DNA of 64,000 nucleotides from Glutamicibacter sp. PS (lineage in GTDB: Bacteria > Actinomycetota > Actinomycetes > Actinomycetales > Micrococcaceae), in the NCBI GenBank assembly GCA_031317595.1, contig JANCMB010000001.1:2731610-2795609 (forward strand). Direction: 5' to 3'. The position numbers were made by a program, and so were the translations under genes. Shown one piece after another: positions 1 through 64,000 of this stretch (its first letter is position 1; each line of letters begins with the position of its first letter). The notes beneath the pieces were generated by a model. It saw only the letters and a list, made by a program, of their open reading frames with translations, made no database searches and had not been told where the DNA came from.

Positions 1-912
1 GTAACCACCGGCGATATGGGCTTTAGCGGACTGACCACGGTCAACAGCTTCAGCGAGGACACCGTGCTCGCGCTCGCCGCCGCCGTCGAACACCATTCCG
101 AACACCCCATTGCCCGGGCGATCGCCAGCGCCGGCGCCGCGGCCGGGCAACTGCCCGAGGCCAGCGATTTTCATTCCGACGCCGGTGGCGGCGTGCGTGC
201 CACCGTGAAGGGGCAGCGCGTGGTGGTTGGCCGGCGTAGTTGGCTGGCCGAGAACGGCACCGAGCTCGATCAGGCGGGCACGGAACTGCTCGAATCGGCC
301 GAAGCGGCTGGGGCCACCGCCATTCTGGTGGCCGTCGACGGTGAATTTGCCGGGGTCATCTCGGTGGCCGATACCATCAAGGACAGCTCGGCACCGGCCA
401 TCGCGGCCCTGCGTGAGCGCGGCCTGCGGGTGGTGTTGCTGACCGGTGATAACCAGCAGGTGGCTACGCAGGTAGCCTCCAAGGTCGGCATCGATGCGGC
501 CGACGTGCGCGCCGGGGTACTGCCCGCGCAGAAGGTCGATGCCATCCGCGAACTGCAGCAGTCCGGCGGCGTGGTGGCCATGGTGGGTGATGGCGTAAAC
601 GACGCCCCCGCCCTGGCCCAGGCTGACCTGGGTATCGCCATGGGGTCGGGCACGGACGTGGCCATCGAGGCCGCGGATATCACCCTGATGGGTAACTCGC
701 TCGAGCAGGTGGTGCAGGGAATCGACCTGTCCGCCGCCACCTTGCGCACCATCAAGATGAACCTGTTCTGGGCCTTCGCCTACAACACCGCCGGCATTCC
801 GATCGCAGCGCTGGGCTTGCTCAACCCGATGATCGCCGGTGCGGCCATGGCGGCCAGCTCGGTGCTCGTGGTGCTGAACTCGCTGCGCTTGCGCTCCTTC
901 GGCAAGAAATAA
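1..912 (+). CDS. copA: Copper-translocating P1B-type ATPase, C-terminal part (5' truncated by window edge)
   Basis: The frame is open from base 1, just after where the DKTGT phosphorylation motif would lie, so the metal-binding and first membrane domains are outside the window. Visible are the P1B nucleotide-binding signature SEHPIARAI, a G-rich ATP loop, TGDN near base 440 and GDGVNDAP near base 586. The last two membrane segments carry the YN pair and the MAASS motif, which mark Cu(I)-specific P1B-1 pumps. It would export Cu+ across the cytoplasmic membrane using ATP. It ends in LRLRSFGKK just before a strong hairpin shared with the convergent amidohydrolase gene. The family assignment is firm. 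The copper specificity rests on the transmembrane motifs because the CPC segment is not in view. Confidence 0.93.
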   Translation, partial: VTTGDMGFSGLTTVNSFSEDTVLALAAAVEHHSEHPIARAIASAGAAAGQLPEASDFHSDAGGGVRATVKGQRVVVGRRSWLAENGTELDQAGTELLESAEAAGATAILVAVDGEFAGVISVADTIKDSSAPAIAALRERGLRVVLLTGDNQQVATQVASKVGIDAADVRAGVLPAQKVDAIRELQQSGGVVAMVGDGVNDAPALAQADLGIAMGSGTDVAIEAADITLMGNSLEQVVQGIDLSAATLRTIKMNLFWAFAYNTAGIPIAALGLLNPMIAGAAMAASSVLVVLNSLRLRSFGKK

Positions 913-928
913 CCGGACGACGAATCCC

Positions 929-964
929 GCCCCCGGACCGACCCGCAACACTCGGTCCGGGGGC
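929..964. terminator. Bidirectional hairpin terminator between convergent genes
   Basis: A perfect 13-bp GC-rich stem (929-941 with 952-964) encloses a 10-nt loop. It sits in the 60-bp gap between the copper ATPase and the convergent amidohydrolase gene. There is no clear T-tract on either side, so it may depend on stem strength. Confidence 0.7.
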
Positions 965-972
965 GGCCCCCG

Positions 973-2598
973 TTAAGCCTCCCAGCGGCTAAAGCTGGGG
1001 TGACCGGCCAGGTAGGTGGCCACCACCTTCACATCGGCCAGCTCGCTCACCAGCACCTTGCGCGGGTCACGCTCAAGCACCACCAGATCCGCGCTCGCCC
1101 CGGGTTCCAGCACACCCCAGGGCGCCGCCAGCCGGTCGGCGAAGGCTTGGTGGGCGACGCCGGCGGTGTAGGCGGCGAGCGCGGTTTCGGCATCCAGCCG
1201 TTGCTCCGGCACCCAACCGCCCTCCGGGTAACCCTGCGCGGTCATGCGACCCACGGCCACCGCGATCCCCGCCAGCGGGTTCGCCTCGGAGCAGGGCCAG
1301 TCCGACCCAAAGGCCAACGGCGCACCGCTGCTCTGTAGCGTGTGCAGCTGATACTGCCGAGCGGCACGTTCGGCGCCCAACCGGGGCACCGTCAGCACGG
1401 TCATCAAATCGTCGAGTTGTGCCCACAGCGGTTGCATCACCGGAATCACCCCGAGCTTGACGAAGCGTTGCAGGTCTGCCCCGTCGGCCAACTGCACATG
1501 GGCGATCACCGGCCGGTGCGTGCTGGGTCCGTTGGCGCGCGCCGCCGCTTCGATGGCATCCAGCGCCCGCCGCACCGCTCCATCGCCAATGGCATGCAGG
1601 TGGGCCTGAAACCCGGCGGCATCCACCGCGCCGACCGCCCGCGCCAACGGCTCGGCCTGCCAGATGTAGAGGCCGTGATCGTGCAAGGTGGAGCAGTAGG
1701 GCTCGAGCAGCGCCCCGGTCTGGTTCTCCACCACCCCGTCGACAAAGAACTTCACGCTCTGCGCGGTCAGTAGCTCATGCCCGGCCTGTTCCACGCGGTG
1801 CCGCGAGTCCAACAGCCGCGGCAGGGAGCCCGGAAATTCACGCGGGTCGGCCAGGAGCGCGAGGTTAAAGCGGTTCTTCAAGAGCCCGCGCTCGGCCGCG
1901 GCCAGATACACCTCGACGTCCTCGGGCTGCACCCAGGCATCCTGCACCCAACCGATCCCCAACGAAGCCAAATGGGCGCTCGCGGCGGCGAGCGCGGCAA
2001 CCCGTTGCTCAAAGTCATAACCGGGGTTCACCCGTTGCATCAGGTCGACGGCGCCCCATTCGCGCAAGACCCCCAGCGGTGCACCGTCGGCGTCGCGCGG
2101 GATCTGCCCGAGTTCGGGTTCCGGAGTCTGAGCGGTGATCCCGGCTAATTCCAAGGCCTTCGAGTTACACCAGAGCGTGTGATAGTCCCACGCCCGGAGC
2201 ACCACCGGGCGGTCGGGCACCGCCTCATCGAGCCAGCGGGCCTGAAAAAGCCCCTCCTCGACCAGGGAACCGTTATAGGAGGCCCCGAGAATCCATTCTT
2301 GTTCCGGATGCTGCGCGGCGTAGTCGCGCACCGCCTCAACGATTCCCTCGACCGAGTCCACACCGGTGATCTGCGGCCCGGCCCACTCGAGCCCGCCGAA
2401 GATCGGATGCGCGTGCCCTTCGCCAAAGCTGGGCATGAGAAAGCCTCCGGCGAGGTCGATGACCCGCGAGGCGCCTTGGGCTCGGGCCTCGGCGCCGAAA
2501 GCCGCCACGGCGCCTTCACGAATGAGCAGGTCACTCGCCTCGGGTAATCCCATGCCGCGCCAGATCGTGCCGCCGGTGAACAGAATACTCTCGCTCAT
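973..2598 (-). CDS. YtcJ-like metal-dependent amidohydrolase (Amidohydro_3)
   Basis: This 541-residue protein belongs to the amidohydrolase superfamily, YtcJ/Amidohydro_3 branch, which hydrolyses amide or imide bonds in small molecules; the substrate is unknown. Seen in sequence: the metal-binding GEGHAHP near residue 60, AHLHAIGDG and IAHVQL in the barrel, and a C-terminal FGSDWP aspartate motif. I place the start at the ATG for MSESILF because GGAAGG lies upstream. An upstream GTG-type extension of 36 residues is arginine-rich and does not look like protein. It lies 83 bp downstream of the membrane protease-like gene on the same strand and could be co-transcribed with it. Confidence 0.85.
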   Translation of the reverse strand: MSESILFTGGTIWRGMGLPEASDLLIREGAVAAFGAEARAQGASRVIDLAGGFLMPSFGEGHAHPIFGGLEWAGPQITGVDSVEGIVEAVRDYAAQHPEQEWILGASYNGSLVEEGLFQARWLDEAVPDRPVVLRAWDYHTLWCNSKALELAGITAQTPEPELGQIPRDADGAPLGVLREWGAVDLMQRVNPGYDFEQRVAALAAASAHLASLGIGWVQDAWVQPEDVEVYLAAAERGLLKNRFNLALLADPREFPGSLPRLLDSRHRVEQAGHELLTAQSVKFFVDGVVENQTGALLEPYCSTLHDHGLYIWQAEPLARAVGAVDAAGFQAHLHAIGDGAVRRALDAIEAAARANGPSTHRPVIAHVQLADGADLQRFVKLGVIPVMQPLWAQLDDLMTVLTVPRLGAERAARQYQLHTLQSSGAPLAFGSDWPCSEANPLAGIAVAVGRMTAQGYPEGGWVPEQRLDAETALAAYTAGVAHQAFADRLAAPWGVLEPGASADLVVLERDPRKVLVSELADVKVVATYLAGHPSFSRWEA

Positions 2599-2681
2599 CT
2601 GCGCCTTCCGCAATATATGAATAACGTTCGTATCGCTAAGGCTACGAGGACGCGGCACACAAAGGCAATGCCTCCGGCCGT

Positions 2682-3500
2682 TCAGTACAGAAAGATCGGC
2701 AGCCACTGCCGGTTATGGGCATGCACCAGGGCCAGAAACAGCACGAAGTCGAAGATCAGGTGCACCGAAACGACGTAGCTCAGGGACTTGGTGAGCTTGA
2801 AGGTATATCCCTGCAGAAGCGCAAAGGGAAAGGTCATCAGCGGGCCCCAGGCCTGATATCCGATCTCCCACAGGAAGGAGGTGAACATGACCGCCTGCAG
2901 GATATTCGCCGTCCAATCGGGAAAATGCCGACGCAACAGCGCGAAGCTCGTGCAGATAAAGAACAGCTCATCCCAGATACCTACCGCGTTCACGCCCAGA
3001 AAGAGACGCACAAAGATCACCGGATCGGAGGCATCGGGCCAATTGTGATAAACCCCGGTGTTGATCAGGTAAAAGGGCAGAATCAGGTAGGCCAGCCCGA
3101 CGATTGCAACGAGGTAAAGTTTCGCGACCAGCGGCCACGGCCGCCCGGTATTGACCGGAAACCGAATGACCCGCTCACGGTAGACGAAGCGCGAGATGAG
3201 CCAGGGCAGCAATACGGCCAAAGTCAACGCCGTGCCCATCAGCGCCATATGTTGCAGGCTCAGATCCGCATGCAGCGGGACGACACTAATGATCAGCAAG
3301 CCGCCGGCGATCAGCGACAGATCCCGCAACAGTTCGCGATCAATAAATGCGGCGGCCACAACACCGGCGGCCAACGACGCATAACCGGCCGCATCGTTAC
3401 CCACCGCGAAGAGCAACACCGCGCACAAGGCAATCAGCCCCGCGGGAAGCAGTTTCCAGGACCGCACGCTCCGCGACGGTTCACCGAATGTCGACGTCAT
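2682..3500 (-). CDS. CPBP/CAAX-protease-like integral membrane protein
   Basis: A 272-residue protein with about seven or eight hydrophobic segments. The late segments carry WDELFFICTSFALLRR (D177, E178) and VHLIFDF (H247, D251). These resemble the EExxxR and HxxxN/D glutamate and histidine motifs of CPBP-family intramembrane metalloproteases. The first glutamate of the usual pair is Asp here, so activity is uncertain. The start ATG is preceded by a divergent YjbR-family gene 74 bp away. The substrate is unknown. It could instead be a catalytically inactive membrane relative. Confidence 0.6.
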   Translation of the reverse strand: MTSTFGEPSRSVRSWKLLPAGLIALCAVLLFAVGNDAAGYASLAAGVVAAAFIDRELLRDLSLIAGGLLIISVVPLHADLSLQHMALMGTALTLAVLLPWLISRFVYRERVIRFPVNTGRPWPLVAKLYLVAIVGLAYLILPFYLINTGVYHNWPDASDPVIFVRLFLGVNAVGIWDELFFICTSFALLRRHFPDWTANILQAVMFTSFLWEIGYQAWGPLMTFPFALLQGYTFKLTKSLSYVVSVHLIFDFVLFLALVHAHNRQWLPIFLY

Positions 3501-3574
3501 GGCTCCAGCATGTCAGGCGAGCCCGCAGGAGCGGAACCATTGAACTTCGGCAAGAGCCCTGCGACACTGCCGTT

Positions 3575-3877
3575 ATGGTCAGCGAAGAAGACGTCCGAGC
3601 TGCGGCGCTGCGTCTGCCCGGGGTCAGTGAACGCCTCAGCTGGGGGCAACCGGCGTGGTTTGCCCGCACCCTATTCGCCCGCATCTGGGAAGATGGCGTG
3701 CTGACGGTAAAGTCCGACGAACGCGAAGCGCTCGCCGCGCTCGATCCGGAAACCTACTACTGGACCGCGCATCATCAACGCTCGCCGCTGCTCGTACTGG
3801 TCCGCCTGGACCGGATCGATGCTCAGGTGCTGGGCGAGCTCCTCGCCGAGTCGTACCGGTTGGCCAACGAACCCTAG
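3575..3877 (+). CDS. MmcQ/YjbR family protein
   Basis: A 100-residue protein with the compact YjbR/MmcQ fold: LPGVSERLSWGQPAWFARTLFARIW at the N-terminus, then VLTVKSDEREAL and YYWTAHHQR. The family is small, cytosolic and DNA-binding-like by structure, with no settled function. I chose the internal ATG because the longer upstream reading frame overlaps the divergent gene and has no family similarity. It is followed 38 bp later by a CGNR zinc-finger gene on the same strand. Confidence 0.75.
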   Translation: MVSEEDVRAAALRLPGVSERLSWGQPAWFARTLFARIWEDGVLTVKSDEREALAALDPETYYWTAHHQRSPLLVLVRLDRIDAQVLGELLAESYRLANEP

Positions 3878-3915
3878 AATAGCTAGGACGGCATCCGCGC
3901 ACGACAGGACCGAGA

Positions 3916-4458
3916 ATGAGCTTTGCCCCCGACACCGAACGCACGCTGCGTTCGATCGTGGACCTGCTAAACACCAGCAGCCCGCTGGTCGACCTCCTCT
4001 CCACGGTGGCGGACCTCGACCAGTACCTCTCCGCGCAGAGCTTCGCCGGTCCGCGCGCACGCAACCAGGCCGAACTTCGTTCCATTCGTCTGCTGCGCTC
4101 CCAGCTTCAAGCCATCTGGACCGCACCGGTCGAAGAGGCCGTGCACCGCGTGAACTACATTCTGCGCAACGGCCGCGCGCTACCACAGCTGGTGACCCGC
4201 GACGGCAAGAGCTACTTTCTGCATGCGGTCACCGAATCCGCCCCGCTCTACGACCGGATGGCGGTTACCGCAGGGGTGGCTCTGGCGGAGGTGATCAGCG
4301 CCGATGGTCTGGACCGCCTACGAATCTGCGCCTCGCAGGATTGCCAGGCGGCCCTGCTCGATCTTTCACGCAATAATTCCAAGCGATACTGCGACACCGG
4401 TAACTGTGCGAACCGCGAGCATGTGCGTGCCTACCGAGCGAGAAAGGCCGCCAAGTAG
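3916..4458 (+). CDS. CGNR zinc-finger / ABATE-domain protein
   Basis: A 180-residue protein with an N-terminal ABATE-like region and a C-terminal treble-clef zinc finger. The finger reads CASQDC, then RYCDTGNCANREHVRAYRAR, so four cysteines are available; the usual CGNR tetrapeptide is CANR here. The family is common in Actinobacteria and is thought to act in transcription or DNA binding, sometimes stress-related. The basic tail RARKAAK fits nucleic-acid contact. No specific regulon can be read from the context. Confidence 0.8.
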   Translation: MSFAPDTERTLRSIVDLLNTSSPLVDLLSTVADLDQYLSAQSFAGPRARNQAELRSIRLLRSQLQAIWTAPVEEAVHRVNYILRNGRALPQLVTRDGKSYFLHAVTESAPLYDRMAVTAGVALAEVISADGLDRLRICASQDCQAALLDLSRNNSKRYCDTGNCANREHVRAYRARKAAK

Positions 4459-4524
4459 CTCAACGAACAGATCAGACCTATGCTTGGGACAACGGAAAAG
4501 TTGCCGCCCAGCCGAGGGAGAATC

Positions 4525-4839
4525 ATGAGCACCGAATCTCATGCCGCTGACCACTACGAGGCCCGTCTGGAACAGAGCCACGAGACTCCCCTGCGCGCCG
4601 CGGGACGCTGGGTTGCCGCGATCGCCTCGGCGGCGCTGGGCTCCAATGAAATCGAACCCATTGGTGCCGCCGTCGTCGTCCACTCGCGAGCCGACAACTC
4701 GGTCATCCTGACACTGAAGACCTCGAATATCGAAGAGGCCGAGCGACTAATCGAATCCGTTCGCAAGGACCTCGAAGAGCTCACCGACGAAGAGTTCATG
4801 GACGAGTGGGGCGCCAAGGCCGCCGAAGACCCGGCCTAG
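4525..4839 (+). CDS. Conserved-looking hypothetical protein
   Basis: A 104-residue acidic cytosolic protein that I do not recognise. The start is the ATG at 4525 because GAGGGAG lies directly upstream; a longer frame from 4480 lacks this. The middle has an Ala-rich hydrophobic stretch (AAIASAALG) and a strand-like segment AAVVVHSRADNSVILTLKT. The C-terminal third is a charged helix (IEEAERLIESVRKDLEEL) ending FMDEWGAKAAEDPA. The stop overlaps the stop of the convergent DinB-like gene by four bases. Confidence 0.6.
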   Translation: MSTESHAADHYEARLEQSHETPLRAAGRWVAAIASAALGSNEIEPIGAAVVVHSRADNSVILTLKTSNIEEAERLIESVRKDLEELTDEEFMDEWGAKAAEDPA

Positions 4840-5303
4840 GAGTTCGCCCGCGCTAGGTCCACCGTGATCTCAAGGTGCCCCAGATGCTGGCAGAGTTCCT
4901 CAAATACGTGCAGGATGATGCCCCCGCAGGTATCGAACCACGGCTCCGCGCGCTCGGCGGGCAGAGCCACTGGCGGTGCGGTGAGGTCCGTGAGGGCGAG
5001 GTCTTCGAGGAAGGCCGCACGCGTGGCCGCCGCCAGTTCCAGGCCTTGGGCCACGGGCATCTGCACGGTAAATTCCGCGGCGCGATCCCGTGGCACCGGA
5101 ACCCCTAGATTAACCGTGGAACTCCAGCGGCGCATCATCCCGCAACAGTGGCTCAGCAACTGAATGGCCGAGTTGCTGCCGGGCACCAGCACCACATAGT
5201 TGGCCTGCTCGTCGGTAAGTGAGGCCACCACGGCGACGAGTTCGTCGAACTTCTGCACCGTGAAATCTATCAGCAGCGAATCATTTGGGCTCCTGGTCGT
5301 CAT
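4836..5303 (-). CDS. DinB-like / DUF664-type four-helix metalloprotein
   Basis: A 155-residue protein with the DinB/maleylpyruvate-isomerase-type four-helix bundle pattern. Candidate metal ligands are H52 (LLSHCCG) and H140 and H143 in VFEELCQHLGHLEITVD, the typical HxxH at the last helix. Members bind a divalent metal and many are thiol-dependent transferases using mycothiol or bacillithiol, which would suit an actinobacterium. That role is inference. The substrate is unknown. Its 3' end overlaps the convergent hypothetical gene by a shared CTAG. Confidence 0.75.
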   Translation of the reverse strand: MTTRSPNDSLLIDFTVQKFDELVAVVASLTDEQANYVVLVPGSNSAIQLLSHCCGMMRRWSSTVNLGVPVPRDRAAEFTVQMPVAQGLELAAATRAAFLEDLALTDLTAPPVALPAERAEPWFDTCGGIILHVFEELCQHLGHLEITVDLARANS

Positions 5304-5313
5304 AGCCCTAAGC

Positions 5314-6252
5314 CTAGCTACCTACACCGTGCTCACCGCGCCGGGCCTCGGAGACCAGATGCATCAGCGGGTGCTCGGCGCCCAGTTGCGCAAGGCGCAA
5401 GGCCCCGGCCAGCCCGTCGCCGTCGGCGGGTACCACCTCAGCCCGCGGCTGTAGCTCGCCCAGAACCAGGGCGAATTCCTCGGCGATCAGCTCATTGGAG
5501 AACACCCCACCGATCGCCGCCACCGGAAGAGACTGCTGGCTTGGTTGTTCTTCGGTCACCAAACGCAGCGCGGTGGCCGCCGAGTGTGCCAGCTCGGTGG
5601 CGGCCCGCACGCAAATATCGCGCGCCACCGTGTCGGTTGGCGCCCAGCGCGCTACCTCGCGGGCCAGGGAGGCCACGCGACTCACCCGGTCCGGTGCGGA
5701 CTGCAAGGCAATGTAGGCCTCGTCGAGTCGTGGCCAACGTTCCCGCACCGGTTCGCTGAGGCCGGTTGCCGGTCCTCGTCCGTCGTAGGCCCGCATGACG
5801 GCTCGCAGGGCCTGCTGGCCGATCCAGTAACCGCTGCCCTCATCTCCCATGATGTAGCCCCAGCCGTCGACCCGGGCGGTGCGGTGCGGTCCGACGGCGA
5901 GGGTGACCACTCCGGTGCCGGCGGCGACCACGGCTCCGGGACGATCGCCGAGCGCGCCGAGATAGGAGGTCACCGAATCGTGGGTGAGCAGCACGCGTTC
6001 GATGCCCGCGTCGCCAAGCACCGCGAGCAGTTCGGCGGCGTCATCTTCGGCGCTGGTCAAACCGGAGACCCCGAAGGTCAGCGTGGGTGCGCTCAGCCCG
6101 CTGTCCTGCACCGCGGCGGCTAGTTGCGGTAACAGCGGCCGATCCGTGCGCACCCCGGGGTGCCGCGACTCGCGCACCGGTTCCCCGGGGCTCTGCAGCC
6201 GCAGCTTAATGCCGGTTTGGCCGCAGTCCACGGCCAGCACAGTTTCGGTCAC
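5314..6252 (-). CDS. BadF/BadG/BcrA/BcrD-type ATPase, probable N-acetylglucosamine kinase
   Basis: A 312-residue ASKHA-fold kinase. The phosphate-1 loop is VLAVDCGQTGIKLRL at the N-terminus, the phosphate-2 region is AAGTGVVTLAVG, and GDEGSGYWIGQQAL follows, as in NAGK/BadF-type sugar kinases. It would phosphorylate an amino sugar such as GlcNAc in the cytosol. It lies 11 bp upstream of the DinB-like gene on the same strand. No sugar transporter adjoins it, so the substrate is not fixed by context. Confidence 0.75.
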   Translation of the reverse strand: MTETVLAVDCGQTGIKLRLQSPGEPVRESRHPGVRTDRPLLPQLAAAVQDSGLSAPTLTFGVSGLTSAEDDAAELLAVLGDAGIERVLLTHDSVTSYLGALGDRPGAVVAAGTGVVTLAVGPHRTARVDGWGYIMGDEGSGYWIGQQALRAVMRAYDGRGPATGLSEPVRERWPRLDEAYIALQSAPDRVSRVASLAREVARWAPTDTVARDICVRAATELAHSAATALRLVTEEQPSQQSLPVAAIGGVFSNELIAEEFALVLGELQPRAEVVPADGDGLAGALRLAQLGAEHPLMHLVSEARRGEHGVGS

Positions 6253-6359
6253 TTCTCCCCCATCAACGCAGCAAAATCAACGAGTCACCGGTGCGCACCG
6301 GGGCGACTCTGCACCTCATCGTCGCCCGTGCCGGCACAAACTGGCAAGCGGGACACGAA

Positions 6360-6406
6360 AAGCCCCGGCGTCGACGCCCGGGTCACGGGCGCCCACGCCG
6401 GGGCTT
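6360..6406 (-). terminator. Rho-independent terminator after davB-like gene
   Basis: A 12-bp stem (6360-6371 with 6395-6406) contains a smaller inner GCCCG/CGGGC hairpin. On the minus strand it is followed by a TTTT run, directly downstream of the monooxygenase stop. Confidence 0.8.
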
Positions 6407-6444
6407 CTAGCACTCGCAGTGCTCGCTACGCGGTGATGGCCGCG

Positions 6445-8154
6445 TTAGTCCAATTTTTTCGGGCCGAGTTCGGCCAGGAACTGGCCGGGGCCCGGGTTTG
6501 CCTCGGCGTCGTTACCGCCAAGGTGCTGCACAACGCCCCACACGGCGTTCAGACCGGTGGTCACCGCGCCTTCGGCCCAACCCGCGGTCCACGAAACGTC
6601 GTCGCCGGCGAGGAAGATGCCGCGGTGTTCGGCGGCCAGGTTGGCCTGATCGAAGTGGGTGTACAGGCGCTCCTGGTAGCGGTAGTGACCCGGCAGGTTG
6701 GCCTTGAAGGCACCCATGAAGTTCGGGTCGGCCTCCCAGGAGACGGTGACCGGCTGGCCCACGATGTGGCTGCGGATGTCCACGTTCGGGTAGATCTTCT
6801 CCAGCGAGTGCAGCATCAGTTCCATGCGGCGTTCGGCCGAGAGCGAGAGCCACTTCAGCGCATCGTCGTTCCAGGTGTAGGACAGCAGGATCACCGCGGG
6901 CTTATCGTCCCCGTTATCCAGCAGGTAGGTGGCGCGGTTCAGGCGGTCGGTGAGGGTCATCGACATGACGTACTCGCCGGTGACCGGGTCGCGGTCCTTC
7001 CAAAACGGACGGTCCACCATGACGAAGGTCTTCGAGGACTGCATGTAGTGGCTGCGCTCGATCGCGGTCCACAGCTCTGCCGGGAAAAGCCCTTCCTCGG
7101 TGTCGATGCCGGTGGAGAGTAACCAGGACTGCACGGTGGAAACCACGGCCGGGTAGGTCGCGGTGCGCCCGAAGCGTTCGGTGATCTCGATGGCGTTCGA
7201 ACCGTTGAAGCCGGGCTGCTCGGAACGACGGATCTTGGCCACGGCACCGCGCGGTGCGCCACCGTGCAGCGAGGCCAGCGTGGTGCCGGCCGGCCAGTGC
7301 TTGAGGTCGGCCGGGGCGTGGTTCCACAGGGCGTGCGGCAGTTTGGCCGCGCCACCGGTGATACCGCGGTGGTTATCGTCGGCATCGGTGTAGACCACGC
7401 GCAGGATCTCCAGGATGGAGTTCGGGAAGTCGGTGTCCCAGCCGCCCGAGCCGAAGCCCACCTGGCCGAAGGCCTCGCGGTGTTCGAATCCGGCCTCCTT
7501 GAAGGCCTTGGAGTTGGCGATGAAGCCGTAGAAGCTTTCCTCGTCGAACTCCTCGAGCAGCGAGTTCCAGATGCGCTTGACCTCGTGCACGTCGCGGTCC
7601 ATGATGGCACGCTGCATTTCGTCGAACTTCGCGTCGTCGCGCAGGGCCTGTTTCCAGGCCTCGGCCACCTCATGGTAGAAGGCCGGCAGGTCCTCGTCCT
7701 TTTCCACGTAGACCTTTTCGCCCTTGAGCTCGATCACGGTGGAGTCGGTGGGCGCGGCCAGCGGGTTCGGAAAGTCGAAGGTTTCCAGGCCCAGCTTGTC
7801 GATGTAGTGATACAGCGCCTTGCTCGAGACCGGGAAGCGCATGCCACCGAGGTCGCAGGTGATCTCCGGGGCCGAGGTGAAGCTTGCGGTGCGCAGACGG
7901 CCGCCGATCTCGTCGGCCTCAAAAACCACCGGCTTCAGACCCAGCTTCATCAGCTCGTAGGCGGTGACGAGGCCGGAAAGACCGGCGCCGATCACGGCCA
8001 CCTCGGTACCGTACAGCGACTCGGGCACGCTACCCAGGCCCGCCGGGTGCTCCAGGTAGAGGTCGTAATTGAACGGGAAATCCGGGTTCAGCATGTTGAT
8101 GCTGCCATCGGCCTGTGGTGCCGCAGCGCCTGCGGCGTTGTGCAGTGAGGTCAT
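6445..8154 (-). CDS. davB: Flavin-dependent L-amino-acid 2-monooxygenase, probable L-lysine 2-monooxygenase
   Basis: A 569-residue flavin amine oxidase family enzyme. GAGLSG at residues 56-61 and EADEIGGRLRT form the FAD-binding Rossmann motif, and GIFLAGDDVSWTAGWAEGA near the C-terminus is the second FAD contact. Its length and blocks such as LEHPAGLGS, AYELMKLGLKPVV, LGGMRFPVSS and MQSSKTFVMVDRPFWKD match what I recall of Pseudomonas putida DavB (oxidative decarboxylation of L-lysine to 5-aminovaleramide) better than tryptophan monooxygenase. It lies 54 bp after an APC permease on the same strand. The matching amidase is 3.2 kb away on the same strand. Specificity for lysine is inference from similarity; another basic amino acid is possible. 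Confidence 0.82.
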   Translation of the reverse strand: MTSLHNAAGAAAPQADGSINMLNPDFPFNYDLYLEHPAGLGSVPESLYGTEVAVIGAGLSGLVTAYELMKLGLKPVVFEADEIGGRLRTASFTSAPEITCDLGGMRFPVSSKALYHYIDKLGLETFDFPNPLAAPTDSTVIELKGEKVYVEKDEDLPAFYHEVAEAWKQALRDDAKFDEMQRAIMDRDVHEVKRIWNSLLEEFDEESFYGFIANSKAFKEAGFEHREAFGQVGFGSGGWDTDFPNSILEILRVVYTDADDNHRGITGGAAKLPHALWNHAPADLKHWPAGTTLASLHGGAPRGAVAKIRRSEQPGFNGSNAIEITERFGRTATYPAVVSTVQSWLLSTGIDTEEGLFPAELWTAIERSHYMQSSKTFVMVDRPFWKDRDPVTGEYVMSMTLTDRLNRATYLLDNGDDKPAVILLSYTWNDDALKWLSLSAERRMELMLHSLEKIYPNVDIRSHIVGQPVTVSWEADPNFMGAFKANLPGHYRYQERLYTHFDQANLAAEHRGIFLAGDDVSWTAGWAEGAVTTGLNAVWGVVQHLGGNDAEANPGPGQFLAELGPKKLD

Positions 8155-8208
8155 GGAGTGTTCTGCAATCCTTCGGTAGTGATGTGCGTGGGTGGCCGGG
8201 GTGGGCGG

Positions 8209-9687
8209 TTACTTCTCGCCCAGGTGGCTGTCGATGTATTCCTGCTTGCTCAGCTGCCCCAGGCGGGAGCGGCGGCGTCCGTAACCGAGGTAGATCGCGG
8301 CGCCGACGAGCATCCACAGACCGAAGACGGTCCAGGTGTGCCAGGACAGTTGGCTCATCAGGAAGGCGCAGGCGGCAACGCCAAGGACCGGGGTGACCGG
8401 GTAGAACGGCACCTTGAAGGTACGCGGGGCCAGCGGCTGCTTGCGGCGCAGGTAAATCACCGAGACACCAACCAGACCGAAGGCGAAGAGCGTACCGATG
8501 CTGGTGGCGTCGGCCAGGGCGCCGAGCGGGATGAAAGCCGCGGTGATGGCGATCAAGCCACCGGTAATGAAGGTACCGGCCAGCGGGGTGCCGGTACGCG
8601 CCGAAACCTTGGCGAAGACCGGCGGGACCAGTCCGTCGCGCGACATGGTCAGCAGAATACGGGTCTGGCCGTAGAGCACGGTCAGCACCACGGAGCCGAT
8701 GGCTAGTACCGCGGAGGCGGCAAAGAGCAGCACGACCCACTTCTGCCCAGTCAGTTCGGCTAGGATCTGCACCAGGGCGGCTTCGGTGCCGTCGAACCAG
8801 TTCCACTCGCGGGCACCGATCGCGGAGACGGCGACCAGCACGTAGGCGGTGGTGACGATGAGCATCGAGAGCAGGATGGCGCGTGGCAGGTCGCGCTTCG
8901 GGTTCTTGGCCTCTTCACCGGCCGTGGAGGCGGCGTCGAAACCAATGTAGGAGAAGAACACCGAGGAGGCCGCAGCGGTGACACCGGCGGCGCCCATGGG
9001 CAGCAGCGGTTCGAAGTGACCGGCGTCGAAGGCGGTGAAGGCCACGATCGAGAAGAAGATCAGGATGCCGGTCTTGATGGCCACGATGATGGTGTTGGCG
9101 ATCGCCGACTCACGGGCGCCGCGTGCCAGCAACAGGGTGGCCAGCACGACGACGATCAACGCCGGAAGGTTCACGACGCCACCCTCGGAGGGGCCGCCGG
9201 CCAATGCGTCGGGCAGGCCCATGCCGAACACGCGCAGCGTTTCGTTGACGTACTCACCGGCGCCGACGGCTACCGCGGCTACCGAGACGGCGTACTCGAG
9301 CACGAGGCACCAACCACAGACCCAGGCGATGCCCTCGCCCATGGTGGCGTAGGAGTAGGAGTAGCTGGAACCGGAGACCGGGACCATACCGGCCATTTCG
9401 GCGTAGGACACCGCCGAGAGCAACGCGGTAATACCGGCGATCACGAAGGAGATCCAGATGGCCGGGCCGGCAATCGGCACGGTTTCGCCCAGGATCACCA
9501 GGATGCCGGTGCCCAGGGTGGCGCCGACGCTGATCATGGTCAGCTGGAACACGCCAAAACTGCGGCGCAGCGTACCGCGACCCGCGTTGGACTCCGCTTC
9601 GCGAACCATGGAGTTAATCGACTTGCGTCGGCGCAGCTGCGGACCAAGCGCGGTGGCCGGTCCGGTCGTGCCGGTGGTGGTGTTCAT
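8209..9687 (-). CDS. APC-superfamily amino acid permease
   Basis: A 492-residue protein with about twelve membrane segments. Its APC start region is GVFQLTMISVGATLGTGI, containing the glycine-rich substrate loop of helix 1. It would import an amino acid by proton symport at the cytoplasmic membrane. It is the first gene before the monooxygenase on the same strand (54-bp gap) and divergent from a PucR-type regulator. This suggests uptake of that enzyme's substrate, possibly lysine. The C-terminal tail (RSRLGQLSKQEYIDSHLGEK) is cytosolic. Family firm, substrate inferred from context. Confidence 0.85.
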   Translation of the reverse strand: MNTTTGTTGPATALGPQLRRRKSINSMVREAESNAGRGTLRRSFGVFQLTMISVGATLGTGILVILGETVPIAGPAIWISFVIAGITALLSAVSYAEMAGMVPVSGSSYSYSYATMGEGIAWVCGWCLVLEYAVSVAAVAVGAGEYVNETLRVFGMGLPDALAGGPSEGGVVNLPALIVVVLATLLLARGARESAIANTIIVAIKTGILIFFSIVAFTAFDAGHFEPLLPMGAAGVTAAASSVFFSYIGFDAASTAGEEAKNPKRDLPRAILLSMLIVTTAYVLVAVSAIGAREWNWFDGTEAALVQILAELTGQKWVVLLFAASAVLAIGSVVLTVLYGQTRILLTMSRDGLVPPVFAKVSARTGTPLAGTFITGGLIAITAAFIPLGALADATSIGTLFAFGLVGVSVIYLRRKQPLAPRTFKVPFYPVTPVLGVAACAFLMSQLSWHTWTVFGLWMLVGAAIYLGYGRRRSRLGQLSKQEYIDSHLGEK

Positions 9688-9787
9688 AGGCGTATCCTCA
9701 GTGAAAGACGTGCAGTGGTGCCGAATACAAGCCTAGGCCTGTGAGGTGGCTCTCAGAACGGTTCGATTTGAACTAAAGTTGTCTGCC

Positions 9788-11404
9788 ATGGGACAAATCG
9801 CACCTGAACCGGATACAACGATAACACCGCACGATCCGTTCACTCGGGCGTGGGATACCATCACGCTGGCCCGATTTCTCCGGCAACTACCCGATGACGT
9901 GCGGGTACATCACGACGCGGGTGACCAACCACTGCGTTGGGTCGAACCCAGTGATATCGACGACCCCACCCCCTATCTGGTCGACCATGAACTCATCCTC
10001 ACCAGCGGATCGTTATTCGTCGAGCACGCCGACGACCAACAGTGGGTGGATTCCTTTGTGGCCCGGCTCGTCGAGGCCAAGGTCAGCGCCCTGGGTTTCG
10101 CGATGGACCCCTACTTCTTCGAGGTTCCGGGCACGGTGATCGCCGCCTGCCGCCGCCACGATCTGACCCTGTGGGAAATCCCGGCCTCACTACCCTTTGC
10201 CGCCATCGGCCTCGCCTTTGCCAAGCTCATGGAGGCCGACAGTGCACGCCAACTACGCCATAGCGCCGAGGCAAACCGCGCGCTGATGCGCTGCGTCGCG
10301 GCGGCGAACCCCGAGGAACAACTAGTGACCGTGCTCGCCCAACGGGCCGGGTGCGCGGTACAACTACTGAGCCCCGCGGGCCGGCTCCGCCACTATGCCA
10401 GCGGCAGCAATGGCACCGGGTTGGACGGGGCCGCACTGGCCAAGCTCTGCGCCGACGCCGTCGACGCGCCGGCCGCCGGGCAGCTCGTCATGGAACAGGA
10501 CGAGTCCGGCACCCATCTAGCCTTCCCGATCCGTGCCGGTACCAGCGGAACGCGCAGCGCCGCCGTATTAGGAGTACTAGAACTGAGCTTCGCACAGCCG
10601 CCAACGAGTATCGACCACACCTTGGCTTCGACCGCGTTGGGACTGTTCGAAGTTGTGGCACGCCAGCGCATGGCAGGATCGTTCGCCCCGACCCAGTTGG
10701 CCACCACCATGCTGCTCACCGGTCGCGCCAATCTCGACACCCGAGAATTGGAGCTATTCGCCGGGTCACTGGGTGGTCCGGCACGCCGCCCGGTCCGCGT
10801 GGTGGCGCTACGACAACAGGGCGATCCCGGCGAAAGCGGACTCGGGGCGGACGTCACCCCGTTGCGTTCGTTACTGGATACCAAGTTGGTGTTGGCCGAG
10901 GAACACGGTTTTTTGGCGATCACCCGCGCCGAACCGGTCAAGGCGCTATTCGACCGACTCAAGCGTGCCGGTTATGTGGCGGCCTTCAGTCACCCGGCCG
11001 AGGTCAACGCAAAACTTGCCGGACAATTGGCGGACCTGACGGCGCAGGCCCGCGGGCTACTGGGGCGCGCCCGCGAAGAGGGACGCTGCCTGGATGCCGC
11101 CGAACTGCCTCGCACCTTCGCCTCACTGCTACCTCAACAGGCGGGGCGCCAGTTGGCCGAGGAAACCCTCGCCGGTGTGCTGGAGCTTCCAGCCAAGCGC
11201 CGCAAACTGTACTTGCAGGTGCTCCGCGCCTGGTTGGCCGCCAACGGCTCCTGGGATGTGACGGCCGGAGCGATCGACCTGCACCGCAATTCGGTGCGCC
11301 GCCATATCGCCTCCATCGGCGAACTGCTCGACCTGGACCTCGGCGAGGCCGCGGTGCGGAACGAACTCTATCTGGCGCTCTCATTCCTGCCGGAGCAGGA
11401 TTAG
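9788..11404 (+). CDS. PucR-family transcriptional regulator
   Basis: A 538-residue activator-like regulator. The N-terminal half begins with a PucR-type ligand domain (TLARFLRQLPDDVRVHHDAG), and the C-terminus has the PucR helix-turn-helix: LRAWLAANGSWDVTAGAIDLHRNSVRRHI. I take the ATG at 9788; an in-frame start at 9746 would add 14 residues into the promoter region. The gene is divergent from the permease-monooxygenase pair and convergent with the davA-like gene, sharing a TTAG at the stops. Control of both flanking units by amino-acid availability is likely but inferred. Confidence 0.85.
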   Translation: MGQIAPEPDTTITPHDPFTRAWDTITLARFLRQLPDDVRVHHDAGDQPLRWVEPSDIDDPTPYLVDHELILTSGSLFVEHADDQQWVDSFVARLVEAKVSALGFAMDPYFFEVPGTVIAACRRHDLTLWEIPASLPFAAIGLAFAKLMEADSARQLRHSAEANRALMRCVAAANPEEQLVTVLAQRAGCAVQLLSPAGRLRHYASGSNGTGLDGAALAKLCADAVDAPAAGQLVMEQDESGTHLAFPIRAGTSGTRSAAVLGVLELSFAQPPTSIDHTLASTALGLFEVVARQRMAGSFAPTQLATTMLLTGRANLDTRELELFAGSLGGPARRPVRVVALRQQGDPGESGLGADVTPLRSLLDTKLVLAEEHGFLAITRAEPVKALFDRLKRAGYVAAFSHPAEVNAKLAGQLADLTAQARGLLGRAREEGRCLDAAELPRTFASLLPQQAGRQLAEETLAGVLELPAKRRKLYLQVLRAWLAANGSWDVTAGAIDLHRNSVRRHIASIGELLDLDLGEAAVRNELYLALSFLPEQD

Positions 11405-12192
11405 CCGTCCCAGCGCTCGTACAGCTCCGGGCGTCGCTCGGCCAGATAGGGGATCTCTTCTCGGGCGCTAGTCACGGATTGCGGGGTGAATTCAGCGAAA
11501 AGTAACTCCGCGGAAGTAGCGCCTTGGGCCAACACCGTGCCGTCGGGGCCGGCGATCACACTGGTGCCAGCTAACCGGAACCCGGCCTCGCTCCCGCAAT
11601 GGTTGGCGTAGGCAATATACAACTGGCTTTCCATGGCACGCGTGGGCACCAGCTTGGTGCACACCACCTCGTAGCCCTCTCCCATCGCGGTGGGAACCAA
11701 TAGTCCCTGTGCGCCACGCAGGGCGGCGGCGCGCACGGTCTCGGGGAACTCGACGTCGAAACAGATCACCATGCCCAGACGCAGGCCGCGGAAGTCGACG
11801 ATTGTCGCCGGCTGGTCGCCGGGCACGAAAACGTCCTTCTCCTCCTCGCCGAACAGGTGCACCTTTTCATAGTGACCCAGGCGCGCACCGGTCTCGTCGA
11901 TGAACGTTGCGGTGATTTTCCAGCCCGACGGGGAAATTTCGGGCAGCGAGTACACCAGAGCGATCCCGCGGGAGACGGCAATTTCGGCCAGCCGGGCACG
12001 CGTCTCGGGCAGGATGGCGGGTTCGAGCTCATCGCGCAGTTGGTAGGGTGCGTAGCCGACCACGAAGAGTTCCGGGGTCAACAACAGTTCCGCGCCCTGC
12101 GCAACGGCCCGGTGCGCGGCAGCATCAATCGCGGCCAAGTTGGCGTCGATATCCAGCACCGCCGCCTGGGCCTGCATCACCGCGATCTGCAT
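11401..12192 (-). CDS. davA: Nitrilase-family amidase, probable 5-aminopentanamidase
   Basis: A 263-residue carbon-nitrogen hydrolase. The Glu-Lys-Cys triad is visible as E41 (LLLTPELFVVGY), K110 (YEKVHLFGEEE) and C144 (VICFDVEFPE). The YANHCGSE block and the EIPYLAERRPELYERW tail resemble what I recall of P. putida DavA, which hydrolyses 5-aminovaleramide to 5-aminovalerate and ammonia. That is the product of the davB-like enzyme nearby. GAGGGTCCTCC-type sequence lies just upstream of the ATG and its complement supplies the GGAGG ribosome site. It is separated from davB by the regulator gene. No later 5-aminovalerate genes (davT, davD) are in the window. Confidence 0.82.
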   Translation of the reverse strand: MQIAVMQAQAAVLDIDANLAAIDAAAHRAVAQGAELLLTPELFVVGYAPYQLRDELEPAILPETRARLAEIAVSRGIALVYSLPEISPSGWKITATFIDETGARLGHYEKVHLFGEEEKDVFVPGDQPATIVDFRGLRLGMVICFDVEFPETVRAAALRGAQGLLVPTAMGEGYEVVCTKLVPTRAMESQLYIAYANHCGSEAGFRLAGTSVIAGPDGTVLAQGATSAELLFAEFTPQSVTSAREEIPYLAERRPELYERWDG

Positions 12193-12214
12193 TGAGGGTC
12201 CTCCTGCGCGTCGT

Positions 12215-12237
12215 TTAATCGCTTGCTACTAGATTAA
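12215..12237. promoter_or_regulatory. Inverted repeat upstream of davA-like gene
   Basis: TTAATC at 12215-12220 and GATTAA at 12232-12237 form a 6-bp inverted repeat with an 11-bp gap. It lies 23-45 bp upstream of the amidase start. It could be an operator for the neighbouring PucR-type regulator, but I do not see the same repeat in the permease/regulator gap. Confidence 0.3.
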
Positions 12238-12319
12238 TCCGTCACGGGTGGCGCGGGTGCTAGTCCATTAGTACCGGTTGGGTGGCGAAGCTGGATGATT
12301 CGCACCAAAGCGGCGGCGA

Positions 12320-14848
12320 TCAGTGACGACGTCGCATCCGTGCCGCGACCGCCACCACCGCACCGATCAGCAGGGCTGCCGCGCCGAGCCCGAGGAGTTG
12401 CTCGGCTGCGAAACCGGTGTCGGCCAGTTTCTCGTCGCGCTCCGGCGCCGAGGCTGTGCTGCTCGGTGTGGAACTTCGTTCCGGTGACTGGCTGGGTTCG
12501 GCCGAGACGCTGGGTTGCGGCGACTGGCTTGGCTCCGGGCTGTGCGTCGGCTCGGCGCTCGGGCTCGGGCTCGGTGCTGGCTGTTCGGTCAGCGCGAAGA
12601 GCTCCTCGACGGCGCCCAGGTGAGCGAAGACGGTCTCGCCCGTGGCGTCCTTGACCGCGTCGTTGTCGCTGACCACATACACCTGCCCGGAACCGGTCAC
12701 CCCCAGTCCCTCGAGTTTCTCTTGCACCCGCCCGTTGTCGCCGGTCAGACTCGGCATTACGTCCACGGCAAGCTTCTTGTGCAACATCGGTACCTGGCCG
12801 GCCACCGGCTCCGGCAACGTCACCTGATATACGGCCTTGAGTTGGGCGTGCTCCCCCACCTGGTTATCGCGTTCGATGACGGCCAGCGACCCGTCGGGCA
12901 GTGCGGTGATCTCCGAGAGACCATTCCACTGCCCCTTTCCGGCGCTGGGCTCGAGTTCGTACCCAAACCAGGCGAAGTCCCCGTCGGCCGGGCGATACCG
13001 TCCGATCCGCACGAAATCCTCGCCGGGTACCTCGCGCTGCAGGGCGAAGACCACCTCCTCGTCGGCGTCGGCCCCACGCACGGTCACGCCCTCCAGCCCC
13101 TGCTTGCCTAGGTCAGCGACGACGTCCTGTGGCAGCGGAACCTCCTCGGTCACCTCACCCTGCGCGTCGAGGTGCAGCAACAGGTTTTCGGGCCCGCTGG
13201 TTCCCTCGTGAACGGCCCAGAAACCACCCTCGGCGCGGGCGGCAATGCCTTCTAAGTCGTAGTGGGCCGGGGCGCCGTCCTTGGTCACCGGGATACTGCC
13301 ATCGATGAGCGCCGGACTCTGCGCGGTGTCGATGGAGTAGATCCGCGGTAGGTAGGCATTGTCGTTGACCGCGTAGAGCCGATCCGCGTTGGCCGGGTCC
13401 TGGCTCAGCCCACTCAGCGCCCCGAAGCCGGCGACCTTCTGGCCGTCGGCCTGCAGCTGCGGGAAGGCAGCCTGCGCGGCCCCGAAGTTGAAGAGGTTCA
13501 GCGAGGAACGCACCCCTTCCTCGGCCTCGTCGACCTCCGAGGAGATGGCCAGCAGGTCGCGGCCCGGAATCGGCAGCACGCCCTCGGGCCCGTTGGTGGT
13601 TGGCAGGCTCTGCACATAGCGCGGCTGCGTGGGATCGCTTAGCTCATAAACCGCCACGAAGTTCGCCCGTTCGGCGGCGACAAAGGCGTAATCGACCCCG
13701 TTGAACTCGGCCACGGCCAGCCCCTCGGGCTCGATGCCTTTCTTCTCCGCCCGGTGCTCGGGGAACAGGCCCAGCGCCAGCGCCAGCCGTTCGAGCTCGT
13801 TCCCGGCGTCCCAGATGACCTCTCCGGTGCTGGTGTCGAAGACCGAGAACCCGCGGCTGCCGCCCTTCCAGTCGCCCTCATTGGCCGTCAGCAGGTAGCG
13901 ATCCTGCGCCCAGGCAATCGCGTCGGGTTCGCGCGGGGCCTGTTCCAGCGAGCCGGAGGGATCGAGCTGCCCATCCTTGGCGGTATCCACCCCTGCCACG
14001 TCCACCGCCCCGGTGCTGAAGGCCCCGGTAATTTCGCCGCTTGGCAGGTCGACGAGCACCACGCCATTGTTCTCCTGCAAGCTCACCGCCAGCTGGTTCT
14101 GCCCGTTGATGCTCACATACTCCGGCTCCGGGTCTTGGGGCGTATCGAGACCGGCCTGCTCCAGCACCGGCAAGGCCTGCGGGTCACCGGGATCGCCACT
14201 GGTCAGCGGGACCTCACGCAGCGACCACTGCGCAGGTTCGTTAGCCGCCAAATCCAGGATCGCGATGGACCCGGCCGGCGCCTGCGGCAATCCGCCATCC
14301 CCGGCTTCCTCATCACGTTCATTCTCGATGGCGATCGCCGCAAAGGCGCCGTCGGCGGATACTGCGATGGAATCCGGCTGCCCGGGTAGCTCGAAACTGT
14401 GCACCACGGAGCGATCGGCAATCCGCACCACGTCGACCCGTCCGCTGGGCTGTGCATAGCTGGCGGAGGTACTGACCACCACAAAGACGTACTCGCCGTG
14501 GGTGGCGACGCTGGTGGGCTCGTCTTCTTCATTGCCCAACTGTTTCAGCGACAGGGTGCCAAGGCCCTGCGGGGCACTCGCGTTGGAGATGTCGACGAAG
14601 CCAATTTGCCGTGCCAACGCGTCGGTATAGATCAGTGTCTGCCCATCGGGTGACACCGCTGAAATCTCGGCGGCTGTCACCGCCGACTCGCCCTCCGGGT
14701 GATTTTGATACACCGGGTAGGTGGCGGTCCGTTCGAAGAACTGCTGCTCAGCGGCCAAGGCCTCCGGGCCGATCAGGGACACGCTTAGCGCCAACGATCC
14801 GGTGAGCAGGGCGCCGGCTAGTACACGAGGATGAAGATTGCGATTCAC
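12320..14848 (-). CDS. Secreted, sortase-anchored protein with choice-of-anchor I and esterase-like phytase domains
   Basis: An 842-residue exported protein. A signal peptide (residues 1 to about 32, ending EALAAEQ) is followed by a beta-propeller-like choice-of-anchor I region (about 40-460) and an esterase-like-activity-of-phytase domain (about 460-740, with YDLEGIAAR, LEGVTVRG and NGLSEITALPDGSL). A Ser/Pro repeat spacer follows. The end has LADTG, a hydrophobic helix and RMRRRH. LAxTG is the class E sortase motif of high-GC Gram-positives, so the protein should be linked to the peptidoglycan. It may cleave phosphate esters outside the cell. The enzymatic activity is inferred from the domain name and not from visible catalytic residues. 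Confidence 0.82.
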   Translation of the reverse strand: MNRNLHPRVLAGALLTGSLALSVSLIGPEALAAEQQFFERTATYPVYQNHPEGESAVTAAEISAVSPDGQTLIYTDALARQIGFVDISNASAPQGLGTLSLKQLGNEEDEPTSVATHGEYVFVVVSTSASYAQPSGRVDVVRIADRSVVHSFELPGQPDSIAVSADGAFAAIAIENERDEEAGDGGLPQAPAGSIAILDLAANEPAQWSLREVPLTSGDPGDPQALPVLEQAGLDTPQDPEPEYVSINGQNQLAVSLQENNGVVLVDLPSGEITGAFSTGAVDVAGVDTAKDGQLDPSGSLEQAPREPDAIAWAQDRYLLTANEGDWKGGSRGFSVFDTSTGEVIWDAGNELERLALALGLFPEHRAEKKGIEPEGLAVAEFNGVDYAFVAAERANFVAVYELSDPTQPRYVQSLPTTNGPEGVLPIPGRDLLAISSEVDEAEEGVRSSLNLFNFGAAQAAFPQLQADGQKVAGFGALSGLSQDPANADRLYAVNDNAYLPRIYSIDTAQSPALIDGSIPVTKDGAPAHYDLEGIAARAEGGFWAVHEGTSGPENLLLHLDAQGEVTEEVPLPQDVVADLGKQGLEGVTVRGADADEEVVFALQREVPGEDFVRIGRYRPADGDFAWFGYELEPSAGKGQWNGLSEITALPDGSLAVIERDNQVGEHAQLKAVYQVTLPEPVAGQVPMLHKKLAVDVMPSLTGDNGRVQEKLEGLGVTGSGQVYVVSDNDAVKDATGETVFAHLGAVEELFALTEQPAPSPSPSAEPTHSPEPSQSPQPSVSAEPSQSPERSSTPSSTASAPERDEKLADTGFAAEQLLGLGAAALLIGAVVAVAARMRRRH

Positions 14849-15041
14849 GAGTGACTTTCGGTAGCAAAACGATGCGAGGGCCGCAGGAAATGAGGCCTCT
14901 CACAGGGTGGCAAGCCGACATGACCTGTTGTTTAACGGCAGGTGAAGGAACCGCACCGGCCAATACGTCGGCCCGTTTGCTTAGGATGAAACACGCTTGG
15001 GGCAACCAGTGCCCGGGCCCAAGGATTCGAAAGGACTCGCG

Positions 15042-15911
15042 ATGGCACTGCCAGCAATCCGTCGCCACGGTTTCGACCCGGTTTATGACCGGATGGATCG
15101 GGCCACCCTCATCGCCCTGTGTCACGATCGTGCGATGCCAGGTCTTGGCAGTCGCCCGGAGCACATGACCCGTCGGGAGCTAATCGATGCCATTCTCGAT
15201 AGCGAATCATCCCCGGCCCCTGGCCCAAGCGACGACTATCCCTTGCGCCGACCTCACCAATGGGTTCCTACCGCTCGGTTATCCGCGCTCACCGGGCAGC
15301 GGGTGCTCTGGCGCTTCGCCCAAGCCACGCTGGGAACGCTCCGCGCCTTGGAGCATGCGGATACCGCGGCCCTGCCCGACGATCGTTTTCCGCGACGCGC
15401 GGGCGATCTGGTGCTGACCGCGGTGAATACGAGCCCGGCACTGCTGCTGGGCATCGATCAGGTTGTGCAGGCCAAGGCTGAAACCACGGCTCTGGAACAC
15501 CTGGCGACCTTCTCGAATCCGCTGCCGCTGACTCAGCTCGAGGCACGCACCGGTAATCGTCTGCCCCGTGCCACGCAACTTCTTGCGATGCCGGACTCCA
15601 ATCGATTGCTCGCGGCGGTGACCGACGCGCTAGCAACCCCGGCACCGATTTTCCTTACCGCCGGTGACTGCGCCGCGGGGGCATCGAAGGGCAGCTACCG
15701 CACGCTCTTGACGCTTGCCCTATTGCAATCCGGTACTCAGGAAGAGCCAATGTGTCAGGTTTGCGAACGCTACAACCCGTCCCGGCTCGAAGCGCATCTG
15801 GACCGCCCGGGGACCGAGGACCTGCACCTGGAAATTCAGGACCACATCGATGACACCGTGGTGCTCTGCAGCGACTGCCATGCCATGGCACATAACCCCA
15901 CTGTGCAGTAG
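15042..15911 (+). CDS. SAP-like and degenerate HNH zinc-finger protein
   Basis: A 289-residue protein that I do not know as a named gene. Residues about 18-52 (MDRATLIALC, MTRRELIDAIL) resemble a SAP DNA-binding helix pair. The C-terminus has an HNH-like zinc knuckle: C238-x2-C241, LEAHL with H252, then LCSDCHAMAH (C276, C279, H280, H284). The usual HH pair and Asn of HNH nucleases are reduced, so it may bind rather than cut DNA. The ATG at 15042 has AAAGGA upstream and is preferred over an in-frame GTG at 14997. It may have read together with the zinc-ribbon frame that follows. Confidence 0.6.
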   Translation: MALPAIRRHGFDPVYDRMDRATLIALCHDRAMPGLGSRPEHMTRRELIDAILDSESSPAPGPSDDYPLRRPHQWVPTARLSALTGQRVLWRFAQATLGTLRALEHADTAALPDDRFPRRAGDLVLTAVNTSPALLLGIDQVVQAKAETTALEHLATFSNPLPLTQLEARTGNRLPRATQLLAMPDSNRLLAAVTDALATPAPIFLTAGDCAAGASKGSYRTLLTLALLQSGTQEEPMCQVCERYNPSRLEAHLDRPGTEDLHLEIQDHIDDTVVLCSDCHAMAHNPTVQ

Positions 15912-16124
15912 CTTGGAGGTTTCACCCGCCCCGCCTGCCCGGACTGCGGCGCCCCGAATCCGATGCAGATTATCTGGGGTGAGCCCGCCATTGCGTTCGA
16001 CGAGGATGTGGTGCTCGCCGGATGCGTCATGTCTTCCGGACCAACACCTCGCTGGCAGTGCCGTGAATGCGAGGCTCGGTACTGGGTGGAATCTGCGCGG
16101 CACGCGCCGGAGCAGATGTTCTAG
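15912..16124 (+). pseudogene. Small zinc-ribbon reading frame lacking a start codon
   Basis: In the same frame as the SAP-HNH gene, straight after its TAG, the sequence reads TRPACPDCGAPNPMQIIWG and then WQCRECEARYWVE before a stop at 16122-16124. The two CxxC knuckles make a plausible complete zinc ribbon of about 65 residues. No ATG, GTG or TTG lies between the upstream TAG and the first CxxC. The codon where a start would fit (15921) is TTC, just after TTGGAGG. The first in-frame ATG (15963) would remove one knuckle. It may be a broken gene, an unusual start, stop-codon readthrough or a sequencing error. Confidence 0.45.
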
Positions 16125-16137
16125 TCCGCTGCACGCC

Positions 16138-16566
16138 TTAGCAGCCACAGGCGGCGCCGCGCGGGGCAACCCGAGCGTCGACAGCCTCTGAGCGCAGCCC
16201 CTGCGCCGTGGCCACGTCGAATCCTTCACGGATCCAATATTCGATGCCGCCGAGCATTTCCTTTACCCGATACCCGGCCTGCGCGAAGGCGAGCGCGGCA
16301 CGAGTTGCACCGTTGCAACCGGGTGACCAGCAATAGGTGACCACCGCGGTTCCGGCGGGGATCAGTTCATGCGCGCGCCGCGGAATCTGCGCGGTCGGCA
16401 GGTGCACCGCGCCGGGAATATGCCCCTGTTCCCACGCCGCGTCGCTACGCGTGTCGACGAGTACGAAATCCTCATTCGCCTCCAGTGCCGCATGCACATC
16501 GGCGACGTCCGTTTCGTAGGCGAGTTTGGCGGAGAAGTGAGCGATGGCTTGTTGTTGAGTCTGCAT
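16138..16566 (-). CDS. Rhodanese-domain sulfurtransferase
   Basis: A 142-residue single-domain rhodanese. It has VLVDTRSDAAWEQGHIPGAVHLP and the active-site loop beginning at C79 (VVTYCWSPGCNGATRAA). Such proteins carry a persulfide sulfur or act as thiol phosphatase-like proteins in the cytosol. The C-terminal GAACGC adds two extra cysteines. The ATG at 16566 is chosen because the longer frame upstream covers the divergent Lrp gene and is not protein-like. The divergent Lrp-type regulator 93 bp away is its likely controller. Confidence 0.88.
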   Translation of the reverse strand: MQTQQQAIAHFSAKLAYETDVADVHAALEANEDFVLVDTRSDAAWEQGHIPGAVHLPTAQIPRRAHELIPAGTAVVTYCWSPGCNGATRAALAFAQAGYRVKEMLGGIEYWIREGFDVATAQGLRSEAVDARVAPRGAACGC

Positions 16567-16659
16567 GCCACCAACACTATGAGGAGTAGCTCGCGCATTG
16601 AAGATGAGAATCCCTGACTTTTTCACGGTATGCAATGAAAGTCGTGGGAAAATTCGAGG

Positions 16660-17121
16660 ATGACCGCGAAACTTCCGATCACCCTCGATTCCGTAGATGC
16701 CGCACTGCTCGAACGCATCCAGCACAACGGGCGGCAAAGCGTCGCCGAGCTGTCGCGGAGCCTGAATATGAGCCACAGCGCCACCGCCGAACGACTGCGC
16801 CGTCTCGAAGAAAACGCGGTGATTAGCGGCTACGCGGCACACTGCGATCCAGAACGCCTGGGGTACAGCATCATGGCGTTTATTCATCTGCGCTACCCGA
16901 GTAGCAACTACGCGCCGCTTCATGAACTCATCGGCCAGATGCCCGAAATCATCGAGGCCCACCATGTCACCGGCGACGACTGCTTCATCATGAAGGTTAT
17001 CGCCGGTGACATGAGGCATCTGGAACAACTCAGCGGCCGGGTGGGGTCCTTGGGAAGCGTGCGGACCTCGGTGGTGTATTCCTCGCCGCTAGCTTCCCGC
17101 GCCTTAGCACCGCGCGCCTAG
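16660..17121 (+). CDS. Lrp/AsnC-family transcriptional regulator
   Basis: A 153-residue Lrp-type protein. The N-terminal helix-turn-helix (DAALLERIQHNGRQSVAELSR, then SHSATAERLRRLEENAVI) is followed by an RAM ligand domain with the characteristic HHVTGDDCFIMKVIAGDM. It is divergently transcribed from the rhodanese gene, the usual arrangement for Lrp regulators and their target. Amino-acid or cysteine sensing is a guess. Its stop shares a CTAG with the convergent phosphatase lipoprotein gene. Confidence 0.9.
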   Translation: MTAKLPITLDSVDAALLERIQHNGRQSVAELSRSLNMSHSATAERLRRLEENAVISGYAAHCDPERLGYSIMAFIHLRYPSSNYAPLHELIGQMPEIIEAHHVTGDDCFIMKVIAGDMRHLEQLSGRVGSLGSVRTSVVYSSPLASRALAPRA

Positions 17122-18548
17122 TCTTGCTTCACTAGGTCTCCCAAGCAACGACGCAGTTCGGTGTCCGCGTAGAAGAAGCTGCCCTCTTCGATCGGTTCGC
17201 AATCGAATCCGAATGGGATTTCGCGCTCGTTGTAGAGCATCCGCACAAGCACCTCGTGATCGTCATTGGCATAGACATCCCACTGAATGTTCGAGCCCAT
17301 CGGCGCGACCTGCGCCCCGCGCCAGTCATTGTTTTCGTAGCTGAATAGGCTATCGGCCGGCTGGGCGGTGGTGCTGCCGGGCAACTGCAGCAGCGCGGCC
17401 AAGGGAATGATCTCCTCCGCGTGGGCGAAGCGGAAGTCCGCGGCTTGGGTAGTTTCACCGGTACGCACTCCGGTGACCGCGTCGAGCATATCGGAGAGCA
17501 GCACATCGGCCATCCGGTAGGTCACGTCGCTGCCGACGAAGCTTGGGCCCTTCTCGTAGAAATCTTCGGCTTCGGAGACGCGCGAGAGCACCAAGGCGTC
17601 GTCGTTGGTGAGGAACTGGCTAAAGTCGATGGGGTGCTCATCGGCCATACCCGGAGCGATAACGTACAGCTCATACAGGTACATGGCCGCATCGACGACG
17701 CTTTGCAGGTGCTTCTTTCCCTTGCCCCGATCGACCAGATCGATCGCGCCGCTATCGAGCTTAGCGATGAACTCTTCGGTAAATAGTCGACCGACCACCC
17801 GGCGAGCCACCTGCTGAATTTCCGGGTCGGCCTCGACCTTGTCGAGAGTTTCAGCCAGTAGCGGGTCGTTGTCCACGAAGTCGTTATAGGCTTCGTCGGT
17901 GTCGTGGAAGTAGAGCACGTCGGGCTTCGCCACCGGCTCGCCGATCACCTCCGCTAGGTCGTCGTCCTGGTCGGTCAGCCCCTGCACAAAGTTTTGTGCG
18001 CTATCCACCGCCCTGTCCACTCCGGAGGTCGCCACGTTGATCGGTAGTTCGTCGTCTTCGGCCTCCTCGAAGAGGTCCTCCATGCGCTCATAGGCACGCT
18101 CGGCCATATCTCGGTGCTCTCGTTGGCCCAGGGCACTGAGGTTTCCGTAGCCGACCTGTTCGTGCACGGCGGTGATCTCTGCGACCACCGGTCCGAGCCG
18201 CTGACCGGTCTCGGTGAGACCGTTCTCTGACTTGGCCATTTCCCAGAGCTGCGTGATCAGATCGTCGTATTTCTTGCTCGAGAGCAAACGTGAGCCGTGG
18301 CGGGCCACATGTTCGAGCAATACCGGCTCAAACTCGTCGGGTGCCTCGGAGTATTCGATGTCCTCCGCCGGGGCCTGATAGGTCGCCTTGGTGCCTAGGG
18401 CTAGGCGCGCGGCATCCGGTGTCTGGGATTGGCTGAAGCTCTGGGTTTGCGGGGTTTCAGCCGCGAAGCCGGTGGTGCTGCACCCGGTTAACGCCAACAT
18501 GGTGCCAACCAGTGCCAGCGAGGTGATCCGTGAGGTGGTGTCCTTCAT
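17118..18548 (-). CDS. MINPP-like histidine phosphatase lipoprotein (probable extracellular inositol-polyphosphate/acid phosphatase)
   Basis: A 476-residue lipoprotein. The lipobox LALTGC puts the lipidated Cys at residue 23. The nucleophile motif is EHVARHGSR (R83, H84, G85). TSGVDRAVDSAQNFVQGL is the second conserved block, and FRFAHAEEIIPL (H376-A-E) is the proton-donor motif; HAE rather than HD is typical of multiple inositol polyphosphate phosphatases. It would release phosphate from phytate-like esters on the outer membrane face. The ATG at 18548 has AAGGAG upstream. It lies 43 bp after the LacI gene and probably ends the seven-gene transport operon. The exact substrate is inferred. Confidence 0.82.
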   Translation of the reverse strand: MKDTTSRITSLALVGTMLALTGCSTTGFAAETPQTQSFSQSQTPDAARLALGTKATYQAPAEDIEYSEAPDEFEPVLLEHVARHGSRLLSSKKYDDLITQLWEMAKSENGLTETGQRLGPVVAEITAVHEQVGYGNLSALGQREHRDMAERAYERMEDLFEEAEDDELPINVATSGVDRAVDSAQNFVQGLTDQDDDLAEVIGEPVAKPDVLYFHDTDEAYNDFVDNDPLLAETLDKVEADPEIQQVARRVVGRLFTEEFIAKLDSGAIDLVDRGKGKKHLQSVVDAAMYLYELYVIAPGMADEHPIDFSQFLTNDDALVLSRVSEAEDFYEKGPSFVGSDVTYRMADVLLSDMLDAVTGVRTGETTQAADFRFAHAEEIIPLAALLQLPGSTTAQPADSLFSYENNDWRGAQVAPMGSNIQWDVYANDDHEVLVRMLYNEREIPFGFDCEPIEEGSFFYADTELRRCLGDLVKQD

Positions 18549-18591
18549 GAATGATGCTCCTTGGAGTGTTGGTGATGGTTCCTGCGGGGTG

Positions 18592-19590
18592 TTACAGGTC
18601 TGTGGTCGAAGCGCGAGCGACAAGGCTCGGGGTGTAGAACTCGCGCAGTGGCTCGGTGCGTCCCTCGCCGCGTTCGACGAGGGCGTCCACGGCGCGTCGT
18701 CCCATCTGCGCTTGCGGCTGATCGATGCTCGTGAGGCTGGGGTAAAGCAACTCGGTCAAGTGCGTGTTGTCGTAGCCGATGACCGACAGGCGATCCGGTA
18801 CGGGGATGGATTGCTGATGGGCCAGGCGGATGACCTCGGCCGCCGTCAGGTCGTTATTGCACAGCAGCGCGTCGAGGTCCCGTTCATCGAGCAGACGCTG
18901 CAGGTCGATCTGTTCGCCCGAGGCGATCTGAATCAGGCAACTGGGCAAGTTCGCATCGGCCAGAGCCAGCTGCACGCCCTGAACACGCGCCTGACTGGTG
19001 GCGCTCAGCGAGCGGGACAGGTACCCGATACGGCTTCGCCCGCTAGCAATTAGATGTTCCACCGCCAGCCGGGCGCCGAGGATATCATCGCTGGCGATGG
19101 TATCGATCACCGGCGGCGGATCGGCAATCTGGGTGACCACCACGGTCGGGACCTCCGCACCGGCCCTCTCCAGCACCTCTCTGGGCACCCAGGACGAGAC
19201 GATCACCAAGCCATCCACGCGTAGCTCGATCATCGTGTCGATCTGCCGCCGCAGCTCCGCCTCGGAGTGGCCGCCGTGGCCGATAAGCACACTGGCGCTC
19301 AGTTCCCTAGCGCGCGCTTCCACCCCGTCCACGATTCCGGTGTGGTGTTGGTTTCCCAGCTGGTTCAGAACCACACCGATCAGCCCCGAGACCCCGCGCA
19401 CCAAGGAGCGCGCAGCCGAGTTTGGTCGATACCCTAGGTCTTCTGCGGCGTCCAAGACCAGCAGACGGCTTGCTTCGCTGACGCCCGGATCTCCACGCAG
19501 TGCGCGTGAAGCCAGTGACTTAGAAACCCCGGCGCGTTCGGCCACATCGATGATGGTGGGTCGCCGGCCGCTGGCAAGCTGCAGTGACAT
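18592..19590 (-). CDS. LacI-family transcriptional regulator
   Basis: A 332-residue LacI/GalR protein. The N-terminal helix-turn-helix and hinge helix read TIIDVAERAGVSKSLASRAL and GYRPNSAARSLVRG, followed by a periplasmic-binding-like sensor domain. It is the sixth gene of the run, four bases after the IMPase-family gene, so it is likely autoregulated. Two identical 13-bp palindromic sites of LacI type stand at the head of the cluster. The effector would be the imported compound or its dephosphorylated product, which is inference. Confidence 0.92.
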   Translation of the reverse strand: MSLQLASGRRPTIIDVAERAGVSKSLASRALRGDPGVSEASRLLVLDAAEDLGYRPNSAARSLVRGVSGLIGVVLNQLGNQHHTGIVDGVEARARELSASVLIGHGGHSEAELRRQIDTMIELRVDGLVIVSSWVPREVLERAGAEVPTVVVTQIADPPPVIDTIASDDILGARLAVEHLIASGRSRIGYLSRSLSATSQARVQGVQLALADANLPSCLIQIASGEQIDLQRLLDERDLDALLCNNDLTAAEVIRLAHQQSIPVPDRLSVIGYDNTHLTELLYPSLTSIDQPQAQMGRRAVDALVERGEGRTEPLREFYTPSLVARASTTDL

Positions 19591-19594
19591 GGGG

Positions 19595-20467
19595 CTAGTC
19601 CCCGATTCCCGCGCGGCGGCGCGAGACCCGCTCGACGAAGCTCTCTAACGCCGGATAGTGCGCGCCGGGTCCCGCCGCCACGAAGGCCGGGGCCAGGTGG
19701 TCCGGGCGCTGAGCCTGCGGGGCATCTAACCAGACCGGACGGTAACTGCCCCCGGCGCGTCGCACGATCAACGCGCCGGCGGCCACATCCCAGGGGTTGA
19801 CCGAGCCGCCGAATGCGCAGTCCACCCAGCCGGCCGCCACGTGGGCTAGGGTCAACGCCCCGGATCCGGTGCGACGAAGCGAGGAGAACGCCTCGATCAA
19901 GGTGCCGGCATCTTCCAGTGCCGTGGATCCTTCCACGGCGAGATCGCGGGCGGTTGGGTACCCGGTGATCATGGTGGCCGCATCGGCCGGCTGAGCGGGA
20001 GCGGTGCGCAGGACGCTGCCGTCCAGATAGGCGTGCCAGTCATCGGCGCTGAACATGCGGTCGGCCATCGGATCGTAGATGACCCCGGCACGCAGTTCCT
20101 CGTCGACCTCCGCCCCGATGGACACGCAGAAGAAGGCCAGTCCCTGGGCGAAGTTCGACGTTCCGTCGATCGGGTCCACATACCAAGTCACCGGGCCGTC
20201 GCCGCCACGTGTGCCGCCTTCCTCACCGACGATGCGCCAGCTCGGGTCACGCTCCAGCAGGAACGGAACGATGAGTTCCTCGGCGGCCCGATCGTGCGCG
20301 GTGACCAGGTCGTGGCGGTCGCGCTTGTAGTCGATCTCCATCTTCGAGCGGAACACGGTGCGCAGGTAGTCGCCGGCCAGCCGGGCGGCATCCTCGGCGA
20401 CCAGGCGCAAGGTCTCGGCGTCGTGGCCGGTGACCGTCGAGTGGCTCTGGGTCTTAGGTAGGGACAT
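19595..20467 (-). CDS. Inositol-monophosphatase-family phosphatase
   Basis: A 290-residue member of the IMPase/FBPase/CysQ superfamily. The metal and substrate motifs are present: IVGEEGGTRG (81-85), WYVDPIDGTSNF (98-106) and, near the C-terminus, NPWDVAAGALIVRRAGG. It hydrolyses a phosphomonoester with Mg2+ in the cytosol; inositol-1-phosphate is the founding substrate, but histidinol-phosphate, fructose-bisphosphate or PAP are alternatives in the family. Its start overlaps the HAD gene end by 14 bases, so the two are translationally coupled. The cluster context favours inositol phosphate or another sugar phosphate. Confidence 0.85.
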   Translation of the reverse strand: MSLPKTQSHSTVTGHDAETLRLVAEDAARLAGDYLRTVFRSKMEIDYKRDRHDLVTAHDRAAEELIVPFLLERDPSWRIVGEEGGTRGGDGPVTWYVDPIDGTSNFAQGLAFFCVSIGAEVDEELRAGVIYDPMADRMFSADDWHAYLDGSVLRTAPAQPADAATMITGYPTARDLAVEGSTALEDAGTLIEAFSSLRRTGSGALTLAHVAAGWVDCAFGGSVNPWDVAAGALIVRRAGGSYRPVWLDAPQAQRPDHLAPAFVAAGPGAHYPALESFVERVSRRRAGIGD

Positions 20468-21230
20468 GAATTTTCCTCATTTCGTTCAACAGGTCTCGTG
20501 GGGTGCCCAGTACTAGGTCGGCGCTGACCGGCACGTCATAGGGGCGGGCGGCGCTCCCCGGCGAAGGCATGAGCACGTTGGCGCCGATACCCGCACGGGT
20601 GCCGCACAGCACGTCACGGTCCAAGTGGTCACCCACGTACCAGCAGTCGGCGATATCTAGGTTCAGCGTCTGGGCGCCGAGGTGCAGGAAGTCGGGGTTG
20701 GGTTTGCGGAGGCCACATTCATCCGAATACAGCTCGGCGACGAAGTAGTGGCTGAGCCCCTGCTCCGCGAGGTAGTCGCGGTGCACCTGCCCGCACATAG
20801 CGTTGGAGACGATCGCGACGGGCAAGCCGATCTGCTGGCACCATGCCAGTAGCTCCTCGATGCCGTCGCGCAGGGTGCGCAGTTCCTTGGTGGAGCTAAT
20901 CAGGTAGCACAGCGCCGCGATGTGTTGGGCGATGGTTGCCCGAGCTTCGTCGGGCCAGTCTGCCGCGATGAAGTCCATCACGTAGCTTTCCTGATCCAGT
21001 TCTCGCGGGTAGCGCGGACGAGACATGGCGTTGCGCCACAGGCCGGCGGCCACCGCACCGGCGGTGATGTCCGCCAACAGGCGTTCGCGCGGGACCAGCG
21101 GCCCCTCTCCCACCAGGCTCAATACGGACTCGGTGACCGTCTGCTGCCACCCGACGGGCTTTTCAGAATTCACGATGACTCCGCCAAAGTCCAGCAACAG
21201 GCCGCCGGGCAGGTCTAGATTCTGCCTCAT
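20454..21230 (-). CDS. HAD-superfamily (class IA) phosphatase-like hydrolase
   Basis: A 258-residue HAD protein. The nucleophile is D14 in LLLDFGGVIVN. The +2 position is Gly, a known variant also seen in glucose-1-phosphatase-like HADs. SNAM supplies motif II, GLRKPNPDF the lysine, and WYVGDHLDRDV the acidic motif. It would remove a phosphate from a small metabolite in the cytosol. Its ATG overlaps the ATPase stop as ATGA, and its end overlaps the IMPase start, so it is firmly part of the transport operon. The substrate is not known. Confidence 0.82.
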   Translation of the reverse strand: MRQNLDLPGGLLLDFGGVIVNSEKPVGWQQTVTESVLSLVGEGPLVPRERLLADITAGAVAAGLWRNAMSRPRYPRELDQESYVMDFIAADWPDEARATIAQHIAALCYLISSTKELRTLRDGIEELLAWCQQIGLPVAIVSNAMCGQVHRDYLAEQGLSHYFVAELYSDECGLRKPNPDFLHLGAQTLNLDIADCWYVGDHLDRDVLCGTRAGIGANVLMPSPGSAARPYDVPVSADLVLGTPRDLLNEMRKIHVPT

Positions 21231-22315
21231 GCCGCAACCTCCATTCGTTCGTAACGCACACCCGAGCCAGTGAAAAGGTGCACCGCCTGCGGTGCCACAA
21301 GGACCGGTACCAGTTGCCCCTGCACCACCTGCGGACAACGCTGAGTGGTGGCGAAGTACCGACGTGCCCCGTCGTTCAGTTCGACGATCCACGACCCGCC
21401 GGTGGGCAGAAGCGCACTGACACGCAGGTCAAGGGTGAGCTGACCGCTACCGGGGCGATGCACCTCGCTGGTCAGCTGCAGGTCTTCGGGGCGGATCCCC
21501 AACGTGGCCACGTGTGGGTCGATGTGTTCAAGCCAAGCGTCGGCCTGCGCGTTCTGGCCGCGCTCAAAGATGTTGATCGGCGGGTTGCCCATAAATTCGG
21601 CAACGAACCGGTTAGCCGGGGCGTTGTAGATTTCCATCGGCGTGCCGACCTGCTGGATTTGGCCCCGGTTCATCACCACAATGCGGGTGGCTAGGGTCAT
21701 CGCCTCGAATTGGTCGTGGGTCACGAAGAGCATGGTGTTGCCCGTCTGACGGTGCAGGCGTTGGAACTCGGCACGCATCTCCAAGCGAAGCCGCGCGTCG
21801 AGATTGGAGAGCGGCTCATCCAGCAGCAGCACTTCGGGACGGGCGGCCAGCGTACGAGCGATGGCCACGCGCTGTTGTTGCCCGCCCGACAGCGCCGACG
21901 GGTACCTGTCGGCCAGCTCCGCGATGGCTAAGGTATCCAGCGCCTGTTGCACGCGCAGCTCGCGTTCGGCCTTCGGCAGTTTTTGCACGCGCGGGGCAAA
22001 GCAGACGTTCTCGCGCACGCTCAGGTGCGGCCAGAGCGCGTAGTTCTGGAACACCAAGCCCAGGCCGCGTTGCTCGGCGGGGATACAACGCCCGCTGGAT
22101 ACGTCGTCCACGACCCGATCTCCGATCACGATCCGCCCCGAGCTGGGATTTTCCAGCCCGGCGATCATGCGCAGCGTGGTGGATTTGCCGCAGCCCGAAG
22201 GTCCGAGCAGGCACAGGAATTCACCTGGTTCGATCTCTAGGTCCAACCCCTGCACACTGGGCGTGCGGCTACCGGGGTAGGTTTTACTCAGCGCGCTGAG
22301 CGTTATCTGCGCCAT
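21227..22315 (-). CDS. ABC transporter ATPase (FbpC/AfuC/PotA type)
   Basis: A 362-residue MalK-like importer ATPase. It has Walker A GPSGCGKST, Q-loop FQNYALWPHL, signature LSGGQQQRVAIART, Walker B VLLLDEPLSNLD, switch His in FVTHDQFEAM and a C-terminal TOBE-like domain. It energises import by the fused permease encoded upstream. The ATG at 22315 has GGAGG eight bases upstream, so I prefer it over the ATG 15 bases earlier. Sequence alone fits iron (Fbp), phosphonate or sugar-phosphate (Afu) branches. The phosphatase neighbours favour a phosphorylated substrate. Confidence 0.92.
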   Translation of the reverse strand: MAQITLSALSKTYPGSRTPSVQGLDLEIEPGEFLCLLGPSGCGKSTTLRMIAGLENPSSGRIVIGDRVVDDVSSGRCIPAEQRGLGLVFQNYALWPHLSVRENVCFAPRVQKLPKAERELRVQQALDTLAIAELADRYPSALSGGQQQRVAIARTLAARPEVLLLDEPLSNLDARLRLEMRAEFQRLHRQTGNTMLFVTHDQFEAMTLATRIVVMNRGQIQQVGTPMEIYNAPANRFVAEFMGNPPINIFERGQNAQADAWLEHIDPHVATLGIRPEDLQLTSEVHRPGSGQLTLDLRVSALLPTGGSWIVELNDGARRYFATTQRCPQVVQGQLVPVLVAPQAVHLFTGSGVRYERMEVAA

Positions 22316-22364
22316 GGCGCGATCCTCCATCCTGAGGGCGGGGCCGATTCACCGGCCGAGTTAG

Positions 22365-23534
22365 CTATTTGGCCGAGGTGCGCCAGAGGTCCTGCCACGC
22401 CTCGCGCGAGGCCCAGTCTGTTTCCAGGCCCGCATTGTTGAACTGGAAAATCTGCTCGAGGTGCTTGCCGACATGGGCCGGGTCCTCAGGCTGGGTGATG
22501 CTGGAGTTCGCCGAGATCTTGCCGTCGGCGATCTGTGGGGCGATGCCCTCGGCGGTCAGCGCGAAGTGCACGTAGAGTTTGGCGGCGTTCGGGCTCTTGG
22601 TCCCCGAGGCGATGGTCAGCCCCTTCGGGGATGCCTTGCCCACCCACGGGACCATGCCTTCGCAGACACCGAGAGCGTAGCCCTTTTCCTCAATATTTCG
22701 GTACTTGGCGCTGGACATCAGGGCCATCGGCGGGTTCTGCTGACCGGTGGCGCCCACGGCCTCGGAGGACTCTTCGCTGGACTTGGTCAGAATCGGCTGG
22801 TTGGCTGCCATACGGGCCACCCATTCGGCCGCAGCGGAATCCTTATCGGTCTTCAGTTCTTCGCCAAAGGCCTGCTGGTAGGCCTCGCGCAGGGCGTCCT
22901 CGCCGAAGCTCGCCATCTGGCTGTACCAGTCCAAGGCGCCGTTGTCCCCCACCGGGTCTTGGAAGGCCACCTTGCCGCGGAACTCCTCGGTGGTCAGGTC
23001 CCAGATATTATCGGCCGGGCAGCTCTGAAACGCCTCGGTGTTATAGGTCCAGAAGCTCGGGTCGGTGATCATCACCAACGGCTCACGCATCGACGGGTCG
23101 ATATGCTCGGCAAGGTCGCCAGGTACCCAGCTGGTCACGAAGTTGTTGGGCAAAAGCTGGTTTTTCAGCGCCGGAAGATCGGATATCGCCACCACATCGC
23201 CCACGACGTTGCCCGCCTGTGCTTCCCGGGTGACCTTCTCGATGGTTTCCGCGGCATCGGCCTTCACTCCGGTGGCCTCGATACCGTACGTCTTGGTGAA
23301 GGCCGCCGCCATCTCCTCCACCTTCGAGGTGCTGTCGTAGATGGTGATGGGGCCCTCGGATTTAGCGGCGGCGATGAGTTCGTCGAGGTTGTAGTCCTCG
23401 GCGGATTCGGTGACCGCGACGGGTCCAGGGTTTGCGCTGGACGCGGGATTGCCCCCGGCGCATCCGGTAAACAGCAGCGCTCCGATGGCGAGGGTAGCGA
23501 GGGTGGCCATACGGCCGGTGCGGATGATGGTCAT
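22365..23534 (-). CDS. ABC transporter substrate-binding lipoprotein (AfuA/FbpA-like)
   Basis: A 389-residue binding protein with lipobox LLFTGC near residue 25. The mature part opens as ITIYDSTSKVEEMAAAFTKTYGI, the class II (spermidine/iron/AfuA) binding fold, and includes GDVVAISDLPALKNQ. It captures the substrate at the outer membrane face and passes it to the fused permease. AAGGAG precedes the ATG. Annotation as an iron-binding protein would be the routine guess. Hexose-phosphate-binding AfuA belongs to this family, and the HAD, IMPase and MINPP-like neighbours point the same way. Confidence 0.85.
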   Translation of the reverse strand: MTIIRTGRMATLATLAIGALLFTGCAGGNPASSANPGPVAVTESAEDYNLDELIAAAKSEGPITIYDSTSKVEEMAAAFTKTYGIEATGVKADAAETIEKVTREAQAGNVVGDVVAISDLPALKNQLLPNNFVTSWVPGDLAEHIDPSMREPLVMITDPSFWTYNTEAFQSCPADNIWDLTTEEFRGKVAFQDPVGDNGALDWYSQMASFGEDALREAYQQAFGEELKTDKDSAAAEWVARMAANQPILTKSSEESSEAVGATGQQNPPMALMSSAKYRNIEEKGYALGVCEGMVPWVGKASPKGLTIASGTKSPNAAKLYVHFALTAEGIAPQIADGKISANSSITQPEDPAHVGKHLEQIFQFNNAGLETDWASREAWQDLWRTSAK

Positions 23535-23582
23535 GGCGTTCTACTCCTTGGTGCGATGGTGTTGCGATGGTGTTGTTGAGGT

Positions 23583-25421
23583 TTAGCCGCCTAGCCCATC
23601 GGCTAGGTTGCTACGGAAAAGTCGTTGGGTCGCCCAGGTGCCGAAGAGGGCAATGGCGCAAATCAGCACCACCACGGCGTTCGCGGCGTGGGTGTAACCG
23701 AAGTCGATCAACGTCATGGACAGCGTGGTCATAAGCTGGGTGCCCGGGGTGGCCAGAATGATGACGAGGCTCAGACCCTGCACCCCCGAGACGAAGGGCA
23801 GCAAGGTGGCGCTGGCCACCGAGCCACGTAGCATCGGAATGATCACGGTGCGCATCCGTCGGGTAAAGCGCGCCCCGAGGCTTTGTGCCGCTTCCTCGGC
23901 CTCCTGCCCCAGCTGCATCATCGCCGACACCCCGGCCCGTGAGGCAAAGGGCATTTCATCGGCGATCATGATCAGGATCAGGATGGTGGCGGTGCCATAG
24001 AGTGCGGGGATGGGGCCGCGCGGTACGGCGAAGAGGGAGAGGTAGGCCACCGCGAAGGCTAGACCCGGCACGAGGTAGGGCATGAAGGTGATGACGCGCA
24101 GGGCGGTGCCCAACTGCCGAAGCGGGGAGCGCACCACAACGTAGCCGACAAGCAGCCCCAGCAAGCCCGTGCAGATCGCGGCCAGTCCAACCATCCACAG
24201 GGTGTTCCAGGCCGCGTGCCATGTCTCTGGCGAAACCAGCACGCCCCGGTTGAATCCCACGGTGGGAAGGTTGTGGCCGACCCAGTAATCCAGGGTGAAG
24301 TTCGACAGGGCGAAATGGCCAGGCACCCGCATCACCGTGGACAGCACCAATGTGCCCAGGGGCAGTACCACGGAGATCGTGAACAACGCGGCGACCAGCG
24401 TGAAGGCGAGAACCTTGAAGCGTGCCAGCGGCACCACACGCGCCGCGAGGCTCTTACCCGAGACGGTCATGAAACGCTTGGCCTCGCGCAGGAAGCGAAT
24501 ATCGATCAGGAGCGAAATCCCGCCGAGCACCACCATGACCGCTGCGATCACCGCGGCTACCCCGGACTGCTGGGTAGAAATGCTTTGGTGCAGGGTCGTG
24601 GAGAGGACCTGGAATCCGGCCGGCAACCCCAGTACGTAGGCCACGCCGAATTCTCCGACGGCCTTGGCGAACATCAGGGTCGCGGCGGAGAGCAGCGCCG
24701 GACGCAGCAACGGCAGAGTGATTCGCCGCCACCGTTCCGCGGCCGTGGCTCCGGCCATTTTGGCCGCTTCATCCAGCTCCGAGGGAAGGTTCCTCATGGC
24801 GTTGGTGACCAGCAGGATCACGAAGGGAGTGAAGTGCAGGCAGAAGATCACGATAATGGGCAACGGCCCATAGGCCAGCCAGTTCGGAGGCTCCCATCCT
24901 AGGGACTCGAGCCAGCCCAGTTGCCCTGCGCTGCTGCGGTTTTTGAAGATCGTCGTCCAGGCCAGCGCGAAGGTCCAGGCCGGCAGCATATAGGGCACGA
25001 TCAACGCACTGGAGAACCAGCGCCGAGCCGGCAGATCGGTACGAGCCAGCAGCCAAGCCACCGGCACCCCGCTCATCAGGGCCAGCGCGATGGAACACAG
25101 CGAAATAAGCAGGGTGTTGCGTAGCGGCGTGTAAAAAATGATCTCGGAGACCGGGGAGCTAAAGACTCGCGCCAAGTAGTAGCTGGTCAACTCGCCCGCT
25201 CCGGCTCCGGCCTTTGCCTCGTCGCCGAAGCCGACCTGCACGGCGCCCATTAGCAACGAGATCACCGGAGCCACGATGAGGTACCCGAAGAGCAGAATCA
25301 ACAGGATCCCGATGAGCGTGGCCGGGTGCCGGAAATTCACCTTCGTGCGGTACGCCAGCCCCTGGGTTTGTGGACGCACTTGGCGTGTGGAACGTTCCCT
25401 TTTCGGGGTAATGAGTGCCAT
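23583..25421 (-). CDS. Fused two-domain ABC permease (FbpB/AfuB type)
   Basis: A 612-residue permease with two tandem membrane domains of about six segments each. Each carries an EAA-type loop: ELDEAAKMAGATAAERWRRI in the first half and EEAAQSLGARFTRRMRTVII in the second. Both halves of a usual heterodimer are therefore one chain, as in FbpB and AfuB. The start is the ATG at 25421, with GGAGGGATGT upstream; a longer frame would run into the operator region. It is the first gene of the operon, and a LacI-type site lies inside its first codons. Confidence 0.9.
   Translation of the reverse strand: MALITPKRERSTRQVRPQTQGLAYRTKVNFRHPATLIGILLILLFGYLIVAPVISLLMGAVQVGFGDEAKAGAGAGELTSYYLARVFSSPVSEIIFYTPLRNTLLISLCSIALALMSGVPVAWLLARTDLPARRWFSSALIVPYMLPAWTFALAWTTIFKNRSSAGQLGWLESLGWEPPNWLAYGPLPIIVIFCLHFTPFVILLVTNAMRNLPSELDEAAKMAGATAAERWRRITLPLLRPALLSAATLMFAKAVGEFGVAYVLGLPAGFQVLSTTLHQSISTQQSGVAAVIAAVMVVLGGISLLIDIRFLREAKRFMTVSGKSLAARVVPLARFKVLAFTLVAALFTISVVLPLGTLVLSTVMRVPGHFALSNFTLDYWVGHNLPTVGFNRGVLVSPETWHAAWNTLWMVGLAAICTGLLGLLVGYVVVRSPLRQLGTALRVITFMPYLVPGLAFAVAYLSLFAVPRGPIPALYGTATILILIMIADEMPFASRAGVSAMMQLGQEAEEAAQSLGARFTRRMRTVIIPMLRGSVASATLLPFVSGVQGLSLVIILATPGTQLMTTLSMTLIDFGYTHAANAVVVLICAIALFGTWATQRLFRSNLADGLGG
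25387..25399. promoter_or_regulatory. LacI-type operator, intragenic copy
   Basis: GTGGAACGTTCCC with a perfect 10-bp palindromic core (25389-25398) and central CG, as in LacI/GalR sites. It lies within codons 8-12 of the permease gene and is identical to the site at 25545-25557. The centres are 158 bp apart, close to 15 helical turns. Confidence 0.6.
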
Positions 25422-25501
25422 ACATCCCTCCACGTGACCGGTGATTACGGGGCCGACGAGGAGGTTTCCCCGCGGCACCTGTTTGAGGCTATGTGGCGTG
25501 A

Positions 25502-25511
25502 GCAACGTTCA
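25502..25511. promoter_or_regulatory. Half-conserved LacI-type site
   Basis: GCAACGTTCA keeps the central AACGTT of the two strong sites but is less symmetric. It is 45 bp from the upstream copy and falls about where transcription of the operon should begin. Confidence 0.35.
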
Positions 25512-25517
25512 GATGGC

Positions 25518-25544
25518 AGTAAAGTGAACGGCTCGAATCATCAA
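25518..25544 (-). promoter_or_regulatory. Possible promoter of the phospho-compound uptake operon
   Basis: On the minus strand TTGATG (25539-25544) could be a -35 and TTTACT (25518-25523) a -10, though the 15-bp gap is short. It lies between the upstream strong operator and the half-site, about 100 bp before the permease start. Confidence 0.35.
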
Positions 25545-25557
25545 GTGGAACGTTCCC
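25545..25557. promoter_or_regulatory. LacI-type operator, upstream copy
   Basis: GTGGAACGTTCCC, identical in all 13 bases to the copy at 25387-25399, directly beside the possible -35 element. It is the probable binding site of the LacI regulator encoded in the same cluster. Confidence 0.65.
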
Positions 25558-25570
25558 CTGTCGAGGCACG

Positions 25571-25616
25571 AAAAAGCCGCCGCGGCGCTCCACATCGTGT
25601 GGTGCGCCGCGGCGGC
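25571..25616 (-). terminator. Rho-independent terminator downstream of the 98-residue membrane protein gene
   Basis: A 13-bp stem (25576-25588 with 25604-25616) is extended by an inner CCACA/TGTGG pair. On the minus strand it runs into TTTTT at 25571-25575. It insulates the operon promoter just downstream from readthrough. Confidence 0.85.
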
Positions 25617-25644
25617 CTACAAATCTAGGGCCAGCAGGGGGGCT

Positions 25645-25941
25645 TTAGTCCTCGAACTTCTTCTGCGGGTTGGCCGAGGAGCGGTTAACGCCCGAGCCTT
25701 TGCCCAGCGACTCGTCATTTTCCTTGGAAGCCATCGTCAGCACGGAGATGACCAGCAGGCAGGCGACAAAGGCGATGCCAAAGCACAACAGACCGATGTC
25801 GTAACGAATCGGGTTCTCCGAACCGCCCGTGGAGGTAATCATCCCGACGATTCCGGCGATGAACGCCATCACCAGTGAGAAACTCAGCGGGCCCTTAATG
25901 GACTGGCTCCACGGTTGTTTCTTCTGTCCGTTATTTCCCAC
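25645..25941 (-). CDS. Small two-helix membrane protein of unknown function
   Basis: A 98-residue protein with two hydrophobic segments (LSFSLVMAFIAGIVGMI and IGLLCFGIAFVACLLVISVL) separated by a short polar loop. A charged, Ser/Asn-rich C-terminal tail follows (ENDESLGKGSGVNRSSANP). I do not recognise the family. It lies 39 bp downstream of the HdeD-like gene on the same strand and is followed by a strong terminator, so the two are likely one transcript. Confidence 0.6.
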   Translation of the reverse strand: MGNNGQKKQPWSQSIKGPLSFSLVMAFIAGIVGMITSTGGSENPIRYDIGLLCFGIAFVACLLVISVLTMASKENDESLGKGSGVNRSSANPQKKFED

Positions 25942-25980
25942 CGGAAACTCCGTTTCTATCTTTCTTTGGTCAGCTGAAGT

Positions 25981-26565
25981 CTAGTTGCTTTCCGGCGTAC
26001 CGGGGTCGGCTTGTTCCTTGCGCGACTCGTGACGATGGCCGAAGGCTGCGATGAGCACGAAGACCGCGAAGATGATCGCGCCACCACCGATCAGCCCGAA
26101 CATGCCGTGCGCATCGAGCGATCCGCCAACCGCCAAGGCTGCCGCCAGCGCAACCGACACCGCCCCGCTGACCAACTGGTTGCGGTATGGCGGGAAAACT
26201 CCGCGGTACTTGGCGAAAATAAGGATCTCACTGATGCCTGCCACGAGGAACCCGAAGGCAGCCATGAACCCAACCATGGCCGGGGTGCTCATAAACAGCG
26301 TGACAATACCGGCGACAAGCATGAGCCCGGATCCCAAAGCATAGAGACCGCGGGACTTTTCGGGCGCCGAAGGCACCGAGGCGTACTGCCACATGAAGAC
26401 GCCGGTCACCACAAGGAGGGCGCCGGTTGCATAGGCAAGCACCTGGGTGTCGGCGTTGATCCAGAAAATCGAGGCGAGCGCGTAAATGAGCGCGCTTAGT
26501 CCGCGCAGGAAGACGGGGCGGAAAACCTCTGAAGCTTGAACTGGGGTGGTTTTGTCGGCAGGCAC
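25981..26565 (-). CDS. HdeD/DUF308-like membrane protein
   Basis: A 194-residue protein with six hydrophobic helices arranged as short repeats: FLRGLSALIYALASIFWI, then YATGALLVVTGVFMWQY, and so on. This matches the DUF308/HdeD pattern. E. coli HdeD is linked to acid resistance, but the family function in Actinobacteria is not known. The hydrophilic tail (GHRHESRKEQADPGTPESN) is cytosolic. It is probably co-transcribed with the small membrane protein downstream. Confidence 0.6.
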   Translation of the reverse strand: MPADKTTPVQASEVFRPVFLRGLSALIYALASIFWINADTQVLAYATGALLVVTGVFMWQYASVPSAPEKSRGLYALGSGLMLVAGIVTLFMSTPAMVGFMAAFGFLVAGISEILIFAKYRGVFPPYRNQLVSGAVSVALAAALAVGGSLDAHGMFGLIGGGAIIFAVFVLIAAFGHRHESRKEQADPGTPESN

Positions 26566-26644
26566 GCATCTATTCTACCGGGCATAGAACAAAGGGCTAA
26601 CTCACGGAGCATGGGCTTGCGCACGCCGGTAGAAAGGAAAGAAT

Positions 26645-26998
26645 GTGGCTATGACCTTCGCGGAACAGCTGATCGCACGCCACGTTAACGCATTCAATGC
26701 CCGTGACCTCGACGCATTGCTGGCAGATTTCACCGACGACACCTCCTGGGTCACCGGGGATTACAGCGTCCCTGCCGGTGGGTTGCGTGAATTCTTCGAC
26801 GAGGCGATGCGTGCGATCCTTCCGCACCTCGAGATCCGCAGAGTGATCGATGGCGGACAGGTGGTGGCCGCGGAGCTCACCGAAACGTGGGAACATCAGG
26901 GTTCCACCCGTCGTGCCGCACTGATCGCCGTCTTCGATATTGAACGCGGACGCATCAGCCGCGCCAAGATCTATCGCGAGGGGTCGGCCGACGCTTAA
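26645..26998 (+). CDS. SnoaL-like / NTF2-fold protein
   Basis: A 117-residue protein with the NTF2-like cone fold: TFAEQLIARHVNAFNARDLDALLADFTDDTSW at the start and IAVFDIERGRISRAKIYRE at the end. Family members include polyketide cyclases, isomerases and many unknowns. The GTG at 26645 has AAAGGAAAG about eight bases upstream; the ATG two codons later is an alternative. No neighbour gives a pathway. Confidence 0.75.
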   Translation: MAMTFAEQLIARHVNAFNARDLDALLADFTDDTSWVTGDYSVPAGGLREFFDEAMRAILPHLEIRRVIDGGQVVAAELTETWEHQGSTRRAALIAVFDIERGRISRAKIYREGSADA

Positions 26999-27036
26999 AC
27001 CAGGCAGACTGGTGCCGATGTCCGCAAGCACGGTAG

Positions 27037-28692
27037 CTACTTGGGTTCGAAGTTGATCGTATTGCGCCACAACCGTTGCTCGGGATCCACGTGCTTTGGA
27101 TATCGCACCCAGGGCAAGCCGTCCTTCACCACGATCTCAAATAGTCCGGCATGCCGGTCGGTGTGATGTCCCGGATGGATGCTGGCCCCGTTCAGCACAC
27201 TGGTCGGCCCGCCGTTGACCCATTCTTGAATATGGTCGACCTCGCAATGTTCGGGCGGGACCGTGCACCCCGGGACAATGCATCCACGGTCCCTGGCCAA
27301 GATGGCCCGTTTCATCGCGGTCGGGAAGTAGCGTTGGGAGCGTCCCACATCCAGGATCTCGCTGGATCCGCCCAGCACCATGGGGATGATGTTCGCCTCG
27401 CACAGCATCCGGCGTAGCGTACCGGGATCGATCGCTAGGCCGTGGGCCGTAATTCCACCGACCGTGGGTAGTCTCCCGGCCCCGGCTGCCTCCGGTAGCT
27501 CCAGTCCGTGCCGGTCAGCGAGGGCCAGCATCTCGCGTAGTGGCATATGCACAATCACGGTCGGCCGAAACAGGCCCTTCGGTTTTCCGGAGCCCGTCGC
27601 GGCGATCCCGGCGCTGTTTCCAGTGATCTGCGAGCGCAAGGCATTGGTCAGTCCGGCCAGACGACGTTGCGCAACGGTGGGTTCCGGCGCGCCCAGGTCG
27701 ACGGCGCAGGCGGAGGCTGCTTCTTCGTCGGTGAGGAAGTCTGGATGGGGCAGCTCGTCCTGTCCCGCCTTGCCAGTTGGGCCGACGCTTGCTTTTGCGG
27801 AATCGACCGCTGAGGAGTGAGCCTGTGTTTTGGGGTGGTCCACGTTGGCGATCAGCGATTCAAGTAACTCGCTGGCTTCCCCTGCGGCCTTAAAAATATA
27901 AGTCGTGATGCCGTTCTTGGTACCTTTGCGAAAAAGACCGGTGCCGGCCAACGGGTCGGTGGCTTTCTGGGTGTCGGCGGCACGACGGAAAAATTTCGAT
28001 AGCCCATCGGCGCGCGTGCGTGGGTCTTCTTCACCGAGCAAGGTGGCGGTCTGTTCTTCCAGGTCAACGGACTCGTTGTCGTCGGCCACTTTCTCCAGGC
28101 GGCGCGCCGCGGCCAACACCCCATGGGGGTCAGGCGTGCTCGTGAACTGTTCGGCGAGCCGGATGAAACGCGGCTGCTCGGGAAGCTCTGCGCTGGCGGG
28201 ACGAGCGATGAGCCGGTGGGCATCTTCGACCCGGGCTTTTGCGCCGAAGAACTCGATGCGCAACCAGGCAGCGAGGAAGCTGGTGGCGTTCTGGTACGTG
28301 GGACGCCCGGGGACCAAAGCGCACGGGCCATCGAGCATACGCTCCAGATCGGGCTCCTTAGCGTTCGGCGAGTCATCCGCGGCCGGTGCTGTGGCTGAGG
28401 CGGATTTGAGATGGTCGAGGGTGACCACTGGCAGGGCGTGAGCAGCGGTGGCTTCGACCCTGTGGGCTGCGTGAATCTGGTTCCGCAGCACCTCGTGCTC
28501 CAGCTGCTCGATCTGCAGTGCCGCCAATGCGGCCACGCGCGGGTCCGCGTGCTGGGCTAGCATACGTGGGAGTTCGTGCAGATAGTCGGTGATCTGTTTC
28601 AGTGCGTGCAGATGCCTGGCCGCACGCTGCTGCGGGTCGAGGTTCGCGGTGGCCTCGTCGTTCAGGGACCGGGCCGGGTCGGTGATCTGCAT
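27037..28692 (-). CDS. DUF222 (13E12-type) HNH endonuclease domain protein
   Basis: A 551-residue protein of the actinobacterial DUF222/13E12 repeat family, often present in many copies per genome. The N-terminal half is helical. The C-terminus has a full HNH signature: ARDRGCIVPGC, then CEVDHIQEW, NG and HPGHHTDRHAG. Function in the family is unsettled; some copies sit near introns or mobile DNA, but no repeat or target duplication is seen here. The ATG at 28692 is chosen over a GTG nine codons upstream; neither has a clear ribosome site. Confidence 0.85.
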   Translation of the reverse strand: MQITDPARSLNDEATANLDPQQRAARHLHALKQITDYLHELPRMLAQHADPRVAALAALQIEQLEHEVLRNQIHAAHRVEATAAHALPVVTLDHLKSASATAPAADDSPNAKEPDLERMLDGPCALVPGRPTYQNATSFLAAWLRIEFFGAKARVEDAHRLIARPASAELPEQPRFIRLAEQFTSTPDPHGVLAAARRLEKVADDNESVDLEEQTATLLGEEDPRTRADGLSKFFRRAADTQKATDPLAGTGLFRKGTKNGITTYIFKAAGEASELLESLIANVDHPKTQAHSSAVDSAKASVGPTGKAGQDELPHPDFLTDEEAASACAVDLGAPEPTVAQRRLAGLTNALRSQITGNSAGIAATGSGKPKGLFRPTVIVHMPLREMLALADRHGLELPEAAGAGRLPTVGGITAHGLAIDPGTLRRMLCEANIIPMVLGGSSEILDVGRSQRYFPTAMKRAILARDRGCIVPGCTVPPEHCEVDHIQEWVNGGPTSVLNGASIHPGHHTDRHAGLFEIVVKDGLPWVRYPKHVDPEQRLWRNTINFEPK

Positions 28693-28771
28693 AAGCCCAG
28701 TCTCGACGCGCCACGGCACCGGTGCTATGCGGGCTTGCGAACTGTGGATAAGGAGGCGCGGGAGCCCCGGG

Positions 28772-30112
28772 TTACTCCCCCAGCCGCATCCAGGCGGTGC
28801 CTCGGGCGCGCACCGAGAGGGTTACGCCGCGCGCGGCCATGTAGCCAAGAGCGAAGGCAATCCAGATCCATAAGATCGCCGTCGCGGGACTCTGCGCGAA
28901 TACCTGCACCGCCCACAGCATGGGTAGGTACACCACCATATTCAGCACGCCCACCAGGCCCAGATACTTCGCATCGCCGGCGCCGATGAGCACGCCGTCG
29001 AGCACGAACACCAGTCCGCAGAGCGGCTGAGCCACCGCGAGCACCCAGAGTCCCGGGGTGGCCAGCGCCTGCACCTGCGCGTCGGAGGTCAGCAGTTTCG
29101 GGAAAACCCAGGAGAGCGCGAAGAGGAACAGACCGGTCAGCACGCCGAAGTAGAGCCCCCAGCGGCTCATCACACCGGTGAGCGTGCGCACCGCGGGGGC
29201 GTCGCCGGCGCCCAATTCCTTGCCGATCAGCGTCTGGGCGGCGATGGCCAAGGCATCCAACGCGAAGGCCAAGAAGGAGAAGATGGTGAAGACCAGCTGG
29301 TGGGCCGCCAGCGTGCTCGGGCCGCTATTGGTGGCCACCACCACGGTGGCCAGGAGCGCCACGCGCATGGTCAGGTTGCGCAGCATGAGCCAGGACCCGA
29401 CCTGACCGGTGGCGATGAACCCGCGATAGGTGGGACGGATGGAGACCTTAGCGGCGCGAATGCGCGGCACCAACAGCCACAGGTACACGGCGGCCATCAT
29501 CCACTGGGCGATCGAGGTGCCCAGCGCCGCCCCGGCCACCGACATGCCCAGCGGGTAGACCAGCACGAGGTTCAGGAGCGCGTTGATCGCGAAGCCCACG
29601 GTCGCCACTAGCAGCGGAGTTTTGGTGTCCTGCATGCCGCGCAGCACGCCGGTGGCCGCCAGCACCAGCAGCATGGCGGTCAGCCCGGGCAGCGAGTAGT
29701 GAATGTAGTCAACGGCGAAGTCCAGGGTCGGGCCGCTGCCGCCCATGGCGCGCACCAGCGGGCGCGCCCCGAAGAGCCCGGCGAGACTGAGCAGCACACC
29801 CAGGGCCACCGCAAACCACATGCCATCGCGCCCGGCCGCCATGGCCCGGGGCATATTCCCGGCACCGATGGCACGGGCCACCGCCGGGGTAGTGGCGTAG
29901 GCCAGGAACACCATCAGGCCGACGGCGGTCTGAATGATGGTGCTTCCCAGCGCGGCACCGGCCAGTTCAGTGACCCCCAAGTGCCCAACGATGGCGGTAT
30001 CGGCCAGCAGAAAGAGGGGCTCGGCGATCAGCGCGCCGAAGGCGGGCACCGCCAAGGCGAGGATGCGCCGGGGTAGCGACCGGGAGGGGTGGGAAGTTTT
30101 CGCGTCGTTCAC
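28772..30112 (-). CDS. MATE-family (DinF-like) multidrug/metabolite exporter
   Basis: A 446-residue protein with about twelve membrane segments. It starts RRILALAVPAFGALIAEPLFLLADTAIVGHLG, the classic DinF-branch opening, and the second half repeats the fold. It exports cationic drugs or metabolites using an ion gradient. The start is the GTG at 30112 with GGAAA upstream; an extension to 30247 would overlap the divergent chrA coding region. There is no regulator nearby, and the substrate is unknown. Confidence 0.85.
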   Translation of the reverse strand: MNDAKTSHPSRSLPRRILALAVPAFGALIAEPLFLLADTAIVGHLGVTELAGAALGSTIIQTAVGLMVFLAYATTPAVARAIGAGNMPRAMAAGRDGMWFAVALGVLLSLAGLFGARPLVRAMGGSGPTLDFAVDYIHYSLPGLTAMLLVLAATGVLRGMQDTKTPLLVATVGFAINALLNLVLVYPLGMSVAGAALGTSIAQWMMAAVYLWLLVPRIRAAKVSIRPTYRGFIATGQVGSWLMLRNLTMRVALLATVVVATNSGPSTLAAHQLVFTIFSFLAFALDALAIAAQTLIGKELGAGDAPAVRTLTGVMSRWGLYFGVLTGLFLFALSWVFPKLLTSDAQVQALATPGLWVLAVAQPLCGLVFVLDGVLIGAGDAKYLGLVGVLNMVVYLPMLWAVQVFAQSPATAILWIWIAFALGYMAARGVTLSVRARGTAWMRLGE

Positions 30113-30157
30113 GGTTTCCAGCTTAGGTTCAGCGCTGCGCCGGGCAATAATTGAGTC

Positions 30158-31360
30158 ATGCGAACTCATCCACCGGGCAGCGCCGGCGAAGTGTTCACCG
30201 CCTTTCTCCGCCTGGGCCTGACCGCCTTCGGCGGCCCCGTCGCCCACTTGGCCTATTTCCGCGAGGCCTTCGTCGCCCGACGCAAGTGGCTGAGCGAGGC
30301 CGAGTACGCCGACACCGTGGCCCTGTGCCAGTTCCTGCCCGGACCGGCCTCAAGCCAGGTGGGCATGGCGCTGGGTTTGCAACGGGCCGGTTGGCGCGGG
30401 ATGCTCGCGGCCTTCGCCGCCTTCACCTTGCCCTCGGCGATCCTGATGCTGCTTTTCGCGGGCGGCGCGGTGTTCCTCGGGGAGACTCTGGGTAGTGGCT
30501 GGCTGACCGGGTTGAAGGCCGCCGCGGTGGCGGTGGTGGCTCAGGCGGTGCTGGCGATGGCTAAAACCCTGGCCGCGGAGAAGATCCCGGCGGTGTTGGC
30601 GGCGGCCGCCTTCGCGCTGGTGTTGCTGGTGCCCGGGGCCTTCAGCCAGCTCTTGGCGATTCTGCTGGGCGCGCTGGCCGGATTGTTGCTGTTGCGGCGC
30701 TCCACACCGGGCGAGGCCGGGACGGCGAACGCCAGCCGACGGCCGGCGTTGCCAATGCCCGTGGCCGTAAGCGCACTGGTGGTCTTTGCGGTGCTGCTGC
30801 TCGGGTTACCGGTGCTGGCGGCGCTCACCGGCAATGATGCGCTGGTGCTCTCGGAGATTTTCTACCGGGCCGGAGCGCTGGTTTTCGGTGGCGGGCATGT
30901 GGTGCTGCCGCTGCTCGAGGCCCAGCTGGTGCCCACCGGGCTGATCGATCACGACCTGTTCTTGGCCGGTTATGGTGCCGCGCAGGCGGTACCCGGTCCG
31001 CTGTTTACCTTCTCGAGCTACCTCGGGGCCCTAAGCCAAGATTCGTTGGCACCGCTGGCCGGGGCCGGCTTGGCGGTGCTGACCATGTTCCTGCCCGGGG
31101 CGCTGTTGGTGGCCGGGGCGCTCCCCTTCTGGCAGCGGCTCCGCACTTGGGCTCCGGCTCGGCGAGCGCTGATCGGGGTGAATGCGACCGTCGTCGGTAT
31201 TTTGAGTGCCGCGCTCTACGACCCGGTCTTCACCGCCGGGGTGACCTCGGCCGGCACGCTGGCCCTGGCGGTGGCCGCCTTTGTCGGGCTGCACCGGTTG
31301 AAGCTTGCGCCGTGGCTCGTGGTGGTGGGCGCGGCGGTGCTTGGCCAGTTCTTCTTCTAG
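30158..31360 (+). CDS. chrA: Chromate transporter ChrA (two-domain form)
   Basis: A 400-residue CHR-superfamily protein of the long form, with two homologous halves. The N-half carries FGGPVAHLAYFREAFV and CQFLPGPASSQVGMALG; the C-half carries FGGGHVVLPLLEAQLV and AQAVPGPLFTFSSYLG. ChrA exports chromate by a sulfate-like antiport mechanism in resistant bacteria, but many chromosomal copies have no proven role. It is divergent from the MATE exporter with 45 bp between them. A possible operon with the hydrolase 30 bp downstream is suggested by spacing only. Confidence 0.88.
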   Translation: MRTHPPGSAGEVFTAFLRLGLTAFGGPVAHLAYFREAFVARRKWLSEAEYADTVALCQFLPGPASSQVGMALGLQRAGWRGMLAAFAAFTLPSAILMLLFAGGAVFLGETLGSGWLTGLKAAAVAVVAQAVLAMAKTLAAEKIPAVLAAAAFALVLLVPGAFSQLLAILLGALAGLLLLRRSTPGEAGTANASRRPALPMPVAVSALVVFAVLLLGLPVLAALTGNDALVLSEIFYRAGALVFGGGHVVLPLLEAQLVPTGLIDHDLFLAGYGAAQAVPGPLFTFSSYLGALSQDSLAPLAGAGLAVLTMFLPGALLVAGALPFWQRLRTWAPARRALIGVNATVVGILSAALYDPVFTAGVTSAGTLALAVAAFVGLHRLKLAPWLVVVGAAVLGQFFF

Positions 31361-31390
31361 GCCAAGGGTCACGGGACTACACTGGGGCGC

Positions 31391-32224
31391 ATGGACGCCC
31401 CTATGCAACGCTGGCAGTGCGCCACCTGTGCCACCGAATTCCATCCGGCTCACCAGTTGCCGCAACTGTGCCCGATTTGCGCCGATGAACGCCAGTATGT
31501 GCCCGACGGGGTGCAGCGCTGGGTGACCGCTGGGCAGTTGCTCGACGCCGGTCACCGGGTGCGGATCACGCAGATCGAACCGCGGCTCTACGCCCTGGAT
31601 GTGGAACCGGCGGTGGGGATCGGGCAACGCGCCAAACTGGTGTGCACCGAGGGCGGAAACCTGCTCTTCGACGTGCCGCCGGTGCTCGATGACCGGTGCG
31701 TGGCGCGGTTACGTGAGCTCGGAGGTGTGGCGGCGATCGTGGCCAGTCACCCGCATATGTATGGGGTGCAGAGCGCCTACAGTGCCGCCTTCGACGACGC
31801 GCCGGTGTATGTGGCCGCCGTCGATGCGCACTGGGTGCAGTACGAATTCGCCGCGATCCGGCACTTCGGGGCGGGCTTCGAGCCCTTGCCCGGGCTGCGT
31901 CTGGAGATCGTCGGCGGGCATTTCCCGGGCAGCACCGTGGCGTTGTGGGCCGATGGGGCCGAGGGCCGCGGGGTGTTGCTGGCCGGGGATGCGATTTTCC
32001 CGGTGGCCGATGGCAATGTGACCTTCCTGCGCAGCTACCCGAACCGCATTCCGCTCTCCGGTCCGGTGGTGCGGCGGATCGCCGCGCAGGTCACGCAGTG
32101 GGACTTTGATCGGCTGTACAACAACTTCACCGGAGTCTTGCCGCGGGACGCTCGGCGGATCGTCGGATTTTCCGCCGAGCGTTACGCCCGTTGGGCCGAG
32201 GGCGCCAACGACCACCTGACCTAG
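31391..32224 (+). CDS. Rubredoxin-like zinc ribbon fused to a metallo-beta-lactamase-fold domain
   Basis: A 277-residue protein. The N-terminal four-cysteine knuckle (C10, C13, C27, C30) resembles a rubredoxin or zinc ribbon. A metallo-beta-lactamase-type domain follows (VCTEGGNLLFDVPP, SHPHMYG at 119-125, VGGHFPGSTVALW, GVLLAGDAIFPV). The usual HxHxDH is reduced to SHPHMYG, so metal content and hydrolytic activity are uncertain, though the later His and Asp positions remain. It may be a redox-linked or detoxifying hydrolase. Its stop shares a CTAG with the convergent membrane protein gene. Confidence 0.75.
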   Translation: MDAPMQRWQCATCATEFHPAHQLPQLCPICADERQYVPDGVQRWVTAGQLLDAGHRVRITQIEPRLYALDVEPAVGIGQRAKLVCTEGGNLLFDVPPVLDDRCVARLRELGGVAAIVASHPHMYGVQSAYSAAFDDAPVYVAAVDAHWVQYEFAAIRHFGAGFEPLPGLRLEIVGGHFPGSTVALWADGAEGRGVLLAGDAIFPVADGNVTFLRSYPNRIPLSGPVVRRIAAQVTQWDFDRLYNNFTGVLPRDARRIVGFSAERYARWAEGANDHLT

Positions 32225-33339
32225 CCTTCGGCGGCGCGGTAGCGCGCATAACCCCAGGTGGCTAGGGCCAGCAGCGGACCCCAGGCCCAGAACGGCAACA
32301 CCAGGGCGCTGGCCCAGTGCAGCTGCCCGGCGGCAATGAGCACGAGTTCTTCCGCCCCACCGGCGGTGAAGAGCACGGCCACCGTGAGCGCCGGGATCAC
32401 CGCCAGCCGTGCCGGCACCGGCTGCCCGCCGATTCCCGGAACCCAGTGCGGGAAGCGGCTGCCCCAGGGCCGCACCAGCCCGATGGTGAGAACCGCCCCG
32501 AGCAACATCGCCGCGCCGAGCATCAGCCCGGTGGCGAACATGCTCGGGTCGTCGGCGAACTTCTGTTTGTCTCCGCCGAAGAGCGGCCATGGGGTGAGCC
32601 ACGAGATGCGGGCGAGGACATAGGGCAGTGGGCAGAGCGCGGCGAGCACGCTGAGTGTCTTCCGGTGGCGCCGCACGGATGCCCCGAGCCCGCCGAAGGC
32701 GACGGCGGAGGCGCTAACCCCGCGTACCATCCCGAGTCCGGCGAAGGCGATCAGCCCCAAGGCGGTAGCGTAGCGCACCGGCTCTTCGAGCACGGTGGTG
32801 GCAAACTTTGCGTAGAGTTCGCCGAGCGGAAAGTGGCCGGTAAGCGCCAGCACCAGGACCCCTAGCGCCGGTAGTGACACGGCCAGTGCCAGCAAGGGGC
32901 GACGTCGGGCCAGGAGCAGAATCAGCGCCAGCAGGCCCAGCGGCAATGACAGTGCGAGCGTGTATCCGGCGATGACGATCCCGTCGAAACCGATGAGGCC
33001 GAAGGCGACGAGCGCGGCGGCCACGGCGGTCAGCGGCGGGAGGGTTCGCCCGAGCCAGTCAGGCCGCGTGGCGGGTAGCAACCCCGCGGTGAGGCTCAGG
33101 GCCCCGGCCACGGCCAACAGTGCGGCCGCGGCGATGCTGGCGTCCTGGCCGGTGCCGAGCAGTTGCTCGAGTGGGGTGTTGCCGGCAGCGAAGGGTCCGG
33201 CGGCGGGAATCAGCAGCCAGAGTAGGCCAAAGGCCAGCGCCGCGGCGGAGAGAATGATGCTGGCCCAGCCCAGCGGGCCGTTCTCGGGGTAGCGATCGTG
33301 GGTGGTCGGTAATGTGCGGTTGGATGCTTGAGTGTTCAT
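32221..33339 (-). CDS. Polytopic membrane protein of unknown function, linked to a two-component system
   Basis: A 372-residue protein with about ten hydrophobic segments. It has Gly/Ala/Leu-rich helices, a cytosolic basic loop (VRRHRKTLSVL) and a loop with FGGDKQKFADDPSM. I do not recognise a family. It starts 58 bp after the response regulator gene on the same strand, so sensor kinase, regulator and this protein could form one operon. This arrangement often means the last gene is the target or an accessory sensor. Confidence 0.55.
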   Translation of the reverse strand: MNTQASNRTLPTTHDRYPENGPLGWASIILSAAALAFGLLWLLIPAAGPFAAGNTPLEQLLGTGQDASIAAAALLAVAGALSLTAGLLPATRPDWLGRTLPPLTAVAAALVAFGLIGFDGIVIAGYTLALSLPLGLLALILLLARRRPLLALAVSLPALGVLVLALTGHFPLGELYAKFATTVLEEPVRYATALGLIAFAGLGMVRGVSASAVAFGGLGASVRRHRKTLSVLAALCPLPYVLARISWLTPWPLFGGDKQKFADDPSMFATGLMLGAAMLLGAVLTIGLVRPWGSRFPHWVPGIGGQPVPARLAVIPALTVAVLFTAGGAEELVLIAAGQLHWASALVLPFWAWGPLLALATWGYARYRAAEG

Positions 33340-33397
33340 GGTTCAAGCCTCGCTCTCGGCAAGGTGCGCGCGCTTCGCCCGGCGGGGCGGGAGTTGC

Positions 33398-34078
33398 TCA
33401 CCCGTGCGGATGAGTTGGCGCGGCCTGTGTTCCCCCGGGTTCGATCACGCCGTGCTCGTAGGCCCAGATCACCACCTGAATGCGATCGGCGAGCCCCAGC
33501 TTGGCCAGAATCGACTTCACGTGGGTTTTGACCGTGTTGCCGGTGAGGTAGAGGGAGCGGCCGATGGCCTCGTTGGAGGCGCCACGCGCCAAGAGCAACG
33601 CCACCTCGCGTTCGCGCGGGCTCAGTGGGGCAAGGGCCCGCTCGCTGTCGGAAGGTATGCGATGGCGGGCATATTTCAATAGCAGTGCCGTGGCCCGCGG
33701 GGATACCGCGGCGTCCCCGGCCGCCACCTGCACAATCGCCTCGGTCAGTTCCGCCGGATGGGCGTCCTTGGTGAGAAATCCGCTGGCTCCGGCCCGGATG
33801 GCACCGAAGACGTACTCGTCGACGTCGAAGGTGGTCAGCACCAACACTCGGGTCTCCGGACGCACGGCGCGCACCGCCTCGGTGGCGCGGATCCCGTCCA
33901 TTTGCGGCATGCGCACATCCATCAGGACAACGTCGACCGCGTGGGCACGCACGAAGTCCACGGCCTCGGCCCCGTCGGCCACGGACCCGACGATCTGCAA
34001 CCTCGGATCGGCCCCGAGCACGGTCCCCAGCGCGTCACGGAGCAACTCCTGGTCATCGGCAAGCAGTACGCGGATCAT
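33398..34078 (-). CDS. NarL/LuxR-type response regulator
   Basis: A 226-residue two-domain regulator. The receiver has DDQ at 8-10 and the phosphoacceptor D54 in VVLMDVRMPQMDG, with LTTFD and a TKDA lysine. The C-terminal LuxR helix-turn-helix reads LSPREREVALLLARGASNEAIGR and NTVKTHVKSIL. The ATG overlaps the kinase stop as ATGA, so it is coupled to the sensor kinase. Confidence 0.93.
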   Translation of the reverse strand: MIRVLLADDQELLRDALGTVLGADPRLQIVGSVADGAEAVDFVRAHAVDVVLMDVRMPQMDGIRATEAVRAVRPETRVLVLTTFDVDEYVFGAIRAGASGFLTKDAHPAELTEAIVQVAAGDAAVSPRATALLLKYARHRIPSDSERALAPLSPREREVALLLARGASNEAIGRSLYLTGNTVKTHVKSILAKLGLADRIQVVIWAYEHGVIEPGGTQAAPTHPHG

Positions 34079-35241
34079 GTGCCCGCACCCGTGGGCAGGG
34101 TGACGCGGATGCTCCATCCGTCCCCGCGCTGCACCTCGAGATGTCCACCGGCTTGGCGGACGCGTTCGGCCATGGCCAGCAGGCCGGTACCCGCGCCCGG
34201 CTCTTCCCTGGGCCCGGCGCCTCCGTCGTCGGTGATGGTCAGCCGCACTTGATCCACGCCCCAGGCCAGTTCCACCCGCGCGCTGAGTGGCGGACGCAGG
34301 TGGCGGACGGCGTTGGTCAGCGCCTCCTGGGCGGCACGGTAAAGGGCCAGTTCTGCCTCGGGGGTCAGTTCTCGAACCTGGCCCGTCTGCCGGTAGCTCA
34401 GTCGATGTTCTGGTGAGCTGGCGGCGGCCACCAAGTCGGCCAGCGCGTCTAAACCTGGCACGGGTTGCGTCCCGGCGGGAGGCGCCTCGGGGTCTTCCTC
34501 GAGCACGCGGAGCATCCCGCGCAGTCCTTGCAGCGCCGAGCGCCCGGTCTGCGCCACCCGGCCGAGCGCCTGGGCGGTCTCTCGATCGCCGGCGAGCACC
34601 CGGGCCGCCTCGGACTGTGCGATCATCACGGTGAGTGAATGCGAGACCACGTCATGTAGGTCCCGAGAGATCCGGGTGCGTTCGGCGGCGATCGCCTGAC
34701 GTATTTGGGCCTGCTGCGCACTGAGCGCGGCCGCGCGGCGACGTTGAGCAGAGCGGCCCCAGAACCAGGCGGCACCGACCACCGCCGCCAACGCGGTGGC
34801 TTCGAACGCCAGCAGCATCAGGTCTCTTTGTTCATAGGTGATGGCGTCCACCGCGGTGATCACCAGCGCCCCGAGCAGGCCCACGCCCAGACCGGTCAGC
34901 GCCGTGGGCCGCGGTTGGGTTGAGGCTAGCTGCCATTGCAGCAGCAGGAAGGTGACCGCCGAGGGCAGCAGCGCGGCGCTCGAACTGCCAAGGTCCCCGG
35001 CGACCGCCAGGGCGAGCATCAGCAGGGCGCCGAGACCGAACCCCACGCGTGGGAACCAGACGCAGAGAAATCCGGCCAGATGCAGTGTCAGCGCCAGCGC
35101 GCCGATCCACGGCACAACCCCGTCCCAGCCGGCGGGCTCGGCGAGCTGAATCAGCGCGGCGATGCTCAGCGGCAGGCCGATGGCGCAGATGAGCATGGCC
35201 GCGACAAGCGGCCCGCGGGTCTCGGCAGGAGTTGGGCTCAC
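34075..35241 (-). CDS. DesK/NarX-type sensor histidine kinase
   Basis: A 388-residue kinase. The first 165 residues hold about six membrane helices with little extracellular loop, as in sensors of the membrane itself. The HisKA_3 motif RTRISRDLHDVVSHSL gives phospho-histidine H196. The ATP domain has a short N-box-like ALTNAVRHLRP and DDGGAGPREEPGAGTGLLAMAERV. It would phosphorylate the coupled response regulator. The signal is unknown; an envelope or lipid signal is plausible from the topology. Confidence 0.93.
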   Translation of the reverse strand: MSPTPAETRGPLVAAMLICAIGLPLSIAALIQLAEPAGWDGVVPWIGALALTLHLAGFLCVWFPRVGFGLGALLMLALAVAGDLGSSSAALLPSAVTFLLLQWQLASTQPRPTALTGLGVGLLGALVITAVDAITYEQRDLMLLAFEATALAAVVGAAWFWGRSAQRRRAAALSAQQAQIRQAIAAERTRISRDLHDVVSHSLTVMIAQSEAARVLAGDRETAQALGRVAQTGRSALQGLRGMLRVLEEDPEAPPAGTQPVPGLDALADLVAAASSPEHRLSYRQTGQVRELTPEAELALYRAAQEALTNAVRHLRPPLSARVELAWGVDQVRLTITDDGGAGPREEPGAGTGLLAMAERVRQAGGHLEVQRGDGWSIRVTLPTGAGT

Positions 35242-35347
35242 GGCTTCATCCTGCCACGCGGGATCGGGCGGGCACCTCCCCCTAACGGGTGATAATGCGC
35301 CGAGACCCCCGGGCGGCGGGTCGGATGGGCCGAATGTGGTGAAAGGT

Positions 35348-36124
35348 CTAAACGCCGAGGCCTGGCAATATCGGAGCCAGCGTGTAACTTACCGTCAGTG
35401 CGATCCCGTTATTGACCACGTGCATCATGTAGGCATAGGCCAGCGACTTGCCGGACAGGATGTAGGCCAGCGACATCAGTACCCCGAGGAAAAGGTAGGG
35501 CAAAACCTGCACGATATTGGTCAGTTCTCCCGAACCCACGAAATGGATCGACGCGAAGAGCACGGTGGATATGACCGCGCAGATCCACACGTTTACCCGA
35601 CGCGAGAGCTTGCCGATGAGCAGGTGACGGAAGAGGTATTCCTCCACGAAGGGGCCAAAGAGCGCGGTCACCGCAAACATCACCGGGAAGGGCACCACAC
35701 TCGTCATGGACTGCAGCGCCTGCTGATTCTCGCTGATTTCAGGACCACCGGCGAGCATGGCCACCGCCGCAGAAACGATAATGGTGGCAAACCAGCCCGC
35801 CGGTAGCATCAGCCATTTCACCCAGGGCAGGTAGCGCATGGTCGCGAAGGACTCAAAGAACTGCTGTCCGCACTGGATCATTGCCACGATGAAGAAGCCC
35901 GAGTACAGGATGAGGTTCACCCCGAACAAGGCCGCCTGGTCGCTCGGGAAAGCCTCCATATATCCCGGTATGAGGGTGAGCAGGGCCGCTCCCCCACCGA
36001 CAAAGAGGAGTAGGTACGCGAGCACCGTGAAAAAGTCTCCACTATGGAACCGGCCGGCATCGAATACCCTTTGACGTCGCCGCGGAGGGAAATATGCCGG
36101 AGGCCCAAACTGCGATTGCTGCAT
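35348..36124 (-). CDS. CPBP-family intramembrane metalloprotease
   Basis: A 258-residue membrane protein with all three family motifs: VEEYLFRHLLIGKL (E161, E162, R166), ASIHFVG (H194) and MMHVVNNG (H235, N239). This is the complete Rce1/CPBP active-site set, in contrast to the degenerate copy near 3 kb. The N-terminus is basic and cytosolic. Bacterial members act in peptide processing, immunity or protein secretion. The ATG at 36124 is used because the longer frame upstream is unrelated. Substrate unknown. Confidence 0.82.
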   Translation of the reverse strand: MQQSQFGPPAYFPPRRRQRVFDAGRFHSGDFFTVLAYLLLFVGGGAALLTLIPGYMEAFPSDQAALFGVNLILYSGFFIVAMIQCGQQFFESFATMRYLPWVKWLMLPAGWFATIIVSAAVAMLAGGPEISENQQALQSMTSVVPFPVMFAVTALFGPFVEEYLFRHLLIGKLSRRVNVWICAVISTVLFASIHFVGSGELTNIVQVLPYLFLGVLMSLAYILSGKSLAYAYMMHVVNNGIALTVSYTLAPILPGLGV

Positions 36125-36189
36125 GTTCCCTACCCTACCCAGTCCGCCTGTGAGTAGGCCTCTCAGACGTTGCGACGGCAAAATGTCGC

Positions 36190-36621
36190 TTACTTAGGCA
36201 AAAGGCGCGTTTGCCTCGCGAGAAGGAATCTTACAAGCAGCATTACCGACAAAGAGATTGTCGAAGCTCCAGCTGCAAGAGCAAGGCTCGTGCTCATCGT
36301 CAATGGGCCTGACTCCGGAAACACATCCGCAAGAAGTAGTCGCCAAAACACGCAAGGGATGATCGCTGCCGATAGCGACACCATGCTGGTCAAGATAGTG
36401 CCTCTGCGAGAACGAACGACCCAGCCCAGCCACGCCATCAGACTCGCGACTACGAGCCAGGGTATAAGAGGAAACGCGAGAGCCAACCATAGTTCGGGAT
36501 CGGGATATGCCCACCAGGGGGCACGGGCCACCAAAGGATCGATGACTAAGAGTAAGGCACCCATGACCAGCCCACACGCCAATGGCACGTACCGCCACTT
36601 GCCACTCTTTACCCATTGCAT
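36190..36621 (-). CDS. Hypothetical four-helix membrane protein
   Basis: A 143-residue protein with about four hydrophobic helices (VPLACGLVMGALLLVI; LWLALAFPLIPWLVVASLMAWLGWVV; GTILTSMVSLSAAIIPCVFWRLLL; LALAAGASTISLSVMLLVRFLL), no signal peptide and a basic end. Base composition is less GC-rich here than next door. No family is recognised. It is 65 bp upstream of the CPBP gene on the same strand. The ATG at 36621 is chosen over the GTG two codons earlier. Confidence 0.5.
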   Translation of the reverse strand: MQWVKSGKWRYVPLACGLVMGALLLVIDPLVARAPWWAYPDPELWLALAFPLIPWLVVASLMAWLGWVVRSRRGTILTSMVSLSAAIIPCVFWRLLLADVFPESGPLTMSTSLALAAGASTISLSVMLLVRFLLARQTRLLPK

Positions 36622-36897
36622 GCCCACGAAACCGCCTTCGGATCTTTCGTCATCAGAGCAAGTGTAAGTGCAGCAGGAATTTCAGTACTGGGCCAATGTC
36701 GCTTGCACTTCCGCTACCCTTCAAGGTCGATAGTCCATGTCGCGGGAAGACCACAATCATGGCGAACCGACCGCATCCTCAGGTAGCGTCCCCTGGCTGG
36801 AGCACAACACACCGTGGCGATTCAGTAGGGCCACGCCGATACCCCGCGACGAAGAGTCTCCGCGGGACATTGGCGGGCCCGGTACCGTGATGGCGGG
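36622..36897. other. Non-coding gap, nothing recognised
   Basis: About 275 bases between a small membrane protein start and the amidase stop. Reading frames here are short and unlike proteins. A weak CCCGCG/CGCGGG repeat near 36842-36870 lacks a T-tract. I see no RNA gene or clear terminator. Confidence 0.5.
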
Positions 36898-38904
36898 CTA
36901 CGCCTCGGCGAAGGCGCCGGCCGCGCGACCGGAGGCGTTGACCACATGAGCCACGGCCAACACCTGACTGATCACCGGGTTGCTGGCGATCTCGGCCGGC
37001 ATAATTTCCGGTCCGATAATGGCGCTGGCTTCCCAGCGATCCCCGTCGCGGGTGGTGGCGGTCTGCTCTCCGTTGATGGTCAGCTGCACCTGGGCCCCGT
37101 CGGCCTGCGTTACGGTACCGATGACGGTCACCAGCCGGGCCCCCTCGTTGTACGCGGGCTCGTGGACGCGCAGCTCCTCAATGGCGATCTCCGGCACCGG
37201 ACCCTGAGCCGAACGCTCATGCAAGGGCAGCGTGTCGGTGGGCAGCTCCGGGGCCAGCGCCGGAACACCACGCAGCCGCGCGGCCGCGTCAAAGGCGTAG
37301 CCGTAGGCGAGCAGGTTGCTATCGTCATAGGCCGCGCCGGCGATGGTCAGGCCCACCGGCATGTCGATGTCCTCCATAATGCCCATGGGTACCGTGATCG
37401 AGGGGATACCGAAGTGGCGCAGCACGTAATTGCCATTGGAGAAGAACACGCCATTGGCCCAGGCCTTATCCGCGGATTCCGGATTCACGTCCGCATCGGC
37501 GGGAGCCACGTCGGCATTGGCCGGGAAGACGATGCCGTCTAACTCCAGCTCGGCCAGCCAGTCCTCGAAGTACTCCTTACGCATGGCCTCCAGGGCGTGG
37601 AGGGCCTCGGAGAAGCCCGGCAGCTCGGAGGCGATGGCGCGCCCCTGCCCGGCCAGCGCCACCATATCGCGGTAGCGGTTCTCATAGTCTTCGACCTCTT
37701 CGTAGCGGTCGGGTAGCGAACCGGCCGGGGCCGGGAAGATCTGCAGGTGATCCACATCGGCCAGCCGGTTGAGCTTCGGGTCGTTATTGGCACGCAGGAA
37801 GGCATCCCAGCCGTAGGCCAGCAGCTCGTTGAACTCGCGGTCCATCCAGCCCTCGGGCAGGGTGCCTAGCGCGGCCAGGCTTTCTCCGCCCGGCGTGGCA
37901 CCCTCGTACTTCTCCACCACCGGCAGGTCCACTTCGATCACCTCGGCGCCGAGTTCCTCGAGCTTGGCCTTGGCCTGCTCCCAGAGCGTGAGCACGCTGG
38001 GGCGTACCTCGATGGGGAAGTTCGCATCCTTGCCCAAGTACATTTTTGGGGCACCAAAACGTTTACCCTGCAGTGCTTGGCCGTCGCCGAGGGCGCGGTA
38101 GCTGGCCGGACGCACCTCGCTCAGCGGAGGAAGTTCGACGGCCTTTTGGTCGCGCCAGAAGTCGCCGGTGGTGATCTCGTCCTCGGCCACCAGCACGTCG
38201 AGCACGCGCAACATGTCCGCCATGGTGCGCGTGTGCGGTACCACCACGTCGCGGGTGGGGAACAGCGGCCAGTTACCGCGAATGGAAATCACGCCGCGCG
38301 AAGGGGTGTAGGCGCACAGCGAGTTGTTCGAGGCCGGGCTGCGTCCCGAGGAGACGGTTTCTTCGCCCATGCCAAAGGCGCTCATATTCGCGGCGGTGGA
38401 GACCCCGGAGCCGTTGGAGGAACCGGAGGCGAAGGCGGCTGGCAGGAAGTTGGTGTTGTACGGGCTTTCGGCGCGTCCGTACACGCCGCGCTGCATGCCA
38501 CCGTCGGCCATTGGCGGCATATTGGTTTTGCCGACGAGCACGCCACCGGCTTGGCGCAGCTGCCCCACGCTGAAGGCGTCGAACTGTGATTCGAGGTCCT
38601 TGAAGGCCGGCGAGCCGCTGGCTACGGTGAGGCCGCGGGCCATGTAGCTGTCCTTGACGGTGAAGGGCACGCCCTCGAGTTCGCGGGCGGTTCCGGCGAC
38701 TCGGCGCTCATCGGCGGCAGCGGCTTCGGCGAAGAGCTCGGGATTCAGCACGGGCACGGCGTTGAAGCGAATGCCGGAGCGGTCGTAGCGTCCGATGCGG
38801 GCCAAGTAGGCGCTGACTAGTTCCACCGAGGTAGTGGCGCCGGTCTCGAGCGCCTGAGTAATCTCGTCGATTCCGGCCTCGATGAGGTTGAACGGTGTTG
38901 CCAT
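36898..38904 (-). CDS. Amidase-signature family hydrolase with C-terminal extension
   Basis: A 668-residue amidase. The Ser-cisSer-Lys triad is visible as K84 (GVPFTVKDS), the GSSNGSG loop (161-167) and the nucleophile near S186 in EETVSSGRSP, a variant of the common DTGGSIR. About 100 residues after the catalytic domain (LRVHEPAYNEGARLVTVIGTV onward) look like a beta-strand domain not present in GatA. The substrate is unknown. The gene is divergent from a TetR regulator, which probably represses it. Most likely a cytosolic amide hydrolase of nitrogen or xenobiotic use. Confidence 0.85.
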   Translation of the reverse strand: MATPFNLIEAGIDEITQALETGATTSVELVSAYLARIGRYDRSGIRFNAVPVLNPELFAEAAAADERRVAGTARELEGVPFTVKDSYMARGLTVASGSPAFKDLESQFDAFSVGQLRQAGGVLVGKTNMPPMADGGMQRGVYGRAESPYNTNFLPAAFASGSSNGSGVSTAANMSAFGMGEETVSSGRSPASNNSLCAYTPSRGVISIRGNWPLFPTRDVVVPHTRTMADMLRVLDVLVAEDEITTGDFWRDQKAVELPPLSEVRPASYRALGDGQALQGKRFGAPKMYLGKDANFPIEVRPSVLTLWEQAKAKLEELGAEVIEVDLPVVEKYEGATPGGESLAALGTLPEGWMDREFNELLAYGWDAFLRANNDPKLNRLADVDHLQIFPAPAGSLPDRYEEVEDYENRYRDMVALAGQGRAIASELPGFSEALHALEAMRKEYFEDWLAELELDGIVFPANADVAPADADVNPESADKAWANGVFFSNGNYVLRHFGIPSITVPMGIMEDIDMPVGLTIAGAAYDDSNLLAYGYAFDAAARLRGVPALAPELPTDTLPLHERSAQGPVPEIAIEELRVHEPAYNEGARLVTVIGTVTQADGAQVQLTINGEQTATTRDGDRWEASAIIGPEIMPAEIASNPVISQVLAVAHVVNASGRAAGAFAEA

Positions 38905-38985
38905 GTGTTCGTGTTCCTTCGAATCTGTCGATATCCGGTCTTGCCAGCGGTGTGGCTGCGACCGGTGGAGTGCTCACATCCATTA

Positions 38986-39014
38986 TTGACTGGATTTTCA
39001 GTTAAGCATAGTCT
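38986..39014. promoter_or_regulatory. Inverted repeat and promoter-like elements between amidase and tetR genes
   Basis: TTGACTG (38986-38992) and CAGTTAA (38999-39005) form a 7-bp inverted repeat with one mismatch. The same TTGACT is a good -35 on the plus strand, with TAGTCT at 39009-39014 as a weak -10 after 17 bp. A TetR dimer bound here would cover the promoter. Confidence 0.5.
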
Positions 39015-39114
39015 GGCACCGAAAAAAGTTGTCGACCAGATCAAAACTTTCCCGCCGGCAGACAGCCTCGCTAGGGTTGTTTCCAGTAGTCGCGAACGAA
39101 AATTGGAGTGGAAT

Positions 39115-39678
39115 ATGGCCGCCGGAAACCCGGAACGCATTTTGGCCGCCTGTGCGGCCTGCATTGCCGAGCACGGGGTGCGCGGCCTGCGCGTCACCGA
39201 CGTCGCCAAACGAGCCGGCGTCTCCTCGGGGCTGTTGTATTACCACTTTGAAGATCGCGACGGCCTGCTGGCCGCCACCCTGGAATATGTCAACGCCACA
39301 TCACTGGCCTCACGGCAGGGACAGGAGGCCACCGGGGAACAGGCCGCGGCCGAAATCACGCGTCGACTGCTGGCCGAAATCGACGAAGACCCCGAAGTGC
39401 GAGGGAACTCCATCGTGTGGAACGAGATCCGGGCTATCGCCGTGTTTGAGCAGACGTTGGCCGGACATTTGGCCAACTCCACCAGCGCCTGGCAGGGTGT
39501 AATCCGAGACCTGGTCACCAGTCACGGCGTCACCGATCCGGCCGTGGCCGAACGTAGCGCACTACTGTTGACCGCCTTAGTTGAAGGGCTCTCCGGACGA
39601 TGGCTCAGCGGACAGATCGGCGCGGCCGAAGCACGTGAGGCGCTGGAAGCCGGCATCTCGGCCCTGTTGCGGACCTAA
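39115..39678 (+). CDS. TetR-family transcriptional regulator
   Basis: A 187-residue TetR protein. The helix-turn-helix is ILAACAACIAEHGVRGLRVTD, then VAKRAGVSSGLLYYHFEDRDGLL. The ligand domain is helical and includes a TetR_C_6-like region. The ATG at 39115 follows TTGGAGTGG. A longer frame from 38905 would cross the promoter. It is divergent from the amidase gene, its probable target. Confidence 0.9.
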   Translation: MAAGNPERILAACAACIAEHGVRGLRVTDVAKRAGVSSGLLYYHFEDRDGLLAATLEYVNATSLASRQGQEATGEQAAAEITRRLLAEIDEDPEVRGNSIVWNEIRAIAVFEQTLAGHLANSTSAWQGVIRDLVTSHGVTDPAVAERSALLLTALVEGLSGRWLSGQIGAAEAREALEAGISALLRT

Positions 39679-39775
39679 GATCACGCGATGGCGTTTACGG
39701 AAACTTTACCGGCACCCAATCGCGTGTACACGCCGAACACCATTGAGTGTCATGCACGGCCGTTAGCGTCGTGCC

Positions 39776-40288
39776 ATGACGATTACCACCTTGGCACCGG
39801 ACACCCTCTACACCATGGATGCGGTGTTCTTTGACTTCACCGCAGCGCTACGTCCGGAAACCGGCGGCGATCCCGCAGGGTCTGCGGCGGACCGTATCGA
39901 CGAATCCGCCCGCCAGTTGGTGCGGTCGCTCTACCGTGCCGGCGTAAAGATTGCCGTGCTCGGTGCCGCTACCGAGGCCCAGCTCCTACCGGTCTTGCGC
40001 CGAGCCGGGATTCTCGAACTGATCAGCGTCATCGTTACCACCGAAGAACTCCCCGGACACCCTCCACATGTTTCCGCCGCGGCACTGGCTGCTCGGCAGC
40101 TTGGCCTGAACGAATCGAGACGAGTGGCGGTGTTTGCCGATACCCTCACCGGGGTACAAGATGCCGTTCAAGAGGGCATGAATACGATTGCAGTAAGTGG
40201 TTGCAACCCGCCGCTGGCCTTCGAACTGACTACCCAGCTGGTCGTACCGCGCATCAACCTCGACTGCCTTAGTTTGAAATTGACCTAA
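39776..40288 (+). CDS. HAD-like protein with degenerate catalytic motif
   Basis: A 170-residue protein with a HAD-like Rossmann pattern: MDAVFFDFTAALRP in place of DxDGTL, IAVLGAATEAQLLPVLRRAG as the motif II region, and RVAVFADTLTGVQDAVQEGMNTIAVSG as the acidic motif IV region. The second catalytic Asp and the motif III lysine are not evident, so it may be a non-catalytic relative. Its TAA abuts the stop of the convergent KtrA gene with no gap. Confidence 0.5.
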   Translation: MTITTLAPDTLYTMDAVFFDFTAALRPETGGDPAGSAADRIDESARQLVRSLYRAGVKIAVLGAATEAQLLPVLRRAGILELISVIVTTEELPGHPPHVSAAALAARQLGLNESRRVAVFADTLTGVQDAVQEGMNTIAVSGCNPPLAFELTTQLVVPRINLDCLSLKLT

Positions 40289-40987
40289 TCAGTCAGGCAA
40301 TTGCCCAAACGCCTCGGTATCCTTGGTGGGACCGAGCACTAGGATGCGCTCACCGGGACGCAGCACGGTGGCCGCATCGGCGTTCTGCCACCTACCGTCG
40401 GCATCCGCACGCGCGGCTATAGTCACACCATAGTGTTTCCGCAGATTGCTATCTCCCAGTCGCAGCCCGTGCAAGACTTTCGGAGCGGTCATCTTGACCA
40501 TGGCGTAGCCACGGTCGATCTCCACGTAATCCATCATCGAACCACGTACCAGGTGGGCCACCCGGCGACCCATGTCCTTGTCCGGATAGACAATGTGGTG
40601 CACCCCGAGTTGCTCGAGTATGAGTCCGTGCTGGTCATCGTGTGCCTTGGCCCAGATCTCCGGGATACCCATCTTCAGCAGCTTCGAGCAGGCCAGGATC
40701 GAGGATTGCAGGTGGCTACCAATGGCCACGACCACGCGATCGAAATCGGCCAGCGAAAGCTGCTCCAGAGTTTCCATCTTGGCCGCGTCGGCGCGGACCA
40801 CCTGGGTCAGTTCGCCGTTCAGCCCCTGCACCGTCTCCTCGTTCGCGTCGATGCCCAGCACACTGGCGCCGGTGCTCATCAGCTCCAGGGCCAGCGAGGT
40901 TCCAAAGCGCCCGAGTCCGAGCACGGCCACCGAATCTGCCTGGGAGATCTTCTTGGCGGTGCTGCGCCCGCCGATAATGCTAACCAA
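40289..40987 (-). CDS. ktrA: Potassium uptake regulatory subunit KtrA (TrkA-type RCK)
   Basis: A 232-residue RCK protein with an N-terminal Rossmann nucleotide site (VAVLGLGRFGTSLALELM, then GIDAN) and a C-terminal TrkA_C domain. It gates the KtrB channel in response to ATP/ADP or c-di-AMP. I place the start at a TTG (40987) because AAGGAAAGG lies just upstream and the family homology starts there. This makes it overlap the ktrB stop by eight bases. The upstream extension to 41071 has no family sequence. Confidence 0.85.
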   Translation of the reverse strand: MVSIIGGRSTAKKISQADSVAVLGLGRFGTSLALELMSTGASVLGIDANEETVQGLNGELTQVVRADAAKMETLEQLSLADFDRVVVAIGSHLQSSILACSKLLKMGIPEIWAKAHDDQHGLILEQLGVHHIVYPDKDMGRRVAHLVRGSMMDYVEIDRGYAMVKMTAPKVLHGLRLGDSNLRKHYGVTIAARADADGRWQNADAATVLRPGERILVLGPTKDTEAFGQLPD

Positions 40988-42350
40988 TTGCTGGCCTTTC
41001 CTTGGGAAGTTCGTAGACGAGTTTCTTATCGCGCAGCGCGAGCGCCGAGCCCAGAGAGAGCACCCCGACACGGCCGAGGTACATCAAAGCAATGAGGACC
41101 ACCTGCCCGCTGGTGGGCAGGTCCGGGGTCATCCCGGTGGACAATCCCACGGTGGCGAAGGCGGAGGTGGCCTCGAAGAGGCATTCGTCGAGGCTGTAGT
41201 CGGTGATCAGCAGCAGGGCCATGGTTCCGGCGAATACGGCGGCCACGGCCAGCAACACCACCGAGATGGCCTGGCGATGCACGGCGCGCGAGAGCCTTTT
41301 GCCGAAGATGTTCACCGCGCCCTCGCCGCGCAGCTCGGTGATCAGCACGAAAAACAGCACCGCGAAGGTGGTGATCTTGATGCCGCCGGCGGTGCCGGCC
41401 GGACCTCCGCCGATAAACATCATCACGTCCATGCCCAGCCAAGTGGCTGGGTGCATCTGCGAAATGTCAAGGGAGTTGAAGCCAGCGGTGCGCACCTGAA
41501 CCGAGTGGAAGAATCCAACCAACAGCTTCTCGGAGATGGGCATGGGGCCCAAGGTGTTGGGGTTGCTCCATTCCATCACGGTAATGAAAAACATGCCGCC
41601 GGCAAGCAACACCGTGGTGCCCACGAGCACCAGCTTCGTATTCATCGACCACTTCAACCGGTTACGGGCGTATTTGCGCAATTGCAGCAGCACCGGGAAT
41701 CCAAGCCCTCCGAGAATGATGGCCGCAGCGATCGGCAAGCAGATCCACGGATCGGAGGCAAAGCCCATGAGGCTGTCGGGAAAGAGCGCGAAACCAGCAT
41801 TGTTGAAGGCCGAGACCGCGTGGAAAATGCCCAACTGTACCGAGCGCAGCAGCGAATATTCGTAGCCGATGAAGTACCGCGCGCTCAGCAGCACCGCCAC
41901 GGCGCCTTCGATCAGCGCCGTGGTTTTCACGATGCCCCAGACGGTACCGCGCACGTCGTTCCCTTGCACGCCACGTGCCTCGGTCTGGGTGGTCATCCTC
42001 GTGCGCAAGCTCAGCTTGCCTAGGATACTCAACGAGACCAACGACGCAATGAGCATAATCCCCATGCCACCGATCTGGATCAGCGCCAAGATCACAGACT
42101 GCCCGAAGCCGGAAAAGTCATTGGGCGTATCCAAGACGACCAGGCCGGTGACGCAGACCGCCGAGGTTGCGGTGAACAGCGCGTCGATCAGCGCAATCGG
42201 CTGCCCGTCGGCCGAGGCCCACGGCAATGCCAGTAACAGGGTACCGAGCAAGATGGTGCCGGCGAATCCCCCGGCGACGATGCGCGCGGGTCGAGCCACG
42301 ACGCTGGCGCCGGAAATCCGCAATCGAGGTTTGCCGTGCATGCGGCCCAT
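40980..42350 (-). CDS. ktrB: Potassium uptake channel KtrB (TrkH/KtrB family)
   Basis: A 456-residue K+ transporter with four pore-loop repeats, visible as TSAVCVTGLVV, SAFNNAGFALF, GPAGTAGGIKI and SAFATVGLSTG; each glycine belongs to the selectivity filter. Together with KtrA it forms the Na+-dependent K+ uptake system in the membrane. It is the first gene of a two-gene operon with ktrA. Confidence 0.92.
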   Translation of the reverse strand: MGRMHGKPRLRISGASVVARPARIVAGGFAGTILLGTLLLALPWASADGQPIALIDALFTATSAVCVTGLVVLDTPNDFSGFGQSVILALIQIGGMGIMLIASLVSLSILGKLSLRTRMTTQTEARGVQGNDVRGTVWGIVKTTALIEGAVAVLLSARYFIGYEYSLLRSVQLGIFHAVSAFNNAGFALFPDSLMGFASDPWICLPIAAAIILGGLGFPVLLQLRKYARNRLKWSMNTKLVLVGTTVLLAGGMFFITVMEWSNPNTLGPMPISEKLLVGFFHSVQVRTAGFNSLDISQMHPATWLGMDVMMFIGGGPAGTAGGIKITTFAVLFFVLITELRGEGAVNIFGKRLSRAVHRQAISVVLLAVAAVFAGTMALLLITDYSLDECLFEATSAFATVGLSTGMTPDLPTSGQVVLIALMYLGRVGVLSLGSALALRDKKLVYELPKERPAIG

Positions 42351-42444
42351 AACCTACCTGTGTTCTCGTATCTGCCTTTCGCATTGTGCGAAAAGGCCCT
42401 ACGAATGGATGATCATACGCCTACCGAGCACCCCGTCAAACGTT

Positions 42445-42487
42445 AGTTGCGCCACACCGTGACGCTGGTGTCCAGCGCGGCGCAACT
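42445..42487 (-). terminator. Possible terminator downstream of metallophosphoesterase gene
   Basis: A 9-bp stem AGTTGCGCC/GGCGCAACT (42445-42453 with 42479-42487) holds an inner ACACC/GGTGT pair. On the minus strand it starts just after the stop of the metallophosphoesterase gene. The following T-run is weak. Confidence 0.5.
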
Positions 42488-42493
42488 CGTGGC

Positions 42494-44074
42494 CTAGCGC
42501 TGGTTAGGCACCGGGATGTCGATGGACTTGATCAGTTCCTGACTGATGAAGTCCCATGCCTCAACGCGTATACGATCATCGAAGGTCTTCACCCGAAGGC
42601 CGGAGGCGCGCTCTCCGGGCAAAGCCACCTCGCCGTAGTCGCCGCCGAGGGTATATTCGTTGGCCAACGCCCCGGTGTTAACCACCATGGGTCCTCGCTT
42701 AGTGTGCTGGGCGTCGGCTCCGCCGTGGTACTCGGCGGCCCAATCGTCCAAGCGCAACGACCAGTGGGTGTGGCTCGTGAATAGCACGACATTGGGATTA
42801 TCGGCGAGTAGTTGCTTGAACTTTTCACGGTGGGGCCCAAAATCGTCGCGGTAGAAATTGATGAAGGTGCCCGAAACGCTGTTGTCCAGCACATAGTGAC
42901 TGAAAAGTAGCACCGGTTTGTTCCGCGATTTCCAGTAGGTGAGTCGTTCTTCGAGCCAGGCCAGTTGCGCCTCGGAGAACTCAACGAAGGGCCCAGACCC
43001 GGTTTTCTCGTTGTAGTCATAGCCTTCGCTCCCGATCACCAGCATCGGCGTCTCACCGATCATCTGTTCCTGCCACACCTTGTCCTGTTCGGTGTATTTC
43101 AAGAAACGTTGCAAGTAGGTCTGAGAACCTTCGCGCCCATAAAACTCATGGTTTCCATTGGCATAAAAGATCTGGCCGGAATCGTGCCCTTGGCTTGATT
43201 CCAAGGCCTGGGTGAACGCCTCCCAATTCGCGGTACTGCCCTGGCTGACGATATCCCCGTTAATCATTAGGGCGTCGGCCGGGTCGGGAAGTGAATTTAG
43301 TAGCGGCAACGCATTGTCCGTGAGGTGTCGATTGCCGGTGGCACCCTGGATATCGCTGACCACATCGAGCACACCGGTGGGCTTGGCACTGGTTTCCGGT
43401 AGCGGCGCGACCACCTCGACGTTATCGATCGCCCAGAACCAGTTGTTCGCCGAATCGCGATAGTTGAACTCGAAATTCACTTTCTTCACCCCCTGCGGGA
43501 CGGTGAAGCGTACGACTTCGCGCTTGGAGGCCACATCCTTGCCTGCATTATCGGATGCCGACGAACGGTCATAGTTAAGCACAGTTTGTGGGCGCTGTCC
43601 CGGCATATTCATGACGACGTCCGCGCGTTGTTTTCCGCGTCCCTGCCGGTAGTGGCTGTCGAAGCGAAGCTCATAGGTGCCTCCGGCCTCCACCGGAATC
43701 ATCGGGGTTTTCATGTGGCTGGAGAATAAACCATTCGCAGGTGCATTCTGGTCACTTTCGACCACGGCCATCGGACCGGCGGCGCGAGTGAATGACTGAC
43801 GCAAGTCAGTGCCCCACCGTTGCACAAATTCATCGCGGGTATGAAGTGTGAAACCCTCCCACCCTTGAGCCATTCCCTCGGTGTTCTCGTGGTTGACGGA
43901 CCAGCCACGCGGGATAGTTCCTTGATCAAATCCCTCGAACCACACACGGTGCTCGGTGAAGCTGCGGTCGGCCCCGTCGCTTCCGGGCGGGGCGGCAAAC
44001 GCAGTTGTAGGGACAAGAGGTAGCAGTACCGCAGCTGCGAGGCCGGAAGCCAGGGTTCGGCGAGTGAATTTCAT
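42494..44074 (-). CDS. Tat-type secreted metallophosphoesterase with N-terminal carbohydrate-binding-like domain
   Basis: A 526-residue exported protein. The signal MKFTRRTLASGLAAA has a twin arginine and ends TAFAAPPG. Residues about 40-240 form a lectin/CBM-like beta domain (YELRFDSHYRQGRGKQ, KVNFEFNYRDSANNWFWAIDNV). A calcineurin-like phosphoesterase domain follows: VVSDIQGA, INGDIVSQG, YANGNHEFYG, LLFSHYV and FTSHTHW, the metal-binding set. It hydrolyses a phosphoester outside the cell. The ATG at 44074 has AAGGA upstream. It adds to the extracellular phosphatases in this window. Confidence 0.88.
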   Translation of the reverse strand: MKFTRRTLASGLAAAVLLPLVPTTAFAAPPGSDGADRSFTEHRVWFEGFDQGTIPRGWSVNHENTEGMAQGWEGFTLHTRDEFVQRWGTDLRQSFTRAAGPMAVVESDQNAPANGLFSSHMKTPMIPVEAGGTYELRFDSHYRQGRGKQRADVVMNMPGQRPQTVLNYDRSSASDNAGKDVASKREVVRFTVPQGVKKVNFEFNYRDSANNWFWAIDNVEVVAPLPETSAKPTGVLDVVSDIQGATGNRHLTDNALPLLNSLPDPADALMINGDIVSQGSTANWEAFTQALESSQGHDSGQIFYANGNHEFYGREGSQTYLQRFLKYTEQDKVWQEQMIGETPMLVIGSEGYDYNEKTGSGPFVEFSEAQLAWLEERLTYWKSRNKPVLLFSHYVLDNSVSGTFINFYRDDFGPHREKFKQLLADNPNVVLFTSHTHWSLRLDDWAAEYHGGADAQHTKRGPMVVNTGALANEYTLGGDYGEVALPGERASGLRVKTFDDRIRVEAWDFISQELIKSIDIPVPNQR

Positions 44075-44350
44075 GGAGCATCCTTGATCTGAGGTCGTTG
44101 CCACACATGTGGAACCTGTCCCTACAAGTCAGCCAGTCACAGATGGCCAGTTCGCGACCGGAATGTGTACGGGACCCAAACCGGGTGGCCGCCACGGCGA
44201 ACACTTGGTAAACGATGGTGAGGAACGGCCTAGGCGGCATGCCGATGTGACGGATTGGAAGCCGACGCGCGGAGTCCCGCGGCCTATTCACCGCGAAGAT
44301 CAAGCGATAGGGTACGAATTAACTTCCCCCACCCAAGGACGGTGCGCACC

Positions 44351-46672
44351 GTGAGCTCATCGAAAAATAAGCAAGCAAACAGCATTCCCGAGGCACCGAC
44401 CGACTCTGCGGAGATCAGGAAGCCCGAGTTTCATCCCTACCACCATCCCGCCGCCGGATGGGGCGCGGCAAAGAGCGTCGGACGAGTCCTCCTTGAGCAA
44501 GGCCAACTCGTCGATGGCTCGCGGGCCATTTTCCGGATGAACCACGAAAACAAGGGCTTCGACTGCCCGGGGTGTGCCTGGCCCGATGACACCAAGGGAC
44601 TACGACTCGATATCTGCGAGAACGGCATCAAGCACGTCACCTGGGAAATGACTCGCAAGCGCGTCGGTGCAGAGTTTTTCGCCGAGCATTCGGTTGCCGA
44701 GCTCTCCCAGTGGACCGAACATGAGCTCGAGAACCAGGGTCGTCTAACCGAACCAATGCTCTACGACGCGGCCAGTGATCACTACGTTCTCATCTCCTGG
44801 GCGGAGGCCTTCGAGGTCATCGGCCGCAACTTACGTGAACTAGAGAACCCCGATCAGGCAGCCTTTTATACCTCGGGACGCCTCGGTAATGAGGCCACGT
44901 TCCTGTACCAGCTCTTAGCGCGAGAACTGGGCACCAATAACCTGCCGGACTGTTCGAACATGTGCCACGAAGCCAGCGGCCGGGCCCTGCAAGCGGCGCT
45001 CGGCACTGGCAAGGGCACAGTGGACCTCGAGGATTGGGAGGTCACGGACGCCCTGTTCGTCATCGGCGTCAACGCCGCCAGCAATGCTCCGCGCATGCTC
45101 ACCTCATTATCCGAGGCCTACCGCCGTGGCGCCCACATCGTTCACATCAACCCGATCGTCGAGGCGGCGGCCACCCGGACCATCGTCCCGCACGAGATGC
45201 TCGACATGGCAACCTTCCGGAGCACCAAGACCAGCACGCTGAACTTCCAGCCGCGCATCGGCGGCGACATGGCGCTGGTGCGCGGCATGGCCAAGGCGAT
45301 CTTCGAGATGGCGCAGAGCGACGACAAGGCGCTGGACCGCGAATTCATCGAACGACACACCACAGGGTTCGAGGACTACCGGGACCTGTGCGAGTCGACC
45401 GACTGGGAGGAACTTGAACACCAGTCCGGGTTGAGCCGAGCAGATATTCTGGCGGCCGCTCAGGTCTACCGCGATGCCGATCGGAGCATCATCAGCTGGT
45501 GCTTGGGCGTCACCCAACACGAACATGGGGTGGACACCGTCCGCGAAATCACCAATCTGCTGCTCTTGCGGGGCAACTTGGGCCGCGAGGGCGCCGGACC
45601 CTCGCCGATACGTGGACACAGTAATGTGCAGGGCAACCGTACCTGCGGCATCAACCATCGGCCGCGCGGAGAATTCCTCGACCGGCTCGACGAGGTCTGC
45701 GGGATTAAGGCACCGCGCCATCACGGTCTGGACACGGTGCAATGCATCGAAGCCATGCAACGTGGTGAGGTGAAGGTGTTCATAGGCATGGGCGGCAACT
45801 TCGCCCTGGCGGCCCCGGACACCGAGTACACCTTCGAGGCATTGCGCAACTGCGAACTGACGGTTCATGTGAGCACCAAGCTAAATCGTAGCCATCTGGT
45901 GCACGGCCGTACGGCGTTGATACTGCCCTGTTTGGGGCGCACCGAGAAGGACCAGCAGGCCGAAGGACTTCAGAGCACCTCGGTGGAGGACTCGATGAGC
46001 ATGGTGCATCTCTCGGTCGGCATGAAACAGCCGGCCTCCGAGCATTTGCTTTCCGAACCGGCCATCATCGCCGGGATCGCCCAGCATGCGCTGCCGCAGA
46101 GCGAGACGCCGTGGCAGTGGTACGTCGACGACTATGATCGCATCCGCGACACCATGTCACGGGCCCTGGTTGGTTTCGAAGACTTCAATCGCCGGGTGCG
46201 CCTGCCCTTGGGTTTCCGAATCAAGCAGCCCGCCCGCGAGCTGGTCTTCCATACGCCCTCGGGCAAGGCCGAGTTCAGCGCGTCCCCTTTGCCCGATGTG
46301 GTGCCAGCCTCTGGAACGCTGGCCCTGGGCACGATGCGCTCACATGATCAGTGGAACACCACTATCTACTCGGATAATGACCGCTACCGTGGGGTGAAGA
46401 ATCTGCGCACGCTGATCTTCATGAACGCCGAGGATATGGCCGAACGAGGCATCGACAAGCTTCAGTCGGTGGATATTGAAAGCACCGCTCGCGACGGGTC
46501 CACGCGCTCGCTCGAGGGTTACCTGGCCGTCCCCTATGACATTCCCCGCGGCTGTGCCGCCGGGTACATGCCGGAGATGAACGCACTGTGTGCGATCGGG
46601 GATTACAGCACGCAGAGCGACCAGCCCATTATGAAGCACCTCAAGGTGCGGGTCACCCCGGCTCGGCACTAG
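44351..46672 (+). CDS. FdhF/YdeP-family molybdopterin oxidoreductase
   Basis: A 773-residue protein of the YdeP-like 'oxidoreductase alpha (molybdopterin) subunit' family; E. coli YdeP has similar length. The opening FHPYHHPAAGWGAAKSVG, the two Cys of FDCPGCAWPDD (C72, C75), SGRLGNEATFLYQLLARELGTNN, SNMCHEASG and IRGHSNVQGNRT are typical. A full CxxCxxxC [4Fe-4S] set is not evident. The start is a GTG with AAGGA upstream. E. coli YdeP affects acid resistance, but the reaction is unknown. It stands alone, with no beta subunit, fdhD or cofactor gene beside it. Confidence 0.85.
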   Translation: MSSSKNKQANSIPEAPTDSAEIRKPEFHPYHHPAAGWGAAKSVGRVLLEQGQLVDGSRAIFRMNHENKGFDCPGCAWPDDTKGLRLDICENGIKHVTWEMTRKRVGAEFFAEHSVAELSQWTEHELENQGRLTEPMLYDAASDHYVLISWAEAFEVIGRNLRELENPDQAAFYTSGRLGNEATFLYQLLARELGTNNLPDCSNMCHEASGRALQAALGTGKGTVDLEDWEVTDALFVIGVNAASNAPRMLTSLSEAYRRGAHIVHINPIVEAAATRTIVPHEMLDMATFRSTKTSTLNFQPRIGGDMALVRGMAKAIFEMAQSDDKALDREFIERHTTGFEDYRDLCESTDWEELEHQSGLSRADILAAAQVYRDADRSIISWCLGVTQHEHGVDTVREITNLLLLRGNLGREGAGPSPIRGHSNVQGNRTCGINHRPRGEFLDRLDEVCGIKAPRHHGLDTVQCIEAMQRGEVKVFIGMGGNFALAAPDTEYTFEALRNCELTVHVSTKLNRSHLVHGRTALILPCLGRTEKDQQAEGLQSTSVEDSMSMVHLSVGMKQPASEHLLSEPAIIAGIAQHALPQSETPWQWYVDDYDRIRDTMSRALVGFEDFNRRVRLPLGFRIKQPARELVFHTPSGKAEFSASPLPDVVPASGTLALGTMRSHDQWNTTIYSDNDRYRGVKNLRTLIFMNAEDMAERGIDKLQSVDIESTARDGSTRSLEGYLAVPYDIPRGCAAGYMPEMNALCAIGDYSTQSDQPIMKHLKVRVTPARH

Positions 46673-46703
46673 CCCCCGCGTTAGGTCCGGAACGAGCAAG
46701 AGT

Positions 46704-46741
46704 GCTGTGGCGCGGTCACCCAAGGGTTACCGCGCCACAGC
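46704..46741. terminator. Bidirectional terminator between molybdopterin enzyme and ABC exporter genes
   Basis: A perfect 13-bp stem (46704-46716 with 46729-46741) closes a 12-base loop that can pair internally (ACCC/GGGT). It lies in the short gap of a convergent gene pair. Confidence 0.75.
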
Positions 46742-46761
46742 GCTCAATGCATGGTCCTCGC

Positions 46762-48837
46762 CTAGTGGGCCTGATCCTCGGCGAGCGGTTCGGCGACCGC
46801 CGCGTCGGTGACCGGGGTGACGCTGGTATCCGGGTTCGCGTCGATATCTTCGGCGGGGCCGGAGAACTGCGACTGGTACAACCGGTAATAGGCGCCCTCG
46901 GCCGCCAGCAGGGTTTCGTGGTTGCCCTGCTCGACAATGCGACCGGCCTCCATCACGAGGATGGTATCCGCGTCGCGAATGGTCGACAATCGGTGCGCAA
47001 TCACGAAGCTCGTGCGGTCGCTACGCAACGCGGCCATGGCCTTCTGCACGAGCACCTCGGTTCGGGTATCCACCGAGCTGGTAGCCTCGTCGAGGATCAG
47101 CAGCGACGGGTTGGCCACGAAGGCGCGGGCGATGGTGATCAGCTGCTTCTCACCGGCCGAAACATTCGTTCCTTCCTCGTCGATGACCGTCTCGTAGCCG
47201 TCGGGAAGTGCACGCACGAAACGGTCCACATAGGTGGCCTTGGCCGCGGCGATGACTTCCTCGTCGGTGGCCTCGAGGCGACCGTAGCGGATGTTCTCCA
47301 TAATGGTGCCGCCGAACAACCAGGCGTCCTGTAGCACCATGCCCACCTTGGACCGCAGATCTGCACGGGACAGGTCCGTAATGTCCACCCCGTCGAGCAC
47401 AATGCGTCCGCGGTTCAGCTCGTAGAACCGCATCACCAAGTTCACCAAGGTGGTCTTTCCGGCCCCGGTCGGACCGACAATGGCCACGGTGTGCCCCGGG
47501 TCGGCGTCGAAGGAGAGATCTTCGATCAGCGGCTTGTCCTTGGAGTAGGAGAAGCTCACGTTCTCGAAGGAGACGTGCCCATCGGTGCGGGCCGGCAGCT
47601 CGCGGGTGGCGTTCTCCGGGTCCTGCTCCTCGGCATCCAGCAATTCAAAGGTGCGCTCGGCCGAGGCCACACCGGACTGCAACATGTTGGCCAGGCCGGC
47701 CATCTGCCCCAGCGGCTGGGTGAACTCACGCGAGTACTGGATGAAGGCCGTGGCATCGCCCAGGCTCAGTGCACCGGAGGCCACGCGCAGGCCACCGACC
47801 ACGGCGATGCCCACGTAGGACAGGTAGGAAATGAACTGCATCACCGGGAAGATCATGCCGGACATGAACTGTGCGCCGAAGCTGGCCTTGTACAGTTCGT
47901 CGTTGCGCTTGTTGAAGCGCTCGACCATATCCTGTTCGCGACCGAAGACCTTCATCAGCTCGTGGCCGGAGAAGGACTCCTCGATCTGCCCGTTCAGTGC
48001 GCCGGTGTTCTTCCACTGGGCCGTGAACTTCCCCTGCGCCTTCGAACCGATCACGCCGGCGGCAATACCGGAGAGCGGCAGGGCCACCAACGCGATCAAC
48101 GCCAGCTGCCAGGAGACGATGAACATCATGATCACGATGCCCAAGACCGTCAGCACGGACTGAATCAGCTGGCTGATGGCCTGCTGCAGGGCGTTTTGGA
48201 TGTTGTCCACGTCGTTGGTGACGCGTGAAAGCACATCGCCACGCTGCCTGGTATCGAAGTAGTTCAGCGGCAGGCGGTTGAGCTTATCCTCGACGTCCTT
48301 GCGCAGGTTGTAGATCACCCGCATCACCAGGCGGTTGAGCAACCATCCGGAGGCCCACATGAAGATCGAGGCCACAAAGTACATGGACAGCACGATCAGG
48401 ATGTATCGCGAGAGCAGGGTGAAGTCGATCCCCTGGCCCGGTACGAAGTCGATCCGGTTGAGCATATCGGCCTGGGTGGTCTCCCCGGCGGCACGCAGCT
48501 GCTCGACGAGACCTTCCTTGGTGGCTCCCGGTGGAAGCTCGATCCGTTGCCCGAGGACGCCGGCGAAGATCACGTCCATGGCCTTACCCAGCACACGCGG
48601 GGCAATGACCGAAAGCACCACGTAGACCGCGATCAGGCCCAAGGAGATGAAGACACCGAGCTTGTGCGGGGCGAGCAGCCCGACGAGGCGTTTGGCCGAT
48701 GGCCAGAAGTGCTTGGCCTTGCGCACGGGTGCGGCGTCGCCGAACACGTCGGTGGAGCCAGCGGTATCAAATTCGTCGACCTCGGCCAGCTCCTGATCCA
48801 CCGCCGTGGTGGTTCCGCTTTCTTTCTTCCGCGCCAT
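46762..48837 (-). CDS. Heterodimeric ABC exporter subunit B (canonical ATP site)
   Basis: A 691-residue half-transporter with six membrane helices and an ATPase domain. Walker A is IVGPTGAGKTTL, Walker B ends LLILDEATSSVD with the catalytic Glu, and the switch His is in VIAHRLSTI. The signature is SAGEKQ instead of LSGGQ. A charged N-terminal extension (about 35 residues) and an acidic C-terminal tail are extra. It starts one base after the partner gene's stop, so the two form one exporter of drugs, lipids or peptides. This chain supplies the working Walker B and the odd signature. Confidence 0.93.
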   Translation of the reverse strand: MARKKESGTTTAVDQELAEVDEFDTAGSTDVFGDAAPVRKAKHFWPSAKRLVGLLAPHKLGVFISLGLIAVYVVLSVIAPRVLGKAMDVIFAGVLGQRIELPPGATKEGLVEQLRAAGETTQADMLNRIDFVPGQGIDFTLLSRYILIVLSMYFVASIFMWASGWLLNRLVMRVIYNLRKDVEDKLNRLPLNYFDTRQRGDVLSRVTNDVDNIQNALQQAISQLIQSVLTVLGIVIMMFIVSWQLALIALVALPLSGIAAGVIGSKAQGKFTAQWKNTGALNGQIEESFSGHELMKVFGREQDMVERFNKRNDELYKASFGAQFMSGMIFPVMQFISYLSYVGIAVVGGLRVASGALSLGDATAFIQYSREFTQPLGQMAGLANMLQSGVASAERTFELLDAEEQDPENATRELPARTDGHVSFENVSFSYSKDKPLIEDLSFDADPGHTVAIVGPTGAGKTTLVNLVMRFYELNRGRIVLDGVDITDLSRADLRSKVGMVLQDAWLFGGTIMENIRYGRLEATDEEVIAAAKATYVDRFVRALPDGYETVIDEEGTNVSAGEKQLITIARAFVANPSLLILDEATSSVDTRTEVLVQKAMAALRSDRTSFVIAHRLSTIRDADTILVMEAGRIVEQGNHETLLAAEGAYYRLYQSQFSGPAEDIDANPDTSVTPVTDAAVAEPLAEDQAH

Positions 48838-48838
48838 C

Positions 48839-50572
48839 CTAGGCCACCTCCTCGATGCTCATCTGAGATGCGACGATCTCTTGGTACGTTTCGGAGGTTT
48901 CCAGCAGTTGCTCGTGGGTGCCACGCGCCACGATCTGGCCTCCGTCGAGCACGAGAATCTGATCGGCTCCGGTAATGGTGCTCACGCGCTGAGCCACGAT
49001 AATCACCGCGGCATCGCGGGTGGGTTCACGCAACGCCGCACGCAGCTTGGCGTCGGTGCTCACATCCAATGCGGAGAAGGAGTCATCGAAGAGGTAGGTC
49101 TTCGGCTTCGCCGCCAGGGCGCGGGCAATGCATAGCCGTTGCCGCTGACCGCCCGAGATGTTGGTACCGCCCTGGGAGATCCGTGCATCCAGCTCTTCGT
49201 CGCGTTCGGCCACGAAATCGGCGGCCTGCGCCACCTGCAGCGCCTGCCACAGGTCCTCGTCTGTCGCCGATTCGGCACCGAAACGCAGGTTGCTGGCAAT
49301 GGTGCCGGAGAACAGGTAGGGTCGCTGCGGCACGGCGGACACATTGCGCGAAATCACGCTACGGCCCAGTTCCTGCACCGGACGCCCACCAATCAGCACC
49401 TGCCCCTCGGAGGCATCGTAAAGCCGCGAGATGAGGTTCAAGAGCGTGGTCTTACCGGCGCCGGTGGAACCGATAATGGCCGTGGTCTGGCCCGGCTCTG
49501 CCTTGAAGGACAGGTTCTTGAGTACCGGTTCCTCGGCGCCCGGGTAGCCGAAGCTGACATCGCGGAATTCCACGGTGCCCGGAGTGGGAAGCTCGAGCTC
49601 AACATCCGGTGCCTCGGTCATCGACGGTTCGGTCGACATGACCTCGTCGATACGTTCGGCCGAGACCATGGCACGCGGGATCATCATGGCCATGAAGGTA
49701 CCCATCATGACGGCCATGAGGATTTGGAGCAAGTACTGCAAGAACGCGGTCAGCGCTCCGACCTCAACCTGCCCGGAATCCACGCGGTGCCCACCAAACC
49801 ACAGCACGGCGGCCGTGGCCAGGTGCATGATCATGCCGATGGCCGGGAACATGAGCACGAAGAGGTTACCGACCTTCACGCCCAGTTGGGTCAGCTTGTC
49901 GTTCGCATCGGCGTAGCGTTCGGTTTCGTGGCGTTCGCGCACGAAGGCGCGCACCACGCGGATGCCGGTGATCTGCTCGCGCAGCACCCCGTTGATTCCG
50001 TCGATGCGGGTCTGCATCTGGCGGAACAGCGGCATTAGCTTCAGAACCAGCACACCCACGACGACCAGTACGACGGGCACCGACACCCAGACCAGCCAGG
50101 AGAGGCCGGGATCTTCGCGGACCGCCATGATCACGCCACCGATGGACATGATCGGAGCGTTGACCATGAAGTTCAGCATCATCAGGGTCAGCATCTGCAC
50201 CTGCTGCACATCGTTGGTGCCGCGGGTGATCAATGTGGCCGCACCGAACTTGTTCACGTCCTGCGCGGAGAAGGTGGTGACGCGTTCGAAGATGGCATGG
50301 CGCAGGTCGCGCCCCAGTGCCATGGCCGTGCGCGCGCCAAAATAGACGGCACCGATGGCGCTGGCCACCTGTGCCAGCGCGACCAGCAGCATCAGCCCGC
50401 CGGTGCGCCAAATGTAGTCGATATCGGATTGGACCACGCCGATGTCGATGATCTTCGCGTTGAGACTCGGCAGATAAAGCGTGGCGATGGTTGTGATGAG
50501 TTGGAGGATCAACACCGCGATGATCCACCCGGTATACGGTTTGCTATGTTTCAGAATGAGCTTCAGAAGCAT
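48839..50572 (-). CDS. Heterodimeric ABC exporter subunit A (degenerate ATP site)
   Basis: A 577-residue half-transporter. Walker A IIGSTGAGKTTL and signature ISGGQRQRLCIARA are normal, but the catalytic Glu after Walker B is Asp (YLFDDSFSALD) and the switch His is Gln (IIVAQRVSTI). This is the pattern of the TmrAB/LmrCD/BmrCD exporters, where one of two ATP sites does not hydrolyse. The ATG at 50572 is used, since GAGGGA upstream would be the ribosome site; a TTG four codons earlier would place it inside the coding sequence. It is the first gene of the pair. Confidence 0.93.
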   Translation of the reverse strand: MLLKLILKHSKPYTGWIIAVLILQLITTIATLYLPSLNAKIIDIGVVQSDIDYIWRTGGLMLLVALAQVASAIGAVYFGARTAMALGRDLRHAIFERVTTFSAQDVNKFGAATLITRGTNDVQQVQMLTLMMLNFMVNAPIMSIGGVIMAVREDPGLSWLVWVSVPVVLVVVGVLVLKLMPLFRQMQTRIDGINGVLREQITGIRVVRAFVRERHETERYADANDKLTQLGVKVGNLFVLMFPAIGMIMHLATAAVLWFGGHRVDSGQVEVGALTAFLQYLLQILMAVMMGTFMAMMIPRAMVSAERIDEVMSTEPSMTEAPDVELELPTPGTVEFRDVSFGYPGAEEPVLKNLSFKAEPGQTTAIIGSTGAGKTTLLNLISRLYDASEGQVLIGGRPVQELGRSVISRNVSAVPQRPYLFSGTIASNLRFGAESATDEDLWQALQVAQAADFVAERDEELDARISQGGTNISGGQRQRLCIARALAAKPKTYLFDDSFSALDVSTDAKLRAALREPTRDAAVIIVAQRVSTITGADQILVLDGGQIVARGTHEQLLETSETYQEIVASQMSIEEVA

Positions 50573-50720
50573 GTTTTCCCTCAAGGACTCTCAAATCGGG
50601 AGCCACCACCGCCGACCGGTTGCGGGCAGCGTGAATCCCGAGCGATCAATAGTCTATGCAGGGAGTAGGACGCTTTGAGTCATCCTTGCGGTTGATTTTT
50701 CTCAACCAATATACTTTTGC

Positions 50721-51593
50721 TCAGCGCTCCACTTGCCGGATGGCCGCATTGGCCGCCTGCACGGCCAGCAAACGCACCACATCCACATGGGCCGAGACTT
50801 CTCCGACGGACGCGGCGATCACGGCGTCGCCGTCGAATCGCGTATGTGGTGGATGCAAAGCTCGGGCCAACCCATCGTGGCCACCCTGAGCCACGACGTG
50901 GCAGGCGACCTTGTCCAAGCGCGCGTTGGTCAATACCACCCCGATGGTGGTGTTCGAGCGGGGGGTCTTCGCACCCGGTTCCATGGCGGTTAGTGCGGCC
51001 AATACCGAGGCGGTGTCGGCCGTGGACTCCCCCACGTCTCCGAAGGCGTTGACCGCGAACAGCGCGCCGACCACCACATCATGGTAGCGGCGTTCGGCGT
51101 AGACAATGCCGCCAGGATAGTGACCGGCCGCTCCTCGCCAATTGCCGGCATAGGCGCCGGTACCAGCGCCCATCGCGCCGGTCACCACAACCCCTTCGGT
51201 GGCATCGCGTGCGGCAAGGTAACCGTGTTTGGCTTCGGGGCGGGTGACGGCCTGCCCCACGGCCAAATCGTAGAGGCCGAGCGCCGGAACAATCGGCACC
51301 ACACCGGCGGGCGCGGGTACCCCACGACCCTGTTCCTCCAGGTATTGCATGACCCCGTCTGCGGCGGCCAACCCGAAGGCCGACCCGCCGGTCAACAGCA
51401 CCGCGTCGATTTGCGCCACGGTTTTGTCCACGGAGAGCACATCGAGCTCACGGCTGGCCGGGGCACCGCCGCGGATCTCCACCGCGCCGACGGATCCCTC
51501 GGGCAGCCGGATGACGGTGCATCCGGTTTGCGCTTCGTGGTGCGTCCAGTGGCCCACGGCGACACCGGGTAGAGACATTCGTTCTTCACTCAT
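50721..51593 (-). CDS. P1-family (DmpA-like) self-processing aminopeptidase
   Basis: A 290-residue Ntn-hydrolase-like peptidase. The autocleavage site is visible as PRSNTTIGVV: cutting between N214 and T215 would free the catalytic Thr and give two chains. The GGSAFGL motif near 70 and GAGTGAYAGNWRG near 145 are conserved in the family. It releases amino acids or D-amino-acid peptides and beta-peptides, depending on the branch. The ATG at 51593 has GGGAGG just upstream. No operon partner is clear. Confidence 0.85.
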   Translation of the reverse strand: MSEERMSLPGVAVGHWTHHEAQTGCTVIRLPEGSVGAVEIRGGAPASRELDVLSVDKTVAQIDAVLLTGGSAFGLAAADGVMQYLEEQGRGVPAPAGVVPIVPALGLYDLAVGQAVTRPEAKHGYLAARDATEGVVVTGAMGAGTGAYAGNWRGAAGHYPGGIVYAERRYHDVVVGALFAVNAFGDVGESTADTASVLAALTAMEPGAKTPRSNTTIGVVLTNARLDKVACHVVAQGGHDGLARALHPPHTRFDGDAVIAASVGEVSAHVDVVRLLAVQAANAAIRQVER

Positions 51594-51650
51594 GACAACC
51601 TCCCGCAATTCAGCATGTGCTTGTGGCCGCCGGATGTCCAGAGCCTTAGG

Positions 51651-52283
51651 TTAGCGGCCCTCACCGCGTCCGAGCTTGCTGACCTTTTTCGGTAGCTTAC
51701 TCACCTTGGGCGCGGCGGGCTTGGCCAGCGCAGCTTTTTCTTCCTGGGTGGCTGGCTTCTGCTCGCTGGACTCGGTGGGAAGTTTACGTACCTTGGTCGC
51801 GACGCCACTGGGTCGTTTGGTTGCTTTTCCGGAGGGCTTGCCAAGCGATGCGGGCTGATCGGTCACCGGGTGCTTCTTCAGCTCCACGAGTTTGCCGGGC
51901 TTGATCTTGGGCTCTGGTTCGGGTTCGCGCAAGACCTTGCGCGCAACGTGATTCGCCTCGTGGACCGCGGCACGCAGGAACCACCAGACAAAGAGGTAGC
52001 CCACGGTACCGAAGATTGCTGCCGCCTTCGCATCGCCGGCGATGGCGAACAGCCCGGCGACGCCTAGCATCACCAGCGACCAGTGCATGGCGCTGCGGAC
52101 ATAGGGCCACGCCGCATAGTGCCCCTCCACCCACGCATGATCGCTACGGGTGGTCCACTTGGTGCGTAGGCCCAAGGAGCCGGGCGCCAAGCTGCGGGAT
52201 TTCATGGCACCGAAGAGCATGGCACATAGCCCGCATACGCAGGCTAAGCTCATGAGAAATGCGATGACCAAGGGTACGTACAT
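51651..52283 (-). CDS. SdpI-like membrane protein with Lys/Pro-rich tail
   Basis: A 210-residue protein. The first 110 residues have three membrane helices and the block GSLGLRTKWTTRSDHAWVEGHYAA, which resembles the SdpI/YhfL motif (GIRTPWT...W). The last 90 residues are a disordered Lys/Pro/Ala tail (KPAAPKVSKLPKKVSKLGRG). SdpI proteins are immunity or signalling proteins in Bacillus, but there is no SdpC-like toxin here. Function unknown. Confidence 0.6.
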   Translation of the reverse strand: MYVPLVIAFLMSLACVCGLCAMLFGAMKSRSLAPGSLGLRTKWTTRSDHAWVEGHYAAWPYVRSAMHWSLVMLGVAGLFAIAGDAKAAAIFGTVGYLFVWWFLRAAVHEANHVARKVLREPEPEPKIKPGKLVELKKHPVTDQPASLGKPSGKATKRPSGVATKVRKLPTESSEQKPATQEEKAALAKPAAPKVSKLPKKVSKLGRGEGR

Positions 52284-52406
52284 GCTTCTGAGAGTAGCAA
52301 CGCGCTACCCCAGTTTTGGCCGCTACGCACCTATTAACAGGTCACTTTTGGGTCACGGTCGATTTACTTGCGGATTTAGGCGCATGGTTCCCATCACACT
52401 CGGTGA

Positions 52407-53576
52407 TTAGGGGCCTTCGAGCACTGTCCCGGAGGCCGCGTCGAGGGTGTAGTTGGCCGATTCGTAGCCATTGTCGAAGGAGAAATGCGCCTGCGGATCG
52501 GCGATCGTCTTGCCGTAGTCGTCACCGCCTATTTCGTTGTTGCGGCCACGTTCAACGTAGTAGCTGGTTTGCTCATCCAGGTGAAGATCACCACCTTGCC
52601 CAGCACTACGCACGGCCTGCCAGATCGCGTTCCAATTGATCTTGGAGGCACGGTAGAACTCGCGTTCGTCCTCGGGCTGGATGGTAGCGGGCCCCTCATT
52701 GCGCAGCTCGCCACGGCGGTAGATCCAGTCATCTGCTCGCAACCCGGTCGCGTCAACGGCGGCCTCGATAGTTACGAACTCCGGGTAGGCGCGTACGTTA
52801 AGCACCCGGTCGTGCCCGACCTCTCGTTCCAGGGCTTGCAGTGCGAGCTCCACCGAGTATGGTTCACGCATATCTAAATGCAGTTGGCCGTGCTCCTGCA
52901 GCGCATAGACGCTCTGCGACAGGGCAGCACGATAGGGATAGAGCACTGCGGTGACGGTCAGAGTAAAGATCAGGGCGAAAAGTATGGCGCGCCAACCTCG
53001 GCCCTTGGGCCCAATACCCAGCAGTGGCTTGCGGCGCGTTCCGTCCTCGCGCAACCCACCGGGCGCCGGGCGCTGGATGTCGCCGGCCTGCGCCATCGAG
53101 GGGATACTGGTACGGGACCAGATCTCCGCGTGCGCATCCGCATCAAGCAGGGCAACGTCGGGCTCTCCCGGGAGCAGTTGCACCACAACCCGGCGCATTC
53201 CTGGCTGCACACCCGGTAACTGACTGACCGGAATGACCGAGCGCAAGATCGTTCGGTAGGCGGCTTCGTGCGCCGGTTGCACCGTGAGTTCAAGTTCGCA
53301 CAGTGGTTGATCATTGATCTGCGTACCGGTTTGTCTTAGCGCATCGATACGCGCCAAGGACACCCGTCCTTCATCCTGGGCCTTGCGTACGAGCGCGGTC
53401 GGCGGGGCCTGGATTGTACGCATGGTTCCGGAGATTCCCCAGAGCACCGCGGCGGTGATAGCCAAGCCTAAACCCGGACCCCACGCGCCGACTCCGGCCC
53501 CCGGAGGCCCGACCACAGTGGCCGTAATGCCGCCGACGAGGAGACCTAAACCAACGAAGAACAGTGCACGGATCAT
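52407..53576 (-). CDS. Hypothetical membrane-anchored protein
   Basis: A 389-residue protein that I do not recognise. Two hydrophobic helices start it (ALFFVGLGLLVGGITATVVG, then LGLAITAAVLWGISG). A soluble region of about 135 residues follows, one more helix (AILFALIFTLTVTAVLYPY, near 205) and an exposed C-terminal half without cysteines. The C-terminal half contains a fold with repeating Tyr/Asp strands. It lies alone between the SdpI-like and allantoinase genes. Confidence 0.5.
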   Translation of the reverse strand: MIRALFFVGLGLLVGGITATVVGPPGAGVGAWGPGLGLAITAAVLWGISGTMRTIQAPPTALVRKAQDEGRVSLARIDALRQTGTQINDQPLCELELTVQPAHEAAYRTILRSVIPVSQLPGVQPGMRRVVVQLLPGEPDVALLDADAHAEIWSRTSIPSMAQAGDIQRPAPGGLREDGTRRKPLLGIGPKGRGWRAILFALIFTLTVTAVLYPYRAALSQSVYALQEHGQLHLDMREPYSVELALQALEREVGHDRVLNVRAYPEFVTIEAAVDATGLRADDWIYRRGELRNEGPATIQPEDEREFYRASKINWNAIWQAVRSAGQGGDLHLDEQTSYYVERGRNNEIGGDDYGKTIADPQAHFSFDNGYESANYTLDAASGTVLEGP

Positions 53577-53688
53577 TCACTTATCTTATCGGCGGATTTA
53601 ATATCGACTGGACTTGAGCGGACTGCATGATGAGTCCACGCATCTTCATTGGCCCGCCTCGCCCCTGGGCATTCCCCAGTTAACGAAA

Positions 53689-53729
53689 GACTCCCGGAGA
53701 CGACAGTCATGCTGTCATCTCCGGGAGTC
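53689..53729 (-). terminator. Rho-independent terminator after allantoinase gene
   Basis: A 12-bp stem (53689-53700 with 53718-53729) with an inner GACAG/CTGTC pair. On the minus strand it is followed by TTTCG, just past the stop of the PuuE gene. Confidence 0.8.
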
Positions 53730-53741
53730 GTTGCGCTGGCT

Positions 53742-54680
53742 TTAGCGTTCGGCGTTTTCCGGGTGGTGCTTCTCGTGCCAGTGGCGAGCGATGTCCACGC
53801 GGCGGGTAACCCAGATGTCCTCATGGGACTTCACGTACTCCAGGAAGCGGCGCAATGCGGCCGCACGGCCCGGACGACCCACTAGACGGCAGTGCAGACC
53901 GATCGACATCATCTTCGGCGCACCCTCCTGACCCTCTTGGTAGAGAGTGTCGAAGGTGTCCTTGAGATAGGTGAAGAACTGGTCGCCCGAGTTGAACCCC
54001 TGGGCGGTCGCGAAGCGCATGTCGTTGGCTTCGAGGGTGTAAGGAACGATCAAGAAGGGCTTACCCTCGTCGGTGCTGACCCAGTACGGCAGATCGTCGG
54101 CGTAGCTGTCGGCGGAGTAGAGGAATCCGCCTTCTTCCTGCACGAGGCGCAGGGTGTTATCCGATGGCTTGCCCTGGTAGATACCGTAGGGGCGCTCACC
54201 GGCGACCTCGGTGTGCAGGCGGACGGCCTCACGAATGTGGGCGCGCTCGACCTCTTCGGGAACATCCTTGTATTCCAACCAGCGGTATCCGTGGCTGGCG
54301 ATTTCCCAGCCGGTCTCGTTCATCGCGGCGACGGCTTCGGGGTTACGCGCCATGGCGGTGGTAACGCCGTACACGGTGACGGGCAGATCTAGGTCGGTGA
54401 ACATGCGGTGCAGGCGCCAGAATCCGGAACGCGAACCGTACTCATAGATGGACTCGATGTTCAGGTTGCGCTGACCCTGCCAAGGAGCCGCACCAACGAT
54501 TTCGGAGAGCAGGCACTCGGAGGCTGCGTCGCCGTCCAGGATGTTGCTTTCGCCGCCCTCTTCGTAGTTGACCACGAACTGCACGGCGAGCTTGGCGCCG
54601 CCCGGCCACTGCGGATCCGGGGTGTGGCGGCCATAGCCGACGAATTCACGAGGGCTGGATAGGTCAATGAGGTCGTTCAT
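53742..54680 (-). CDS. puuE: Polysaccharide-deacetylase-fold allantoinase PuuE
   Basis: A 312-residue PuuE-type allantoinase, unrelated to the classical amidohydrolase AllB. Key blocks: YGRHTPDPQWPGGAKLAVQFVVNYEEGGE, SEIVGAAPW, IESIYEYGSRSGFWRL, EIASHGYRWLEY and IGLHCRLVGRPGRAAAL. It opens allantoin to allantoate in purine breakdown. The start ATG at 54680 has AAAGGATG upstream; the longer frame is not supported. It ends before a strong terminator, and no other allantoin gene adjoins, but the urease and NCS1 genes nearby fit ureide use. Confidence 0.9.
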   Translation of the reverse strand: MNDLIDLSSPREFVGYGRHTPDPQWPGGAKLAVQFVVNYEEGGESNILDGDAASECLLSEIVGAAPWQGQRNLNIESIYEYGSRSGFWRLHRMFTDLDLPVTVYGVTTAMARNPEAVAAMNETGWEIASHGYRWLEYKDVPEEVERAHIREAVRLHTEVAGERPYGIYQGKPSDNTLRLVQEEGGFLYSADSYADDLPYWVSTDEGKPFLIVPYTLEANDMRFATAQGFNSGDQFFTYLKDTFDTLYQEGQEGAPKMMSIGLHCRLVGRPGRAAALRRFLEYVKSHEDIWVTRRVDIARHWHEKHHPENAER

Positions 54681-54823
54681 GACGATTCGCTCATCCTTTC
54701 GTTCGGTGAAACTCTGCTTCCGGTTGGTGGAAATGTGCTCCCACTCACAAGATACGCCTTCCGGGGCCCGAAAGGAAACCGTTACGCCCAATTCTCGGGC
54801 GCGCAGAGCACCGAACCAATCAC

Positions 54824-55477
54824 CTACTGCTCATGCGGCGCCTCGGTACAGAAACAGAACCGGTTGCCCTGTGCATCGGTCACTACCGTCCAGCTCGGGG
54901 TTCCGACATGGCCCAACGCCCCGCCAAGCTTCTCGGCCTGCTCGAGTTTATCCGCCGCGTGTGAAACCGGCATATTGATATCCATATGCAAGCGGCTGGT
55001 ATTTGGCGTGGGCGTGACTTGGAACCATACCGCCGGGCATCGACCATGGGGATCCACAAGAGCGCCGGATTTGTCGCGTACATAACCCAGGGCCTCGCGC
55101 CACAGTTCGGCGATCGGTTCGGGGTCATCGGTGTCAATGCAGATATCCATGGTGCGCACCAGTTCCAGACGCACTTTGGCCTCGGCAGCCTTGGCCTTCT
55201 CGGAGATGGTGGCGGCAAGGTTCAGATCGCGGTCGGTCACTCCGCCGGCATCGTGGGAACTGAGCGCCACGAACAACATGTCATATCGCCAGTCGACATC
55301 TGGATGGTGATTCGCATCCTCGGCGGCTGCCGCCACGGCAACGAAGAGCGAGGTGGCCACTCGCGAAGAGTTGCATTTATAAGCGGTGCGCAGCGCGCCG
55401 TCCACATACCGCCAGTCGGGCAGCTCCTTCAAGCGGTCAACGACGGTGTCGCGGTCTAAGGGCTTGGGGGAAGTCAT
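54824..55477 (-). CDS. Pterin-4a-carbinolamine dehydratase fused to a VOC domain
   Basis: A 217-residue fusion. Residues 1 to about 100 are a PCD/DCoH domain (LKELPDWRYVDGALRTAYK, EDANHHPDVDWRYDML, HDAGGVTDRD), with the HHPD active-site motif intact. Residues about 110-217 are a glyoxalase/VOC-like domain (VRTMDICIDTDDPEPIAELWREALGY, NRFCFCTEAP). The first half would recycle tetrahydrobiopterin or stabilise another protein. The fusion is seen elsewhere in Actinobacteria. Its pathway is unclear. Confidence 0.82.
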   Translation of the reverse strand: MTSPKPLDRDTVVDRLKELPDWRYVDGALRTAYKCNSSRVATSLFVAVAAAAEDANHHPDVDWRYDMLFVALSSHDAGGVTDRDLNLAATISEKAKAAEAKVRLELVRTMDICIDTDDPEPIAELWREALGYVRDKSGALVDPHGRCPAVWFQVTPTPNTSRLHMDINMPVSHAADKLEQAEKLGGALGHVGTPSWTVVTDAQGNRFCFCTEAPHEQ

Positions 55478-55837
55478 CGGCACATCCTTTCTAGTCCAGC
55501 GACATGGATCACATGCCACGGCTTCCAGTCTGTCACCGCGCTAGACCCACCGCTAGGGCGCGCCGGGTGGATTCCCCTGAAGAAGCGGGGAATGAAAAGT
55601 TGCCAGCGGCCGGACCCGGTCGACGCAGTACATCTTCTGCGCCGAACTCGCGGCCCGGAGCTCAACCGGGAATGCGGGCACCGAACCGGATGAGACTAGT
55701 CAGAGGTCACCGACGCCCGCTACCGCACGGTTGATGCTACGGTGATTTTGTTGCCTCTCACGCTGTGAAGAGTCGTCAATTACCTGTTGTGCACCGTCGG
55801 ATTAGCCAATCAACTACCCAATCATCGGAGCCCCACT
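55478..55837. other. Intergenic 360 bp without recognised gene
   Basis: An ATTCCCC/GGGGAAT hairpin (55571-55577 with 55587-55593, 9-base loop) lacks a T-tract. The last 100 bases are more AT-rich and lead into the small ORF. No RNA gene or clear promoter boxes are visible. Confidence 0.45.
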
Positions 55838-55966
55838 ATGGAACAACTATTAGAACTGCTCGCCTTGACCCAGAGCAGCTTCAGTGACGCACTAGCCGCC
55901 CTTTCCGAAGAACTCCCCCACCTCACCGATACCATCATCGAGGAACTTCGGGAATTGTTCCGCTAG
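55838..55966 (+). CDS. Possible 42-residue acidic helical small protein
   Basis: An ATG at 55838 with CGGAG seven bases upstream opens 42 codons ending in TAG. The product is acidic and rich in Leu and Glu (MEQLLELLALTQSSFSDAL, then two charged helical stretches ending LRELFR), so it looks like two amphipathic helices. There is no membrane segment or signal peptide. I do not recognise it. It lies convergent to the NCS1 permease gene. Third-position GC is moderate, and the reading frame could be chance. Confidence 0.4.
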   Translation: MEQLLELLALTQSSFSDALAALSEELPHLTDTIIEELRELFR

Positions 55967-56004
55967 GGATCAAGCACGTCCGGTCGCTACCCGTGGCTCA
56001 CGAA

Positions 56005-57702
56005 CTAACGAATTGGCGGATCGGCCGGTAGCAGGTGTTCACCGGTGCGGTCGGTAGCCAGCGCCAAGGAGGAGATGTACTGTCTCTCGCCATTCGGGCC
56101 GGGCACCGCGGAGGCCACCATATCGGGGCGTTCAAAACTCAGCCCGGTCACACAGCAGGTCAACAACTCATCGCTGGGGTTGCCCTCGGCATCCAGCAAC
56201 GGAATCTCGATTCCGTCATCGCTCCGTCGCAGGTAGTAGCGCCCCTTGGTGGCCACTGCCAGAATCGGCGGCAAGAACAGCGCCAAGGCCACGGCCACCA
56301 GTGGACTGAAGGGTTGCAGCTGCGGACCGAAGAGCCCGAAGAAGACGGCGATCGAGGCGACCGCGGAGAGCAACATCGAGATGAAACCCACCGGGTTGAC
56401 GGCGTAGAGCATGCCGCGGCGGAACTCGGGGATCTTTGGCGAGAGCTTAAGTAGGTACTTGTTGATGGCGATGTCACTAGCCACCGTGACCACCCATGCC
56501 ATGGCGCAGTTGGCGTAGAAGCCCAGCACGGTATTGAGGAAGTCGAACATGTTCGCTTCCATCAGCACCAGGGCGATGCCGAGGTTCACCAACACGAAGA
56601 CCATACGCCCCGGGTAGGTTTTCGTCACTCGGGTGAAGGAGTTCGTCCACGCCAGGGATCCCGAGTAGGCGTTGGTGACGTTGATTTTGATTTGCGAGAT
56701 CACCACGAGCACCACGGCTAGGCTCATCGCCAGCCAGGCGGGCATCATCTCACGGTAGACACCGAGGAACTGGTGGACCGGCTCGTTAGCCGTGGCCGAA
56801 GCCTGCGGATCCAGTGTGGCAATCAGATACACGGCGATAAACATGCCAGTGATCTGTTTGATCGCACCGAAAATAACCCAGCCCGGACCACCGAGGATGA
56901 CCGCGGTCCACCAACTGCGCGCATTGGCCGCGGTCTTCGGCGGCATAAAACGCAGGTAGTCGATCTGCTCGGCGATCTGAGCCATCAGTGAGAGGCAAAC
57001 ACCGGCGGCCAGCATGGCCGAGGCGAAGTTCACCCCTCCGCCGGTTCCTTGTTCGCCGGCGTAGCTTAGAAACCTGTCCACCGATTCCGGGTGGGAGGCA
57101 ACCAGATACACCAGCGGGACGACCATCAACACCAGCCATAACGGTGTGGTCCACACCTGTAGCTTGGCTAAGGTCTTCATCCCGTACACGACCAGCGGGA
57201 TGACCAGCAACGTAGAGAGCGCGTAGCCCAGCGGCTTGGGAATACCCAGCCCGAGTTCCAGCCCCTGTGCCATGATGGCGCCTTCCAGGGCAAAGAAAAT
57301 AAAGGTAAAGGTCGCGAAAATGACGTTCGTGACAATCGAACCGTAGTAGCCAAACCCCGAACCGCGGGTGATCAGGTCCAGGTCGAGGTTGTAGCGTGCC
57401 GCGTAGTAGGCCAGTGGAAAGCCGGTGACAAAGATAATGAGTGCGGCGATCAGCACGCCGGTGATCGCGCTGGCCGTCCCGTGGGCCAGGGCAATATTCG
57501 CGCCAATGGAGAAGTCCGCTAGGTAAGCGATCCCACCGAGCGCGCTGGTGGCGACAACTCCCGGAGCCCACTTCCGGTAGGAACGCGGGGCAAAGCGCAG
57601 GGTGTAGTCCTCCAAGGACTCCTTGGCCGCATTCATCTGCCCCTGTGTGGAGGTGCTGGCGGCTACCGGAGCTGCGTGCTGTGGCTGGTTTGTCACTGTC
57701 AT
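56005..57702 (-). CDS. NCS1-family purine/pyrimidine/allantoin permease
   Basis: A 565-residue NCS1 transporter with about twelve membrane helices. The N-terminus is LEDYTLRFAPRSYRKWAP and the first helices include GFGYYGSIVTNVIFATFTFIFFALEG. An extended cytosolic tail (about 100 residues, GRYYLRRSDDGIEIPL onward) is longer than in cytosine permease. It imports a nucleobase or hydantoin-type compound. It is divergent from the urease operon, and the allantoinase lies 1.3 kb away. Uptake of a ureide or nucleobase nitrogen source is the likely job. Confidence 0.82.
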   Translation of the reverse strand: MTVTNQPQHAAPVAASTSTQGQMNAAKESLEDYTLRFAPRSYRKWAPGVVATSALGGIAYLADFSIGANIALAHGTASAITGVLIAALIIFVTGFPLAYYAARYNLDLDLITRGSGFGYYGSIVTNVIFATFTFIFFALEGAIMAQGLELGLGIPKPLGYALSTLLVIPLVVYGMKTLAKLQVWTTPLWLVLMVVPLVYLVASHPESVDRFLSYAGEQGTGGGVNFASAMLAAGVCLSLMAQIAEQIDYLRFMPPKTAANARSWWTAVILGGPGWVIFGAIKQITGMFIAVYLIATLDPQASATANEPVHQFLGVYREMMPAWLAMSLAVVLVVISQIKINVTNAYSGSLAWTNSFTRVTKTYPGRMVFVLVNLGIALVLMEANMFDFLNTVLGFYANCAMAWVVTVASDIAINKYLLKLSPKIPEFRRGMLYAVNPVGFISMLLSAVASIAVFFGLFGPQLQPFSPLVAVALALFLPPILAVATKGRYYLRRSDDGIEIPLLDAEGNPSDELLTCCVTGLSFERPDMVASAVPGPNGERQYISSLALATDRTGEHLLPADPPIR

Positions 57703-57723
57703 GGCTCCAGCCTAAAAATCACA

Positions 57724-57861
57724 TGTTTCACGGGCCGCGTTAGTCATGTAACCGGTTCGTAAATTGCAACTCACCAAGTAAAGCCTCGGTTAAGCGGTCG
57801 CACAGGTGATTCATGCCAAGACGTTGCCAGCCAGTGACATAGCCGCAACATGCGTGAAACA
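57724..57861. repeat. Inverted TGTTTCACG pair in the urease/NCS1 intergenic region
   Basis: TGTTTCACG at 57724-57732 and CGTGAAACA at 57853-57861 are exact inverted 9-mers. They lie 21 bp before the NCS1 start and 24 bp before ureA. They may bind one nitrogen regulator that controls both genes. Confidence 0.4.
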
Positions 57862-57884
57862 CATCGTTACTAAGCTCAACGATT

Positions 57885-58196
57885 ATGCGATTGACTGACA
57901 GGGAGCAAGAGAAGCTCATGATCGTGGTGGCCGCCGATCTGGCCCGCCGCCGGCAGCAACGGGGACTGCGTTTGAATTACCCCGAAGCCATCGCCATCAT
58001 CACCTATGAGTTGCTCGAAGGCGCGCGCGATGGGAAGTCGGTGGCCGAGTTGATGTCCTTTGGCACCACCATTCTCTCCACCGACGATGTGCTCGACGGG
58101 GTCCCCGAAATGATTCACGACGTGCAGGTGGAGGCCACCTTCCCGGATGGAACCAAACTGGTCACCGTCCACGACCCGATCAGGAGCGCGGCATGA
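57885..58196 (+). CDS. ureA: Urease gamma subunit
   Basis: A 103-residue UreA of usual length with [44 protein letters not shown] and the [32 protein letters not shown] ending. It is a structural subunit of the nickel enzyme that splits urea into ammonia and carbamate. It is the first gene of the operon and overlaps the fused beta-alpha gene by four bases. Confidence 0.97.
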
Positions 58197-60247
58197 TCCC
58201 CGGAGAACTCATCCCGGCCGAGGGGCACATCGAGCTCAACGCATCGCGTCCCCGGGTGACCGTGACGGTCTGCAATACCGGCGATCGCCCGGTACAGGTC
58301 GGTTCGCATTTTCACTTCGCAGAGGCCAATCGTGCGCTCGAATTCGACCGGGAGACGGCCGCCGGCTACCGAGTCGATATTCCGTCGGGAACGGCCGCGC
58401 GTTTCGAACCGGGCGACCGGCGCGAAGTACGTCTCGTGGCGTTGGCCGGACACCGCGAAGTCTACGGCCTACGCTCGCTCACCGACGGGCCACTTCCGGC
58501 AACCGCCGTGCCGGATGAGAAGCCCGAGGGGCTCTCGATCCCGCGCCGGCAGTACGCCGAACTTTACGGACCCACCACCGGCGATAAGGTTCGGTTGGCC
58601 GATACCGAGCTCTTCGCCGAGGTTGAAGACGACCTCACCGTGTACGGCGAGGAAGTGGTCTTCGGCGGCGGCAAAACGATCCGCGACGGTATGGGCCACA
58701 ACGGGCGGTTGCCTCGCGCCGCCGAGATCGCCGACACCGTCATCACCAACGCGCTGATCATCGACTACACCGGGGTGTACAAGGCCGACATCGGGCTACG
58801 CGACGGACATATTCACGCCATCGGAAAAGCCGGTAACCCGGACATCCAAGACGGGGTGGATATTGTGATCGGGGCGGCCACCGAGATCATTGCCGGCGAG
58901 CGCAAGATCCTCACCGCCGGCGGCATCGATACCCACATTCATTTCATCTCCCCCACCCAGGTGCCCACCGCGGTGCAGAACGGCATCACCACCATGATCG
59001 GTGGTGGCACCGGCCCGGCCGAGGGCACCAAGGCCACCACGGTCACCCCGGGCCCGTGGCATATTTCCCGTATGCTCCAGGCGGCCGAGGGGCTGCCGGT
59101 CAACCTCGGGTTTCTCGGTAAGGGCCACGCCTCGGCCACCGAACCGCTGGCCGAGCAGATCCGTGCCGGGGCGATTGGGCTGAAGATTCATGAGGACTGG
59201 GGCGCAACCCATGCGGCCATCGACACCTCATTGCGCGTGGCCGACGAATACGACGTGCAGGTCGCCATCCACACCGACACGCTCAATGAATGCGGTTTTG
59301 TCGAGGACTCCGAGGCAGCCATTGCCGGCCGGGTGATCCACACCTTCCACACAGAAGGGGCCGGTGGCGGACACGCACCGGATATTATCGCCCTAGCCTC
59401 GCGGGAGAACGTGCTTCCGGCCTCCACCAATCCGACGATCCCCTACACGGTGAATACGGCCGAAGAGCATTTGGACATGCTGATGGTCTGCCACCACCTG
59501 AACCCGGATATTCCCGAAGACATGGCCTTCGCCGACTCGCGGATCCGCCCCGAAACCATTGCGGCCGAGGACGTGCTGCACGATCTGGGGATCTTCTCGA
59601 TCATGTCCTCCGATTCGCAGGCCATGGGCCGGGTGGGCGAAGTGGTCACCCGCACCTGGCAGCTGGCCGATGCGATGAAGCGGCGGCGCGGGGCGATCGA
59701 CGAGTCGGGGGTGAACTCCGCGGCCAACGACAACTTCCGGATTCGCCGTTACGTCGCCAAATACACCATCAACCCGGCCCTGGCCCAAGGCATCGCCGAC
59801 GCGGTGGGGTCGGTCGAGGTCGGGAAGTTCGCCGATTTGGTGCTCTGGGACCCTGCCTTCTTCGGGGTCAAGCCGGATCTGGTGATCAAGGGTGGTCAGA
59901 TCCTGAACTCGGTGATGGGTGATGCGAATGCCTCCATCCCCACCCCGCAGCCGCAGTTGCTGCGCGGGGCCTTCGCCGAATACGGCACGACCATGGCCGA
60001 AGCCGCCATCACCTTTCTGCCGAAGGCCGCCATCGAGGCCCAGGTCCCTGAAAGGCTCGGGCTGCGCCGCAGAATCCGGGCGGTGTCGGGGTGCCGCGAG
60101 GTTCGCAAGCAGGACCTGAAACTCAACGACAGCACCGCCCATCTCGAGGTGGACCCGCAAACCTATCAGGTACGTGTGGATGGCGAGCCGGTCGGCTGCG
60201 AACCGGCCGTCGAATTGCCCATGGCCCAACGCTATTTCCTGTTCTAG
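58193..60247 (+). CDS. ureBC: Fused urease beta-alpha subunit
   Basis: A 684-residue protein joining UreB (residues 1 to about 100: [34 protein letters not shown]) to UreC (from about 115: [25 protein letters not shown]). A Pro/Glu linker of about 15 residues replaces the usual stop and start. The catalytic set is complete: nickel ligands H248 and H250, carbamylated K331 (GLKIHEDWG), H360, H386 and D474, and flap C433-H434 in MVCHHLNP. It would assemble with UreA. H. pylori fuses gamma-beta, so a beta-alpha join is unusual. The frame is open throughout, with no sign of error. Confidence 0.95.
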
Positions 60248-60259
60248 GAAGGACTTGTT

Positions 60260-60745
60260 ATGTTGATCGATTCCCTGCAGGGCAACCTGTACGAACTGGA
60301 TGAGGCGCAGGCACAGGAACTGGCGCAGCTACACCACGAATATGTGTTGCTCTCCGGCGCGCAACTGACCAAACGCATCCAACGGCTACGCACCGATCAC
60401 GACCGCGAGCTAGGGTTACGTCTGCCCGGAGGTCACCGCGACCTGCGTGACGGCGATATTCTGCACCGCGATGAGAAGGGGCTGGTGGCTGTGAAACTGC
60501 TACCCACCGATGTGTTGGTGATCAGCCCACGAAGTATCGAGCAGGCCTTGTTTACCGCGCACTCCTTAGGCAACCGGCACCTGCAGGCGCAGTTCTTCGG
60601 CCCCGACTCGGCCTATGGCGCCGAGGTGATGGTGGTGCAATACGACCACACGGTCTGCGACTTTCTCGATGCGCACGCGGTGCCGTATGAACGAACCGAC
60701 CGAGTAATGCCGGTGCCCTTCCGCCATGCCGAACACACCCACTAA
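60260..60745 (+). CDS. ureE: Urease accessory nickel carrier UreE
   Basis: A 161-residue UreE. The N-terminal peptide-binding half is followed by the metal-binding half (ISPRSIEQALFTAHSLGNRHLQAQFF, AEVMVVQYDHTVCDFLDAHAVPY). A short His tail (FRHAEHTH) can hold nickel. It delivers Ni2+ to the urease apoprotein complex. It is 12 bp after the fused subunit gene and overlaps ureF by 20 bases. Confidence 0.93.
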   Translation: MLIDSLQGNLYELDEAQAQELAQLHHEYVLLSGAQLTKRIQRLRTDHDRELGLRLPGGHRDLRDGDILHRDEKGLVAVKLLPTDVLVISPRSIEQALFTAHSLGNRHLQAQFFGPDSAYGAEVMVVQYDHTVCDFLDAHAVPYERTDRVMPVPFRHAEHTH

Positions 60746-61391
60746 GGGCGAAGAGCTCTCGCTGCTGCTGCAGTTGGCCGATTCCGCGTTACCCACCGGG
60801 GCATTCAGCCACTCCTTCGGTCTGGAATCTCCGATCGTCGCCGGGCTCATCGGCGATGAAGACTCGCTGCAGCGTTGGCTTCGCAGCTACGTGGAGACTC
60901 AGCTGTTGTGTTCGGAGGCCTTGGCGATGCGCTGGATCTACGAGGGGCAAGACCCCGCCCGGGTGCACGCGCTACTGGCGGCGGCCACGGTTGCACCTCA
61001 GGTGCGGCTGGCCAATCGCCGCATGGGCGCGCAACTGATCAAACTCGCTCCACAGATCGACGGCACGCTCGGCACCGCACCACTGCAATGGCCCGAACAC
61101 TTCGCACTGGGCTTTGCCCTGTTCGGCAAGCACCTTGGTCTGGATTTCACCGTTCTGGTGCAGGTGTTCTTGCATTCCTCGGTGACCACCCTGATGCAGA
61201 ACGCCGTACGCGCCATACCGCTGGGTCAGTTGGCCGGCCAGCGGGTGCTCAGTGCCCTGCGTCCGGCCATCGCGGCGGCCGCGGTGAAAGCCAGCACCCT
61301 GGATGAACGGGAGTTTGGCAGCGCCGCACCCGGCCTTGAAATCGCCCAACTGCGTCACGAACACCAGTCCATGCGCATGTTCATGAGTTAG
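60726..61391 (+). CDS. ureF: Urease accessory protein UreF
   Basis: A 221-residue all-helical UreF with LLQLADSALPTGAFSHSFGLE and the C-terminal IAQLRHEHQSMRMFMS. It forms the UreD-UreF-UreG complex that activates urease by carbamylating the lysine and inserting nickel. The ATG overlaps the ureE end. Confidence 0.95.
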   Translation: MPNTPTKGEELSLLLQLADSALPTGAFSHSFGLESPIVAGLIGDEDSLQRWLRSYVETQLLCSEALAMRWIYEGQDPARVHALLAAATVAPQVRLANRRMGAQLIKLAPQIDGTLGTAPLQWPEHFALGFALFGKHLGLDFTVLVQVFLHSSVTTLMQNAVRAIPLGQLAGQRVLSALRPAIAAAAVKASTLDEREFGSAAPGLEIAQLRHEHQSMRMFMS

Positions 61392-61424
61392 CAGCCACAC
61401 CACTAGTTGAAAGCAGGACCCACG

Positions 61425-62039
61425 ATGAACGACCCGGTAATCATTGGCATCGGCGGCCCGGTCGGCGCCGGTAAAACCCAACTGATCGAGCGGCTGACCC
61501 GGGCGGCCAGCCACGAAATCTCGATGGCCGCGATCACCAATGACATCTACACCATCGAGGACGCCAAAATCCTCTCGGAAAACTCGGTACTCCCCCTCGA
61601 ACGCATTATCGGCATTGAAACCGGCGGCTGCCCGCACACCGCGATCCGCGAGGACACCTCCATGAATGAGCAGGCCATCGCCGAGCTCAAGGAACGCCAC
61701 CCGGACCTTCAGGTGATTTTCGTGGAGTCCGGGGGCGATAACCTCTCGGCCACCTTTAGCCCCGAACTTGCCGATGTCTCCATCTACATCATCGACGTGG
61801 CCCAGGGTGAGAAGATCCCACGCAAGGCGGGTCAGGGCATGATCAAGTCGGACCTGTTCATCATCAACAAGACCGATCTGGCCGTGCACGTCGGTGCCGA
61901 CCTCGCGGTGATGGAGTCCGATTCGAAGGTGTTCCGTGGCGAGCGCCCCTTCTGCTTCACCAACCTGAAAACCGATGAGGGGCTCGAGGCGGTGCTGCAG
62001 TGGTTGCGCCACGATGTGCTGATGCTGGATCTGGTGTAG
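61425..62039 (+). CDS. ureG: Urease accessory GTPase UreG
   Basis: A 204-residue SIMIBI GTPase. The P-loop is [13 protein letters not shown], the invariant metal Cys-Pro-His is in [17 protein letters not shown], and NKTD is the guanine motif ([12 protein letters not shown]). It couples GTP hydrolysis to nickel delivery. The ATG at 61425 has GCAGGA upstream and matches the family start. An upstream TTG is less likely. Confidence 0.96.
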
Positions 62040-62863
62040 CCACCGAAACCGGAACGCTGCGCCTTGTCACACTGAATACAGGCGTTGGTTGCACCCGGGT
62101 GAGCCAGCAATTCCACCGCGGAGCACTGCGCATCCTGCGCGCCCACCCCACCGCGGAGCGCACCACCATTACCGTGGTCAATCCGGGCGGCGGATACCTC
62201 AGCGGCGACCGCTACCTGCTGGAGTATCACGGCGGCGTGGACACCCGCGCCCTGCTGACTACCCAGTCGGCCACCAAGGTCTATCGCAACACCGGTGAGC
62301 CCGCACGCAGCGAACAGCGCTTCAGTTTGGACTCGGGGGCGGTATTGGAAAACGTCCCCGACCAGCTGATCGCCTATGCGCAAGCGCGCTACGAACAAGA
62401 CACCGTGATCGAGTTGGCCGATGCCAGCGCCGGTTACTTTGGGGCCGAAATAATCACGCCGGGCTGGTCCCCGGATGGTGAAAGCTTCCGTTACGAGCAG
62501 GTCCGTTTACGTACCCGGCTGAGTATTGCCGGCACACCGCTGCTGTATGAAAACCTGCTACTCACCCCAAGCGAACAAGCGATCGACGACCCCGCCTGGT
62601 TGGGTACGCAGAGTCATTGTGCCTCGGTGGTCATTGCCGGGGCCGGCGTCGATGAGCGGCTCCTTGGCGAAATTCGCACGCTCTGTGCGGACACAGAACC
62701 ACAGATACTCAGTGGTTGCGGATTGTTGGCCGGGCCGGGCGTGGTGGTCCGAGCGCTGGGGACGGACACCGGTCGGCTACGTGCGCTGGTCGATGATCTC
62801 GGTCGGCTCTACCAGCGTGCCCGCGGTCTGCCCGGCACCGGGTGGGACCTGCGTAAATACTGA
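62000..62863 (+). CDS. ureD: Urease accessory protein UreD (UreH)
   Basis: A 287-residue UreD. The blocks [49 protein letters not shown] and [20 protein letters not shown] are typical. It is the scaffold of the activation complex. The only available start in frame near the homology is a GTG at 62000, inside ureG, giving a 40-base overlap, so translation is likely coupled to ureG. Confidence 0.92.
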
Positions 62864-62887
62864 CATTTTCATTTCAAGGAGCACAGC

Positions 62888-63946
62888 ATGACTCAAAGCT
62901 CGGTAGCCGGCCAGAAGCATCAGGTTCTCAAGGTATTGGGCGGGGTTCTGGCACTGAATCTCGTGGCCTGGGGACTTTTCGCCCTCGCGGTGGCCGGCCA
63001 CGGCTTCGCCCTGCGCGGCGGGCAACTCTTTACCGCCGGACTCGCGGCCAGCGCCTTTCTGTTGGGGGTACGCCATGCCTTCGACGCCGATCATATCGCC
63101 GCCATTGATAACACCACCCGTACCCTCTCAGGCCGAGGCTTACCGCATGCCAGCACCGGTTTCTGGTTTGCGCTGGGCCATTCGAGCGTGGTGCTCGGTG
63201 CCATGGTGCTACTGGCCGCCGGAGCTACAGCCTTAGCCGGTGCCCTGGAGAATCCCGAGTCGTTGTTCCTGCAAATTACTGGCGTTTGGGGTCCGGCGGT
63301 AGCCGGGAGCTTCCTGGTGCTTATCGGGCTGATTAATTTGGTCGCGCTGGTGCAGCTCGTCCGGTCGATCCGAGCCCTTCGCTCCGGGGCGGACACCGCC
63401 CAAAGCTTGGAAACCGCATTGGCGAAACGCGGGGTGCTGGCTCGGGTCATCGAGCCCTTGGCTCGAAAAGTTGATTCGCCGGCCAAGCTCTACCCACTGG
63501 GTTTGCTCTTCGGGCTGGGCTTCGACACCGCGGCCACGATCGGCCTGTTGGTCATCTCCGGCGGTGCGGCCCTCGCCCTGCCCTGGTACGTCATGCTGTG
63601 TCTGCCGTTGCTCTTTACCGCGGGCATGGTGACCTGCGACAGCCTCAACGGCCTGGCCATGGGCGGGGTCTACCGCTGGGCGCATAAGGAACCGGTCCGC
63701 CGGGCCGGGTATGCGCTGGTGGTCACCACCTTCTCCGTGTTCGTGGCCTTCGCGGTGGCCGCGGTGGTGCTCGGCGGGCTCGTCGAAACCCTGCGTGGCG
63801 AACCAGTCGGGGTGATTTCCTTGGTGTCCGGCATTGATTTGGAGTACTTCGGGCTGATCACCGCCGGCCTGTTCCTCGCAGTGTGGTTGGTTTCCTGGGG
63901 GCTGTGGAAGCTTTCGGCACCACGGCGCACGTCCGTGACCAGCTAG
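62888..63946 (+). CDS. NiCoT-family nickel transporter
   Basis: A 352-residue nickel permease with about eight helices. The signature is RHAFDADHIAAIDNTTR, followed by WFALGHSSVVLG and LGFDTAAT and GMVTCDSLNG. It supplies nickel for urease, directly downstream of the accessory genes by 24 bp. Its stop overlaps that of a convergent gene by a shared CTAG. Confidence 0.93.
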   Translation: MTQSSVAGQKHQVLKVLGGVLALNLVAWGLFALAVAGHGFALRGGQLFTAGLAASAFLLGVRHAFDADHIAAIDNTTRTLSGRGLPHASTGFWFALGHSSVVLGAMVLLAAGATALAGALENPESLFLQITGVWGPAVAGSFLVLIGLINLVALVQLVRSIRALRSGADTAQSLETALAKRGVLARVIEPLARKVDSPAKLYPLGLLFGLGFDTAATIGLLVISGGAALALPWYVMLCLPLLFTAGMVTCDSLNGLAMGGVYRWAHKEPVRRAGYALVVTTFSVFVAFAVAAVVLGGLVETLRGEPVGVISLVSGIDLEYFGLITAGLFLAVWLVSWGLWKLSAPRRTSVTS

Positions 63947-64000
63947 TCGGCGGTGGCCCGGGCCAGTCGAGCCGACCATTCGTGGAGCATCTGGACCAAG
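63943..64000 (-). CDS. Possible 3' end of a convergent gene, truncated by window edge
   Basis: On the minus strand an open frame runs from the window edge to a TAG at 63943-63945. It encodes a short tail reading LVQMLHEWSARLARATAD. Too little is visible to name a family. The four-base stop overlap with the nickel transporter gene resembles other convergent pairs in this window. Confidence 0.35.
   Translation of the reverse strand, partial: LVQMLHEWSARLARATAD

Follow-up and report, generated by a model that had tools for sequence, protein, structure and literature searches.

A seven-gene Glutamicibacter operon as a probable LacI-controlled importer of phytate-derived inositol phosphates

What does an ABC transporter of a kind usually labelled as iron uptake import when its genes are packed together with those of three phosphatases? 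The question is raised by a seven-gene operon in the window, the whole 64,000-nucleotide stretch of Glutamicibacter sp. PS DNA that was analysed. The first-pass annotation had proposed a joint system that trims phytate or a similar ester outside the cell, imports the product, and finishes its dephosphorylation inside. This proposal appears to be borne out by links of the transporter clade to an inositol monophosphatase family enzyme (IMPase), to several other kinds of phytase, and to inositol catabolism genes. The operon is probably (about three chances in four) under LacI control and serves to take up inositol phosphates derived from phytate, and the same figure covers the view that the transporter and the IMPase are the fixed core of a more widespread module, whose phytase and accessory phosphatases would be exchangeable. 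The inositol-phosphate reading has strong and independent support, drawn wholly from comparative genomics.

The seven co-directional genes run from 25421 to 17118 on the minus strand of the window (Table 1) and are as tightly packed as had been claimed: consecutive genes are separated by 48, 34, -4, -14, 4, and 43 bp, so that the largest gap is 48 bp. The permease begins at an ATG preceded by GGAGGG. The start of the MINPP-type gene was shifted from the TTG of the open reading frame at 18623 to an ATG at 18548 with GGAG upstream, and lipobox-like LTGC and FTGC sequences were identified by eye. Three further genus genomes share the gene order (69-83% protein identity), and of 18 sampled genus genomes the same four carry both the substrate-binding protein (SBP) and MINPP; the arrangement is therefore beyond chance. 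A phosphonate uptake reading ranks lower, since the NCBIfam equivalogs for 2-aminoethylphosphonate importers (PhnT2/PhnU2) stayed below cut-off: TIGR03262, the best NCBIfam match of the permease, gave 150.8 bits against 593.25, and TIGR03265 gave 307.5 against 457.7.

Table 1. Features of the operon and its upstream region (window coordinates)
Feature	Position	Strand	Remarks
Fused two-domain ABC permease, 612 aa	23583..25421	-	PF00528 twice
Cluster-D substrate-binding lipoprotein (SBP), proposed inositol-phosphate binder	22365..23534	-	
ABC transporter ATPase	21227..22330	-	PF00005, 128 bits
HAD-family hydrolase, clade-specific, proposed cytoplasmic phosphatase	20454..21230	-	motif I DFGGV
Inositol monophosphatase family enzyme	19595..20467	-	PF00459, 163 bits; DPIDGTSNF and WDVAAG motifs
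LacI-family regulator, proposed local repressor at O1/O2	18592..19590	-	PF00356
MINPP-type histidine phosphatase lipoprotein, proposed extracellular phytase	17118..18548	-	RHGSR, HAE
LacI-type operator O1 (GGGGAACGTTCCA), predicted	25546..25558	-	upstream of operon
LacI-type operator O2 (AGGGAACGTTCCA), predicted	25388..25400	-	within first permease codons; 158 bp from O1
Terminator-like hairpin of upstream gene, weak	25581..25594	-	would separate operon from that gene

Both features of a LacI regulator with local operators are present, a LacI HTH (PF00356) and a palindromic operator pair. The palindrome GGGAACGTTCC has exactly two exact copies in the 3.44 Mb genome, both where the operon begins, and the same pair, there 156 bp apart, is also seen at loci L046-L048, L069, and L070 (three other genus genomes). 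The regulator would repress through the two sites, which are separated by some 15 helical turns. When one mismatch is tolerated, the pattern gives 56 genome matches, including the two exact sites and the same two on the opposite strand, versus 29 for a reversed control; given this excess, it may extend to a wider regulon. No one-mismatch copy lies near the organism's own iol genes (none between 2,913,372 and 3,059,319 of contig C1), and therefore the operon and the iol genes are not under one visible operator. A LacI-type protein, IpsA, is released from DNA by myo-inositol (PMC3899939) and provides only a precedent for inositol as effector of the operon's regulator. The region holds 3 hairpins versus 5.5 in shuffled sequence. 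A promoter scan found 2 sites there versus 1.8 in shuffles, which is no excess, so no promoter is claimed.

The phosphatases differ in how closely they can be placed. The 476-residue MINPP lipoprotein (PF00328, 78 bits) contains the RHGSR nucleophile and HAE proton-donor motifs ascribed to it earlier, and its solved relatives are 7zgf (9e-85; named multiple inositol-polyphosphate phosphatase), 6rxd (2e-76; histidine acid phosphatase), and 4fdt (6e-24; putative multiple inositol polyphosphate histidine phosphatase), with which it shares a sequence family and both motifs. To our knowledge, other bacterial MINPPs are stand-alone enzymes, whereas this one shares an operon layout with an importer. 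The IMPase family signature consists of the DPIDGT and WD-AAG motifs, and the operon enzyme, one of the genome's four PF00459 members, fits the family with both motifs present. Its score as an inositol monophosphatase (NF008027, 133 bits, cut-off 332) is close to that as a histidinol phosphatase (HisN, 130 bits), both below cut-off, and its substrate is not settled by sequence. The IMPase tree left out one short row of 39. HAD phosphatases carry a DxD motif I followed by Ser, Lys, and acidic motifs; in the operon HAD the Asp, SNA, RKP, and GDxxDRD are present, and the D+2 position is Gly in 11 of 11 sequences. A phmmer search with the HAD gave no match at 1e-5, and its best Foldseek matches are N-acetylneuraminic acid phosphatases.

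Beyond the genus, the expectation that the seven-gene set stays together across the Micrococcaceae failed: of 295 family genomes, 4 were found to have the full set, and no MINPP was found at the examined loci outside the genus. What recurs is a core. Among 30 loci from Actinomycetota and Rhizobiales, whose neighbours are annotated in part, the permease was found in 27, the ATPase in 29, the SBP in 30, and the IMPase in 29. The concern that the phosphatases might part from the transporter is thus justified for MINPP and HAD, which are often apart from it, and not for the IMPase, which stays; in some lineages MINPP is swapped for other phytases. MINPP is present in 4 of the 30 loci, and a beta-propeller phytase (PF02333) occurs in 4 of 28 carrier genomes (Streptomyces/Pseudonocardiaceae), and in each of these a copy lies some 3 kb or less from the SBP gene, accompanied by PHO4 and DUF47 genes; 22 of the 30 loci have neither of these phytases. 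One Streptomyces locus (L082) combines SBP, phytase, and iol genes, but within 10 kb nothing matches the permease, the ATPase, or the IMPase.

A link to inositol catabolism, the second comparison that the first-pass annotation had called for, did emerge. Of 22 actinobacterial carriers, 15 have iolD above its cut-off, versus 43 of 295 other Actinomycetota (Fisher 1e-7, with kinship ignored and an actinobacterial background only), and so do 8 of 8 rhizobial carriers. Homologues of iolC, iolD, or iolE lie beside the module in 4 of the 30 loci; in Arthrobacter gallicola, iolC (361 bits over 300), iolD (802 over 715), and iolE- and iolG-like genes are divergent from it. In the genome of the window, both iolC and iolD exceed their cut-offs and have iolE- and iolG-like genes as neighbours, and within the genus iolC is over cut-off in 4 of 4 carriers versus 6 of 14 others (p 0.09).

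The binding protein itself has a predicted cluster-D (type II) fold. Its AlphaFold2 model (pLDDT 89, pTM 0.84) matched MctA, HitA, AfuA, and P5PA in Foldseek with probability 1.00 (TM 0.54-0.78 among the 50 matches listed), and ferric FbpA and the G6P-binder VcA0625 are further matches. A phmmer search against PDB sequences gave no match at 0.1, and a profile of 35 SBPs matched AfuA, MctA, and others weakly. In the SBP tree, 44 rows fall into the module clade and 6 (L050-L052, L055, L056, L120) into a sister clade, the two splitting at 100/100; the program flagged long branches that meet between a Rothia-Leucobacter group and this sister clade. Two lysines, K91 and K277, are found in every one of the 44 module SBPs. 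Twenty-eight loci were recruited through two peptide patterns, EGPITIYD and CP..NIW, and conservation at those residues is therefore partly selection; C172 is also conserved in 9 plasmid SBPs that were recovered without the patterns. Sister loci likewise encode a homologous AfuA-like ABC transporter with a phosphatase alongside. However, their SBPs are only 27-35% identical to those of the module and have Asp for both invariant Lys (6 of 6), and their loci show His_Phos_1 and RpiR matches in 6 of 6 and an IMPase in 0 of 6 within the fetched stretches. In L056, the phosphatase is a fragment and no permease or ATPase matched.

This fold leaves two other ligands to consider. A ferric transporter like FbpABC, its phosphatases unrelated, would agree with HitA and FbpA among the matches and with automatic annotation, and phytate does chelate iron. 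In FbpA proteins, however, a consecutive tyrosine pair is the iron ligand. The SBP has no YY; its invariant tyrosines (66, 83, 164, 219) are nowhere adjacent, and so the Fe-ligand tyrosines that the first-pass annotation had set against its own proposal are not there. With no iron gene in the operon and the IMPase so constant, iron uptake ranks far down and is barely credible. The operon might instead encode a general importer of phosphorylated sugars like AfuABC, in which the phosphatases strip whatever enters and the inositol link is coincidental; AfuA binds G6P, F6P, and S7P, and AfuA, VcA0625, and P5PA share the fold. The profile alignment sets KADAAE of the SBP opposite NGSGST of AfuA, so that the Ser37 and Gly38 phosphate contacts are absent (the offset between chain and paper numbering was inferred). 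The AfuA analogy on which the first-pass annotation drew therefore extends to the fold but not to the pocket, and hexose-phosphate uptake of the AfuA type ranks lower. It is also the sister clade, with RpiR and His_Phos_1, that looks more like a sugar-phosphate system, whereas the links of the module clade are with IMPase, phytases, and iol genes. A sugar-phosphate importer is accordingly quite improbable.

Two further possibilities keep inositol phosphates or their relatives as ligands. Organophosphates, inositol phosphates among them, may be taken up mainly for Pi, with inositol as a by-product or for lipid or thiol synthesis. This would suit the phosphate transporters beside the module (PHO4 in 4 and Na/Pi in 6 of the 30 loci) and the 7 of 30 carriers in which iolD is below cut-off or absent (genus carrier G181 and the genomes of L072, L073, L074, L075, L094, and L096, four of the seven being metagenome assemblies). 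It sits less well with the operon's own LacI gene and predicted operators in the genus and with iol genes adjoining the module in several lineages, and although partly compatible with the preferred reading, it seems rather unlikely as the main purpose. The ligand could also be glycerophosphoinositol or another inositol phosphodiester headgroup. All 8 rhizobial loci have a metallophosphoesterase homologue (Pfam match in L077, L131, and L134), and cleavage would leave a need for an IMPase. Against this stand the links to several kinds of phytase families and the lack of a glycerophosphodiesterase among those neighbours that are annotated, making a phosphodiester ligand very unlikely.

If the operon takes up inositol phosphates, as we favour, the MINPP lipoprotein on the outer face would, judging from its family, strip phosphates from InsP6 and similar esters. 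The SBP would capture a partly dephosphorylated product, a mono- or low polyphosphate being the likeliest, which the fused permease and its ATPase would bring in with phosphate still attached. In the cytoplasm, the IMPase and HAD would take off what remains, inositol presumably entering the chromosomal iol pathway, whose genes are present, and phosphate entering metabolism. As a guess, the HAD (in proteobacteria, the DSP-like enzyme) might act on an isomer that suits the IMPase badly, perhaps Ins(2)P.

Several known importers come near to such a system. AfuABC, which carries hexose and heptose phosphates (PMC4546632), resembles it in being an ABC importer with a cluster-D SBP, an iron-like annotation, and an organophosphate ligand, as proposed for the module. 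However, AfuA is 18-20% identical to the operon SBP in the fold search, lacks a counterpart there for its Ser37/Gly38 loop, and is linked to sugar-sensing genes, unlike the module. The pyridoxal-phosphate importer P5PAB (PMC8427247) shares the SBP fold class and likewise takes a phosphorylated ring, but identity is 17%, and the accessible portion of its description mentions no phytase or IMPase link. The iol inositol importers take up free inositol, whereas the module would feed the same pathway with a phosphorylated form; one of them, Sinorhizobium meliloti SMb20712, gave no reaction with either inositol 1,4,5-trisphosphate or phytic acid (PMC3454389). No bacterial ABC importer for inositol phosphates was found in open-licence papers (preprints excluded), the nearest remark being a speculation on an HlyB-family transporter in Caulobacter (PMC2597717). 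Phytate is a large phosphorus pool in soil and feed. If the preferred reading is true, a route leading straight from phytate into inositol catabolism could be tested in a model rhizobium and in the genus of the window.

Members of the same transporter clade are encoded by pSymB of S. meliloti and by plasmids from other bacteria, and all of these would then be mis-annotated as iron transporters. Eleven plasmid regions were opened, hand-picked from lists (one of 103 plasmid records) plus one accession, and 2 of the 11 are unannotated. The permease is called "iron ABC transporter permease" in 8 of the 9 annotated regions, as the first-pass annotation had foreseen, and the ninth has no module. The core recurs in such regions of Devosia, Shinella, Thioclava, Sinorhizobium, Erwinia, and Klebsiella, and an Agrobacterium pAt copy (L135) resembles an SBP remnant with no module. 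In Klebsiella, an AppA-type histidine phosphatase lies directly upstream of the permease; its best solved relative is 2wnh (8e-82), named 3-phytase. In both Klebsiella and Erwinia, an IMPase fused to a DSP-like domain lies 3' of the SBP gene. A Megablast search with the Klebsiella module found 80% coverage in 0 of 5426 E. coli genomes. One could tentatively see here a cross-phylum phytate strategy, an idea that we consider possible yet doubtful, combining trimming outside by an exchangeable MINPP, beta-propeller, or AppA phytase, dedicated ABC import of InsP2 to InsP4, and, in the cytoplasm, non-homologous phosphatases working in relay (IMPase in almost every case, joined by HAD in actinobacteria and by a DSP-like enzyme and metallophosphoesterase in proteobacteria). 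Separately, plasmid MINPP homologues were seen in 11 records.

Seven minus-strand genes, for a fused permease, a binding lipoprotein, an ATPase, a HAD protein, an IMPase-family enzyme, a LacI regulator and a MINPP-like lipoprotein, are separated by junctions of 48, 34, -4, -14, 4 and 43 bp in that order. The operon described in the first-pass annotation is real, and its interpretation there, in which MINPP trims phytate outside, the product is imported, and HAD and IMPase finish it, is the best explanation: the genes are linked, and together they would provide LacI-controlled uptake of phytate-derived inositol phosphates. For permease and MINPP, the ORF list gave longer starts, which were judged less likely than the ATGs listed in the table. 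Two copies of the palindromic operator GGGAACGTTCC are the sole exact ones in the 3.44 Mb genome, and the pair, spaced by 156 bp, is conserved in five loci from three genomes (L046; L047 and L069; L048 and L070). Exact GGAACGTTCC is present once at the permease start in locus L072 and once ahead of the ATPase gene in L073, and is absent from L071, L074, and L075. The pair suggests that a local repressor, which may loop DNA, acts here. A one-mismatch pattern has 56 matches in this genome versus 29 for the reversed control, an approximately 2-fold excess that makes further operator sites possible; in the whole-genome scan, none lies near the iol genes. The 54 one-mismatch places could belong to a more extensive LacI regulon or be LacI-type sites of another kind.

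Coordinates of features in the window and in homologous loci
Feature	Sequence	Coordinates	Strand	Remark
Seven-gene operon	window	25421 to 17118	-	
Permease start ATG	window	25421	-	purine-rich ribosome site
MINPP start ATG	window	18548	-	purine-rich ribosome site
Operator copies	window	25546-25558; 25388-25400	-	
PF13449 protein	window	12320-14848	-	~2.3 kb past MINPP gene
IMPase/DSP-like fusions	L129; L132	10096-11535; 10029-11615		plasmids
Rhizobial module	L077	413-5351; 14411-15037		also L127, L131, L134
Second ABC transporter with IMPase	L134	1-4695		Shinella plasmid
Shortened binding-protein homologue	L135	7896-8870		Agrobacterium pAt plasmid

The seven-gene set does not stay together across the Micrococcaceae. 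MINPP is found in 4 of 295 family genomes, all in the window's genus; those 4 also have the binding protein, for which there are six more distant matches besides. Three relatives retain all seven genes in the same order at 69-83% identity. The window operon is flanked by DUF308, Lrp, and rhodanese genes and that of L046 by GH65 and MFS genes, a difference consistent with mobility or relocation of the operon. Across the phylum, 2 of 396 genomes gave a match to the binding-protein profile at a strict threshold (E 1e-60): the window's own and one with a sister-type protein. The module, with the transporter of this binding-protein clade and IMPase as its constant core, is rare and patchy.

A genome-contig scan based on four aligned binding proteins recovered 28 loci; the window and L046 bring the total to 30 (22 actinobacterial, 8 rhizobial). 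IMPase and ATPase are each present in 29 and the permease in 27; contig ends cut off the permease in L075 and L093 and part of the binding protein in L096, the L073 permease is split over two ORFs, and L082 has no permease, ATPase, or IMPase. Of the operon's three phosphatases, IMPase accompanies the transporter almost throughout, while HAD (12/30) and MINPP (4/30) do so in a minority of loci. Four loci contain a beta-propeller phytase, and the same four contain PHO4 and DUF47; DSP-like and metallophosphoesterase genes are present in the 8 rhizobial loci, 6 of which also have a Na/Pi cotransporter; iolC/D/E are found in four.

Judged by its sequence, the identity of MINPP is secure. IMPase has the family motifs, and its sequence alone cannot separate inositol monophosphatase from histidinol phosphatase. 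HAD, a putative phosphatase, has Gly at D+2 in 11/11 sequences; its model (pLDDT 93) matches N-acetylneuraminic acid phosphatase best, ahead of dehalogenases and further phosphatases of the HAD family. The IMPase encoded on Klebsiella and Erwinia plasmids has a fused extra domain that weakly matches dual-specificity phosphatases (28.9 and 26.6 bits, under the 33.5 cut-off); free-standing rhizobial relatives carry CX5R in 14/14 cases. Around the Klebsiella copy there are IS elements as well as a gene for a KdgM-type porin. Across the 30 loci, HAD and the DSP-like gene are mutually exclusive, which is compatible with the guess that each is one solution to the same problem, a phosphate position poorly cleaved by IMPase.

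The binding-protein model (pLDDT 89, pTM 0.84) matches cluster-D proteins with mixed ligands (metal-citrate MctA, ferric HitA, AfuA, VcA0625, and P5PA), so the fold cannot decide the ligand. The sequence contains no tyrosine pair, and in a profile alignment the phosphate loop of AfuA is not conserved. Residues K91, K277, D140, Q206, C172, and C291 are invariant in all 44 module proteins (35 from alignment A3 and 9 from plasmids) and differ in the aligned sister sequences; R279 is common to both. The two clade-specific lysines would suit a more anionic ligand.

A maximum-likelihood tree, for which the program warns of long branches, separates the 44 module rows from six sister rows at 100/100. 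The module rows form four groups: Glutamicibacter-Microbacterium-Actinomycetaceae-Propionimicrobium with HAD, Rothia-Leucobacter-Pseudoclavibacter-Microbacterium-Arthrobacter gallicola without it, Streptomyces-Pseudonocardiaceae with beta-propeller phytase, and Rhizobiaceae, in which two or three binding-protein genes stand in tandem. The IMPase tree contains the same four, with one long-branched own-genome paralogue among them. The sister loci (L050, L051, L052, L055, L056, and L120) combine an ABC transporter with a His_Phos_1 phosphatase and an RpiR regulator (both matched in 6/6; IMPase in 0/6), and perhaps encode a further import system for phosphorylated compounds; L056 retains a mere fragment of the phosphatase and has neither permease nor ATPase.

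Phytases of several types adjoin the transporter. PF02333 occurs in 4 of 28 carrier genomes, in each with one copy ~3 kb or less from the binding-protein gene, accompanied by PHO4, DUF47, and GntR genes. PF00328, the superfamily common to the MINPP and AppA types, to neither of which the beta-propeller type is related, occurs in 6 of 28 and adjoins the transporter only in the two members of the window's genus. Klebsiella plasmids have genes for a KdgM-type porin, a histidine phosphatase, the permease, ATPase, binding protein and IMPase, and a LacI-type regulator, in that order, a stretch present in four plasmid records; this phosphatase reaches 242 bits against the AppA phytase model, under the 585 cut-off, and the solved structure most similar to it (8e-82) bears the name 3-phytase. 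Past the window's MINPP gene, an apparently exported protein scores 172 bits to PF13449 ("esterase-like activity of phytase") and has an LADTG tail and a choice-of-anchor I match; it may be linked to the operon.

The suggested co-occurrence with inositol catabolism is supported. iolD is above cut-off in 23/30 carriers (15/22 actinobacterial, 8/8 rhizobial). A phylum sample has it in 44/296 genomes, or 43/295 excluding the window's own; comparing the actinobacterial carriers with the latter gives Fisher 1e-7, uncorrected for relatedness and for the sample's large share of draft genomes. Within the genus, iolC is above cut-off in 4/4 carriers versus 6/14 non-carriers (p 0.09); in one of these carriers, G181, iolC is divergent (50%) and iolD is absent. 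In A. gallicola (genome G100; L049, L053, L087), the module lies divergent from an iol-type set: iolC (361 bits of 300), iolD (802 of 715), iolE-like (128 of 290), iolG-like (302 of 540), and a weakly matching gene that we label aldolase-like. Homologues lie within 10 kb in Streptomyces L082 and L084 and Actinophytocola L088. The window's genome has iolC and iolD above cut-off; the iolE-, iolG-, and aldolase-like genes beside them share 69-74% identity with their A. gallicola counterparts. A search of published open-licence papers found no description of an ABC importer through which bacteria take up inositol phosphates.

The rhizobial version, located in S. meliloti on pSymB, comprises as many as three binding-protein genes in tandem, together with a metallophosphoesterase and DSP-like phosphatases bearing CX5R; most loci add a Na/Pi cotransporter that contains PhoU domains. 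On the Shinella plasmid, the module is immediately preceded by another ABC transporter, which has an IMPase gene of its own. The shortened Agrobacterium homologue, with no permease, ATPase, or IMPase annotated alongside, is apparently a remnant.
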